The notes under the pieces are model-generated. The model saw only the letters and a program-made list of their open reading frames with translations, was not told the DNA's origin and searched no databases. Both the position numbers and the translations under genes were made by a program. DNA of 64,000 bases from Sipunculus nudus (Eukaryota; Annelida; Sipuncula; Golfingiida; Sipunculidae): NCBI GenBank assembly GCA_026874595.1, contig CM049310.1, positions 35,502,058 through 35,566,057 on the forward strand. Direction: 5' to 3'. Shown here one piece after another: positions 1-64,000 of the stretch. Numbering within the stretch: position 1 is the stretch's first letter; each line of letters starts with the position of its first letter.

Positions 1-349
1 TATTTATTCTTAATCACATTTCAAATATATTAAATTAAGTATAAGATTTCAAAAAATAAAGTATTATGTTTCCAGTATATGCTAATTCTAAACCAGTTTT
101 AGATATAATATTTTATATAGTAAACATCTATATGGAACCACAAAGTCTTTAAATTTTATTAATTACTGTATTTCATTTGCAATATATAAATTATGTTCTC
201 TAAATAGTGGGGGGGGGGGAATACATTGACCATCCCCCTTGCCAAAAATGGGGGGGGGGGGATAAATACCCACCCCACCCCAAAATTTTGACGCCCTTAG
301 GTGAAATGTTGCAAGGGCATGGACGAGCCAAGGCATGTAAATCTGTCAA

Positions 350-535
350 AGACATCGATATCTGCTCAAAGACGTCTTGTCCTATCACCTTAGTCTTATT
401 GATGCCGATCTTCAGCCCTTACTACACACAGGCTTTCTCAATGCTGTCGACCTGTTGCTGCAGCTGCTGAGCTCTGCTGCGTGTAGGGTCAGTGCTGCGT
501 CGTCAGCAAACAGAAGCTTTCGCTTTGTCTTTGGC
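350..535 (-). pseudogene. Non-LTR reverse transcriptase fragment (FADD motif)
   Basis: On the - strand 535-465 translates to KLLFADDAALTLHAA; FADD (510-499) is the catalytic [YF]xDD box of reverse transcriptases, and LLFADDAAL is typical of animal LINEs. After a shift the sequence continues with IGIKKT-like and VIGQDVF words. Frames are broken and no complete domain remains. Confidence 0.6.
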
Positions 536-730
536 TTTCGGACGGACCAGGTTTAAGAGCTGTGAATCCAGAGGGGGAACAAGGGGCACGTGCCCCCCCC
601 CCCCCCCCTACAGTTTTTTTCTGTGCTGCCTTGCATATTTCGTACGTCCCTTTCAATAAAATAGTCTTGCAACAATCAATGTCATAAGAGATTTTATCAA
701 GGTTATACCCTTTCTATAACCATTTGTTGA

Positions 731-870
731 GCGTGGTGGCGTAATGGATAGGGCGCTGGACTTGTGACCGCAGGGTTGTGGGTTCGCTTTGCCACAAGGG
801 TGTGCTCTCTCGACCCAGAAGTGTATGGGTGCTGGTCATGGGCGGCTGGCAAAAGTAGAATGAATAACCA
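731..870 (+). mobile_element. tRNA-derived SINE (family A), head and 5' body
   Basis: The head GTGGTGGCGTAATGGATAGG resembles a tRNA with box A, followed by GACTTGTGACCGCAGGGTTG and a degenerate box B GGGTTCGCTTTG. The same family lies on the - strand at 34000-34242 with a better box B (GGGTTCGCGTCCC). Body words shared are CCACAAGGGTG and CTCGACCCA. Confidence 0.65.
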
Positions 871-938
871 AGGAGATAACAGACTGGAGTATCAAGTGAG
901 GGTTGGCCGTGTCGAATGTTGCTTACGGGGGTCATAAA

Positions 939-1035
939 ACTCGCTGCTCAAAGGCACACAGAGATGCCGCTTGATAAGCCCGGCATAAAGCTCGCTGCTC
1001 AAAGGCACACAGAGATGCCGCTGATAAGCCCGGCG
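939..1035. repeat. Tandem duplication of about 50 bp
   Basis: CTCGCTGCTCAAAGGCACAC continuing to GATAAGCCCGGC occurs twice head to tail, with one base missing from the second copy. Confidence 0.85.
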
Positions 1036-1440
1036 CTAATTGAAACAGCGCGAGAGACCCCCCTTCGGCGTGACTTCGGAACATCTCGTTAATTCCCGGC
1101 TGCGGTAAACATGGGCGATAACACAAGAACAACGCCTTCAGTGACAGAGCGGGCGATGGCTCACTGTTCTCCATCAAAATAAAAGTCATCCGGTCATAAA
1201 CGTCAACATATTTAGTTATCCACGGAATACTCTAATACAAGGCTAATTATAAAAGTATGTCAGAAGTGTAGGAACTGATAAAATTTTTATAATTCCGAAG
1301 TTATTCAGGGAAAGTAAGGTTTACTTTTACCGGTCGTCCGTCATGAATCACGGCAGAAGTTGATGCAGAGAGAGTTGATGCAAAATCGATCCAGTGATTT
1401 CTGTAATCTCCTTGGAATAACCTTCTAGTGCCTGATATGG

Positions 1441-1512
1441 CTGCTTGGTTGTATGCTCCCCAGGGAGTCGAAAAAAAACTTACAAGAATGAACAAGCCCG
1501 AAAGACCTTTAC
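1441..1512 (+). mobile_element. SINE family A tail without its head
   Basis: GGTTGTATGCTCCCCAGGGA continues ACAAGAATGAACAAGCCCGAAAGAC and matches the 3' part of the - strand SINE at 34000-34070. It is separated from the head at 731-870 by about 570 bp, so it is either a truncated copy or the displaced end of that copy. Confidence 0.5.
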
Positions 1513-2598
1513 CTTTCTCAAGTAATCCTCCCCCTGTGGCTTGAAACGTACCTAGCTCTTGGTCAATGGTCTGTCAGACGCGAATCGCAACTTTCTCACC
1601 ACGATAAGTTATGTTACAGTTTTTATTACAAGCTGTAACTGGTAATTTTTTTTCCGCCCCCATTTTTGGCCGACAAAATCCATTTTTTTTGTCGTACGTC
1701 AAAATAGGCCTTATAATGCCCCTGGCTTAACAATTGGAATTCATTAGGATATGGGCAACTTAACACATAGCTTTGTTATATTTGATTGAGACATTTGATG
1801 TTCCTATTTACAGAGGTGCTGAGGGAGGTAAGGGTTAAAGCTTTCTATTAAGCTTGTGCCCCGGGCCCGTATAACAAAATCCTTGACCCGCCACTGTTAA
1901 GATTATCAAAAAGGGGTACTACGAATGACCAGGGAAATGTTGTGTAAAAGGCTATGCAATTTACAGTTAAGACCTACATGTATATATATTATATACATCA
2001 TACTACATGAGAAATCTTGAGTTAATCAAGAGGTATTTCAGATTAGACATGTATGAAGATTTAATATTTAAGATTTTCCAAAGGGATTGGGTTAACGTTA
2101 CATTTTACCTTAAACATTATTAACTGTCTCCTTGGTTGTTACTCTAACTTTACCATCCTGTTCGCGCACCATCCCATATTTTTTAATAGTGCGATTTTCA
2201 TCTTATCATGTTTGTAGTTGTGTTTCACCATAACTTAATGTGATGGTATTGCATGGTCTTTTTTGATCACGTGATATTATAACGCTGCTTTCTACATGTA
2301 TGAGAAGAAATGACACATTCAGTGGACGTTCAATATGTGTTCTATGTTGTAGACTTGACATTTGACTCTCTGTGCGCTAATTGATGACATGGTATTTATT
2401 ATCATGAATATTATAAGCGATATAGAAACTGTAGGTAACAAAGCAAACACAATAAGGTGGTAGCAAATGGCAGATCGCTCGACGAAGGTCTTTAAAATAA
2501 TGCGTAGCTGGGTTTTTTTGCTGTATCTGCATATATTCTTTACATTTTTCATGAATTTCCTCTTTAAATGAATACCAAACGTGAAAACGCCCACATAA

Positions 2599-2601
<3 letters not shown>

Positions 2602-2667
<66 letters not shown>
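2602..2667. repeat. (TA)n microsatellite
   Basis: About 33 TA units; frames reading through it (YIYIYI) are artefacts. Confidence 0.9.
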
Positions 2668-2668
<1 letters not shown>

Positions 2669-3158
2669 GAGAGAGGAATTTTACACGACAATAAACTGAT
2701 AATTGTCGACCGGAGACCCGAGGTGATGACTTTGATTTTTTTTAACAAAATATAATAGAACGAAAAATCACTCTCGTCACATTTGATTCCATTAACATTT
2801 ATAAAGGTCTGTGGAATGTATAATACTGATGCCTTTACACACTCACACACACATATATATATCGTGATGAATGCCAGATCTGCAGAAGCCAAGAACTCTT
2901 AGGGTCAACGTTCAGCCATGAGGGCTTTGAACACGTGGACAGCTTACGGAGAGGAGTGACAGGGCGAAGTTCTGCTGACCAACGTTGGAAGATGGATGGA
3001 CCTGATGAGGCGGGTTTTACTTACATCGAGAGATCTTAACCCGATAAAGCAAAACAGACACGCGCACGGCCCTGCACATTACACTGGGCAAAGGTAAATA
3101 ATGCAAATGCTGGGGGATTCAATTTTGTGAAAAAAAATATCACATAGTAAATATTCTG

Positions 3159-3216
<58 letters not shown>
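3159..3216. repeat. (TA)n microsatellite
   Basis: About 29 TA units with one interruption, just before the RT remnant. Confidence 0.9.
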
Positions 3217-3218
<2 letters not shown>

Positions 3219-3269
3219 CATGTATACCTGATAGACATGATATTTTTAAATTTATTTTGAATCATCTTA

Positions 3270-3630
3270 TTACACGACCCTAATGATAATCGTCCTATTT
3301 CCGTCAATGGACATGGTCCTAACATTTCAAGGGATTTCGGTAAATTCATTTCCCAATTTATAAAAAAAGTTCACTGATAAACAATTAACATATTGGTACT
3401 TAGCCAGTTAGGCAACTCATTAGCCTCACTCTGGTTGATAAATGTCAAACTATAATCTTGATAGGAGTTACATCACAGCTGAATGCTTGCTTTATGGACA
3501 TAAAAAGAGCGTTTGACCGCCTTGAGCATTTTATTCTTTGCATGTATAACTCACAAATTGTTGAACAGACAATGTAGAGCTTTTACATTTCAAGTCATAT
3601 CTGATCAATAGACAACATTTCGTTTCGAAA

Positions 3631-3640
<10 letters not shown>
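3270..3640 (+). pseudogene. Decayed LINE reverse transcriptase fragment
   Basis: In one + frame near 3280 the sequence reads PNDNRPISVNGHGP, matching the NxRPISxL start of RT domains. Near 3480, in another frame, it reads NACFMDIKRAFDRLEH, matching the FLDIKKAFDxVxH block. Stops and shifts lie between them. Both blocks occur in the right order and spacing, which makes chance unlikely. Confidence 0.5.

Positions 3641-3671
<31 letters not shown>
3634..3671. repeat. (TA)n microsatellite
   Basis: About 19 TA units, at the end of the RT remnant. Confidence 0.9.
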
Positions 3672-3674
<3 letters not shown>

Positions 3675-3897
3675 AATATCAGTATTCCTCAAACTAAAAT
3701 ATATGTGTAGATAAAAATAAAATATTCATTAAGACTGACAGAAAGTTTATAATCACTAAAACTAAATACGTTTCGGCGGTGGATCATTTTATTTTAATAC
3801 TCTAACAAGTACTTGACGAAATGAAAGAAGCATACCTATACGTGGACATCTTGGACCCCCCCAGATATTAAAAAATAATCGAAGGAAGGTTCAAGTG

Positions 3898-3901
3898 TAT
3901 A

Positions 3902-3950
<49 letters not shown>
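3898..3950. repeat. (TA)n microsatellite
   Basis: About 26 TA units with one TG variant. Confidence 0.9.
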
Positions 3951-3953
<3 letters not shown>

Positions 3954-4438
3954 CAGGATCATATATTAACTTGGCATCAGTACCATCAGGGATTTACGAT
4001 GTCGTGCCAGCTGAGCTAATCCATTTGTAATGGTAATCACAAGTCATAACTTCATATAATTCGGTATTTATCAATATACTGCATCTTTGGAAGTCTACAT
4101 CAGTTGTCGAGAAAGCCTTTCTAACCCCAGACAGAAGAGCTGCCCTCGCCTTTTGTTAAAAAAGTAGGTTTTGTCAGCCTTGGCTGGTAAGACACGACCA
4201 ATGAAGCACGACCCGGGCACGTTTACCTGTACAATCAGACGACGAACTCCGTCCGGGGCAGGTGTGACGAGTTGTCACTCTCAATCCATTGTTATAGATA
4301 AGGGTATCTACGACTAATACCTGGCGAGATCTAGGTAGATAAGACACACGTCACAGGACAGTTGTTTGGGGCATACTTTGTGTGGCCTTTTATTCCTAAT
4401 ATAATTTCCTATTTGCGATATTCGCTAATAAGAATTCA

Positions 4439-4440
4439 GG

Positions 4441-4471
<31 letters not shown>

Positions 4472-4762
4472 AGGGAGAGAGAGAGAGAGAGAAAGAAACT
4501 CACAGAGAAACAAAGCTAAACAGAAAGAAAGAGAAAACGCGGTAGGGGGGGGGAGAGAGAGAGCGAGAGAGAGAAAGAGAGAGAGAAAGAAAGAAAAAAA
4601 GTAAAGGAAAGAGAAAGAAAGCAAAAGAGAAAGAAAGAGAAAACGCGGAAGGAAAGAGTAAGAAAGAAATAGAAAGAAAGAAAGGGAGACAGACTGACGG
4701 AGACAGAAAGAAAAACTGAAAGAAAGAGAAAAAAAACTGAAAGAAAGAGAAAACGCGGAGAC

Positions 4763-4793
<31 letters not shown>
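4439..4793. repeat. 355-bp purine tract ((GA)n, GAAA-rich)
   Basis: The + strand is almost all purine, with GAGA runs at both ends and GAAAGAAA in the middle, and GAAAACGCGG or a close variant three times (near 4531, 4639, 4749). Open frames on the - strand are low-complexity artefacts. It ends about 280 bp before the PLP-family TATA box. Confidence 0.85.
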
Positions 4794-5019
4794 TATCGAC
4801 AATGAAATCGTTCCTGAGGCCAGTATGGAATATAATTAAATGACCGTATGTTAGTATCTTAACCATGAAGTGTATATGGCGTGTGCGATTTACAACGGTC
4901 AGTTATCTTTGAGCGCTCAATTACCAAGGCCTTATCGAGCGCTGACTGATTAACAACGTCCGGTGTAATCGTATCATAAGTGCTGTAAATGGGTCGCTGG
5001 ATGGTCAGATAGGCCGCAG

Positions 5020-5027
5020 TCACGTGA
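5020..5027. promoter_or_regulatory. Palindromic E-box TCACGTGA
   Basis: A perfect TCACGTGA palindrome sits 47 bp upstream of the TATA box. The CACGTG core is the established site for bHLH-Zip factors such as USF, Max and TFE families. Its proximity to a good TATA box makes a regulatory role plausible, but this is inference from position. Confidence 0.4.
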
Positions 5028-5073
5028 CCTACTGCCCTTTATCCCGAGGTCATGTCCAGGGTTCTAGAGACCC

Positions 5074-5080
5074 TATATAG
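5074..5080 (+). promoter_or_regulatory. TATA box of the PLP-family gene
   Basis: TATATAG lies 134 bp before the ATG, inside a locally GC-richer stretch (ccctatatagcggcg). A start site about 25-30 bp downstream (near 5103) would give a leader of roughly 105 nt before the first 25-nt coding exon. The ATG at 5132 opens an 11-codon upstream ORF ending at 5164, which could dampen translation if the leader begins as proposed. Another ATG, at 5097 (29-codon ORF), would lie at or just before the predicted start. Confidence 0.55.
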
Positions 5081-5207
5081 CGGCGAAGACTGCTGTATGA
5101 TTGACACTGTTACAGTCAAATTCAGGAGACCATGTTCAGAGCTGGGCCCTCCAGTGGTCGGTGAATCGGATATTATTATATTTTAAAATAAATACATCAC
5201 AGTCAGT

Positions 5208-8200
5208 ATGGCCAATGCAGCGATGAAAAAAGGTGAGCGAAATTCTTTTTTATCAATAATACATACAACTTTATAATTACTAGGGGTATCTATTTCATAT
5301 GAATTATCTAAAGACATTAAGCATTAGACGGGTTTGCGTAATATTCTGGAAGAGGAGTCAATGATAATCAATCAGGGAAGAGACAGGATGCTCACCTTAG
5401 TTAGACCGTGTGGATGTATAAATCGATTTCCAACAAAGTAATACTCTTAATGATATAATAATTTAAACGTCTTAAAATCAACTGGGAATATATTTGTGGT
5501 TCTATTTATAAAATATATATTTGTTCACTAAAAATTACAACAACATCGGTTTTGATTTTACTTTTTGGAAAATTAAAGTATATTAAAGGAGTTATTGTCG
5601 TAAATATATTATAACTTTGATTGCTTTAACGAGCTACTTGTTTATTGATCTTTTCCAGTCTGCTTGAGGATTGTTCCCGGTTTGCTTGAGAACTGCCAGC
5701 CTCACAGAGCAGCGTCGTCCATGCCTGACAGACTCCTGGGACAGTGCACCGAACGACTTAGACGCATGCGCCGCAACGCCACCTACCAGCGGCAAGAAGA
5801 AATGAATCCATCAGTTCAGCAGCCACACGTCATGTTGAATCATTACCCCAGAAAACTGTTGTCGTTTTGTTCAACTGATTACTTAGGACTTTCAGTAAGT
5901 CTGACATATTAATTATTTTGGCTAAACTCTTTTTTAGTTCATGTGTCTTATATAAAGAATTAAAATATTGCATTTTCCGGGAAGATTTTACAAAAATTAT
6001 ATGTTTCCATAAACACATGAATCTGGCGATATATCTGCAAGAATACCTCAGTAAGTTGCGAGGAAGCATCATCGAACGAAAGATTGATCGAGAAACACAT
6101 CCTTCTTTATGTTAGTGTTTTCGTCAAGACTTATGTTAAATATATTATTATATTATTCCCTGCGTGTTTATGTCGTATTTTTATATATTTATCTTCAGAC
6201 TAACCCCTCTGTCGTGGCTGCCTTTAACAGGTCGACATATGAAACCAACATATCCCCGACGCACAGGACAGGCGGGCCCGTTCAGGTATGTTCTGTGTAA
6301 ATCAATTAATTAATCTTTTTATGCCCCTTGATTATTCGAATATTTCTGGATTTTACTATATTGATTATCTTTGATGCTGATTTTTAAAACAAAGCTATTA
6401 TCTTAAACTCAATCTGTATATGTTTTTTTCTTTCAGAGTGACATACTCGCATTAGAAAGTACGGTATCGGATTTCCATGAACGTGAACAGACTCTGACTT
6501 TTGCGTCACTTGATCAGTGTATGACGTCAACATTTTTTGCGTTGTTTGATAATGATGACGTCATATTTTGTGATGAGAACAGCGAAGGATCAGCCCAGTT
6601 AACATCACGAGCATGCACGGCACAAACGATATCATACATGCATTGCAACTTAAATGGTAATTATCAAACATATCGGTGAAAACAGCTGTCTGTGGTGGTT
6701 GGTCAATAAGACTTCACAAAGCTAAGTTTAGTCAAATCAGATATAAATATAATCAGTTTCGTTTAAAAGTGTATATTTATAATAATATTATTATTTTGTT
6801 TTATTATATTAAATAAATTTATAGATGTATGTTTTAGTTTTAGCAGTTTATGAAGATGTTACAGATGTAAACATTTATATTAATTTTAGCCATTTATGGA
6901 GATATAAAAATGTTATAAAATTTAAAGATATAAAATTAAAGGTTTTACCATGATAATCTATGGTATGGAACAGAGGTCAGTATAATTGCTTATGAAAAAT
7001 AGTTGTCATTAAGTATGCGGCTGTTCATTAATACACTGACATGTATATAAAGACACAGTTTTATTATTTTTCCCCTCATTTTATTTTGGACCTGGAAACA
7101 TGTATTTTTATTTATTTATTTATTATCATTTTATTTTAGATCTGGAAGCACAGCTACTTTCTACTAATAATAAGGGGATGAAGGTGATTTTTACTCAAGG
7201 ATATTATACATCAACTGGAAGAGCAACGAATCTCAGGTTTGTACATTAAAAATGATGCAAATTTTAGAAATATAGTACATACATTTGTCGTTAGATGACT
7301 GATACATCCAAGACACGTTTATCCAGTTGAGGTCAATTGATGCCGAGTATATAAACCTCTAACCAGAAGTCTCTTTAGTACCGGTTATAGGACAGCTGTA
7401 AGCAATTCGGTGTACATGTAAAATCTGTCACAAGATGACATTGTAACATCAATAATATTTTCAATAATCATAGAATTTAAAGACTGAATTAAATTTAAAC
7501 TTTAAAATCAAATAAATATTTTTTTTAAAGAGGAATCTGTAGAATTTTGAGGGATTTGTCAGTGCGGTTCCTTGAATTGAAATGCATGTATTTTTCTTAC
7601 ATCGGAATATTGATTACATCCCTGATGAAGTATTTATACTGGCTGCACAATAAAAAAAACTGCATGTGCATAAAGTATGTGATTATTTTGACACTGTTTT
7701 AAATACAACAGGAAGCTTATGGATCTTGCGGATGAATACGATGCCCTGGTGATCCTGGACGACTCACAGTCAGTTGGAATTATGGGTAGTAATCTCAGGT
7801 AATTTATATTCAAACGCCGAAATATTTCCAAACTTTCTTATCTAATGCCATATATATTCTATCTCAAATAGGACATTTATTTACCCGAAAAGAGTCCGTA
7901 GTATATACAGAGCCACAGGTCACTGCCTTCATTTATCTAGCGGACGGAACGTATTCAAGTGGTAGACGCAGCACTTGTTTTGAGTATATCAGATCCTGTG
8001 TGTTGGATGCCTGTCCTTGTGAGCCGGCGTGATTGTTTCTGTGCATGTGTAACATCATCACTGCCGTGAGTGTCTTAGTGACTGGACCACTGGCTACACA
8101 CGCGAATGTTTCAGCCTGCGAAGTGTATTACACTTAAGCAGGGTGGACCAGGAGGTAAGCAGTCATGATGTAACACATGCACACGGCTTGCTGAAGGCAC

Positions 8201-8452
8201 ATGCACAAAGGCAGTGACCTGGGGCACTGTATTATACTACAGAGCCACAACTTATATACTTATATACTTCTCACCACATATCCGTCTTTTTCTTACATGT
8301 ATTGAAAGTCATCAAAAAAGAAAATTTAAAATACATTTAAAATTTTTATGTTATGTTAACTGCCTATGATTACTTATTGCATTATTTACTTACATGATTT
8401 CGAATGAATCCTAATCATTTTTAATTAGTCACTTGAAAGGATTTTGACAAGG

Positions 8453-8504
<52 letters not shown>

Positions 8505-10186
8505 TTCTTGAATGGACACACACAAAACTGGAACATACGGAACTGTACTTTTACCTCATTGTAATTTTCCAGAGGTATGGAAGAAACTCTTAAAGAAGGA
8601 CAGAGCCGACCCATGTTGTTATTTGGATCACTTGAGCACGCTTTTGGCCAGAGTCAAGGCGCCTACGTCACGGGACCAAGTCAAGTGATTGAGACCATTA
8701 AGGCAACTAACGCCATATATCGCCCAGACTCCGCAGTAGCATTGCACCCTGCAGTGGCAAAAGTTGCAAACTTGGTACTTGATTTTTTTTTCATGCATAA
8801 AGGCAGTTCCTAACAAAGAAAAATGTCAAATCCATATTACTTTGATATATGAATGTCAATGTGGCAAATTTAAAGACTTCTTGTAACCTTTCTAATGAAA
8901 CTGATCATTTTCTTCGTGGTCTGTGAGTTCATGCTTATGGAACATAAATCTTGACTTAAGCTTTAAAATATGAGACTTTTTCACATGCAAAGCCTTCAAT
9001 TTTTATAACGTTCAACCTCAAAGCAAGAAATTTGATAGACGATTTAGCATAACCAATTTACTGTTTCTTTGAGCCAAAGTTTAACTGATCCATAAATATT
9101 ATGCAAATTAGACTTGTACTTTTGTATATTCTTTCTCTAGATATTAGCCAAGAATGGTGGACTAAAGAAAATAGCGAGCTCAGTCCGCGGGAAGGGGTCT
9201 CACCTAAAGAAGGCCTTGAACAGCTTCGGTCTGTTGCCCTTTGTGGACACGCATCCCTCCGTGTCGGTGGTCGTTGGGCATGAGCGGAGAGTGGACCACG
9301 TCATGGATCAGTTGTTAGGCATGTCGTCTGCTTTGTTAATATAGACATGATCCCTGCTTCATTCAGTAAGATACGCATGACCCCCATCTCAAAGTGTGTT
9401 ATGACTAAATCATGAACACCAACATTTAAGATGGTTGGTTTTTTCTATCTCAATGCTATGGAACCTAACGTATAAACAACTCATACCTGATCCATTTAAT
9501 CCGAAAGCCCTACAGTTAGGGTCTGAATATCGATATCGGAATACACGTCAATATCGATTATCGGCTCTGGTCCAATGATCGACTAAAATTGTAAATAGAT
9601 TATAAAATATCAATATTTGTAAGCCAAGGGAGTCTGAAAAACGTATTTAAAAACAGCCATGCTTGTGTGACTACTACCGAAAATGTATGAAATAGCCTTG
9701 TTGTTGCAAAAAAAAGCTTGTTTGTCAAAGAAGTTTTCTATTTATTAGAGCTATTAAAAATAATTTCGGTCCTATAATACACCGAGCGATAAAATCAAAT
9801 ATTCCACCAGCCATGTATAACTGATTAGCTAAGCAAAACGGGATTTTGACGAAATGGAATATACTCTGTACATTTGTGTGCATTTAAAACAATGAAAATA
9901 CAACCATGAAAATGAAAGTAGTGACCGGGTGTGCTTGCAAAGATATAATTTTTGTCTACACCTTGTAGCTGAACGTCTCTTATAGAATTTAATTTTACGA
10001 AAACGCTTTCATATTAGTTTATAGATTATTTGAATTTAAAATAATTGTGATTTTCTGTTACTTATTAGATATGGGCGTACTTGTTTCTCCGGTAAAAAGG
10101 ACAACATTTCCAAATGGTAAGCACATTACTATGTTATATAAATCAGATTAAGCTGTATTTGAATGGGTTTGAATAAAAATTGTTTG

Positions 10187-10230
<44 letters not shown>

Positions 10231-10537
10231 GACTTACATTATTTATTCTAATAAAATGTAAATAAGATAATTATTAATAAGCAGAAATAGATGCTTGTTA
10301 ACTTTTCGAAAATAAAGATATAATGATTGAATCTGACAAAATAACAGATGGAGTGTTTACTTTTTCCGGATGTCTATCTATAATGTTTGTTTTGTTTCAG
10401 GCGCTGCCAGAGTGTCCCTGCACGTTACCGCGGTACACTCGTATGAACACCTGGACCAGCTTATGGAAGCCATCTTAGCAGTGGCCAGAAGATGTAAACT
10501 GCTTGGGCAGTCTCACAGAATACCTAATGCAATATAA
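5208..10537 (+). CDS. Alpha-oxoamine synthase-family protein, probable PLP pseudoenzyme (10 exons)
   Basis: Exons: 5208-5232, 5659-5894, 6199-6285, 6437-6656, 7140-7236, 7712-7798, 8573-8774, 9141-9318, 10069-10116, 10401-10537. They total 1317 nt, 438 codons plus TAA, with every phase matching. Family members condense an amino acid with an acyl-CoA using PLP. Visible landmarks are the N-terminal SFCSTDYLGLS (about 77-87), the central FCDEN (160-164), VILDDSQSVGIMG (235-247), FGSLEHAFGQSQGAYVTG (268-285) and the C-terminal ARVSLHVTAVHSYEHLDQLM. In active enzymes the third block reads DEAHSxG and the fourth T-[LF]-S-K-A-[LF]-G. Here the lysine is His273, the DEAHS His is Gln241 and the stacking His is Glu166; Asp238 is kept. 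The length is normal for the family and no frame is broken, which argues for a maintained gene rather than a decaying copy. SPTLC1, the non-catalytic serine palmitoyltransferase subunit, also lacks the lysine, so an SPTLC1-like partner role is one option. The exact subfamily cannot be decided by eye. The nearest clear AATAAA is at 11350. Confidence 0.85.
7908..8229. mobile_element. MITE with about 22-bp terminal inverted repeats and TA flanks, in intron 6
   Basis: The left end reads CAGAGCCACAGGTCACTGCC and the right end, reversed, reads CAGTGCCCCAGGTCACTGCC, both followed by TT. Both ends are bordered by TA (7906-7907 and 8230-8231). The 322-bp size, lack of coding capacity and TA flanks fit a non-autonomous Tc1/mariner-type element. 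It lies wholly within intron 6 of the PLP-family gene. The similarity extends a little beyond the TA on both sides (GTAGTATA), so the true boundary could be further out. Confidence 0.65.
8454..8500. repeat. (TA)n microsatellite in intron 6
   Basis: About 23 TA units lie 72 bp before the exon 7 acceptor. Open frames reading through it are artefacts of the repeat. Confidence 0.9.
8573..8774 (+). CDS. Exon 7 of the PLP-family gene: Schiff-base region without lysine
   Basis: This 67-codon exon carries the segment that in active alpha-oxoamine synthases holds the PLP-binding lysine. The block FGSLEHAFG followed by GAYVTG aligns without gaps to the family pattern in which K precedes A-[LF]-G and GGY follows. 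The lysine position is His273, encoded by CAC at 8636-8638. The exon follows the acceptor TTTTCCAG at 8565-8572 and ends at the donor GTACTT (8775). The ORF reads three codons past the donor before any doubt arises, but the next exon (ATATTAGCC) restores a family-like helix, so the splice is preferred. Confidence 0.85.
9319..10068 (+). other. Intron 8 with a GC donor (GC-AG)
   Basis: Exon 8 must end at 9318 for the reading frame to join LLD-MGVLVSP across the intron, but the intron begins GCATGT rather than GT. The acceptor is TTATTAG at 10062-10068. GC-AG introns are a known minor class. No GT donor nearby gives a family-like continuation: reading on past 9318 in frame reaches TAG at 9341-9343. 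Confidence 0.6.
10192..10227. repeat. (AG)n microsatellite in intron 9
   Basis: About 18 pure AG units lie 75 bp after the exon 9 donor of the PLP-family gene. Confidence 0.9.
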
Positions 10538-10827
10538 TGCATCAATTGCCTCGGAGGGTAGGGTTAAGATGGGAGGGGTTCATATTTTAAGGTGGGGCAG
10601 ATGGACATCTAAAATGTGACATGGAGCTAAAGACTTGCTTATGTATTATGCAGTTTTTTTTTTAGAACTATACTATTTTTATCCAAACTCAGGAAAGTCA
10701 GTCCTATCACTTCATTAATAATGGACAGCCTCAAGTTAAACCGACTTTGGGATTCACCAGACCATCAGTTAGCCGACATCGTTTATTATAAATTATATTT
10801 TTCTGAAATGGTCCTGCATAGTATTAA

Positions 10828-11186
10828 GCGGCGTTTACCGGGGACGTGGTATGCGGAACGCGGCAGCAATACGCGGAATGCGGTATAGATTCGCTTGGGG
10901 CATTTATCGGGCTGGGGGTAAAACACTGGGATATGGGCACGAAAACCCGCTAGATCGCGCTGCAACCGTAGGTCATATATATGGTAACCAAAGCACATGG
11001 GCGCTATACCGCGCGCGGTATACCGAGCCATTTCTCCCCTGAAAATTCCATTTTACCGCGTGTCTCCTGCCGCATACCGCGGGCCCGGTAAACGCTTTAT
11101 GATAGAATAACTAAAGCGAAAAAGAAAATCTTTTTCGCATACCGCTAACCGCATATTGCATACCGCGAGTTTGGTAAACGCAGCTT
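10828..11186. mobile_element. MITE-like element flanked by TTAA, rich in GCGGTATGCGG motifs
   Basis: The left end GCGGCGTTTACC...GGTATGCGG is matched in reverse at the right end, which reads AAGCTGCGTTTACC...GGTATGC from outside in. TTAA occurs at both edges (10824-10827 and 11187-11190), the target of piggyBac-type elements. The interior is unusually GC-rich for this window and repeats GCGGTATGCGG-like and GCATACCGC-like words in both orientations. It begins 290 bp after the stop codon of the PLP-family gene and may lie in its 3' UTR. No transposase is present. Confidence 0.55.
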
Positions 11187-11189
11187 TTA

Positions 11190-14100
11190 AAGTGTACCTG
11201 GTATTTATGTAATGTATAATGTTCGTTAATCCGAAGGATCGATGATCGGCACTTTACAGAGACTGAAGTTTTCGGTTAATCGAGGCATCTCATTATACTA
11301 TATTCATAATTTAAATACGTGCTGAATACGCCTTGAGTCTAGGTTCACTAATAAAGCCAAAGTCACAGGGAATATGATTCATATAGCTTTGCGATACACA
11401 GCCGGGGAAAAGCCTATAAATTCTCAGATATAAAACCCTTAATGTTTTGTTTCACACATTGTGTCTGTGTCAAAATTCTGAAACTTACTTTATGTTATTG
11501 TTTGTGGTATATGATGTAGTAAAGCCTGCACACGCTAAAATGAGTAAAAAAAGACCTCGTGGGCCAAGCCGTGTCCTCATAAGATGAAAAATATGTATGT
11601 AAACCTTTTCAGCTATTTATGCATTGTTTTATTCCCTACAATAATTTTGTATTAAATACAAATAACCTTTCATAAGTTTTGTTGTTCGTCATGCGCACGT
11701 CTGATGAATATTCTGGCAAGCTGATTCAATAGAAAATGCCCAGGGGTCAAACATATATTAAATTACCATTTATTCTTAAGAATATCTCTAGAAACTATGG
11801 GGTATACAATAACAAGGTTTTTGTTTATATTTATACTTTATAATGTTATACTTATATCCTCTCACTCGCATGTCACTGCACTAGTATATATTAGGTAACC
11901 ACGAAATAAATATATAAATATTGCCGAAAGTTGATACGGTGGAAGGGATATTATAGATCTGTTACAAACATCGTATCGTGACAGAAGACCAATCTTTGTA
12001 TCTGCCAGGGGTCGTATCATATTGGCTCGGTGCGGTTTTACTTAAATGTGCAGTGTCCAACCAGAGCCCGACAATTAATAACAAAAAACTCTTGAGGACA
12101 TGTATTTGCAAAACAGATAAGCAATAAAATCACGTTTTATTCAATGATCCATATAAAAATCTTATATAACGAGATGACGTATTGCTTCTGTTTTTTTTTT
12201 TCTGTGGGCAAACTTTATTCCAAAAAGGTACGATGGCATTTTACGGAAGGCACCAGTGAAATCCTAGGAGGTAATCTAAATCACCATAACATATATTTTA
12301 AAGTTAAATGACAATAGACCATTGGCAGATAAGGTTTCACTGTCTCAGCAGATGATCGGGAGATTAAGCTGTATTGGGGCGGCTTAGTTTTAGAGACGGC
12401 TTCGTTTAGACTTGTTGAACAGCGACGGCTGTGTGCAGAGCAACGATTGATGAGGATTCAGGGGGAGGATGTAGTCTATCGTTACGTTCCATAGTGGGTG
12501 CTGTGTTCCCTTATTGTAAACAAGCGTCCAGTTTCGTATTTTCCTTGTAACTCCTACCTTTATTATACATTATAAAGTTGGCATAGAATATATTCCCAAC
12601 TGGTGGCCGATTTAATAGATGCGGTGATACAGATAATAATAAAAAATAACCCAATATCTTTATTTGGTGTTGTTGTAGGATCCTATTAATCTTTGAGGTC
12701 ATGGCGGTTATTTTCATGGCGCGTGGATACGAAACAAGATGCACTGACAGCGATCCGAATGTTTAAGCTGCAATAGCTACAAAAAATATGTTCTCAATTC
12801 ACTTATAGTCCCGTATACTGTTGTTTCCATTCATTGTTCTCATTGGAATAGGGAGATCCGGAGTAAAGGATGTTGCGCATTTATTTATTGATTTAATATA
12901 TAAAATAAATCACCTTTCAGGTGTACTCAGTAATTGGACTTAGCAAGAACAGAATTATCAGTGACAGAGAGCAGATATAATAGTTTTTATTCCATCATAA
13001 CAATATCACAGATGTACCATAACATTAAAAGAAAAAAAGACCACTCTTGGACTCCACACTGCCCTATCAGCATGTGTGAGTCTTAACCATAAATACTTCT
13101 TCGGCATTATAAAAAGTTCAGATTAAACAATTACATTCTTTTCATATTAATTAAACAGGTCAAAATATAAAAAAAATATGGCTCAAATCCCCAAAACTTG
13201 CAAGAAAGTGTTTTAAGGTGATTTCCTGTAAAATGGGGTCCGCTCAATAATATATAAAAAGTTTACTAAAACTGGACTCCATAAAAGTGAATATTTTCAA
13301 GTTGGCGTCCAAGATGGCCGCCAAGACCCTAAACTGGCCATATACAAATGTTTTATCCATAGGAACCAATGAAAACATCTTTATGTAGTCATGTTACTGG
13401 CTTATCCAATTTGGTTTCAAAAATGGCTACCAATTCCTTCAAAATGGCCATAAGTCATTTTTCATCATAGAGTTTTGATTTTGTTATGTGCTCATGGGCT
13501 GCATTTTTTTGCTGTTGTGGAAGTTTGTTCACATGTTATCCATCTATTAAGCGGTAGCGCATGAATTGTGCTTGTCACAGTTTTGAGTAAGTGGTCAAGC
13601 CACCATACAGTTACGTTTATAAAGTTTATATTTTTTCTTGTTTTTATTAAACTGGTGCTTGCTGACGTCCATGGTTGCAATTTCTTATAATTCCAGTTAT
13701 TTTGTTAAACCAGATACATCATTCACAGAGTACAGATGTGGGTGATATGAAGGAGGTTTTCCTGCAAATAAGCGAATTTGTGTTACATGAAGGGGTATAT
13801 TAAAAACAACTTGTTAACCCATTCAAATAATGGGATTTACGGTCTGCTTAAGCACATCACCGTCCATGAAATGCCAAATGTCACCACATACAAAAAATCT
13901 GCCGTGACTGCTGATAGATTCATAAATAAATGCAAGAATACGCCCTATCCATGCATGGGTCAAACGCTGGGCACAAATTATTGGCGATGTTAAAGTTCTT
14001 GAGGGCCATGGCTATGTAATTTCTCCTATGCATGAATAGTGAGATAAACATCGTTCTGCTTTTAGGCCAAAAAATAAAAGGTATGGTTCTCGGGCACCTT

Positions 14101-14386
14101 CAGCGTCACTTTTAACCCTCCGCAACAAAAATGGTATTTTGATTTACATCTTTCAAGAAGATAAAATAATACAATTTTAATGAAATTTCCTTCGTTATGT
14201 AGTGCTTTTACCTGTTTAGCAAAATATTCTGTTATGGTCATGCTTTGCCTGTTCATATGACATTTTTATCGTAACACACAAATAAGGTAAAAATAAAATA
14301 AAATAAAATACCGCCCTTCCGCACTGATTTCTAAAATAAAACGCCTGAGAACCATACCTTTTTTGGCCTCACAGATACATGTGATT
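11190..14386. other. Intergenic stretch between the two convergent genes
   Basis: No exon was recognised on either strand. 13260-13460 repeats words of the type AAGATGGCCGCCAAG, AAAATGGCTACCA and AAAATGGCCATAAG, suggesting an old short repeat. Open frames at 13492-13680 (-) and 13778-13993 (+) match no family I recognise and lack flanking splice logic. Confidence 0.5.
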
Positions 14387-14822
14387 GGCTGGCTGTGGAT
14401 TAATATTCTATGATTAACTACTAGCTGGTTACGTTCGTCTGTGATTGAATAATAGCTGGTTACGTTCATCTGTGATTGGCTACTTGCTGGTTAGGTTTGC
14501 CTGTGATTGGCTACTATCTGGTTAGGTTCGTCTTTGATTGGCTAATAGCTGGATAGGTTCTTCTTTTATTGGCTACTAGCTGGTTAGGTTCGTCTTTGAT
14601 TGGCTACTAGCTGGAAAGGTTCGTCTTTGATTTGCTACTAGTACTAGCTAGTTAGTTTCGTCTATGATTGGCTACTAGCTGGTTAGGTTCGTCTTTGATT
14701 GGCTACTAGCTAGTTAGGTTCGTCTTTGATTGGCTACTAGCTGGTTAGGTTCTTCTGTGAATTACCACAAGCTGCGGGTTAGTTTCGTCTGTGATTGGAT
14801 GCCAGCTTGGTACTTTCTTCTG
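14387..14822. repeat. 31-bp minisatellite, about 13 copies
   Basis: The unit is close to GATTGGCTACTAGCTGGTTA followed by GGTTCGTCTTT, repeated about 13 times. The middle copies differ at few positions and the outer copies are more diverged. The unit contains GATTGG, the reverse complement of a CCAAT core (CCAATC), in nearly every copy. Confidence 0.85.
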
Positions 14823-14907
14823 GGACTGGTCCATTGTTTTTCAAATCACCTTCGATGTAACTAAATGCTGCCTTTTTCAGTTCCAATGTTTCGTAAAAGT
14901 AAATCAT
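14779..14907 (-). CDS. Sulfotransferase last exon (tentative), tail overlapping a minisatellite
   Basis: After a weak acceptor (GAAAGACAG) the frame reads MIYFYETLELKKAAF, resembling the YEFYEFxxxxF end of HS2ST/UST, and continues to a stop at 14781-14779. The last 14 or so codons lie inside the degenerate end of a 31-bp tandem repeat. The acceptor has no clear pyrimidine tract, so the start of the exon is uncertain. Confidence 0.4.
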   Translation of the reverse strand: MIYFYETLELKKAAFSYIEGDLKNNGPVPEESTKLASNHRRN

Positions 14908-17900
14908 CTGTCTTTCATAAACATACACGTGTATATGAAATCCCTCGGTTAGCGTATGCAAACGGCCATGTTATACCCTATTCTTCAACAAACCAATCGT
15001 CCGGATACCTGATACGAAAGCGTGAATAAATAAACCTCTGTTCAAAGAGGGATCCGGCGGTTATATAATCAACGTTTAAAGGAAATAGACACAGCCACCT
15101 GGAATATTCAACATATCTGTTCGTAACAACTGAATCCAGATACTGCACTTGTCTTCAGTGGAGGCTCTACGCTGCTTCAGTCTGCCTCGTATACAAATCT
15201 ATCAAACTGTATTAAATCTGCGCTCTCTGTTTCAAGGCCTGTAGCACTGGAAGTCTTGCCTTGGGATTATATGCTGAACCGCTCGTGCTGGATTGCTATA
15301 CTTACAGCAAATGTTACATTCCTCATTCCTTAAAAAATGAATATCTAGTTGTTTCGGAGTCATTCATCACAATCACCGTTAAATACTGAATGGTGAACTA
15401 GATTTACTAATACATTGTTGCAATGACTAGTTCAGTTTTGTTATACCCCGAAAAAAAATGTACTCCGTATCAGACCGTTGTCTTGTGACTACGTGGTCCC
15501 TGCTCGTACATGAGATAACCTTTCTATTCCATAAGGAATTATCTGACAAATACTTACTTCATCCGTTAAATACTGCCAGGCTTTCATACCGCTTTATTCA
15601 GTATACGCATCTGCTCCTTGAATCTTTTTTCAACATAATGATAAAACTTGTACTCCAGAAGAAGATTTTCTCTTACTAATTTTTCGGTCAGATTATTTGG
15701 TATCTTTACCTTTCTGTTCTTCATCTTTTCTTTCAATTGACTGCCTAGAACAGAAAACATATAACTGTGTAACGGTAAATGTTATTTATATCCGAATAAT
15801 TTATATTATTAAATTAGTTATATTATTGCACTAATATCTACTCCCACCCAGTATTAGCACGATGAAATCAAAAGAAAGCACTTTCAAAACATTCAATACT
15901 AATGAAACACTGGGTAATAGAATTTTTTTCGCATATTTTAAATGAATAAAAGGCACAATATGGTAAAAAGTGCTGCACCACTTATATCGTGTTTATGCTT
16001 TATCATACTCTCGTCAACATTACTCTGCTGGCGTTTCTTTTTAATATAGCTTTAGTTCAAATAAATATGAACATGTCGCACTGTTTGTCATCTGCGGTAC
16101 ATTTTACCGTATAAACGAGTCAGCTGTATCTTGATTGTACTTACCATAAAAATCATACATGGATGAAAGCCCACTGAAGTAGCTAGGTACAAGATCCTCT
16201 AATACCTTTAGGAAGCCACCCATCTGCTCAGCTACCCCAACCACAAGGTAGTGCTCCGCTACGTTCTTCTTTGCCTTCTCCAGTGCAGCCATGGGGTCTT
16301 TACTGAAAGTGACAACACAGCACCGTGTTATATTGATATTCATAAGGGTGAACAGCCGTCAACATACTGCCACGAGGAAGCGCTCTTTGTCATTTATGTC
16401 ACTTATTACCAAATAAACCAGGACTCTTTCAACTTCAGCCTAATTCATTAGTCAAATGACGTTGAGTAATAGATTTATTGTTAAATATTTTAGGGATTTT
16501 AAAATATTCCGACAGGAAAATAGACCGAATTGGTCACGTATTTTTCACTTTTAGCCAGGCACAGACAGTTTGAAGTTAACTGTCCGAGACTCTTGTCACT
16601 CTAATGTAAATTTAATTTAAAAGAGAAATAAATAGTAAATTATTCGTTCCATTTGATCAGTGGCTTCCACCATGATACCTTTATTTTTGCTCCATTTGAA
16701 GGCTGATATAAAGTTTGTTAACTATATACCCGTTTGTAAAACAGTAAAAATTGTGGGGCGAGCACCTGTATGAAAATTTTCCTGCACCTTGTCCAGTATG
16801 CCATCATACTAGAAGGAGAGACCAACCAGTGCTTATGTAATAGCCCATGACTTTTATTTTCTATTTTACCCCAACCTTATCGCCAAAGGTCGCTTCTATA
16901 CTCAAAACTAACCTGTTCCAGTTGGGAATTGTGAGGATATCCCAAACTACTTGTCTCAACTGTCAAATTTTATTACATTTCACACAAACACATTTTTTTT
17001 TGTTTACATTTCACATTGCGTAGGCTTTCAAAATATTACTTATTATGTGAAGTCCTTGCCACAAAATACCAATGTTTACGTAATTTGCCTTGAAAAAACT
17101 TTTATCCAACGTAAATGATCGGCTTACATTAACCCCTTCACTACATTTATCCTTGTAAGTTTAAAAGGTTTTTCCAAGATCTTTTAGGTTGAAAAAAGAG
17201 ATGGGACTGAATAGGGAGACTGGCGGGCGAGCTTTAACTCCCTGACGCGGGTAGACATGTGCGTTATTTGAAATCAACTCACCCGCATATTTCATCATAT
17301 CCACAGAAGAAGCGAAGCTGGGAGGTGAATATATTATGTCCCCAACATCGCTTATCTCTCCTCTTTATACATACGTCATAGGATTCTGAAATAGTCACAG
17401 TTTATAGCATCATATAGTTTCAAACATGTTAATCAGTACTTTGGAAAATATAAGCACTGAAAGTCCTTAAAATTATTAATTTTACGTATAAATTCCCTTA
17501 ATTTTAATGGACAAAAAAATATGTGTATTGCTTCAGGTTGTAGGTCTATTTTTACTGAATGAAAAAGTTTAACAGCCAAGCCGTCCCTTACACATGGTCT
17601 TATTATCTCCAGTTCAATTGTTTAATACCTTCTGTGTCAGAGTAATCACAGTCCACGTATGTGTTTTCCATAAAATTATATCGGTACAATCTTTCACATG
17701 GACAAGACATACGAAAAAAAACAAACAAACAAGTAACATCGGTAGGGAGCTTGTAAATATATTGATTTGTGATGTTGCGCGTTACGGCCACCAGGTGGCG
17801 TACACACGTTGTTCATGTTTTCAGCCGCTGATCGCGCCCGGAAGAGCTTTCTTCCACATGTGCACCATAGAATGCAAACGGTTTTAGAACGTAAAAATCA

Positions 17901-20900
17901 TAACATTTTAAGGAGAATACGCTGCACTTCATGTGTATCATACTTGTATGGTATGTAAATATTTCTATTGAGAGCTTAGATAGGGTCTTCATTTACGTCT
18001 TGCAGGATATCGTAAAAGTTCTCAGGGGAGAATTTTCTTTATCGAGATCATGTTAAGTCGTCACAAACAGACCCGAACATTAAGTTGTATGTATGTTAAA
18101 CTTGAGATTGTTGCGCAGCCGCATGACTTTGAATAGATCGGACTGTACGAACAGGTTTTCTTATTAAAACAGAGGTCACTTAGGTTGAAGAATCACAATA
18201 TAAGGAAAACCCGCGGTTTGCGGAACCCAACCCCCACCCCCTTGGGCGGACACCCCGCTATAACGGACAATTCGTCCGGATCCGTGGTTCTCCGCTAAAG
18301 AGGGGTTTCACAGTTTAACAGTTCACTTACCATTTCGTCCCGCTTGTAATGCTTCATAGTAAAACCGTGACACCAGCCGCTCATATGGATCACGGATAAG
18401 ATTTATATAAATAGGTTTTCTCTCAAACCTGAAATAAATGGAACCATCTACAAGCACATGTCTTCTACGGTGGCTGATTCAGGACAAAGATAAAAAATAT
18501 TTATCTCGAGATAATATCTCGAGATCTCGACTTAACATCTCGAGATCTCGACTTAACATCTCGACATAGGATATCACCAAAAATTTAGTTTATGCTGTAG
18601 AAAAAGAAAATATTTATCTTTAGATGTTAAGTCGAGCTCTCGAGAAGTTAAGTCGAGATGTCGAGATATTTTCTCGAGATCTCGAGATAAAATTTAAATG
18701 AAATAAATAATAAATAAATAAGTCCACGTGGACGATTTTTTTCTCTATTTTCGAGCCTTAAATATGCGGTTATCTGTTAACAGGGCAAAAATTGTAACCG
18801 CTGGACCTTGAACTTCTTACTTTACCACCAGGGAGGTCGATAAAAAGTCTTATTGGAAACATCGTAATAGGTCTCTGTTACCCATATTCTTCGTGCTATG
18901 GGGCTCCGAAGTACCCCCCCCCCCTCCCAGAATAATGAAAAAAATGATACAAAAGCTCGAGTATCTGAACAACTAATGCGTTGGTCACAATGATTTCTTG
19001 CATGGATATTGATCATGAAGTGTTTCATCAGTTTCTGCAGACTGGTGGCGCCACCTGTATTATTTCGATTTTTTTACGATTTTTTTTTTCTATTTTTGAG
19101 ACTTTAAAGATACAGTCATCTGTGAACAGGGCACATATCATAAACGCTGGACCTGGAATCATTTAACTCTACATCCAGAGAGGTCCATAAAAAGTCTCTA
19201 TGGAAACATGGAATAAGGTCTCTGTTACCCATATTCTTTAAGCTATTGGGCTCCGAAGTACGCCCCAGAATAATGAAAAATTTGATACAAAAGCTCAAGT
19301 ATCTAAACAACTAATGTATTGATCACTATGATTCTTTGCATGGATATTGGTCATGGAGTGTTTCATTAGTTTTTTCAGACTGGTGGCGCCACTTTAAATT
19401 TTTCGATTTTCTACTAATTTTTTTCTCTTTTTTTTTGAGATCTTTAAAGATATGGTCATCTGTTAACAGGGCACAAAAAAATTGTAAATACTGGACCTAG
19501 AATCTTGTATCTTGACATGCAGGAATGCCCATGAAAAAGTCTTCATGGAAACCTGAATTAAGTCTCTGTCACCCATATTGTCCGAGCTATGGGGCTTATA
19601 AACATCCCCCCCCCCCCCCAGCATAATTAAATATTTGATGCCAAAGCAGGGCACTGCAAATTTAAACAATTTTCTTTCTCTATTTTTGAGACCTTTAAAG
19701 ATGCGGTCGTCCGTTATCAGGACACATATGTAACCATTGGTCCTAGGATTTTCTAACTTAACATTCAGAAAGGTATGTGACAAATATCCTTGGAAACTTG
19801 AAATTAGGTCTCTGTTACCCATATTCTCTGAGCTATTGGGCTTATAACCCCAACCCCCCCCCCCCCCCGCCTAATTAAAAATTTGATACCAAAGCAGGCG
19901 CAAATCATAACCATTTGAACTGGAATCTTTTAAATCCAGGGAGGCCCATGAAAAGTTTCTTGGAAACGTGAAATTAGGTCTCTGTTACCCATATTTTCTG
20001 AGCTATGGGGCTTATAATCACCCCTCAGAATAATTGAAAATTTGATACCAAAGTAGGGCACAAACATAACCATTTGACCTAGAAAATCCTAACTTGACAC
20101 CCTGAGAGTTCCTCAAAAGTTCTCCCACAGAAACCTGAAATTGGGTCACTGTGACCTCTATTCTCAGAGTTTTGGGGTATGTTTAAGCACCCCAGAAATA
20201 ATGAAGAGTAAACACAAATTGCCAAATTCCTCAGGAAAGATTGGTTGGATTGTCATCACATTTGTTGTGCTTATGGGTCTTGATGAACTTAAGCTAAGAT
20301 GCATGAACAATGATGCCACCTAAATTATCTTAATAAGCTGCCTGTGCAAGGACATATTGTCATCATGTCAGTCGGCTGAGCATCATGACCCATGGGTCAC
20401 TTGTTAAATAAAATGGTACCCACAAGGCATGCATGCAGACCTAAACATTTCTATTTGTGCGATTTCTCAGCCATGGCGCCAAATTCGCCGTTCAGGTAGA
20501 ATGTTTCAGATTCTTTAGGCTTTGACATCTTCATTACGGGTATGAATAATCAAATATTGAATTTAAATTGAACTTTTCTTCATCTCGCCTTAACTTAGGG
20601 GAAATAAAAAATTGTTGATTTCAAATGAATTATATTGTATTACCGTTCGGTTAAACAAAGTATAAATGGTCTTTGTTTTATTATTGCAATAGTAAGCACT
20701 CTTAACGTATACTGACCCTTTAACCACAGGCGCTTGAATTGTTATTAGTGTAGATTTCGTTTATATTTGTTAGTTTTCTGGGTCATTTCCTTATAACTAT
20801 TTCTTATCTGACATTTTCCTAGCGTTTTTCACACTGTATGGTCCATATCTTTATTATTTACTTAATATTTGAGATAGGCAGGCAAGAAGCCCCGGTTGTT

Positions 20901-21619
20901 AGATCCGACAGCCATGGTTAACAACCGAGGACGCGCTTTCTGATTGGTTGAAATGTCTACTACTGGAGTCATCAGATGGTGATTCCGCTGACGTAACAAT
21001 GATTCAGCAAGTCACTCATGTACTTCAAATTTAACATAAAACCGATGTGCCATGGCTGTCGGGCCTAACAACGGGGGCTTCTTGTCCGAGATAATTTTTT
21101 TTCCGCAGCAAAAAAATTTTTGGGTGAAATTTTATATCGAGATCTCGAGATGTTGTGTCCTAAATCAGCCATCATAGAATTCCATGCCCCAAACAGTATT
21201 TTTTTTTTGGGGGGGGGGGGGGGGGTTGCGGGAAAGGCTAGACTTGTGACAACTATAAGTACTAATGTTCGTGATAAAACAGATATATAGCAATTGAACA
21301 ATATATATGTATACTGTATCCCTTTTTGTACTATGTTGAAATGGGACGCATACTCTGTCATTTTCTGTACAATGTTGAACTTTCTGAAATACAATAATAT
21401 TATCTCTAATGTTCTACATTCATTAATAAAAACAGATTAGGTCAGAATTTTTAAATGCACAATTGCGTCTACTACAAAACTGTCTACTTATCGATTATTC
21501 ATAGTGATTGGATTCCAGTGCAATTAGACGTTAGACATAAGCATTTTGACGTTATACGTTAGATATTCGTGGACATTAAGGTTCTACCTGAAATACGAAA
21601 CCGGATCTCGGTGGTTTCA

Positions 21620-21692
<73 letters not shown>

Positions 21693-23960
21693 CCAGTCAC
21701 GGATTTTATTATAGAGTTAATTTTATTGCTATCTAATATTGACAAGTTCTTTCATAACCTGTCGATATATCATGTTGATAAGTTTTTTTAATTAAAATCT
21801 GAACAGTGCCGTTGAGCCGAAGCCCGTTTAGTATTTCAGAATTACAATAAACGATGCATATTTATCCAACCAACGCTCAGGATTCCGTTCCCTGTTATGA
21901 GTACAGCTTTAAAAATATTGGTTATAAAGATGTGTGTATATGCATAATTTCCAGATTCATAAATTATACTTACAAAGAGAAGTCTAAATATAACATATGG
22001 CGTATATAGACTAGCGGTTTCTTCACATTCATAAAACTCTCAGTGAAGTTAGCGGCCTACAACAAATAAAAACGAATCAAGTGATCACTGAGGCATTTCA
22101 ATTAATTGCCAATGGGTATATATCTCCCTCGGTTTCTCTGAAATAATATGTGTTTGTTAAATGTAACAATGTTGAAGAAAGCATCTCATTGGGAAACAAA
22201 ATGTGTTTAATATACGGTAAAGGCCACAATGTATACCCTGAACATGAATAAGGAAAATATGGTCAGATGATAATAAGAATAATATTAAAATAAAAATAAC
22301 ATGAACAAATAAAAAAGAACAATTTTATTATTTAAATGAAAAATATACATTTTCGTAAGGCAACAAAAAATATTGTCAGCAGACTCTAAAAACAAAAATT
22401 TGTTGCAAGCGGCCGAAATTCGCTATTTTGCTCAGCGCTCAGATCCGTGCTTTGGGTGTGAACATTTTGTGAATGATCGATGTCCGTGTTTACTCAGTGC
22501 ACATACACGTATAAATAGTTGATGTCCAATACAAAAGACAATCATTAGTCAAGTAAGGTCCTTGAGTATAACACCTATGTGAAATGGTACGCTCCAGTGG
22601 TGATAAATTACCACTCACGATAATATCTGTGACACGTGGATACACGGTAGTGTAAGCTGTTGTCCATTTACACCAGTACGCCAAATACACAGTTTAAAAG
22701 AAATGCAGAACTATTTGATTGCCCTGTTTATTCTAATAATAAGAAGACTAAGAAGACGCGGAAGAAATATAGAGTATTTGTATTAAAATAAACCAAACAA
22801 AATTTCGTAAGGTAAGGCGTCACATAGATTCATCTTACTGGTTATATGGGGTTTGACAATCGTATTGACAATTTATCCTAATCCGGTAGAGGGCGACACG
22901 TACAAGTTTCTTATGTTTTGGTAAACAAGATACATTTTTATCATCATGTCGTGTTTGGGTAGCGAGAAGTTCACTCAGGGTTCAGAAAACGAGTTTCATT
23001 AGCAGCAGCAAAGAAGAGGAAGCAAAAGAAAAAAAAAAACACCAATCAAACTCAGTCTCGATCTATCAGGGGAGGCCCTCCTAAATTTATATTCATACAC
23101 TAGGATGACGTCACACCAAAAGAGGCACCTGCCAATGGCCGCAGGATAATGTCTGCCCAGCTGTTGGTCACGTGACACCATAACCAACATACTCTCAAAA
23201 AATGACCTCAATAGATCAGTGCCGATAACTATTTCTGGAATGTTTGGGATCACGCTTATTTGACATCGTTGAGACATATTTTTTTTTCAATTGAAACTTA
23301 AATGACCTTAGGAAACCTTATTAAAATATACCGTAGGCATGTTTAAATTTCAACTGAACCTTAACCGACCTTAGGAGACATTATGCATAGGCAGGTTTCC
23401 CCTATCTGAACTTGGGTTGTGCACGCGTTGTGAATGACCGATGTCCGTGTTTACTGCACATACATGTACAAATAGTTGATGTCATTTACAAAAGACAACC
23501 ATTAACAAGTATTGTCCATCAATATTACACCAACGGGGTCTGGTTCGCTTCGCTGATGATAAATTACTACCCCCGTTAATATCTGTTTCACGTGTAGGCA
23601 CGGTAGTTTAACCTGTAAACTTTTACACCAGAACGCCATATACATTTCCACGTAATCTGAGAAATTCAGAACGGCTTGCTCTCTCTGTTGCATCCTTTTA
23701 ACCATTAGCTGATTTGGTTTTTAGAGAAATGTATACATCATCCGTTCAGTACATCATTTATTCATGATATCTGAGACTGAATGAGGAAATCCAGTAAACT
23801 ATTAGAGAGGCTGGGAGTGAAGAAACACGAACACGAATGCAGAGGCGGTTTGGAGAATCAGAATGCCTGTGTGAGAAGTATCGAAACAAGGAAGTTTCAC
23901 TGATATTACCATCTTAGTAATACAGACCAGGGTGTTTATTACCATACAATATATGTATAT

Positions 23961-24017
<57 letters not shown>

Positions 24018-26640
24018 ACAATATCCACAGGTTCTGCTTACGCAATATACATCGACGTATCCACTCACTCAGTACGTATCATAGTGGTGAAGAGGGTTCA
24101 CAATGGCCGATGATATCCGGGATCTCCCGATATGATGTTAGTTTAAGATCGGAAATCGCATCGGATTTTATCGGGAAACATTTGATATCATCTTGAGGAA
24201 ATTTAAATTCTCAAAATACCCGGTATTTTTTTAGGGGGGGGAGGGATAACATCGGGTAACAACAAGATGTTGTTATTATTTAACTCCTGCTGCTTCATGA
24301 GGATGCTTAATTGGGTAAAGTTAATTTTCCTATTAACTGATCATACAGAAGTTTTACATATTAGTGGCTGATGCCAGTCTATATTTTATTTCACTGGAAT
24401 AAAGAAGGGGAGGGGAGTGCGACAATGGGCTAGAACATGTTATGTCGTCTTCCGAGTGTTAAATAACGATGGATATATAACAGGAAAAAAGTTATAAACT
24501 CGCGGAATCGATAGGTATTATACCTAACTGGTTATTACCTTGACTACACTCACGGACATATCACAAAAACGCAGCCTTTTAACTTTCGAAATAACATAAA
24601 TTTTCAAATGGGTTTTCAACTGGTACTTTTGTGCTTGTTCCAGGCCCCTCGTTCGTAATTTTGCTAAACCTGAAACTGTTTCATTATCAGAGCCGGAAGT
24701 GTAATCCCTTCTCTCTGTTCAACCAAGACCAATACAAATTGCTCCGAATACCGGCTGAAGCATAGCTGTGAACCGAACCCTTTTGGCCGTGACCAAACTT
24801 ATAAGGCTCAGAGCGCTGAAATATGCCTTTGAAATATACGTTTCCGGTACAAAAAAAATGGGGTTGGTGTTATCGGCGAAAAAGAGGCTTATAAATGAAA
24901 TAATGAAAACATAAGATTGAAGAAGTCAGTGGTTTTTTGTTTACAAATAACTATATTTTTTTCTTAAAGCAACCCTAACATTACAATACATTAAATCAAT
25001 ACAATTACACAATATAACAGCGGTATAACAACAAATCAATACAATCACACAGTAAAATAAACAAAGTGCACAGTACCTGATACCACCACTGTCCAAACGA
25101 TTAGTCCTTTTAAATGTAATACGGATGTAAAGTCCACACAAACTCTCCCGGAGAATAACAGTCCAATGTAAAGCTCTTTGTAACAATCCAGAAAGGAAAC
25201 TTGAGGCAGCCAGCACCAAATTATATAGAGTTATTAATAGTAGGATCCCTGAAATTACAGGATAATCAGACAGGTCCCACAAACTGACATAAACACGTTT
25301 GTGTCCGCCGGAATATTCTCTCCTCTCTCTCTCGGCTTAAAACACAGCCCCCTATTTATAACCTCTCACCCCAAGCTGAGAATTTTCCACTTCTCGAAAA
25401 GTCTAAAGAATCCAACATAACACACAGTAAAGACGCGTTACAGGAATCGTCTAGAAAAACATCGCTGTGTCTCAACATATAAGGGTTCACACGTGAGCTC
25501 GCCCCGGCTCGGCCAGGCGAGAAAGCCCCAAGCCAGCATGTCAACGAGAATTCAACCAGTACGGATTAAACTGAGAATGCAATATGCGGCCAGACACGGG
25601 CGCTACAACACGAGTTACGCCCGTGTCACACAATAAAAACGTCACCTGTAACAAAATTTATTCAACAAAACCAGCGATGCTGGCTCAAAGGACCCAAAGC
25701 AAGCAAATAAAGTGTTGTGCGCATGCTCGTAGGAACTGTCTAGTACGTACTAAGGTACCTTTTTGAGGGGCCCAATCACCTCTCTGACCTTTATAAACTA
25801 AAAGTAATCACTTGGAGCTTTTATAAAAATATGCTAGAAAACGTGAATATTACCGCACACAGGCTGCTTGTTTTGTTTATATCAACGTGTTTCTAATATG
25901 TGGGGTCAGCCAAAATAATCAAAACAAATTCAACAAGGGCTTCTGGTGGCAAGCCAGATAAGCCAGAGCTTTTCAAATGGCGTTTTGCAACAAGTGATCT
26001 TTCTTCCTCGGCATATATGCAACCTACCACCTTAGGTTATATGTTTTCCCGCTTGTCAACATTGCTGTGTTTACGAACACGTTGTTGATAAACCAGTTCA
26101 TACATCCTTCACGGAGGCGTAAAAGAATTTTTATTAAGAAGAATTACCCTAATATACTTATATATATATAATATCCTAAGATCACTTATATATAAACAGA
26201 AGAAACCAGAATCACATAAATTATTTTTTCATAAGGCAGGTTAATGGGCACCTATAAACACTTACCTGAATTGCTTTCAGTGATGGGGGCGGGGCCCTGA
26301 CCAGAGCAACGGCAAATCCTCGCTCTTTTGATTTCATCTTCATCAGTTCGTAGACAGCTCTGCTCCCGCACCGTGCAACCCTATTGTAGATAATCTGCGG
26401 CGTCGGGTCGGCCTGCAGGACTGCTCTCCACCGTTTCTCTTCCCAGTAACCGTATTCTGCCTCTACCAGTTCTTTCTTGCGCATTTCCACCCTCCTTTCC
26501 GGTAAGTATATTCTGTCGGGCTCCCTCTCCTCAACAAACTTCAGGTCGTAGTTTCCCAGCATTTGTTTGTGCTTGCTCGCGATCAGGAACACCAACGTCT
26601 GGAACCCAATCAGGATCACCAACAAACGCCACGTGATCAT
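14779..26640 (-). CDS. Golgi 2-O-sulfotransferase, HS2ST/UST (uronyl 2-sulfotransferase) family, 8 exons
   Basis: Exons in transcript order: 26640-26266, 22056-21974, 18428-18331, 17690-17629, 17317-17283, 16302-16145, 15744-15710, 14907-14779. They total 975 nt, 324 codons plus stop. Family enzymes move sulfate from PAPS to the 2-position of uronic acids in glycosaminoglycans in the Golgi. Residues 3-22 form a type II membrane anchor. The 5'-PAPS loop is IIYNRVARCGSR (83-94), close to the UST form RVGKCGSR but with Arg90 for Lys. YIRHMLYLDF (142-151) holds the catalytic His145; IYINLIRDPYERLVSRFYY (159-177) is the 3'-phosphate region; RFFCG (208-212) and ALEKAKKN followed by HYLVVGV are family blocks. 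N128-F-T is a glycosylation sequon. An acceptor CAG at 26649-26647 directly precedes the first coding exon, so a 5' UTR exon lies further upstream. The first three exons and the RFFCG and ALEKAKKN exons are secure; the 62-nt exon and the last two are inferred from splice sites and phase. Confidence 0.8.
15710..15744 (-). CDS. Sulfotransferase exon 7, 35-nt (tentative)
   Basis: Acceptor TTCTGTTCTAG and donor GTAAAG bound 35 nt that accept the incoming phase and read G-SQLKEKMKNRK, a basic stretch at the place where HS2ST has a basic linker. Splice signals are good and the phase fits on the upstream side, but so short a sequence cannot be confirmed by similarity. Confidence 0.5.
16145..16302 (-). 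CDS. Sulfotransferase exon 6: ALEKAKKN helix and VGV block
   Basis: Acceptor CACTTTCAG and donor GTAAGT bound a 158-nt exon encoding KDPMAALEKAKKN, then HYLVVGVAEQMGGFLKVLED and LVPSYFSGLSSMYDFY. This matches the UST/HS2ST segment in which ALERAKLN is followed by LVGVxEExxxFxxxLE, a leucine-rich helix, then PxxFxG. The longer open frame upstream (MNINITRCC...) is intronic. Confidence 0.85.
17283..17317 (-). CDS. Sulfotransferase exon 5, 35-nt microexon
   Basis: Acceptor CACCTCCCAG and donor GTGAGT bound a 35-nt exon reading LRFFCGYDEIC plus a split Gly. [IL]xxFCGxxxxC is a conserved family block before the ALEKAKKN helix, which follows in the next exon (16302-16145). Confidence 0.75.
17629..17690 (-). 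CDS. Sulfotransferase exon 4 (62 nt, tentative)
   Basis: Acceptor TGTGAAAG precedes 17690 and donor GTATTA follows 17629. With the incoming phase it reads D-CTDIILWKTHTWTVITLTQK and ends in phase 0, exactly what the next exon (LRFFCG) requires. Family members carry a variable Cys-containing segment here, C-x7-C before FCG; only one Cys is visible, and the segment is shorter than in UST. The join is forced by phase more than by recognisable sequence. The alternative reading frame gives ENTYVDCDYSDTE but breaks the join. Confidence 0.5.
17788..17803 (+). promoter_or_regulatory. CTCF-like motif, + orientation
   Basis: CCACCAGGTGGCGTAC fits the bilaterian CTCF core CCASYAGRKGGCR at all 13 positions. 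It lies in sulfotransferase intron 3. Confidence 0.45.
18331..18428 (-). CDS. Sulfotransferase exon 3: 3'-phosphate-binding region
   Basis: The exon lies between acceptor TTTCAG (18434-18429) and donor GTAAGT (from 18330). It encodes FERKPIYINLIRDPYERLVS followed by RFYYEALQAGRN. IRDPxERLVSxFYY is the classic 3'-PAPS-binding strand-helix of HS2ST and UST, with Arg165 and Ser173 kept. It joins exon 2 (21974-22056, ending YIRHMLYLDFS) through a split Leu codon. Confidence 0.85.
18474..18700. repeat. Long imperfect hairpin built of TCTCGAGAT words
   Basis: The left arm (about 18498-18565) and right arm (about 18620-18690) are inverted copies built from ATCTCGAGATCTCGACTTAA units, separated by about 55 bp. 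It begins with GTGGCTGATTCAGGACA. A partial copy of the same end occurs in opposite orientation at 21133-21175 (TGTCCTAAATCAGCCATCA beside TCGAGATCTCGAGAT), so this is a dispersed foldback element. It lies in sulfotransferase intron 2. Confidence 0.75.
18770..20230. repeat. Complex tandem repeat, about six diverged units
   Basis: Units share a core reading roughly GGAAAC...GGTCTCTGTTACCCATATTC, then AGCTATGGGGCTxATAA. Cores lie near 18860, 19205, 19550, 19800, 19965 and 20135. Spacing falls from about 345 bp to about 170 bp. The first two units also share GACTGGTGGCGCCACCTGTA. G/C homopolymer runs follow several cores. Similar words recur at 33140 and 33440. No coding content. Confidence 0.75.
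20877..21087. mobile_element. MITE with about 37-bp inverted repeats and GAGATA duplication
   Basis: The left end GGCAAGAAGCCCCGGTTGTT continues AGATCCGACAGCCATGG. The right end reversed reads GGACAAGAAGCCCCCGTTGT, then TAGGCCCGACAGCCATGG. GAGATA flanks both sides (20871-20876 and 21088-21093), consistent with a target-site duplication. The 211-bp element has no coding capacity and lies in sulfotransferase intron 2. Confidence 0.7.
21133..21175. repeat. Partial copy of the TCTCGAGAT foldback element
   Basis: ATCGAGATCTCGAGATGTTG is followed by TGTCCTAAATCAGCC, which reverses to the same terminal words as the element at 18474. Only one end is present. It lies 45 bp from the MITE at 20877-21087. 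Confidence 0.55.
21622..21689. repeat. Compound (CA)n(TA)n microsatellite
   Basis: About 16 CA units are followed by about 17 TA units. Confidence 0.9.
21974..22056 (-). CDS. Sulfotransferase exon 2: catalytic histidine strand
   Basis: The exon lies between acceptor TTTGTTGTAG and donor GTAAGT, starting in phase 0. It encodes AANFTESFMNVKKPL and then VYIRHMLYLDFS. The R-H-x-x-Y-[LV]-[DN]-F block is where HS2ST and UST carry the catalytic His (His145 here). N128-F-T is a possible N-glycosylation site. Confidence 0.82.
22430..22690. repeat. Dispersed repeat, copy 1 of a direct pair
   Basis: This about 260-bp segment is repeated in the same orientation at 23410-23650. Shared words include GATGTCCGTGTTTACT, AAATAGTTGATGTC, TACAAAAGACAA and GATAAATTAC. 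The copies are roughly three-quarters identical by eye. No coding content. Confidence 0.6.
22883..22897 (+). promoter_or_regulatory. CTCF-like motif, + orientation
   Basis: CCGGTAGAGGGCGAC fits the CTCF core with one mismatch (G for A at position 3). Confidence 0.35.
23410..23650. repeat. Dispersed repeat, copy 2 of a direct pair
   Basis: Diverged direct copy of 22430-22690, with the same order of shared words. Both lie in sulfotransferase intron 1. Confidence 0.6.
23964..24015. repeat. (TA)n microsatellite
   Basis: About 26 TA units. Confidence 0.9.
24868..25630 (-). mobile_element. LTR-like repeat, longer copy (in sulfotransferase intron 1)
   Basis: Read on the - strand it starts TGTGACACGGGCG and ends near CGATAACA. 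It contains a TATA-like GGTTATAAATAGGGG about 240 bp in, and an A-rich AAAAAATATAG where the other copy has a poly(A) signal. A second copy lies on the + strand at 38810-39338, lacking about 150 bp in the middle. TG...CA ends with promoter-like and polyadenylation-like signals fit a solo LTR. No matching target-site duplication is visible, so the boundaries or the class may be wrong. Confidence 0.5.
26266..26640 (-). CDS. Sulfotransferase coding exon 1: membrane anchor, stem and 5'-PAPS loop
   Basis: This exon encodes residues 1-125 and ends in phase 0 at donor GTAAGT (from 26265). It opens MITWRLLVILIGFQTLVFLI, a short basic N-terminus followed by one hydrophobic segment, which is the Golgi type II topology. 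A charged stem (about 23-75) follows, then the 5'-phosphosulfate loop NRVARCGSR (86-94). In HS2ST the loop is PKTGS and in UST GKCGS; the catalytic Lys is Arg90 here. This is the most confident piece of the gene. Confidence 0.85.
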
Positions 26641-26728
26641 CCTCCGCTGAAATGTAAATATTCAACCAATTATAATTACTATCAAACACAGATAGAGGTA
26701 TAGTCCCTAACAGTGATTTCTTAATTGT

Positions 26729-26732
<4 letters not shown>

Positions 26733-26785
<53 letters not shown>

Positions 26786-26787
26786 AT
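26733..26787. repeat. Compound (TA)n(TG)n microsatellite just upstream of sulfotransferase exon 1
   Basis: About 13 TA units are followed by about 14 TG units, roughly 90 bp upstream of the first coding exon's acceptor, i.e. in the 5' intron. Confidence 0.9.
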
Positions 26788-27529
26788 GGTATAAAGGATA
26801 CGAGATTAACGTTCAACCGAATCTGTTGACCACGCACCAAAGAGAGATTGCTTTTTAACAAATGTGTCAACACTTTAACACTACATTTCACGTGTCCAAT
26901 ACCGTAACCAATATCAGCAAAAGTAGAATAATACATATACGTTGGCTTCGATTTCAAAGAACTCATTTATCAATTAATCAGTTACCACTTATTTTAGAAT
27001 CGTACGAGCAGTTAAGGCCTGCTTCAATTCACTCAAAATATTCTCAATTTACTCTACATCTTATTTTTAATTGTTTTGATTTATAAGTATTACTTTTAAA
27101 TCTCTGCTTTTCGATTAATTTGATGATTAAGTCCTATAGTCAATATGAACTCTAGGTGAAGCGATTAAGTGTTAATCACCCCCTAAGTGTTATTGGGGAG
27201 GGCCGGGGGGGGGGGTATTGAGATGAAATCGAATTCATACTACTAGTTTATCCCTCTTAAAAAGTTCATGTAACTTTCCTTTTAATGATTGTAATCTTTC
27301 ATATTATTTCTTCCATAACGACTCTTTGTATGCTTTTGTTTGTGCATTGCTATGGGTATTTTTGAAAGCGCAGAATATGTTTCAACAGCAATCTTATAAT
27401 TATCATTTTGCTTATTTTTATTTGCTTAAATATTGCTTCTAGTCTCAAATTATGTATCTCCCACGGTTAATTCCTTTAACAGATAATGATGTAAAAACTA
27501 GAATGCTTCATCAAACAGGGGGGCGGGGT

Positions 27530-27800
27530 TCAAGTTCAAGCTACCTCGAGGGTCATATTCAATCAATTCAAGATAACTGGGGGTAACCTGAAATGGGCTG
27601 CACCCGATAATTACCTGTCATGGTCATAGCCCTCAACACGGTTCAGGTTGCTCACTTAACGTATGCTTGTGACTTCACTTCTCGGGTAATAAATAAGGTC
27701 CCTGGGCCCTCATGAGAAAAGCTCGTGTTAAATACCCCAGACAAGTTCTATACAAAGCATTTTCACGAGCAATGAACTGTCACCATCAGACACATAAAAT
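27530..27800. repeat. Dispersed repeat copy sharing GTAATAAATAAGGTCCC
   Basis: Related to 31490-31690 in the same orientation. Shared words are CTTGTGACT[TC]CACTTCTC, GTAATAAATAAGGTCCCT and AAAAG[CT]TCGTGTT. Together with blocks A1 and A2 this suggests duplication of a larger region. Confidence 0.55.
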
Positions 27801-29139
27801 GTCCCATCTGTATGCGATGTCATCAGTTGATGATCCGGGGATGACTACCTGGCATGGCGCCCGGCAACTTTTTTAAATATTTCCGACTATGAATTTGAAG
27901 GTGCTTAAATTTATAAGATTAAACATAAGAGAGATAACAGATAAAAGACAAACACCTGGTAAATTTCCATTTTTTGGTTCAAAGGGGACTGAGTTCATTT
28001 AAATACATATGTTTCAGATAAATCCGTTGAATTGCAATTAAACTTAATCAAATGCAAATGGGATGAGAATGGAAATATAAAAATGCGTCAATAAACGCCT
28101 ATCATTTTATCTCTATTTTACTACCTGTTATATTGATAGGGGTGTATATATTATTTAAGTATTTTTTAAGCTTAAATTTAAATGCAAATGTACAGATACT
28201 AGCAGCTCTGCATTTATAAGCAAATCCGATTTTTCAAAAATAAAGCCCACACATTTCTGAAAAAATTGTTCAACAGTATAAAAACACTATCAAAATAATT
28301 TATAGAAACATTCCGCTTGTTTGAATTGACATGTTTGATAGATATATTTATTAAGGAGAATTTAAAACATGAATAATTTCTGTTAGAAAGTCCTTTCCAC
28401 CACCTTTCTCCATCTGTTTCTGCGCGATCATTTTTATATGCAAGTCATAGAACGCCAAAACATTTTGCCCCTAGGAGTGAAAGAGCAAAATGCGTAATTA
28501 ACATTTTGTTTGAAATTATTATCTACCTCATAACTTTTCCTGTAAAAAAAAATGAAACCATTTTATGAGTAACTAATCTATTCTGTAGCGAAATTACCAC
28601 CAATCAGGGTTATGTACATGGCAGGGAACAGTGATGACGTCATGATGGACATTACGCACAAAAGAGGCGCCAATGTTCACGGGACCAATAATCAAGAGCT
28701 GCCGACCCCTGTTTACAGCGAGTCTTTGTATCTTTTCGTGCACGCGCTTCACAATAAACAACGGTCACTTGTTTTGGACGCAGTGAATCACGGATATATA
28801 TGACAACCAGGCCGTAAAGTGAATAATATTTATATCCTAACCAGGTATGGTACTAAAAACTTACTTATTTCCTCCTGTTGCATCTGTTGAAAATTTTGTT
28901 TGACAAATTTGTCTTTTGTGGAGAAAATCGCGAAAAATCAGGTGGACAGGGGTAGTTGTACGGACTTTACCATGTATACCATTTAATAACTGAATCAAAA
29001 TTTCCATCGTATTTTGAATTTCAAATACCAAAGAATTTGATTCAGTTCATTGGATAAAGATTGTCAATCGGTATCTTTAATTAACAATAAAATCTGCTGC
29101 CCTTTGCAAAGAATCTTCATCAGTGTTTTAGGTAAAATT

Positions 29140-29660
29140 AGTAGCACAACAAAGTAACTTACCTGTATTGCCCTTTGGTTAAAAGAACAAATGACCCACT
29201 GGTTTCACCCGCAGTCCATCAGTATATGCACAATTATATTTATGTGTTATTTAAAGACTCTCTTGTTATAAGCCAAATGATCAACTGGAATAATTCAGAA
29301 TTTTAAATGTTTATATCTGCCATACAATGAAAAAGCACGCATAAACAGTCCGACATAGATCTTTGTGCGAGTAAGATATTTTCAGATTCTGAAAATATTT
29401 GTGTTTAAAAAATGGAGATCCTTCTTGATATACTTGTGGTCCTTTCTGTTACTTGATACCTTTTCTGCTACTAAAATCCATTGGGATGCATTTTCCTACC
29501 TGGTACCGAGAGTTATATCTGAAAAATAAGCTCCATCTATACACAAGGTGTCTTCCCTCGAACGTACTCTCTTCTGCTAGGCCCTATAGGTTCACCCAGG
29601 GGGTGACATTCAGCGTTTGACATGGTTCAGTAACGATCGGTCACCCATGATTTTAGACAC
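29140..29660 (-). repeat. Duplicated block A1 with a splice-donor-like edge (possible untranslated first exon)
   Basis: This block is a diverged copy of 31890-32400, in the same orientation. On the - strand both end in CA[AG] and a consensus donor: GGGCAATACAG|GTAAGTT here, exon edge at 29163. The sulfotransferase's first coding exon begins at an acceptor at 26647, so an upstream 5' UTR exon is required, and these blocks are candidates. Shared words include GGTTCAGTAAC and CGGTCACCCAT. No open frame of note. Confidence 0.4.
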
Positions 29661-30934
29661 GACCTATCTTATTTTCTCTTAAATGATCCCCTGTTGTGTA
29701 TAATGATACATATTATTAGGGATGGCTCAGCCCTATTACTATCCAGAGATATAATGATAGATTTTCGTTACCTAGATTCTTTTAATCATTTTCTTACAGG
29801 TATTTTCATATTTTGTTGTCAAAGGAAAAAATAAATTCCAGACAAGCAAAGGTCTGTAATTTTCAGGGCAACTTTTAACGGCATGGAAGCTAACAAACAT
29901 GGGTGATATCTTTTCCCAATACGTTTGGTCCCAGGGAACCTGCATTGAATAGACACTTAATAATTAGTTCTCTTGCATCTTTCAAAGAGCTATAAATGTA
30001 CCGAAACGCAAGCGCAAACGAGTCTTCTGATGAGGCTCCACACCACATGATATCTTTTTGTGCTGAACATTTTGTTTCTGTAGGTTTTCTACACATACAC
30101 ATACCTACATAATTATATAATTGCACTTTCCATCATGGCCACACTGAGAACCAGTTTATATTTTACTGTGTTTTGTTTAAATTTACATGTGTTTTAAAAC
30201 TAATCCAAATAAGTTCCTTAACATATACATATAATCAGCATATACAATATACACACTAACGATTCACATTAAACGTGGAACATACAACCCTCGTCACTAT
30301 TTTTTTTTCTTCATAGAACCCTTTAACATATTTTACAAGAGAAATGTATAACAATTTAAAAAATGTTTGCACATAAAATAAATCGGAATATATAATCCAT
30401 ATGGCAACAGGTGTAGACTGAACAATAGTAATGTCTTATAAAATATATACTAATTCCACCAAGGTAATATGTTTGAATCGATTATTATTCTTTTAACTTT
30501 TTTCGTCTTCTTAATATTTGTAGATAAACAGAACGAGGGTTGTAGCGAATTGTCCGTAGCCTGTACCTAAGCTTTTGGCCTGTACTGGAGCATACAAAAA
30601 TGAGCTTTGGATCTTTGAAAGCAAATTGAGCTTCATGAGCTAGCCTTAAGCAACAATTTGGGAATGTTTTGCGCCAAAATCCATGTTTGCGGTTGTAAAT
30701 ATCAAATTCCTCACAGAATTGTTGGAAATGAATCTTTCACTCTGTATGATTTCATTTTTATACTATACATTATAATGAACAATCCCTTCAGGAAGAGAAA
30801 CATCACCTACAGTTTTCAGATAACTTTATGGCTTATGATTTTTTAGTTGCTGAGGGTATACGCCTCATCTTGTTTAAATTCTGGCTCAGCTAGGTATTAA
30901 GTACATCTATAGGACACAATTTCGGATAGACTGT

Positions 30935-31202
30935 GTGATAGGGCGGAGGCCCACGATTATTCTGGCGTCAACCAGGTACCACATCCCGGGTGTGTACTCA
31001 TAGCCCTTACTGGGTAATCATTCATAGAAACTCCCGGAACGGTAAATCGCGTGCGAGTGAAATACGACAGTGGGGCACAGATATGCATTTAAGCCCATAG
31101 GTCGCTCACCCTGGAAAAATAAATATTACCAGTCGGCTGAGATTAGAACTCCCGATCTCCCGTGCCGAGTCCTATGCTCTATTCCCACATGGCAGAAGCC
31201 GG
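30935..31202 (-). mobile_element. tRNA-derived SINE (family B), - strand
   Basis: The - strand head (31202 down to 31133) reads GGCTTCTGCCATGTGGGAAT, then AGAGC, and later GGGAGTTCTAATCTC, corresponding to degenerate pol III boxes A and B. The head matches the SINE at 40881. The tail contains GTATTTCACTCGCACGCG, loosely related to the + strand copy's body. Boundaries are approximate. Confidence 0.55.
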
Positions 31203-31489
31203 TCTTTTATTTATTTATTTTTGTTAATAAATAAAACAACGATACATATAAATAAAGAACAAAATTGAGCTGGGGCGAGGGGTCGAGGGGATAGCAGGAA
31301 ATTGATTTCATACTGCTTTAATCCGTTCAAAAATGTTATCTTTCTCTAATTAACTTAATTTATAATAATATATGTAGTAATATTAGTATGCCAAATTCCA
31401 TAATCAGGTTGAATCCTTGTGTAACTTACGTTTTTTTTTTTTGGGTATTGCCATGACCTGTGGAGAGGTGGAGGAGTCAGTTTCAACAG

Positions 31490-31690
31490 GTAGGCTAATT
31501 CAATGGCACCCGAAAAAGGGGAGGGTGACAACCTGTCAGATCGATATCCCGCAACACGGGTCGGGTAGTCCACTTAATGTACGCTTGTGACTCCACTTCT
31601 CACGTAATAAATAAGGTCCCTACACCCCACATGACAAAAGTTCGTGTTCAGTAACCCGGGCAAGTTAAATACAAGCATTGCCGTGTGGAT
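31490..31690. repeat. Dispersed repeat copy sharing GTAATAAATAAGGTCCC
   Basis: Second copy of the 27530-27800 repeat, lying just before block A2 as the first copy lies before block A1. Confidence 0.55.
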
Positions 31691-31889
31691 TTGAATCAGG
31701 CATGACAGACATATATTTCAAGTAAAAATATATACTGCATTTTCACCTTATTCTGGAAGGGAAAAAAACGAACATTTTCTGTTTGTGTCATACATCTCTG
31801 TGAATGTATTGCAATGCGGTATGTTCCTTAATGTGCTGATTTTTAATGAGTCAACATTTTAACAGAATTATATAGTATCTGCAAAGTAT

Positions 31890-32400
31890 CGTTAGTATAA
31901 TTGTTTAAAAAAACTTACCTGTGTTGCTTCTTGATTCAAAGGAAAACAAAATTCCTACAATAATGATCCATAGGTTTCACCGGAAATCCATTAGTATATC
32001 CAGGTTTATATTCATATGCTTCAAGCTATAAACTTTAAAACGTTCGTCTATGCCATCAAATGACAGATCACGCCTTTACAGACAGACAGAGGACCTTTTC
32101 TGAGTCAAGGTTTTTTTCGAATCTTGAGATTTTTGTTTAAACTGGAGATCCTTTCTGATATACTTGAGGACCTTTATGTTACATCATACATTTTCTGATA
32201 CTTAAATTCAAGATCCTTCCTGGTACAGAGAGTCACCTCTGATGAATAAGCTCCTTCTGCACACAAGTTTTCCTGAGCCTCGAATGGAAACGATGCCCAA
32301 AATTAATCGTTTCTACTTTGCCCTTTAGGTTCACCGAAGGGGTGACGCTCAGCGTCTTGCATGGTTCAGTAACAGCCGGTCACCCATAACTTAAAAACAG
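31890..32400 (-). repeat. Duplicated block A2 with a splice-donor-like edge
   Basis: Diverged copy of 29140-29660. The - strand edge reads AGAAGCAACACAG|GTAAGTT with the exon side ending at 31919. If real, the two blocks would be alternative first exons of the sulfotransferase gene; otherwise they are copies of a dispersed element that carries a donor-like word. Confidence 0.4.
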
Positions 32401-33099
32401 TTGGTGTTAGACAAGTGTTTCCCTAATACTCCGGGTACAAAGTTTAATCCATATTAAAACCCAGTTTATCATAGCTTATCACAAATTAATGCATCTGACA
32501 GATATACAGATAATACTCGTAATATAAGCAAATGGTCAGAGTATGCCGAATTTATCTAAGAATCATTGCTGGTCACCATTGCCCTTGAATGAACTTAAAT
32601 CATCAAAATTTTCACACAAAACATCCTCAGAGGTTGCTACACAAAATAATTGCTTATCAGAGACATTATCTCTCTTTAGTGAGATACCAGTCCTAACCTC
32701 AAGCCTCGGAACGTTGCAAGTCCACAATTCTTTCACAAACATAAAGGGGTGTCACTGAGAGGAGAAAGTCACACAAAAGTTTTTATCACATGGACAACGC
32801 ATGGAATATTGTAACCTTGAGATTTTAACCTTAACACTTGCATGAACGCAATTTATTACGTAATGTCGACAAAATGGCTGATCGCTACAGGTCCCATGTT
32901 GCCAATGCCACGATTTCTTTTCACAAACGTAAAGGCGTGTCACTAAAATGAGAAAGTCAAACACAAAAATGTTTGTCACATGAATACGTAAAAAGGCATT
33001 CAAGTCTGAAAACAAAAGTACTTTTCAGTGAGGCAAGGGTGGGTAAAATCTTCAATCTGAATTATTAACAAATGGATTGCTGTGAATCCTCCCGTTTTG

Positions 33100-33490
33100 C
33101 ATATTGACTGTGAATAGATTTACTAGCTGCTGAAAACTTGTGGTGCCACCTGTATTTATTTCTATTTTTTCACGCATTCTTTTCACCTAATTCCGGATTG
33201 GAACATCTCAGCTATGGTGTCATTTTCTCAGCTGTTGTCTCATCTAATATCTAGAAACCTGGTGTGTGCTTATTGATCAATAAATGTATCACTAGTTGAT
33301 TAAGATTACTGGCTCCACTTTCTTTCATTTCTTTTGCATGTTTCCTCTTTTTATGAGACTGTCAAATTACTGAAGTGGTGTCCATTTATATGATGTGGTT
33401 TCATTAAGTGTCCTGAAAGTTTCATCAGTGCCTGAAAACTGGTGATGCCACTTGTATTGGTTTCTATTTTTACTCATATATATATATATA

Positions 33491-33527
<37 letters not shown>

Positions 33528-33620
33528 TGCAAAATTACATCAATGATGTAAGTTTCTGTATTTTGTTTTCATCTAGTGTCCGGAATTTAACATGGTGCCT
33601 TTATTATCGTGTTACCAAGA
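33100..33620. repeat. Diverged copies of the 18.8-20.2 kb satellite family, with a (TA)n
   Basis: CTGAAAACTTGTGGTGCCAC (33131) and CTGAAAACTGGTGATGCCAC (33433), each followed by TTGTAT- or CTGTAT-like words and TTTCTATTTTT, match GACTGGTGGCGCCACCTGTA in the satellite. A (TA)n lies at 33474-33527. No gene. Confidence 0.5.
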
Positions 33621-33999
33621 GAGAAGAACAAGGTCAAAGTTTAAGGTCATTAGATTTTTCATTTTTCTCAAGTATGTATAGCCTGCCAATAGAGAAAGTT
33701 TCTTTTGATTTCAAGGTTACAAGGTCAAATATAAAGGTCATCGGACCAATCGCACCAACTGTATCTTTTTTAATTTATCACGTATTTTATGTGTATTTTT
33801 ACACTGCCAAATTTCAGCAACCGTGCAAATGTAAACTATGGTTTCATGCATATGTAATTCTATGATACCAAGATGTGCTACAGGACACAGTTTGTTAGCT
33901 TCTAACTTAAAATCCTTATAAACCTTAAAATAAAGATTAGGATTGGGGTTTATAGTCTGATTTCACCGACGATGTCAGTCTCATCTGACTTTAAACTTT

Positions 34000-34242
34000 G
34001 CCTTCCGTGTCTTTTGGGCCTGTTCATTCTTGTAGCTTTTCTTGGCTCCCTTGGCAGCATACAACCCACGCAGCTGATCAGGCGCTAGAAGGTAACCCAT
34101 TCACTCATGGGTCGAGGAAGCGCACCCTTGTGGTAAAGACTTTGATTAGGAGTCTTCGCGCAGACGGCGGTCAGAACGGGACGCGAACCCACAACCTTGC
34201 GGTCACAAGTCCAGCGCAATATTCATTACGCCACCACGCTCC
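34000..34242 (-). mobile_element. tRNA-derived SINE (family A), fuller - strand copy
   Basis: From 34242 down it reads GGAGCGTGGTGGCGTAATGA, then GACTTGTGACCGCAAGGTTG and box B GGGTTCGCGTCCC, then body and a tail ending near CAAAAGACACGGAAGGC. The + strand open frame here (translation containing NGTRTHNLAVTSPAQYSLRH) is a familiar artefact of reading a tRNA-derived SINE backwards. Confidence 0.75.
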
Positions 34243-34504
34243 AAAAAGTAGGTCATGGCTACCTATATTCTGGAAGCTACGGCCTGAAAACCTACCTTCC
34301 CCTTTTATCATAAGAAGTGAATGTTCCGTCATGACTAGTTTTATAAATTTTGATGCTGAATCTTGCAATCATGCACCAAGTGTGGTTTTATGAACGATGT
34401 CCTCAGGGTAAACAGTATCAAACACATAATAATAGTATATATAGTATCATAACCAATATATAATAACGACTTTGTTACTTATTGAGAAAATGCAGTAAAT
34501 ATCG

Positions 34505-34695
34505 GCGGAATTTAAAATTCCATTAAGATGTTATAATGAAAATAATTAGATTATGTGATGCCGTGTCCACTTGGACTGTCAAACCCCATTGTCCTCCCCA
34601 CTGCTATGTTATATAAAGTCAGCTCAAATTGGTATACCTCATGGACACTAGGTGGCAGCAAATGGTACGTGGTGTGACTGTGCCCTGCTGTATAA
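34505..34695. repeat. Direct repeat flanking the decayed LINE, left copy
   Basis: It shares long words with 36385-36595 in the same orientation: AAAATAATTAGATTATG, CAAACCCCATTGTCCTC, TTGGTATACCTCATG and ACACTAGGTGGCAGCAA. Both copies carry a CTCF-like word. Confidence 0.7.
34645..34659 (+). promoter_or_regulatory. CTCF-like motif in direct repeat, left copy
   Basis: ACACTAGGTGGCAGC fits the CTCF core with one mismatch at the first base. It sits within the repeat copy at 34505-34695. Confidence 0.4.
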
Positions 34696-34923
34696 CTTGC
34701 AAGGGCGGGGTAAATACTGATTAGATGAGAAAATGTAAATTGCCATAAGATCAGGTTTTCATTTTATTCCTCCGAGATCGAAGAGATACAAAGGTATTAC
34801 ATTAAAAAAAGTAAACAAAATGAATTCCTCTGCTAAAAATAGGTTGATGAGAAGAAAAATATGAATATAAATGTAAAGCACATCATTTAGCACCCTATTT
34901 CACAGTAAAGGTTAATGTTAATG

Positions 34924-36104
34924 TTAACTAAAATATTTTCTCAACTGGAGGTCAGAAACTTCATTGCCACATATAACTGGCAATACGTCTTGTAGAAACA
35001 GTGGTGTATTATACATAAACAGAAAGTGCTCGGTGTCCTCTATCAGAGGAAAAGCTTTACTAAACAAGATCAGATATAACTCATCCTCTCTCAAGCTTTT
35101 AAGGCAGCAAGCCGCAATTACATTTAAAAAGTCATTTATTAAGCACCAACGTTTCTTTCTATAAAACACGCCGAGGCACATACCATCATACCATGGGGTT
35201 TCATCGTTGTAATTCCCTCCATAAAGATGACATATATTAAATACTTCATGATCAACCAGCAAGTCACAGCATGCAACGAGTTTGATAAAAAAAAAGTACC
35301 TGACAGGGAATTAGGTATGTCTCTAGAATAATACCCCATTAATGAGAAAATCATGTAATCATTGTGAACAGAATTAAAGACCTGGAGATCTGACATGTCA
35401 TTACACATATTGCCGAATTGCTCAGCTTCCACAATGGTAGAGGTAGTAAACTCATTCCATTGATTTAAACCAGGTAAGGAACCTGTTCGAAAATAGAGCA
35501 TTATGTATACTCTACTAAACAATATTTATCAAGGATACGGAGCATATACCCTGTACTACCAAAAATACTCCAATGACGTCCAAAGTCAGACAATATTCTG
35601 TTCCTTAATATTCAAGATGAAGTTGTACATGAATTACCAAAGCAAAATCTGCCAAGGAAAATTATTTTTTGTCTATCAGTAAAAGCTGTAAAAGAAGGTA
35701 AACCGAGCATACTTAAGCATAGTACGGAGTGTAAACGACTTGGAAGTCCTTGTATCAATTAAGAGAACCTGTGCAAGTGTTCGAAATTTAACATGTCGTT
35801 ATCGCTTAGCGAGCACCATAGTTAGCAGCCGTACAAAGCCTTTGGAAAAAAAAACATTTTTTTGTACAGCTTAACGCTTGTTAGGGGTTTACCCACGGGG
35901 GGCGCACTCCCACTCCCAGAAGTCATAGAACATACCCAAGCCATTCCTACAGGAATACTTTGCAAGGTCACTGGCGGCAAAACTAGAATTCAATGTTATA
36001 CCTAAGTGTTTTGCGGTTCTTGTTTGCTTAAGTGAAATTCTCCCTAAATTCCAATTTCGCTGATTCTGCAGTGATCTTCCTCCGTGCAAAATGTACTCAT
36101 TCAC
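34924..36104 (-). pseudogene. Decayed LINE, C-terminal part of ORF2
   Basis: On the - strand 36104-35889 includes TRTAKHLGITLNSSFAASDL, matching the [KR]YLGxxLD motif after the RT. About 35850-35690, in another frame, reads KALYGC and later SLIDTRTSKSF, matching the KALYGCELW region. 35522-34924 gives two overlapping frames ending with VICGNEVSDLQLRKYF. Stops and frameshifts separate the pieces. It is distinct from the L1/Tx1-like element at 43.7 kb. Confidence 0.6.
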
Positions 36105-36384
36105 TATACCATCGAACCCACCGGCCTTCCTATTTTTTTTACCCCTAATGGCCTTTTAAAATTCAATTACAGTGACGGGGGCATCAAGAAAGGGATTATA
36201 ATAGAATGGAGACGTACGTATGTAACACTCCAATATATCCTTAGAGGCAAATTAAAACTGATCTTTACAATGAATATAATTATCATCTAAGTTTAGCGGC
36301 TGGCCCACACTTCACAAATTGTAGAGGGGGCTCTTTCAGTCTTTGACTAGAATCGCATGCCACTGTTAGATTTGTGTGTTTTCT

Positions 36385-36595
36385 ATTCCGTTTTAAAGTT
36401 CCATGAAGATGCTATTATTAAAATAATTAGATTATGCAACTCAATGTGATGCCATGTCAACTGGGATTAGCAAACCCCATTGTCCTCGCCACGGAGGATA
36501 ATGGAATTAAGTCAGCTCAGATTGGTATACCTCATGAACACTAGGTGGCAGCAACTGGTAAGTGGTGTGACTGTGCCCTGATGTGTAAACTGAGG
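36385..36595. repeat. Direct repeat flanking the decayed LINE, right copy
   Basis: Second copy of 34505-34695, about 80% similar by eye. The pair brackets 1.7 kb that holds the LINE remnant. Confidence 0.7.
36538..36552 (+). promoter_or_regulatory. CTCF-like motif in direct repeat, right copy
   Basis: ACACTAGGTGGCAGC again, unchanged although the surrounding repeat has diverged. Confidence 0.4.
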
Positions 36596-37395
36596 CGCTT
36601 GATTTGCTACTGGCCCAAATTAAGATTCTGACAATCACTACTGATATGATTGTAAAATTCAAATCAATATATGCAATGTCCAGTGCTTTATAGAAGATTA
36701 TGTAAATCCTATCTTTATTCTTTAAGTAATTTACACAATTTAAAGAAAAATGTTGGCCTACTTGCATATACATGACACCGTATTGACTCCAATCAGTATA
36801 ATATTAGCTTTTTATCTTAATCTTTGACCCCAAAAACACGGATATAGAATACCTCTTTGCAAATCTTGATGTGTATTGGCCAAAATACTGATTAAAAAAT
36901 ATTTCCCCATGTATACTTTTTTATTGGGTCTGTAGCTAAACCTTTCCAGATTTCGGCGTGTCGCCCAATCTTTTCTGATAGAACTGAATTTGTACAACCA
37001 TAAAATCGGATGAACATTGTACATTTGTTAGACACCAGCTCCCTCCTGGAGCAGGAATATATTAGCCAATCGCCATTTTGAAAATCCAATATGACTGACC
37101 TAACCTTCATTGGGCGCTGTAATAAAACTTTACAAATAATTTTGGCCTGACACTCAAGAAGGCTTGACGCGTTCAACAATAAAATCGACAACTTATCGCC
37201 AAATATTTCTGTTCTAAATTACACGTTTTTCTGTTTACATGTATGATCAAAATCCTCTATAATGAACCGAATGATTTTTATTAACACACATATATTACAC
37301 TAAAGAAGAAAATGAAAATAAAAAGAAAATTGATTAAAATAGAGTATTTTGATCATAACATGGAAGTAAAGGGCGGCTCGAAAATATAGTGATGT

Positions 37396-37880
37396 TCGGA
37401 TCTCCTTTTCTTAATTTTGAGTGGTTTTTTTTTTACTGGCTCAAAAACCTATCCATTTACAATAAATATGTTGGTAAAATCAGTGCTGAAGGTGATGATC
37501 AAGTGATATTTCAGTAATTAAACAATACTGCATTAATGTGCCACATGGCAAATTATTTTGTCTATTAAAAAGAAACCTATACACAATTCATGTATCTTGT
37601 ATCGGGTATATATAAAATACAGTGTATTCTCCTCGGATCTTTCGGATCTCCTTTTCTTAATTTTGAGTGGCTTTTTCACTGGCTCAAAAACCTATCCATT
37701 TACAATAAATATGTTGGTAAAATCAGTGCTGAAGGTGATGATCAAGTGATATTTCAGTAATTAAACAATACTGCATTAATGTGCCACATGGCAAATTATT
37801 TTGTCTATTAAAAAGAAACCTATACACAATTCATGTATCTTGTATCAGGTATACATAAAATACAGTGTATTCTCCTTAAA
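37396..37880. repeat. Recent tandem duplication, about 245-bp unit
   Basis: Two head-to-tail copies start at TCGGATCTCCTTTTCTTAAT and run to ATACAGTGTATTCTCCT. They are almost identical; the first has a longer T run and differs at two or three other bases. This is far less divergence than any other repeat pair here. Confidence 0.9.
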
Positions 37881-37976
37881 TTAATATATCATCTGTCAAC
37901 ATTTCGTTCATAAACCGTTTGCTTACTCCTGTACAGAAGTGGAAAAAAGCTTGGTGGCGCTAAACGTAAACATAAG

Positions 37977-37992
37977 GCACGCCACCTGGTGG
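37977..37992 (-). promoter_or_regulatory. CTCF-like motif, - orientation
   Basis: On the - strand CCACCAGGTGGCGTGC, sharing its first 14 bases with the site at 17788, in the opposite orientation. Confidence 0.45.
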
Positions 37993-38439
37993 ATGTACCG
38001 CGCAACTTCACAAACCAAGATTTCGCTAGCTTCCAGCTGGTGTTTTTCTGTGTTTCATCTTTTATACTTCTTCTCCTTGTTTGTGAGTTTTTGCGCGTGT
38101 CCAAGATCGGCCGTCTGGTCAGGCAGTCTTTATATAGGTTAAACAGACACAATTATATGGATTGTGTTTACTTACACAGAACCATAACAATGTATAAAAC
38201 CACTGAACTGGTACTGGTAAACCAGTAGAGTGCGAACCGGACTACAACGTGATTGTAAAATTCCACTTGTTTTATTCCATTGTACAAAAGGTAATATGGA
38301 TCAGCTGGAAAACGGAGCCATTCCTGCTTGGAACGGACGGTCAGGCATAAGTTGCAGTGGCAGGCAAGGAGAAAGGCCCCATGTTAGGTCAAGGTGACAA
38401 CGACGGGTTACTGACCGCGGGGTTGTTTCCTCCGCACAT

Positions 38440-39770
38440 TATAACCAGGGCTGTGTATCGGTCCGCCTCTTCCGGTACAATACGTATTGTGATACAGTTA
38501 ATTCGATACCGATACGTATTGACGATACGTTTCATTTTTCTTTGTATATCATTTCTAGATAAAAGTTCTGTTTCTTGTCTTTATATGTTTTTTTTTATTT
38601 TAACATACCACGTATTTAGTATGCTATGCTCTTAAGCAGCTTAAGCTTGATGTTAAATAAATAAACAGACCAGTTGATTTTAATTATCAAATTCTATCTA
38701 ATCAAGACTAACAAAAAGCCTTTTTCATCCTCCCCGCCCCCCCCCCCCACACCCAATATATATAAATGAAGATAGGATATATACGTTGTTAGAGGTGCTC
38801 TTTTTATTATGTGACGCGGGCGTGGCACTTTTGTGGCGGTCGTGTCTGGCCGCGTATTATTACATTTTATGTTTAATCTGGTTGAACTCTCGTTGTCATG
38901 TGAGCTTTGGGTTTTCACGCCTGGCCGAGGTCACGTGATGAGCCATGTGTAGAGATACACAGCGCTGTTTTTCCAGAGAATTCCTGAAACGCGTGCTTGC
39001 TGTGTTGTGCTAGATCTTATAGACTGTTCGAGAAGTGAAAAATTCTCGGCTTGGGGTGTGTTGTTGCAAGAACTTTCCACTAGACTGTCATTCTCCGAGA
39101 GTTAACATTTAAAGGACTTATCGTTGTGATGGTGTTGGTATACATATACTGTGCACATTATTTTTCTATGTGATTGTATTGACTTTTTGCTATACCGCTG
39201 TTTTTCTGTATAATTGTATTGATTTAGTGTATTGTAATGTTAGGGTTGTTTTAAGAATAAAATATGGTTGTTGTTAACAAAAAAACCACTGCCTTCTTTA
39301 TTCATTCCCCTAGACATTTCACGCTGCCTAGTGTTACAGAATCTGATTTTTTTTATCTCCATTACAAAATTTGTGTTCATCACGCATACGTGATCTGTTT
39401 ATATTAGGTTCTGTAACAACGTGAATGTACCTTGTTCCTAGTATAGCAATATGTGATGTGAATATCAATTTCATTAATAAAGAGGATCGTCAGTATCATT
39501 CTTTTTTCATCGCTCACATGCGCCTGTTTGTTATGGAAGTACTGACGGGAATGCGTACATACATTTATTGACAGGTCTTAAAAGCCAAAGCAACAAATAT
39601 TCAGTGCATTTTGATTTATAAATCGTCATGGTTATATTAAAGCAAATGTTTATCCCTATTCATTAGCAATCAATCGATACGACCAATACAGCATGCAACG
39701 CATTTCGGTTATCGTATCGACGCCGTGTATCGATTCGTATCGATATATCGATATACTGGTGCTTCTATGC
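38440..39770. mobile_element. hAT-like inverted-repeat composite (weak)
   Basis: The left edge CAGGGCTGTGTATCGGTCCG and GATACG-rich words (ACAATACGTATTGTGATACA) are mirrored at the right by TATCGATTCGTATCGATATA. CAGGG ends and GTATCG words are typical of some hAT elements. The LTR-like copy at 38810-39338 lies inside. The inverted repeats are low in complexity, so this is uncertain. Confidence 0.3.
38810..39338 (+). mobile_element. LTR-like repeat, shorter copy
   Basis: It starts TGTGACGCGGGCGTGG and ends AGTGTTACA. Homology to the copy at 24868-25630 covers both halves, with the TATA-bearing middle deleted here. It keeps AATAAA in AGAATAAAATATGG near the 3' side. No gag or pol sequence adjoins it. 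The flanking 5-mers (TATTA, GAATC) do not match. Confidence 0.5.
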
Positions 39771-40367
39771 GCATTTTATTCATCACGGGTTCAAATCCAG
39801 TTGCTCTGCTGATTGATCAACGAGTTTGCTCATGTGGAATAAAAGTTAATAAGATTCTTATTGTGACACGAATTGTGATCTGCAGGGACGGTCGGTTTAA
39901 AGCTCCAGAGATGACGAAGGGCCGGGGTTGCGCGAGGGGGGGGGGGATCATGCCACATAAATAAGTTTTCTCCTATTAAAGAAAATTATTACCAACAAGG
40001 TGCAGACAATAAGAGATCATCCCAGGCTCATAATAGGCTCATCATTACTGAATTAACCATGTGATAACTAGAAGACTTGAATTAATGAGTCATGCATTCC
40101 ACATAAATGATAACTCAACTTAACAGTTTGCAAAAATTAATAGTTTCTGATCGATATGATATATATATATACATAACACTATTTGCCCAGTGGGTATGCA
40201 AAACATAAACGCACCATTACCCACACCCTCTTCTCTAAATCTTGGCTACGCCCCTGCGTTCCGCCCAGTTAGTACCATTAAATGGGCGTCTTCATTTGCC
40301 CGTGTCGTTCAGAAACCTGACTGTCAATAAGCATATTTCATGCCCAATGATTTAATAAGATTTTATG

Positions 40368-40369
<2 letters not shown>

Positions 40370-40425
<56 letters not shown>

Positions 40426-40496
40426 TATATATATAATATATAATATATATATTATAGACCATATATTTATATATATATATAATTATGTATATATAA
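40370..40496. repeat. (TA)n array with palindromic TATATAATATATTATATA end
   Basis: A long TA run is followed by several TATAATATATTATA palindromes; the whole is nearly pure A/T and self-complementary. Confidence 0.9.
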
Positions 40497-40880
40497 AGTT
40501 TACTTTATACAGTATATAAAATGTGTGAAAACAAAAAGCACATTGTGCATATAGGACGGATAAGGTTCGGTTAAGTAAAACATTAATTCATTAATTTATC
40601 AAGATTCATACTTAACAGGTTATTTGCAATCGTCAGGCACTCAAGGCGCTACAAAAGTTTAAACCACCAGGAGCGCGAGCGTCGTATGCTCCGGCATAAG
40701 ATGTCCGTTTATATTTTTCAAGTTTGTTTTTCTGTTAATGGTCCGACACGGTTAAATGGGCTTGTTAGAGCAATACTTAATTCGGAGGTTTATTCATTAA
40801 TATTTTATATTAAGGTTGTGTGTTGTGTGTCCAGCTCAGAGAGATATGAGGGAGGTTGACCAACGGCTAACTGTTATGTC

Positions 40881-41200
40881 GGCTTCTGTGGCTCAGGGGT
40901 GGAGCGCATAAATCAAAGCCGGAAGATCGTGAGTTCGAATCTCAGCCAAGGCCGTGAGATTATTCACAGTCGGCCCTACCCAGGATAAGCTCTCTGCAAG
41001 CTTTATGGGAAGGCTGTGTCAAATGGCCGTGTTTCACACTCAAACGAGTGCGCTTTTCGGGGGAGGGGGGTTACCTCGGTGGAATGACCGAATAAGCGAA
41101 AGAAAACAAAAGATAGGCCGTATTTGGGGACGTATCGGTAAAATTAAACTGCGAATCTGGATCCGAATGCATCGCCCCTTTTATAGCCCTCTTATATCAT
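40881..41200 (+). mobile_element. tRNA-derived SINE (family B), + strand
   Basis: GGCTTCTGTGGCTCAGGGGT begins a tRNA-like head with box A TGGCTCAGGGGTGG and box B GAGTTCGAATCTC (40931-40943), followed by an unrelated body. It is not a tRNA gene: the 5' and 3' ends do not form a proper acceptor stem. The same head occurs on the - strand at 31133-31202. The 3' end is uncertain. Confidence 0.65.
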
Positions 41201-43199
41201 TTCAGGTTAACTCTGCCAGGACTGGAGCCTGACTATTGATCATCTGACACTTGTGTGCATATCAGCTATCAGAGTTGTCAGATTCTTCCGGAAGCCGGTT
41301 TTTTTTTTTCATGGATACTTCCGACTTTGAAGAAAGTTTCTTCCATCTTGAACTTTTCTTTTGTTTGCGTTTTATCCAACGCGGCCGATTAAAAACAAAA
41401 ACTATGCCTATAGTGAAAGTTATGATCATAGGTGTCGCATTTTGACCGTAACCTAATGTTCAGCAAATAACGATTATCGCTCGTTTGGTGAAAGCCCTGA
41501 CTTCCAATGATCAAAACATCTAGTTTCCGGAGTAAATCTGATTTGATTTAATTTTATTCATAATCTTTTGATACTTAAACCATGACCTATGCCATGTCTG
41601 ATGATTATTAACACGACCGGGGCAAAAAAAATACTTTTGTAATGTGTGATGTAAGTAGGTGTAGAGTGTTTTTAGAATTAACTACGGTTACGTACACCCT
41701 TTTGTAACAACAACTAAAAAATGAAGTGCACTTACCATAATTCTCCTCAAAAACCATTTTTGTCTTGCAAAAACCATGCTGTAAAACCAAGACAACCTCC
41801 GAAACTGTCAGCTGAGTCCAAGCAGATGTTTACTTGTAGTATTTACGAGTCCGTGATAACAGATTGATCTATCTTAATGCCGTGACGAAACCCCACTGCA
41901 TCAGGAATACTCCCCGTGTGTCGATCTATCCTCTGTCCCACTTTTTTTCTCGCCATTAACCTTGAATGCACATAGACGTGAGTACCATGCTGTGTATATT
42001 ATGTTGTGCTGACGAACCCTGATAAATCAGTTCAGCGCTCGGTCGTAGGGTCACGGTATCAAACTACCCATACTATGCGAGTCCCCAAACAGTTTTGATA
42101 CACAAGGGTAGCCAGCGTTAAATAGAGCTACGGTCGTCTGGGTTTTTAAAGGAGGCGAGTGCCCCCATATATGATGGTGTACACATTTCTGAATGAGGAC
42201 AGATAGTGGTATTGACAGGCTTGGGGTTATCGTCCTCAGAATAACTAAGCGTGACAAAATGAGCCCAGGCCTTCAATAGACCCTGCACCTTGCAAGATCG
42301 AGAGGAACAAAGGCTGAATCCTCATGTGTGTGATGGTGTGTGTGTGGGTGTGTCTGTTTGTAAGTGCTGATAGGGCATACCAAATGTCCATTGCATACCT
42401 ACCGCAAAGGTCAACTAAATGAATTGCCAGATATGTATGCCCCCCTTGTTGTTTTAGTTTAGGAACAAATAACTTTGATGTCCGATCAGGTCTATTTTCA
42501 AATAATCTTCCAAATATTGTTCCCCGGGAAACTGTATCAATTATCTGCTCGCCTTCAACAGAAAGTTCAGTTTTATTAATATAATAACCAAACTTACATT
42601 ACAACATTAAAATGTAATGTTTGGATTGTGAGGTTTTAAAACTCAATTGTAATTTCCACTCTTTAAATATCTTGATATTATGAATTTTTTTTTAACTGGC
42701 CATTTACCAAATTACCACATTTACCTTGGTCAATACTCAGTCTCTTTTCCGTACATCAACCTTCCCTATCCCTCTCTCAGGAGGGGAAAAGGTCCAAGTA
42801 TTGTTTTAATGGAAACTCTCCCTGGTTAACTGCAACATTACAAGGTTGTATAAATGCGAAAACATTTTAAATTTAATCGGCCATTCGATGTCAAATGAGC
42901 AAAATGGCGGTTTTTAGAATACTAGTATTATAGATTTACAGTCTTCGATTATGGTAATAATAAGAACTATCACGGATGAAATATCTAAAATGGGTAAAAC
43001 TATTTTTTTGGCAGAAGGATCTGTATACTATTACCGGTTCACATTCCCTATTTGTATTTCAATGTTGTTGTGGTTAAAATACTCTTGGTTGGGAATAACT
43101 GATTAAAAAAATATTTCGGTATGTTAATTTATATTTCTCATTTTCTTTAATTCTGTTTTTTTTGTAACCTTTATATAGCTTGTTAAAGCTTTATTGAAG

Positions 43200-43220
43200 T
43201 ACACACACACACACACACAT
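43200..43220. repeat. (CA)10 microsatellite
   Basis: Ten CA units. Confidence 0.85.
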
Positions 43221-43734
43221 AAATCATGCAGGTCAGACAAGGTGTGACATTTCAGTGTAGTATAAACACCAAACCAAGCATGAAAACGTCATCAGATGCT
43301 CATGATAACCCCTACGCACTTTAAAGGCTGTACCCCTTGACGGACAAGGTTAGAATATCCTAATAAAATGTCATTTTATATGGATTCTGTACAGTCCTTG
43401 TATATTGATTCTGAGATTCAGGTCTTCCAGATTTCTCTAGTCACCTGAAAAGAAATTGAAAATATCTTAACCTCTGACCTCAATGGTTGACATTCTGACA
43501 CCGAGATCGGCGAGGTTCTTCCTTTTGTAATTGGTCACATACATGGTAAGTCTGTCCACCATGGTGAAAGGTGGGGATATTTCCCTAAGCTAGTTCAATC
43601 CATGGTAATCCACTCCACAGCAACTGTAGGATTCAAATATTTTGTGATGTTATAAAGGGATATTGTTTATCTTCTCTTGGAGAAAATTTTGGTCTTGTAT
43701 TTTTGACTTATCTTGGAAAATTTCTAATCTAAAC

Positions 43735-44493
43735 ATGGCAAGTCAGGAATAGATGTTGTTGGATAAACTGGGGGATATGGAGCAGAGTTTAAAGCAGCAC
43801 ATGGAACAAACATTACAGGTAAAACTTAATGACTTGCATAAAACTTTAGCAGCAGACATAAATAATATAAACACTAGAATAGACAGCATGCAGGTAGAAT
43901 TAGGTCAGGGTAGAGAGGAAATGAAAAGACAGGTCACAGCTTTAGAAACAAAATGTAATGAGAGCATATGCTTTATGAAGAGAGAAATGAAGGAACAGAT
44001 TTCAGACGTCAGAGATAAATTACACAGACAGGAGATAGAGATGAGGGAAACAAATGCAGATTTGGAAAGAGAGATAAATGAATTGAAATTAAAGATGGAT
44101 GATTTGGAACAACATGGGCGTCGTACATCTGTACGAATATTTGGAGTAACAGAAAGTGCTGAAAATTGTGAACTAGAAGCCATGAAACTATTCAGGCAAA
44201 TAGGAGTTCCAGTTGAAAGCTGGATGATAGAGAGAGCACATAGAGCTGGTAGGCCAGGAGGTAAACACCCTAGAGCAATTCTTGTAAAATTTGTCAGCTG
44301 GAAATTTAAGGACCAAGTTGTTAGAGCAAGAAAACAGTGAAAGGGTCAGGTGTAATTATAGTAGAAGACTTTACAAAAACTAGGTTTGATCTGCTCAAAC
44401 AAGCCAAACAGCATCCACAAGTAGAGGCCGCATGGACCTCTGATGGCACTATTATTGTAAAATTAACAAGTGGTCACAAAAAGTCTTTCATCT
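43735..44493 (+). pseudogene. LINE ORF1 protein (coiled coil plus RRM-like), broken
   Basis: ORF1 proteins bind LINE RNA and chaperone it. An ATG at 43735 is followed after five codons by TAG (43750-43752); the long frame then runs 43753-44340 (195 codons). Residues 1-125 are charged heptad-like coiled coil (for example EINELKLKMDDLEQHGRR). Then RTSVRIFGVTE and IERAHRAGR match the RRM-like and [IV]ERAHR[VT]G blocks of L1 ORF1. After the TGA at 44338 the C-terminal domain continues in another frame to TGA at 44494 (words IIVEDFTKTRFDLLKQAK), showing a frameshift near 44335. Confidence 0.75.
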
Positions 44494-45178
44494 GAGAAAG
44501 ATCTTAAGAGATTATAACTGATATATATATATATATATGTCATGCTGTATACTGCATGAAGAATGAAATACAGGTATTTGGTAAAACTGTGTGAACTAAA
44601 CACATTTTTACACGAGATACATAAATAACAGAGTAGTATTGTATTTCATGTTAAACTTTAATATGTTTCTATTGATTCCATCACTTTAGAGCACAACATA
44701 AAACAATATGTAGATCATATTATTTCTTTTAATATTTTTATCAAAGTGAACCTGCTGTAAAATTGGGTAATGCCACTATTGAGAAGTGGCACTAAATATT
44801 TTGAAGAAGTTTTGTACCCAATGTTTTTACAATAATGAAGACAAATGTACCTAGCTGAGTTTATTTTGAAGTGTTGTATTGAAAGCTGTGGAGTGGAAAC
44901 CATGGTGGACCACCTGTTCTTTGTTCCAAATAAGCTAAAGGATATAAAGGAACAAAGGACACCCAGAGACTCTCTTTGTTATAATCTGTTGCCTGTTTTG
45001 GCTTTTGGTCCTTTTCATAAAGACAAGAGCAAAGCTGTTTAAATCCTATAGCACTTGTTTCAACTTGAAACATAATGGTAACTGCACCTTCAGGCATTGG
45101 AATAGTTTATGGACAAATTGTAAATGAAAATTTCAACTGGTCATGGTATCACTCTAGAAACGACCACAATTCAATAAC

Positions 45179-46184
45179 ATGAATAAACATTTTAACCTGC
45201 TCACTTTAAATGTTAGAGGACTCAATAATTTTAAGAAACGAAAATCAATTTTTAGATGGTTGCACAGGCAAAAAGCAGAAATAATATTTTTACAAGAAAC
45301 TTATGGGTCGGTTAGAAATGAAAATCAATGGAAAAATGAATGGGGAGGTCAAATCTATTGGAGTCATGGCTCTAGCCAGAGCAGAGGTGTTGCGATTTTG
45401 TTGAAAAATACTTTAGACTTTAAATGTAAACAAGAGGTTCATGTTCAAGGAAGATTCAGTTTGTTGAGAGTAGAAATTTATGGTGTTGATTATATTCTAA
45501 TAAATGTATATGCTCCGAATGCTGCTAGTGAACAAATATTGTTTTATGCTCATATTTCAGACAAAATAAGAGATGCAATGTTTGAGGCTGATGCTAATGT
45601 TATTATCGGGGGAGACATGAACTGTATTTTAAATGATGAACTGGACAGGAAAGGAGGTATATGTGGGACAAGGAAAGGTGTTGTTAATATCATATATGAA
45701 ATTATGGAAGAATATGACTTGTGTGATGTTTGGAGGGTAAAATATCCTTGCTTGAAACAATTTACATGGAGCCGTAAAAACCCAACATATATAGACGCCT
45801 CGATTATTGGTTTATTTCAAGAAATTTATTTGATTTCATTTCAGCTGTAAACATTGGATATTCTAACCATACTGACCACAACCCAGTTTTTGTTTCCATT
45901 GGAAATAATCAGCAAATTAAAAAAGGAAGTGGTTTATGGAAGCTAAACGCATCATTTTTGAATGTTGAAGAATATATCAAATTGATAAAGAATGGGATAT
46001 CTAACTGGCTTGAAGATATATCAGGTACTAACGACCCGAGAATTATATGGGAATATTTTAAATACAAAATTAGACAAGTGTCAATTAATTATGGAAAGGA
46101 AAGAGCAAAGAGAAATAAAGACAGAGAGAAGGATTTAGAGGAAAAAATTTTTCCTTTCTGTGGAATTCTGGGAAGGAACAATTG
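45179..46184 (+). pseudogene. LINE ORF2, apurinic-type endonuclease domain, frameshifted
   Basis: The N-terminal endonuclease nicks target DNA for reverse transcription. LLTLNVRGLNN, EIIFLQETYG, SRGVAILLKN, LINVYAPN and IIGGDMNC appear in family order in the first frame (45179 to the TAA at 45848). A one-base lesion near 45797 shifts the frame; RLDYWFIS and later TDHNP, the final catalytic box, are read in another frame. The linker (to about 46150) is then interrupted where the RT should begin. Confidence 0.8.
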
Positions 46185-47322
46185 AAAAGGATCCTTCTAA
46201 TTCAACCAGTGACTGCAGGGGGATTGAATGTCCCTCATGTTGATTTTTCAAACCAAAGACAAGAAGTGACAGACATATGGAAAAAAATGCTTGCAACCAT
46301 TGGATTAGATTTCGATCTACTTTTGCATTGTGACTATGGTTTTGATTTTATTTCTCATATAGAAGATGAACACCAGTTTCTGTCGGGTATATTTAAAATT
46401 TGGAAAAAAATAAAATCAGTGAAGCCGATAGTAGATCAGGTAATATGGTATAATGGTAACATTGGTACTGATAGTGTAAATTTTTTTAGTAAAAACTTGT
46501 ATAAATCAGGCTTACTTTATGTGAATAATTTATTTGACCTTGATGGAAAATTAATCCCTTTTAAAACATGGCAAAACAAAGTTGTTAAACAATTGGAATA
46601 TATAAAATGGAGAGCAGTAGTTGAAAAGGTGAAAGTTTCTTGTAAAATATATGATATTGATGTATTTAGTGCATCAAGTGAGTATTCTGATGAGTTGTTA
46701 ATATATGAGAACAGAGTGGGTATACCACTCAAACAGTGTAACTCAAGACGCTTGTATAATGTATTTGTTGCTCTTTTACATGATAAGCAATTTATTCTTA
46801 GGATATCAAAATATTGTTATGATATTGATGAAATTGATTGGGGTAAAATTTGTTTGTTACCATTTAAACTATGCCAAGATACTCAAACAAAATGTTTTCA
46901 GTATAAATTGTTACAGGATATCTCAGTAAATAACTATTGGCTGATGAAATGGGGACTGAAGGACAATAGTAATTGTACTTTTTGTCGTAAAGAAATAGAA
47001 ACAGCTGAGCACCTGTACTGGTCATGTGATTGTGTTCAATGTATTTGGCAGCCAGCACACAATATATTTGACTTGATATAATGAGAATTTCTTAAATAAA
47101 AATGATGTCCTTCTTGGTAATCCTGATTTTACAGACAGTTTAAATCTATTTATTATTCTGAGTAAACGCTACATTTATTTGAGCAGGCAGAAACAAATTA
47201 TTGTTTCATTTTCAGGATTAAAAAAATACCTTGCATTTGTTAAAAATATTGAATTTCTTATTGCAAGAAAGAATAATAGAATTAGTAAATTCCATGACAG
47301 GTGGTCCAATATTCAAATATAA
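46182..47322 (+). pseudogene. LINE ORF2, post-RT C-terminal region with zinc knuckle
   Basis: Starting inside the element, 46182-47081 reads LIQPVTAGGLNVPHVD, the GGLxxP block that follows the RT in L1/Tx1-type ORF2, then a long K/I/Y-rich stretch and a knuckle CTFCRKEIETAEHLYWSC (C-x2-C-x8-H-x4-C). The frame continues after a second lesion near 47080 to TAA at 47320-47322. The RT palm (YxDD, FDKAFD-like blocks) is absent between 46150 and 46200. Confidence 0.75.
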
Positions 47323-48049
47323 GTGTTCATTCATAATAATCACAAGTGTATACGAATTTCTTTTTTCATATTGAGGGTTTCTGATCATGTTTTGTGTTTT
47401 GTGTTAAACAAAAAATTAGTCTAGTTCTCGACTTAATTATAGTAACCATATGCAGATTTGTGTTTTGTATATGTGTGTGTTGCTTGTGTACATATATTTG
47501 CAAATACGTGTTTATGTTTATGGATATATATATATATATATGATTATGGATACACATGTATGGTATGTATACATGTATGTATATGTATATATATATATGT
47601 TTGAATTTTGTAATGAGTTGCAAAATGTTAACGTGCATATATCCTTGTACACGTTTGTATTTTTTTGGAGAAATAAACATTTAAAAAAAAAGTCTCAACA
47701 CTATTAATTAACAAAAAATAAACGATAATGAGTGGTATATATACAGGTTTTAAATGAGAAAAAATACAAATTTGAACCTAAAAACTTCGAAATATATTAA
47801 TATATATATAGATGATGCTACGAAAGTGAGTACCTGGCCTATTTTTTCCAAATTAATGCATGCGCAATTTTAGGACCAGCCCAACCAAATTGCAAAGACG
47901 ACCCATTAGTCTGTACTTTAGGAAAAAGAGCACAAAAATAGTCCATCTGACAAAGGTGTCTGCGACAATTTAAAATTTCTGCTTGGACAATCTTCTTCAG
48001 ATTTTTTTTTTATGTCACAGGGGTAAATGTCGGGATGATCCACATTCCT

Positions 48050-48790
48050 CCACTCTTCTGATTTGTTAGCTTTCTTCACAAATTTATAAATACATTTTAT
48101 TCAGATGACTGGCATGTGGTTATGACCTGCAGGTGGTGCTACTTTCTGTTACGCTACTTTCCAAAAGGGTCTTTTCCCCTTTTTTACTGATAAGTGAATA
48201 AATAAAAACACCTGATTTTTCAAATCATATTCAACAGTTCCTTAGACCAAGGGATCTTAAATGAATGTAGGTTGAACTAGATTTTTTTATATGACGTTTT
48301 CACTGGACTTTCAATATTTGCTGCCTTTAACACCCAATTGTGCATTCATGTTGATCATGTAATTGATATGTGATTTTAAGATTTTTGGGTCAGAGGGTCA
48401 AAGGTCAAGGTCAGAGGTCGACCTTTTTCATACTTTGCTGTTCAGATGCTAGTGCATATTAGGGGAAACATGATAATTTTTAATCCCCAACCACAGGAGG
48501 GAAGACTACTAAAATGGTCCGCGTCCGTCCGTTGTCTCTCCCCATTCTTTTACCACATATGTCTAAGGCCCTTGCTGCTTTGTTCACCAAATTTTACAGA
48601 CTTTCCCAGCACATGACAGCGTGTGATTATCACCTGCAGGTGGCGCCACCTCTGTTTAACAACTTTCTGAGCTTCAAATTGGTCTTTTCCACTTTTGTTC
48701 AGATAAGTCAGTAAACGAGAACACTTTAGCCTTCAAATCATATGCAAGGTTTCCTTGAAGCTAGGTGAATGCATGCCACAGAAATACTCA
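48050..48790. repeat. Two diverged tandem copies sharing CCTGCAGGTGG
   Basis: Two segments about 510-520 bp apart share CACCAAATTT-like leaders, [AC]CCTGCAGGTGGYGCYAC, TGGTCTTTTCC-like words, GATAAGT[GC]A and TCAAATCATAT. Related to the satellite family by GGTGGCGCCAC. No coding content. Confidence 0.5.
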
Positions 48791-51788
48791 CGTTTTAGTT
48801 GTGCATGGGGTATTGGACTATTTGTGCCTCTGGGCTCTTGTTTTTTTATACTGAAAAAATAGCTTTCATGTAATGAATAAGTTTAAGTAAAATGCTGTGA
48901 CAACTGAAACGTTTAACATGTTGGCCCATTCCGATATATTTTCTTACAACTATACCATCTTCATTTACTATCAAGTCATCATACCAAGACACACGTTAAT
49001 TCAGCGAACCGCTCTGGCGTCTATTTCATTATATTCAGCGTAAATCTACATATTTGCGAAACATGATTCTCAATTATTTGTTGTGAGGTAGCATTGTGCA
49101 TGAATGAGGCATTTTGATGTATCTGTAAATTTGTTATAAATATTATAATAATATGTGATGTTTTCTTGTTACGTAGATTTGATAGACCACCCTTTTTTAA
49201 TTATTTTGGATCAGTTATTATTGAAAAGAGACCGTAACGCTGGCGGACGATATATACTACAGTGCCAATTAGGACTAATCCTCACTCACCATAACTGGGC
49301 TGTAAACAAAATTAAAAAAGAGCCTATAACATCTCAATCAGAGCTTACTGTGAATTGACTACTAGTATCGACATCCCGAGTAATCAAGACATTTTTAAAT
49401 AAGTACGACTAACTACAAGTTTTCCGTACCACGAGTTTCATCGGAGTTGTGCCGAATGAACGACTCAGCACTAAACTTGCCCTCGTATAAGAAGGGCTGA
49501 AGCGTCACCGATCTGGCAATAATGTCCCGGAAAGGAATCGTCTCACTAAATTTTTGAAAGGTCGAGAGGTTGATTCAATATGCCTTTTCAGTTTTAATTA
49601 GAAAATTTTTTCTTTCTTAGTGGAGTTACATGTTATACTTAGATTGTATTTCAGCATGGCATTTATCATATATTTTTATCATGCAAGTTTTGCTGTGTAG
49701 TTTATTATGTCGGTGACGGTGAACGGGTAAATTTGGCCTAATACACATTGATACAATAAAATAAATTACTTTTGATTAGTAAACTTTATGTTGAATCATG
49801 ATTGTCGACCTACCTACCTCCACCCAGTTGTTTTCTAATTATTTAAGGGTTAGCGTTATACCTCCACATTTTGGAGGTGATCTGGATGAAGTGAGCTCTT
49901 TCAGACTTGTCGCTCCTGACTTTACTGGCGAAACTATTAGACTACGTGTATGTCCCACACTAGAAAACTTAGCGTTCTCATTTCGTGGCTCGGAAACAGA
50001 TGGTTCATGCGCAGAATTAAAAATAATTGGTTTGATCAATGTAAACATAAAATTAGTCAACTTAAATAATGCTCATTTCCTCAGCAGAACAAAATCTTAA
50101 AGAAAATGTACAGTACAGCTTTCATAAATCTCGATACTGATACTTTTAAAAAGCAATTTATTATTACGCTGGTCGTTAAAATCCAAAACTTTCTGTCAAG
50201 CTCTCGATGTACTTTCCACTCCCAATCTAATGCCAGAACTAGAGGTTAAGTAAACCTATTCCACGTGCGTTTGTTGTGTGATGGGAGGATTTCACCCAGA
50301 TCCCAGACTTTGCCCTGATTTGATTGGCTGGTACACGTGTGACATCATGGACTGAATTTTATCAACAACTCAGATCTAGTAATACATGTTGTTTTTATTG
50401 TCTGCTGAAAATTTCGGACTGACAGAGGCGGAAATACTGTGCTTTTACTGAGATCTAGAATTTTTAGTCACAGGGGATATCCCAGTGTGTGACGTCACTG
50501 CCGATTTGACAGTGCTCATAGATGTGCCCATAGTTTTTGAACAAATCACACAACCTTATGTTTTTAGTGGAAAAATAGATAGAAAAAATGTTTTTCCTCC
50601 AGGAATTGGGCTCATTTTATGTAAAATCTATATTAATATTTTTTTATAGGCAATTATGTTATATGATAACATAATGAGATTTGGAATACATTTGCTTGAC
50701 CTAGAAATCTGAATTCTAATGCTATGTGGGATGCCCACAAAACCGTGTTTACATTCACTTATTCGGCCCATATTCCCATGCAGGTTCAATCGTGCCTACG
50801 TGACATTTGTGAATATACCTTGATGACGTTCCTGAATCGGAAATATGTGCCGTGTGCACAACAAAATTCCATCGATTCTTCATTGGCCCATTCCCGAGAT
50901 GCCCTTTAAATTTCATAAGGTTCCATTTTATCATTTATAAAATCTCTAACTCACACATACACACACACATACGCGGATAACCATACCCGCGAGGACCTGG
51001 CTTTAACACTGCACTTCCAAGGACCAGCAGTTCCGCTGTAGTAAGGAAGAGAGCTACTGATAAGAAAAAAAAAACAGTAAAAGACGCATGTATCATCGCA
51101 CACTTTTTTTTAAGAAAAAGGCTGGTTAGACGTGAGAACGATGCGTTGACTAAGCGCATAATTTTCGAGGACAACCTGCGAGGACATTCAGTTTATGTTA
51201 CGTCTTCGTGTCATAGCGAGGACCTACTGATCAGCATATCAAGCACACTTGAGTTAAAGATATTTATGTATAAAAGGATTACAAAAGTAGCCAATCAGGC
51301 TAAGGTACGTGCTTTCCTGTAGTAATATAAATATATACACAACATTATATAAAACATCACGGTACAAGTAAAAGTACATAGTGTATGTGAAGATATAATA
51401 TGTTTAGATTAATGTTGTAAGTCTATGTAATTCATAATCTTCACCAAATTGAAACAAGACGCGAGCAATACGATGACAAAGAAATCAATGAATAATGTAA
51501 CAATATAATGATGTAACATGCTCTCTCGATACAATAAGTGTGTAACATGATGCATATTGCATACTGTGTCAACTATTATAATGTTGTGTGATGCCGTATG
51601 AGTACTAGCTTAAGGGATGTGACATATGTGACCGGTTGTTCCGGCATATATTTCTGGCGTGAACGCGGCCGAGCACAAGTGTAAACCAGTCTTGAAATAA
51701 AATAGCAAAACCATCCTGGACTTTATTATATGTTCAATAACTATGCTACGGACAAATACAAAATGCAAAGCACAAAATACAAATGATA

Positions 51789-51790
<2 letters not shown>

Positions 51791-51838
<48 letters not shown>
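51791..51838. repeat. (TA)n microsatellite
   Basis: About 24 TA units. Confidence 0.9.
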
Positions 51839-51840
<2 letters not shown>

Positions 51841-52488
51841 CACTAGATGGAAAGATTAATTATTTTATCATGTTAAACGGTTTGTGTCTATTATAAACTT
51901 TAGAACAAATCTGCTCACAGTTTTTCTTGACAGATCAGAGAGTATACCTATCATGTAGATAAGAAAATTTATTAGTTTTATTGTTTTGTTTCCTGTTTAC
52001 TTCTGGAACTTATAGTAATATAAGGTTCTTATTCTAACTTCTCATGATCAAAATAAGATCTAATACCGCTGAACAGGTTGGATAACAAGTTTAAACATAT
52101 TATCGAGGACCTAGCTCTCAGAAGATGGCGCTGTCACACACAAATCAAATTAAAGCAAAACATTCTTTTTGAGGACTTACAAGAAACTTCCCAATTATAT
52201 TTTCCCAGCTTTTTAAATGCTTAAATAATGCTTTAACATCTTTTCGTTTGCGAGGACCCGTGTGTTAGTCCTCACAGGAAAAAAGTCCTCCCGCGTTTGG
52301 TGTGCAGTCAATATCGTGTCCTCTTAAGTTCGGTTATACAAACACACACACACGCACACACAATCACACCCACGAACGCAGATGATCTTATATCCTCCTG
52401 GCGTGGGCAATAAATGATTTGGTCAATGAAAAGCGATGTCATAAAAAGAATGTAAAATCGGCATTTCAGAATTCGGAGAAAGAGAGAG

Positions 52489-52493
<5 letters not shown>

Positions 52494-52559
<66 letters not shown>
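52494..52559. repeat. (TA)n microsatellite
   Basis: About 33 TA units after a short GA stretch. Confidence 0.9.
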
Positions 52560-52561
<2 letters not shown>

Positions 52562-53720
52562 ATGAATGAGTGAATGCACTACTGAACTCTCGATCGATAC
52601 CAAGTTACTCTCTTTTACAACATCTGAGGAGCAACCATAGGTTCAAAGCGTAGGCGGTAGCTGGCTCAAAGAAACAAAGATCGGGTTAAACTGATGGCTA
52701 CAAGAAATGTGTAATTCATATTCATATAAAATCCAATGTTAGCTTTTTCATGGCTTTACTATTTATGTTAGCTACTAAAATGCGTAAAATAAAATATGAT
52801 TCCTTGTACCGATAGACGTAACCCAGTGCCAGCAGATGAATCAGTGGATCGGAGAGCCGAAATTTAGTTATATGATTTGCAGAGAGGTGGCGGTACCTGT
52901 TATAGGCGTTGCGCCACGGCAAGAACAAGTTTGATGGCTTTGTCAGCGATACGGATTACTAATTCTGAACCACCGCCTCGACTTTCATCGACCAGTCTAT
53001 ATCAAATGTGTGCCTAACAGGTTCTGAAAAAAATGCTGTAAAGTTACCATAACGTAAAGAAATGTAAAGGAACAAAGACATGTTAAATAAAAAAGTAGAA
53101 TAACACTACATGACTCATTTTCCACACAGAAGGTCTATCTATGAACATCAAGAATAAACATGCATACACTCATTCACACTACACGCTTGTACGCTGAAAC
53201 TGAGCTACGACGCCTGGGAATTGTAAGTTGTAATAATTAAGTCAATTGAGCAAATAAAGCAAAAGCTTACATTGACAACATTTATGCCAAATATAACGGC
53301 TATAAAGAATATTATTGTCTTTGCTGTTTAAAATTTTCGTTAAACCTTGTTAACTACATTTCCGCGTGATATCGATGACGTGGTGGTGTTAATATATACA
53401 AACAATACCATGTGCCACCCGGTTTAGGCACGTGTTTGGTTAATTGGCGAGATTCTGGGGTGACGAGGTGACGTCAGGGTCCATGTGGTCCGCCATGTCT
53501 GTATACAATGGTTGCCCCAACAACCTCGGTCAATGTCAGTCAAGGTTGCTGAAGTACCTTGCCAGGTGAACAACCAATTGCAGGGGCCTATCACTGTTTC
53601 AATAGGTCATGACCCTGTAAGGAGGTTGTACAGGATTGTGACTGGGGAACTTTTATGTACTGTATGGTTACTTTTCGGCAGTTGACTATTTGATGAATGA
53701 TTCTTTGTTAAAAATCGCCT

Positions 53721-53725
<5 letters not shown>

Positions 53726-53797
<72 letters not shown>
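53726..53797. repeat. Compound (CA)n(TA)n microsatellite
   Basis: About 17 CA then 18 TA units, the same arrangement as at 21622 and 62653. Confidence 0.9.
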
Positions 53798-53800
<3 letters not shown>

Positions 53801-55911
53801 TAGATTGCATATTTTCCAACGAAAGGGCAACACTGGAAAGCTTTATTACTGATAGTTTGTAAGAACTATTCCTCTGAATGTGATTTGTATAAACTATTCC
53901 TCTGAATGTGGTGTAATTGACTTAAATACTGTTTTGAGAAAACGGCCAAAACTATGTAGGAAGAGTAATTTTGTTCTAGTTAGGTAATTAACATGTAAAT
54001 GCAAGTGATAGTTGTAAAACATGAATCTATATTATGATCTGATTAGCGTGATTTTTATTGCAAACTGTCAAGTCTACAGGTTTCACACTCCAGAGAGAGA
54101 GTGGAACGTATGGTCCAAGGGAATGTCATCTGGTAATTACGTCACCTACCTACCCTGGTTTGCACCAAAACACTGACAATAAACAGGGCCTGTATTATCT
54201 AGATAAGCAGTGCCCATGCTCAAGAAACTGCTATTGCTGGTCACAATACCAGATGTCAATCATGTCTTAGCTTCATTTGCCAGCCAATGGGCATTGAAGA
54301 GGGGCATTGGTTCACCCATGGTATACATGTGTTTTGGTTTACTCAACATGTTGGGTTGACAAATCAGTTAACATTCTACTTTTTTCTTAACTATGAACTG
54401 AATGGCCAATGACTCATTTTTGTGACATGCTGGGTATAACAGTGACCCTGTGTTCAACACATTTTCTGATTTCTAGACGATACTGTGACTTTAAACCTTC
54501 AACACTCAACTACAAATTAACTGAGGTATAATGTTGCCTCCGGGTCGATATCTACGTCTCTAGTGTGTAACAAAATGGTCCGGGATATTTGTTTAATTAT
54601 TATTTTGATGCATCTTATCTATATAAGTATAGTCATTAGGACCACTTGACCAGATGATACAAACAAATTAACAACACGATGTTCTGCAGCAAAATGTACA
54701 GACGCGCAGCAACGCCACTGGCTTATGCACGCAGCAATTATAAAACACACACACACACATGTGCACACGCAAAGTTCTGCACTTCGTTACGTTTATATCC
54801 TGACCTTTCTATCGAGAATTTACAAAAACTATGATTATAATTTGGAAAACCAAATGCCATCAATAATAAACTTGCCAATTATGAGTTAACATTACTTACT
54901 GTGTATTCGGACTATTATTTGAGGATTACGATACCCCACCCCCCCAACCCCATCCCCCCCCCCTTCACCCCCATTCCCCTCTCTACACCTCTGGGATATG
55001 ATTGGTTATATCGATTATTTCATGCTTTCTTAACATTTATCCCACAGGCACAGAATCCGTCAATCATTTAAATGAATATACAGCACACAAATGTACAGTA
55101 TTATTTTTACTTTTTCTCTTAGTTTCCTCTTAACTTTCCTCTTAGTTAAACAATTGTCTTAAAAAGGTGTCCCGTGTGCAATATGTCTTCCCCCATATTT
55201 TATGTTATTGTTGGATATATATTCAAACTTATTTTCTACTACTCGTATTCCATAACTCTTATTCAGCTTTTTTAATTTCATAATATAATTTGAAATACCA
55301 AAGAAAATCAGATCAGCCATTGTAGTACCAACCATAGTGACAGATGGCGCAGTGGTTCTGTGGCCGCCTGTTGGGGCGTGCTGTGCCCGGGGCATCAAGG
55401 AATAGGAGTTAGCGACTAAGCAACTCACAATAAATAAATTAAAAACTGTGGTTTTATATTTCATATGTGCGAGAGTAAGGTACTTTGTATGTTTTAGCTG
55501 GTGCATGTCTACTGTCACCTCATCTTATCTAGACTTAAAAAACGGGATCTCCCGAGTGATAGAGAGGCATGGAAGAGGAGGCTAGATTAAATGTGTGTGT
55601 GTGTATGTATATCAGAAAATAGACATCATTACGATGACTTTATGAATGAAACAATTTTCATTAACGACCTTGTACTTTGTGCTTTATGTGACCTCCATAT
55701 ATCGATCAGTTACGTTAATGCAAGGTTTTGAAATTTTCATGGATTTGTGAAGCGCCATTGCCCCCCCCCCCCCCCCCCCCATGATATCAAAAGAGAGAAA
55801 GAGATGAAGCCAGAGTCGCGAGCCGGAATGGTAGAGAGACATGGAGAGAGACAAACCGACAACTGGTGTCTGTATTAAAAATTTCATTCATTCTCCAGTT
55901 CAGAACTCCAC

Positions 55912-56041
<130 letters not shown>

Positions 56042-56396
56042 CTCAGCGGAATTTATAGGCTTTCATAATAGTCTTCTAACGTTTGACCATTCATGCAGAA
56101 TCCTGGTCTGCCCTAATACATGACACCAAAAATAAGACATAAATATGATAGTTTATTAATTCATTTAAACGGATATATTGTTATATCACACCTACAACGT
56201 GAAAAGGGATACTGCACGGGATATAATAAATGCCAAAATGGTCAATGTGTAGAAATCATGATCACTTTTAACAGGGAATGTCAAAATAGTCCATCCCCAA
56301 CCGAAAAAAAATGTCAATGACCTAATGTAATTGACTGCTTGTGACATTATTATAAATCATACAGATTTAACCGTTGTCTGTGACTTGTCTATATGT

Positions 56397-56397
<1 letters not shown>

Positions 56398-56452
<55 letters not shown>

Positions 56453-56453
56453 T
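56398..56453. repeat. (TA)n microsatellite
   Basis: About 27 TA units with one AC interruption. Confidence 0.9.
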
Positions 56454-57381
56454 TGTATCTTAATTCAATAAGTAAAGCCATATACGTATTCCACAATGTT
56501 TCCAGCAATTAAAATGTACGTGTGTATTGAAACCAGGTAAGTTTTAGGATAACATTCACAAAGTTAATTAGTGAAAATTTCTTTCCGAAATTTACTTTCA
56601 TTCATTATATATTTCGGGAAATGTGCAGTGCAGTCGATGAAACTTAAGATGAACTGATCACAGGAAAGCAAACGGATCAGATCCAATTAATCCCCTTATG
56701 TACCCGTTCATGAGGTGTGTATGTCACTGAGGCGGTTCTCTTTGATGTTGATTTCAACAGTCGTTTCAGTGCCTTAAAGCTCATAAGCGTACTACCTGTC
56801 CACAAATAATTTAAGCTATACAGCGTGTATATATGAGATTTATAGCTATATACATATGAATCTGGTACCGTTGTCAATTTTCCGGTTCCAGTAGCAAACT
56901 GAACGCACAGGAAAAGTCAGGTATTGGCCAGATACTTCACGGAGGTTTAATTAAATGCGCACTCGAGACGTTAGTGGCCGTATGTCCGGGCCTTATATAT
57001 GTCCAAGAGTGGTAGCAAGAATAGAGTTTTCTCCTTTCTCAGTAACTTTATATATCTGACCGTACCCGTTTCGGCCCACCTCAAGAGGTACAAAATGCGA
57101 AATGTGTGCGTGGTTTCCAATAAAGTATTCTTTATATTAAATGTGGTATTTGTTAACACATACTTCATAAGTACGTATATTACTGACTGTTTAAAAGTTG
57201 TTGATATTCGAGCAAGTGGGCTTGTACATGCTGATCAAATGTTCATAGTTCTGGACGGAAACTGATCTTAGGAGCAAATTGTTTAAATAATATACGCTGG
57301 TGCCGACAACAACCAAGGAAATGGTAGCATATTAAAAGTTCGGATTTCCAATGTTAACCCATATATATAATTAAACATTTA

Positions 57382-57385
<4 letters not shown>

Positions 57386-57427
<42 letters not shown>

Positions 57428-57463
57428 ATATATTTATTATAATATATGAAAATGAAACAGAAA

Positions 57464-57506
<43 letters not shown>
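57386..57506. repeat. Two (TA)n arrays 50 bp apart
   Basis: Runs at about 57386-57422 and 57472-57506, separated by AT-rich sequence. Confidence 0.9.
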
Positions 57507-57514
<8 letters not shown>

Positions 57515-57949
57515 TGAGAAAGGGACACACAATTATGTGAATATATATAATATTTTTTTATTTTCATATACACATATACAATTAGAATTATACTGTATTT
57601 ATGTATTTTAAAATATTTGCATATTAACACGGATGAACTGATAAAAATGGTCTTCATGATGAAGGACTACGTTTATAAATGTTTTATTTTCTAAAATAAA
57701 GTGGTTTTATTGTCTAGAAAAATGAAAATTTGACTCAGTGTTTTTCAGGACATACGTGGCTGCAATGACCAGCAAAGTTTCTCAAGGTAACAGTTTTTTT
57801 ATAGTAGCGCGGGCACTGTATATGAAACTGTATATAATATAATATGATACATAGAGAAATCCTTATGTTGATATCCATAGAAGTAATTATATGCAACACG
57901 GTGGAGGGTTTTTTTTCACACTTTCCATAAATTGTAACAAAAGTAATGT

Positions 57950-58350
57950 AAACATGGGACTGAAGCGAGTTGCTCTTTTGTGTCTGCGCACCTGCAAAGT
58001 TTCGTCTGCTTCACGTGGCGGGAAATGAGCTTTTTGTCTGTTTCATGAGATTGTGGGGCTTTACCGAATCGTCTGCTCGGGACTCCCGCAGTTTACAGTA
58101 AATGTTTGGAAACACGGTTGCATTAGTGCGGCAGAACACGCTGGGTTATGACACGTCGATTTTCATCGCCTTCCAAGCGTAGCCGGTCCTGACTCTGTTC
58201 GGCCATGCCGGGGGGCCTCGCTCGGGTGTTATCGGATAGGTCCGGGACCCGCCACCAATCCCTTGAACAGACGACACAACAAAGCGGTCACGTGCTGTCT
58301 CTAATAATCATGACCACGACATCTCTAGTGTAGATTAAGCCGGCCGATTA
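57950..58350. promoter_or_regulatory. CpG-rich island with E-box plus E2F-like word
   Basis: In an AT-rich setting this 400-bp stretch has many CpG dinucleotides. TCACGTGGCGGGAAATG (58011-58027) joins a CACGTG E-box to GGCGGGAAA, an E2F-type site. No clear ORF is seen. It could be a promoter or a diverged GC-rich element. Confidence 0.35.
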
Positions 58351-58679
58351 CGCCAATGTATCGTGATACGCTCCATTTAGACCACATATATTGTTATCAA
58401 AGAATATAATCTTTAATTGTTCCCCAAGAAGGCGCGATTTTATGGACTGGCGCCCGGGTAATCAGAGCCAATTATGACAGACCCAAAAAGTAACATTTTA
58501 TCGAGTTACTCTGTAACAAAGCGATCGTATTTTCTCATTGCAACATTTGTCAAAATGGATTTATTGTGATTTTTTATCTGAATTACAGACGCTGGCATTT
58601 ACTGGAGCTGCCAAAGTATTTGCTGCAGAAATATGATCCTTTATCAGACGTATATATTGAATTTTTCAGTTTTCATGGT

Positions 58680-58976
58680 AAACAATGATGATGGTAAAAA
58701 TGACATCGACGATTATGGTGATAATCATAGTGATGACGATGATAAATAAACAATGATTATGACTTTAATAATAAAAAAAAATCGACCACGGTGATGGTCA
58801 CGGTGAAGATGCTGATGATGGCACAAAGATGGTGATGTAGTTGCCTATGACGACTACAACGATGATGAGCATTTGGACTATGAAGATCATAATGATTAAG
58901 ACTATTATATTGAAGTCGACGATGATGATGAAGACCATGGGCATGGTGATAGGCAATGATAATAATAATAATAATA

Positions 58977-59039
<63 letters not shown>

Positions 59040-59700
59040 GAGGAGGAAGGGGAGGAAGAGGAGACGACGACGGCAACGTTTCTGCTGATGATAACGACGG
59101 CAACGACGATATTGAAGATGATGATTATGATGGTGGTGGTGTTGGTGATGATGATGATGATGATGATAACGATGATAAAGATGATGGCCATTGTGATGAT
59201 CAGGAGGAGCAGGAGGATGAAAAAGGAGAAGATGATGATGCTGATAACTATGTTGATGAGCACGACGGTGAAGATGATATCAAAAATGATGGAGACAACA
59301 TTAATGAGGATGATGTGAAGATAATGTCAAGAACGATGAACACAATATTGTTGAGGTTGAGATGATGTTGAGAATGCTGAGGACCACAAACGATGAGGAT
59401 GATGTTAAGAATGCAGAAGACAAAAAACGATGAAGATGATGATGAAGAAGACAAGAAACGATGATGAAGAACACAACAAATGATGATGATGGTGATGATG
59501 ATGACGACGACAAACTAAGATGACGAGGATGATGAAGACAAACGATGAGGATGTTAAGGATAATGAAGAGGTGGAGGAGGATGGTGATGAAGATGATATT
59601 TATGATGATGATGATGATGATGATGAGATTGATGATCAATTAAGGTGGCAGTTGCGATGATGATGATGATGATGATGATGATAGTGATGCTGATAATTGA
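58680..59700. repeat. About 1 kb GAT-rich imperfect trinucleotide array with a (AAT)n core
   Basis: The + strand is dominated by GATGATGAT and its one-base variants (GAC, GAA, AAT), with a pure (AAT)n at about 58956-59036 followed by GAGGAGGAAGG. Strand asymmetry is strong: few C and many G on +. All long frames here (poly-N, poly-M, poly-I, poly-S) are repeat artefacts. Confidence 0.9.
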
Positions 59701-60259
59701 TGAAAAGACAAATTTGCTGTTCAGTAAACAGCACAAAATAAACTTCTTTGAATAGATAAGAAAGAGTGTATCAATACATTGCACTATCAGAGAAAACATA
59801 TTCTCTTTGGCAAATCTTGATCTTGCACGGCGCAGCAGCGCTCAGCGCAATAAACCCTCCGCCTCGTGCCGCGTGTCTTTTATATAAGAACAGCCGCGTT
59901 AAGAAATAAAAAGTGAAACCTTTTATCAATTCATCATGGTTGAAACCAAGTGGGAACTTTCAGCGGAGTGATTGATCAAGGCAAGCGGGCGCAATATGGT
60001 CACGTGATATCGAGGCGAGCAAGTGCGGTCTCCCTTCAAGTAGAGCAAAACTGGTCAAATATTGACAAAAGTAGTCGTTTTGGTGACTTTGGGTCTGCTG
60101 TGTAAACCAGCTTGGACAAGCGCCATTCTTAAGATATTCAAACACGCAAATATTTTGAACAATCACTTCAAAAGTCCTCCGACCTAAATAGAGCTGGCGA
60201 GGATGTTAAAGTGCCTCTGTTGGCGCAGGTCCATCCTTGCGTTTCAGCTTTTGGAAGCT

Positions 60260-60356
60260 CACCCCGCTGGTTTGTTTACTTTCTTCGTTCTTGGCACCTC
60301 TCATCGTTTCTATTTAGTATACCAGCGATAACTCTTCCCGCCATGCTACCGTAAGT
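60260..60356 (+). promoter_or_regulatory. Possible first exon ending ATGCTACC|GTAAGT
   Basis: CCCGCCATGCTACC followed by GTAAGTAATC (donor at 60351) gives a good start context and a consensus donor two codons and two bases into a frame. This would be a short first coding exon of a + strand gene continuing to the right. A TATATAAG word lies about 460 bp upstream (59880). No second exon was found within the window. Confidence 0.25.
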
Positions 60357-60939
60357 AATCCAATGTAAAATAAACCATGTCGAACTACGTCTGCATGGTT
60401 TGATAACTTCTGGCACAATAACATTTTCTGTCCCATGTGATTTAAATAAACAAAATAAAATTAGAGATTTTTTTTTTATTTTATCCTATCCCATATCACA
60501 GGAGAACTATGGGAAATTAACAAAGGAAAGTGGAATGACCAACTGTATGTGAGACTGTGAAATTAATAAAAGTATATATTATCAGTACACATGATAACAT
60601 GCATCAGTGCTAATTGAATGCTTCTAATATTTGCTTTTACAAACACAAACGTATATGAATTCGTGTAATTTTAATTTATTTTCAATATATTACCCTATTT
60701 ATGTGATATTTATAAATTGTGAAAATTCGGCAGGTTGGAAAGCTAGTTGAGGATATATACCAGCCCAGCCGGGTAGTCAAACTGCTGAAATATATCCTCC
60801 AATAAAGTCTGTGACATGATATAACAATTTATTAATGTTAAAGCTGAATTTAAATTTAAAATTATTATGAACAAAAATTAATATCTTGCTTTTGTTCAGT
60901 CAAACAGTATAGAGAATAGCCATTGAATGGATGAATGTG

Positions 60940-60942
<3 letters not shown>

Positions 60943-60999
<57 letters not shown>
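60943..60999. repeat. (TA)n microsatellite
   Basis: About 28 TA units. Confidence 0.9.
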
Positions 61000-61004
<5 letters not shown>

Positions 61005-61135
61005 TATATATATACACACAAATCCTGACTGACTGACTATATGACTGACTGACTGTCCTACTATATAGTGTGTGTTCGACCTCTCTGCATGCACATATAT
61101 TATTATTGATATAGAAGCAAATTCAGATGTTCAAG

Positions 61136-61139
<4 letters not shown>

Positions 61140-61184
<45 letters not shown>
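61140..61184. repeat. (GA)n microsatellite
   Basis: About 22 GA units. Confidence 0.9.
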
Positions 61185-61189
<5 letters not shown>

Positions 61190-61420
61190 GAATATGTATG
61201 GTTTTAATGAATGAAACTATAAAGCGGGATTCATAGTCGGAAAGGGTTTTTTTATATACGCTTATATAGAAAACATTTCATACCAAAATTAGATTTTATA
61301 ATAAAATGGCTAGACTGTTAATGGCTGAAGTTGCATTCATGCAAGACATGCATGAAATATGAACAAGAAAAGAATATTACAGTATATATTATATATCAAT
61401 GCAATTGCACAGCAGAATGA

Positions 61421-61422
<2 letters not shown>

Positions 61423-61471
<49 letters not shown>
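61423..61471. repeat. (TA)n microsatellite
   Basis: About 24 TA units. Confidence 0.9.
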
Positions 61472-61474
<3 letters not shown>

Positions 61475-62477
61475 GCTGTAGATGTGAATATATCTGAAAG
61501 AGTTAAGTGAGGAAATGACGGAAAAGAGGAATTGAGGAAAAAGTCAAGATAATAAAAACAAAAGTAAAATAGGCTCCAATATTTATTCGAAATTTGACTC
61601 GAACGGTGCCGGGTTGATGACAAATATGTAGGGAAGTCTACATGTACCCGAACTTTGGCGACTTGTGTTGGAACATATCATACTATACTTGAACATTTAT
61701 CTTATATAAGGTTTCCAAAAATTACCTATATATAGTTTATATATAGTTAGAAAGAAAGAAGTTATATTTATATATTTGCATACTTCTCAGAATTAGCTCG
61801 GAACAATGCAGCTGCCTGTTCACTTCGATACTTCCAAAAACTTTCTGTTTGAAGTATATATTTTTTTAACTAATTATCAAGAAAATATGTCCCTTATCAC
61901 TGATTTGCATGGTTATCCACAAAACAGCACATTAACTCGACTCCAAACTATAACAATAACTGCATAACTGTGTCTTGCGACCTTTTAATATTCATTCCAA
62001 TATTAACGTTAATCATGTATAAATCCTCCACATTTGTATAAATAAAATTATATACAGAATTTGCTCGCGGATTATCCTCTAGTTAAATAATCCATTTAAT
62101 TCACACCCATTTTAACTTATGTTGCAAATCAATACATTAAGCTAGTTGCCTTACAAGATAATGTATTCTTTTAAAAGTTATATTTTATGAAGCATTATTT
62201 GTCTTCTTTTAATTGTAACCTTTAATTGTAGTAAGGTGTAATAAATTATTTCCAGTCTACTTGTAAGTATTTTGTAAACATATTATGAGTGTTCACGGTG
62301 TACAGTGGCCTCGTTGGTCTCTATACATATTATAAAAATGCAGTCTGTATATGTGAAATTCACAACAAAGAAAGGAAAATATGTGGAATATATTTGTGCG
62401 GTTATGATGTATTATTATCAAGGGGATGCAGTCCTGTTTAATTTGTAAAACCAAGAGGTTTATACATCGTGAAGCTA

Positions 62478-62479
<2 letters not shown>

Positions 62480-62520
<41 letters not shown>
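62480..62520. repeat. (TA)n microsatellite
   Basis: About 20 TA units. Confidence 0.9.
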
Positions 62521-62523
<3 letters not shown>

Positions 62524-62652
62524 AAATATATAATCGAGGAATAATTTACAATTTAATCCATAATATCCAATCGGAGTAAATGTAACGTAAAAAAATATCA
62601 TATTAAACAAATATTCGTGATTTAGAAAGCTTTATTTTAACTAATACAGTAA

Positions 62653-62705
<53 letters not shown>
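62653..62705. repeat. Compound (CA)n(TA)n microsatellite
   Basis: About 12 CA then 15 TA units. Confidence 0.9.
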
Positions 62706-62706
<1 letters not shown>

Positions 62707-63299
62707 TTCTTTATACATAAATAAACTTGTTATCCGGCTTATTCATTTGCTTGCATAGTAAAGATATCAACATATTTCCTCAAGCCATTACTCGATCTCC
62801 AGTAAACAATGTTTACATGAAGCAAAAGTTTGAAGTTTTACCATATATTTATGTTATGCTGACCATGCCCATCAACGTCCAAGGTCTGTTAGAAACACAA
62901 AGTAATTTAGTTTATATCTTCATTGTATACCCACCACGTGACACATAACACAGCAAGAATAAATACAGGTATAAATCTTCATTACAATACCGGTATAAAT
63001 GTTGATGTTGTAAATCAGAACTATGGAATAATATTGAAAGTCCAATTATGGTTATCTGCAAATACGTTCGAACAAACATATACGGATTCCCAGATTTTCA
63101 TTCTGTGTTATGAAAAAGCTTAAGTGAGAAATTTTATGAGATAATTGTCAAAGCAAGCAATGATAATAGGTAAGTGTATTTAAAGTTTAAAGATCCTGTG
63201 TTAAACACCTTGTTCAGTCGTCACCACACAGTAGTTAGCGCCACCGTGTCCAATGTCCTGGCTTAACTGGAACCAATGACTGACAGGTCGTTATACCAT

Positions 63300-63475
63300 A
63301 TTAGAGGCGGAGTTAAGTTGACGTCATCGCAAGTGCGAGCCAATCAGCAATTTGTATTATGATTCACATGCCCGGGAGAGCGTTGTCAACACTGAGCACA
63401 CGGTCTAACACACATGGTTTCACGGTCTTGGGGGCGACGACATCTCGACAGATTATAGCCTTACAATGTGAGTAA
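63300..63475 (+). promoter_or_regulatory. Promoter-like region with CRE, CCAAT and splice donor
   Basis: TGACGTCA (63319-63326) is a perfect CRE palindrome, and GCCAATCAGC (63339-63348) a CCAAT box, 14 bp further on. A GC-richer stretch follows and ends with CTTACAAT|GTGAGTAAC, a good donor. This looks like the start of a + strand gene that continues beyond the window. Confidence 0.4.
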
Positions 63476-64000
63476 CGATATCGAGTAACTCTTGCAGTTT
63501 TTACAAACTACAACCTTTTTATTTATTGAATAATTTAACGTTTTTTATCATATTTCGTAATCGTTGCAATGACATTTATAAATTTCATCAATGTTACTGC
63601 CAGGAGTAAAGAGGAGGGCAGTTATAGATGCGTTTATCGCAGCTGTTTGCTAAGTACAAAGTTGTTGATAACACTGTTAACGTGTTTAAGACCATGTTAC
63701 CAGGAAGTTCTTTAAAACAGACCTCACGTGAACTGGGGTCTCGTTACGTCACTCCGTAGAATACAAGTGACATCAATGCACTTCTAAAAGCATCCTTCCA
63801 AACTTTGTTAAACTTTTACTTGTTTTTTCACGACCTATTGCTGGTATTGGAATTAAAATATAGTTTTTAAATAAACATTTTCACTTATTTTACGCACACC
63901 TCGCAAAAAATAGGTGCAGTTGATGAAAGTTTTATTTTTACTATTGGGACATTATACTAATTATTATCATTAACTGTTTTCATATAGTCATGCGGAGAGT

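Follow-up and report, generated by a model that had tools for sequence, protein, structure and literature searches.

KBL, known in animals as GCAT, is the glycine C-acetyltransferase (EC 2.3.1.29) of threonine breakdown and works with PLP, the vitamin B6 cofactor. The passages of PMC9814548 on the Cupriavidus enzyme (CnKBL) place its Schiff-base lysine at Lys246 and its cavity residues at N52, V81, H138, H215, L274, F275 and R370, with S187 conserved. They pair CnKBL S187 and H215 with S185 and H213 of EcKBL, an offset of two that we extended to the remaining residues, and reference positions below follow EcKBL. For SPT, the relevant passages of PMC6148460 describe a His-Ala-Ser, the Asp of the ring nitrogen and the Lys, and active sites that are assembled from both subunits; SPTLC1, an alpha-oxoamine synthase (AOS) family protein without the Schiff-base lysine that forms the SPT heterodimer, is there the non-catalytic precedent. 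Contacts across the dimer are described elsewhere in the family. As far as the excerpted text of PMC11906848 goes, Val79 of ThAOS sits on the opposite monomer, and in the passage of PMC9304779 on SulA, Lys281', which lies 30 residues past the Schiff-base lysine, belongs to the opposite protomer and makes a contact with the PLP phosphate. The same offset of 30 residues after the lysine leads to Ser274 of EcKBL.

Pseudoenzymes as a kind, and a lysine-less AOS protein in the form of SPTLC1, are therefore already known. Our literature search turned up no KBL pseudoenzyme among the papers listed and no text pairing the name of a KBL enzyme with the word 'pseudoenzyme'. What appears to be new in the Sipunculus nudus gene described here is a putative pseudoenzyme of the KBL lineage that is changed at the candidate partner-side positions too.

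Gene model and family assignment

The gene lies on the forward strand at positions 5208 to 10537 of the window, the 64,000-nucleotide stretch of DNA that was analysed (C5:35502058-35566057). Ten exons rebuilt from the sequence join into 1317 nt, or 438 codons and a stop, with no internal stop in the frame and the terminal stop at 10537. This re-derivation reproduces the ten exons and 438 unbroken codons of an initial annotation, which had described an intact AOS-family gene whose PLP chemistry residues are replaced. Eight of the nine introns are GT-AG; intron 8 is GC-AG, with the donor TTAG/gcatgt at the end of exon 8 (9318). Exon 1 (5208..5232), with codons 1-8 plus one nucleotide and the donor AAAG/gtgagc, is at 25 nt the least secure exon and could represent a 5' end that is alternative or non-coding. 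Met30 in exon 2, judged by eye, aligns with the Met of host GCATb and of two KBL-like host paralogues. The intron after exon 1 has no match among the mapped host introns, although the host models are local and possibly fall short of that 5' region. Automatic spliced alignment, applied to the window, reproduces the core of the manual model; it did not choose the GC donor, omitted exons 1 and 9 and placed the exon 3 donor 6 bases earlier.

The predicted protein matches the Pfam family PF00155 (aminotransferase class I/II; E 1.4e-19). Its top NCBIfam match is glycine C-acetyltransferase NF005394 (E 1.2e-57; 195.5 bits, below the model cut-off of 460), followed by BioF, ALAS and bacterial SPT, none of them close to its cut-off. 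Among PDB sequences, the KBL structure 3tqx ranks first (E 3.4e-41) and is collinear with the protein over residues 32-424, whereas human SPTLC1 and SPTLC2 match at 2.3e-10 and 1.8e-9. KBL models and structures, which jointly span residues 32-427, are thus the best matches, and by sequence the nearest family is KBL/GCAT. These matches and the re-read residues bear out the description of a gene of the AOS family whose frame is intact and whose PLP chemistry residues are gone.

A protein search of the host genome (1.43 Gb in 153 contigs) with the predicted protein gave 39 matches: nine of the gene's own exons, found once each with exon 1 missed, seven other host exons, and 23 matches on bacterial-looking contigs, of which one (L009) proved on reading to be an ordinary intron-less KBL frame. 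The seven host exons belong to GCAT, found twice on C14 (L054 and L055), to the two KBL-like paralogues, on C5 at 75.6 Mb (L052) and on C9 at 21.64 Mb (L053, L058 and L063), and to SPTLC1 (L056). Because the search was based on this one protein, the number of KBL-like host loci is a lower bound. The protein is 25% identical to host GCATb, 26% to the C5 paralogue, 23% to the C9 paralogue and 18% to host SPTLC1.

Loss of the lysine would be no surprise if the gene were simply the host's SPTLC1, since both proteins are without the Schiff-base lysine and without both His residues. Host SPTLC1, however, lies at another place on C5, near 2.618 Mb, where it matches human SPTLC1 at 56-57% identity in one uninterrupted frame, in contrast to the ten exons found here. 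Its presence elsewhere in the genome, together with the low identity and the GCAT intron set of the present gene, leaves this identification with practically no probability, and we reject it.

Replacement of the active-site residues

Twelve EcKBL positions were compared, N50, V79, H136, S185, D210, H213, T241, K244, L272, F273, S274 and R368. The protein reads T, T, E, T, D, Q, S, H, R, P, D and S at these positions and agrees at one of the twelve. Host GCATb is identical to EcKBL at all 12 positions, as is Xenopus GCAT, and host GCATa agrees at nine of the ten positions covered. The C5 paralogue (N Y H S D H T K V F S R) agrees at 10 and the C9 paralogue (N S H S D H T K N N E R) at eight; both have the lysine, the stacking His, the ring Asp and the third His, all of which except the Asp are replaced in the present gene. 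Human SPTLC1 reads F P C M E L N N C F S R.

The changes are spread over most of the exons. In exon 2 (5659..5894), which carries the N-terminal arm up to STDYLGLS, Thr81 (5874-5876) replaces Asn50. Exon 3 (6199..6285) encodes an altered Gly-rich segment, in which G73, G75 and R80 have become E, N and H and Val79 has become Thr108. Glu166 (6584-6586, in DENSEGS) of exon 4 (6437..6656) stands in place of the PLP-stacking His136, and exon 5 (7140..7236) has Thr213 for Ser185. In exon 6 (7712..7798) the segment LDDSQS keeps the Asp of the PLP ring nitrogen (D210) as Asp238 (7758-7760) and has Gln241 (7767-7769) for His213. The Schiff-base lysine, Lys244, is replaced in exon 7 (8573..8774) by His273 (8637-8639, in SLEHAFG), preceded by Ser270 for Thr241; downstream of His273, Arg301-Pro302-Asp303 stand for Leu272-Phe273-Ser274. 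Exon 10 (10401..10537), which runs through the stop, has Ser399 (10415-10417) in place of the substrate-carboxylate Arg368. The residues His273, Glu166, Asp238 and Gln241 are as the initial annotation had stated them, to which the comparison adds the changes at Asn50, Ser185, Phe273, Ser274 and Arg368.

In a reference set of 35 KBLs, to which 181 rows were reduced by a non-redundancy limit of <80% identity, the Schiff-base lysine is present in 35 of 35, and so are Asn50, His136, Ser185, His213 and Arg368, which are present in KBL/GCAT along with Phe273 and Ser274 and are all replaced here. Among columns conserved in at least 95% of the set, the protein agrees at none of the seven named in the papers and at 33 of the 63 others (Fisher one-sided P 0.009). 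The result is similar at thresholds of 90% (0/9 against 49/113; P 0.008) and 80% (0/9 against 64/163; P 0.013). As judged from these alignments, the loss of residues is concentrated where cofactor and substrate bind; of the remaining strongly conserved columns, roughly half are kept and half are not. With 37 of the 70 strongly conserved columns altered and 33 retained, much of the framework has drifted too. Catalysis through a Lys-PLP aldimine by this protein is very unlikely. A possible escape from this conclusion, an alternative exon restoring the lysine, was looked for in one scan of the + strand between about 7799 and 9140 for the short motif [STA]x[GA]K[AS], and none was found.

Intron positions and origin of the gene

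Spliced alignments of four host genes were brought into one common alignment, in which GCATb has ten mapped introns. In the manual model, eight of the nine introns, the GC-AG intron included, share both alignment column and phase with introns of GCATb (P 3.5e-18 under random placement); those on both sides of exon 9 (10069..10116) are among them. Since the model had been fixed before the host genes were retrieved, the match is an independent check. The unmatched ninth intron is the 5'-most and lies where the host models possibly do not extend. The gene has eight of the nine introns mapped in the C5 and C9 paralogues. Of the GCAT introns, the phase 1 intron at reference residue 268 is missing in the gene and in both paralogues, whereas the intron at reference residue 338, whose site is covered by exon 8 (9141..9318), is missing in the gene alone. 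Given the positions and phases shared with host GCAT, the most likely origin of the gene is the duplication, at the DNA level, of an animal KBL gene that already had introns, and this probably took place in or close to the group formed by the two KBL-like paralogues. A retrocopy or a recent transfer from bacteria is ruled out by the introns that it has in common with animal genes.

The tree building that the initial annotation had proposed gave a divided answer. With the host paralogues included, the gene groups with both of them at weak support (63/47) and on an end branch of 5.7 changes per site; when they are left out its placement is not resolved. A single clade of the gene and all animal KBLs in the set is disfavoured by the AU test (P 0.031). 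The conflict between tree and introns stands, and because the introns tie the gene to animal KBLs, it may reflect long-branch pull.

The orthologue search, also proposed at the outset, found none. A whole-protein search returned 129 hits, of which the 120 listed are at most 32% identical; among the matches listed, most are KBL-like bacterial or unnamed proteins, largely nameless, and no animal names occur. A search with residues 174-310 gave 121 candidates and 0 matches. When human GCAT was searched as a control, all 7997 scored candidates matched; many vertebrates and one mite are among the matches listed, so that animals are present in the searched database, confirmed as these vertebrates and the mite. 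The search is such that, of 100 words, relatives at 57% identity have about 12 in common, those at 43-44% about 3-4 and those at 35% less than one, and an orthologue below about 40% identity could have been missed.

Constraint and possible roles

When substitutions alone were simulated neutrally to 28% identity, a mean of 16.6 stops accumulated, with a minimum of nine in 200 runs, compared with none in the gene. An open frame at about 26% identity is unexpected under neutral decay and shows that the gene was constrained through most of its divergence, a statement that refers to the past and not to today. The earlier proposal of repurposing rather than simple decay gains support in this respect. 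A duplicate that was long constrained and has recently become dispensable or unexpressed would agree with the same simulation, and with the very long branch in the tree, the absence of an orthologue from the protein searches, the retention of fewer than half of the strongly conserved KBL columns and the one GC splice donor. Nevertheless, the 438 codons are free of stops and frameshifts, splice sites are usable at all nine modelled introns, GC3 is 0.49 and lies inside the range of the four host models (0.45-0.54), and the C5 paralogue model likewise contains a GC donor. We regard such a relaxed gene as unlikely, though it deserves to be kept in mind.

On balance, and with modest confidence, we read the gene as encoding a non-catalytic KBL pseudoenzyme with a binding or regulatory role, derived from a duplicated animal KBL gene. 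Since nearly all cofactor and substrate residues are replaced in an intact-looking copy, this copy has probably taken on a task other than the KBL chemistry of its ancestor. In the sequence of events that we envisage, an intron-bearing animal KBL gene would have been duplicated at the DNA level, within or near the two-paralogue group, and the duplicate would then have lost the Schiff-base lysine and almost every contact to PLP and substrate, with its frame and roughly half of the conserved framework preserved. The protein would still form a fold-type-I dimer but would work through binding instead of PLP chemistry. It would serve either itself or one of the KBL-like paralogues as a structural or regulatory subunit, and it would give no normal half active site to its partner.

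This last point separates the favoured reading from one modelled on SPTLC1, in which a protein with no site of its own would be the obligate heterodimer partner of a KBL-like paralogue that has the lysine and would complete the active site of this paralogue. SPTLC1 offers the AOS precedent for a lysine-less partner in SPT, as described in the passages of PMC6148460, and Lys-bearing paralogues with nearly identical introns are present in the host genome. Yet the position of Val79, on the opposite monomer in the ThAOS text (PMC11906848), is Thr108 here, and that of Ser274, which is placed by offset from the opposite-protomer contact described for SulA (PMC9304779), is Asp303. SPTLC1 keeps Phe-Ser, and in our alignment also the Arg, where the present protein has Pro-Asp and Ser. 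The argument is thin, for it consists of two putative partner-side positions, the second placed by offset, and SPTLC1 itself has Pro at Val79. In the passages of PMC6148460, SPT1 is said to be without an equivalent of SpSPT Arg390, unlike the Arg in the present SPTLC1 alignment. As far as these partial sources go, the Thr and Asp make an SPTLC1-type rescue of a partner site less likely and weakly argue against a half-site donor; we consider an obligate partner of this type improbable. The suggestion in the initial annotation of a pseudoenzyme with a partner thus fares better as to a putative pseudoenzyme, the lysine and nearly all PLP contacts being gone and the frame intact, than as to an SPTLC1-type partnership.

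The initial annotation had also raised the idea of a new ligand. Glu166, Asp238, Gln241 and His273, at the former PLP ring contacts, might form a pocket for another ligand or a metal, in keeping with the polar or charged nature of the replacements at the four positions and with the retained Asp238. The pocket is a prediction from sequence, however, and the set of residues is known from a single protein, so that we hold this idea to be doubtful. If the pocket had been rebuilt, with Thr81, Thr213, Asp303 and Ser399 around the four residues, one animal lineage would have put the KBL fold to a new binding function or chemistry, a reading to which we give the same low weight.

Should the favoured pseudoenzyme reading be true, the gene would be a second, independent case of a lysine-less AOS protein, from the KBL branch and changed at putative partner-side positions as well, and would indicate that the dimeric PLP fold can be reused without the residues lent to a partner. 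GCAT, the two Lys-bearing paralogues and the putative pseudoenzyme form a natural comparison set in one genome. They have a largely common intron pattern, and the order in which function, contacts and intron were lost is therefore testable in sister species.

GCAT copies and KBL-like paralogues in the host genome

Two copies of GCAT, the animal glycine C-acetyltransferase (KBL), lie about 164 kb apart on contig C14 of the host assembly, one near 26.96 Mb (L054/L059/L060) and the other near 27.13 Mb (L055/L061/L062). They are 93% identical across 315 residues of the common alignment, with dN of 0.028 and dS of 0.092 over 300 codons. The 26.96 Mb copy reads SASQS where the 27.13 Mb copy reads SASHS, and spliced alignment to the examined stretches of its locus did not find coding exons 1-2.

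Two diverged KBL-like paralogues, on C5 at 75.6 Mb (L052) and on C9 at 21.64 Mb (L053/L058/L063), both retain the Schiff-base Lys; of the GCAT introns, one is absent from them, that at reference residue 268. Judged from its sequence, the C9 paralogue may have a different substrate, because NNE replaces LFS of E. coli KBL adjoining the phosphate site.

Host SPTLC1

Near 2.618 Mb of C5 (L056), a single unbroken frame matches residues 8-472 of human SPTLC1; the host gene therefore looks intronless across this part.

Other features of the window

Two reverse-strand reading frames (16107-16358 and 26224-26661) presumably resemble a heparan sulfate 2-O-sulfotransferase gene; neither had a match in a Pfam scan. 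A retroelement-like stretch at 43753-47078 (forward strand) contains, by the same scan, an endonuclease/exonuclease domain (PF03372, E = 2.9e-12; 45158-45847, forward) and a zf-RVT match slightly below the cut-off (46119-47078, forward).

Bacterial-looking contigs in the assembly

The assembly includes contigs that look bacterial: C61, C62, C83, C89 and C90 (L011-L015) and C117 (L009). A low-GC (32%) aminotransferase gene occurs at six sites across five contigs, and the five copies read are nearly identical; its best match in the genome_contigs search was 53%. One candidate source would be a bivalve-style spirochaete.
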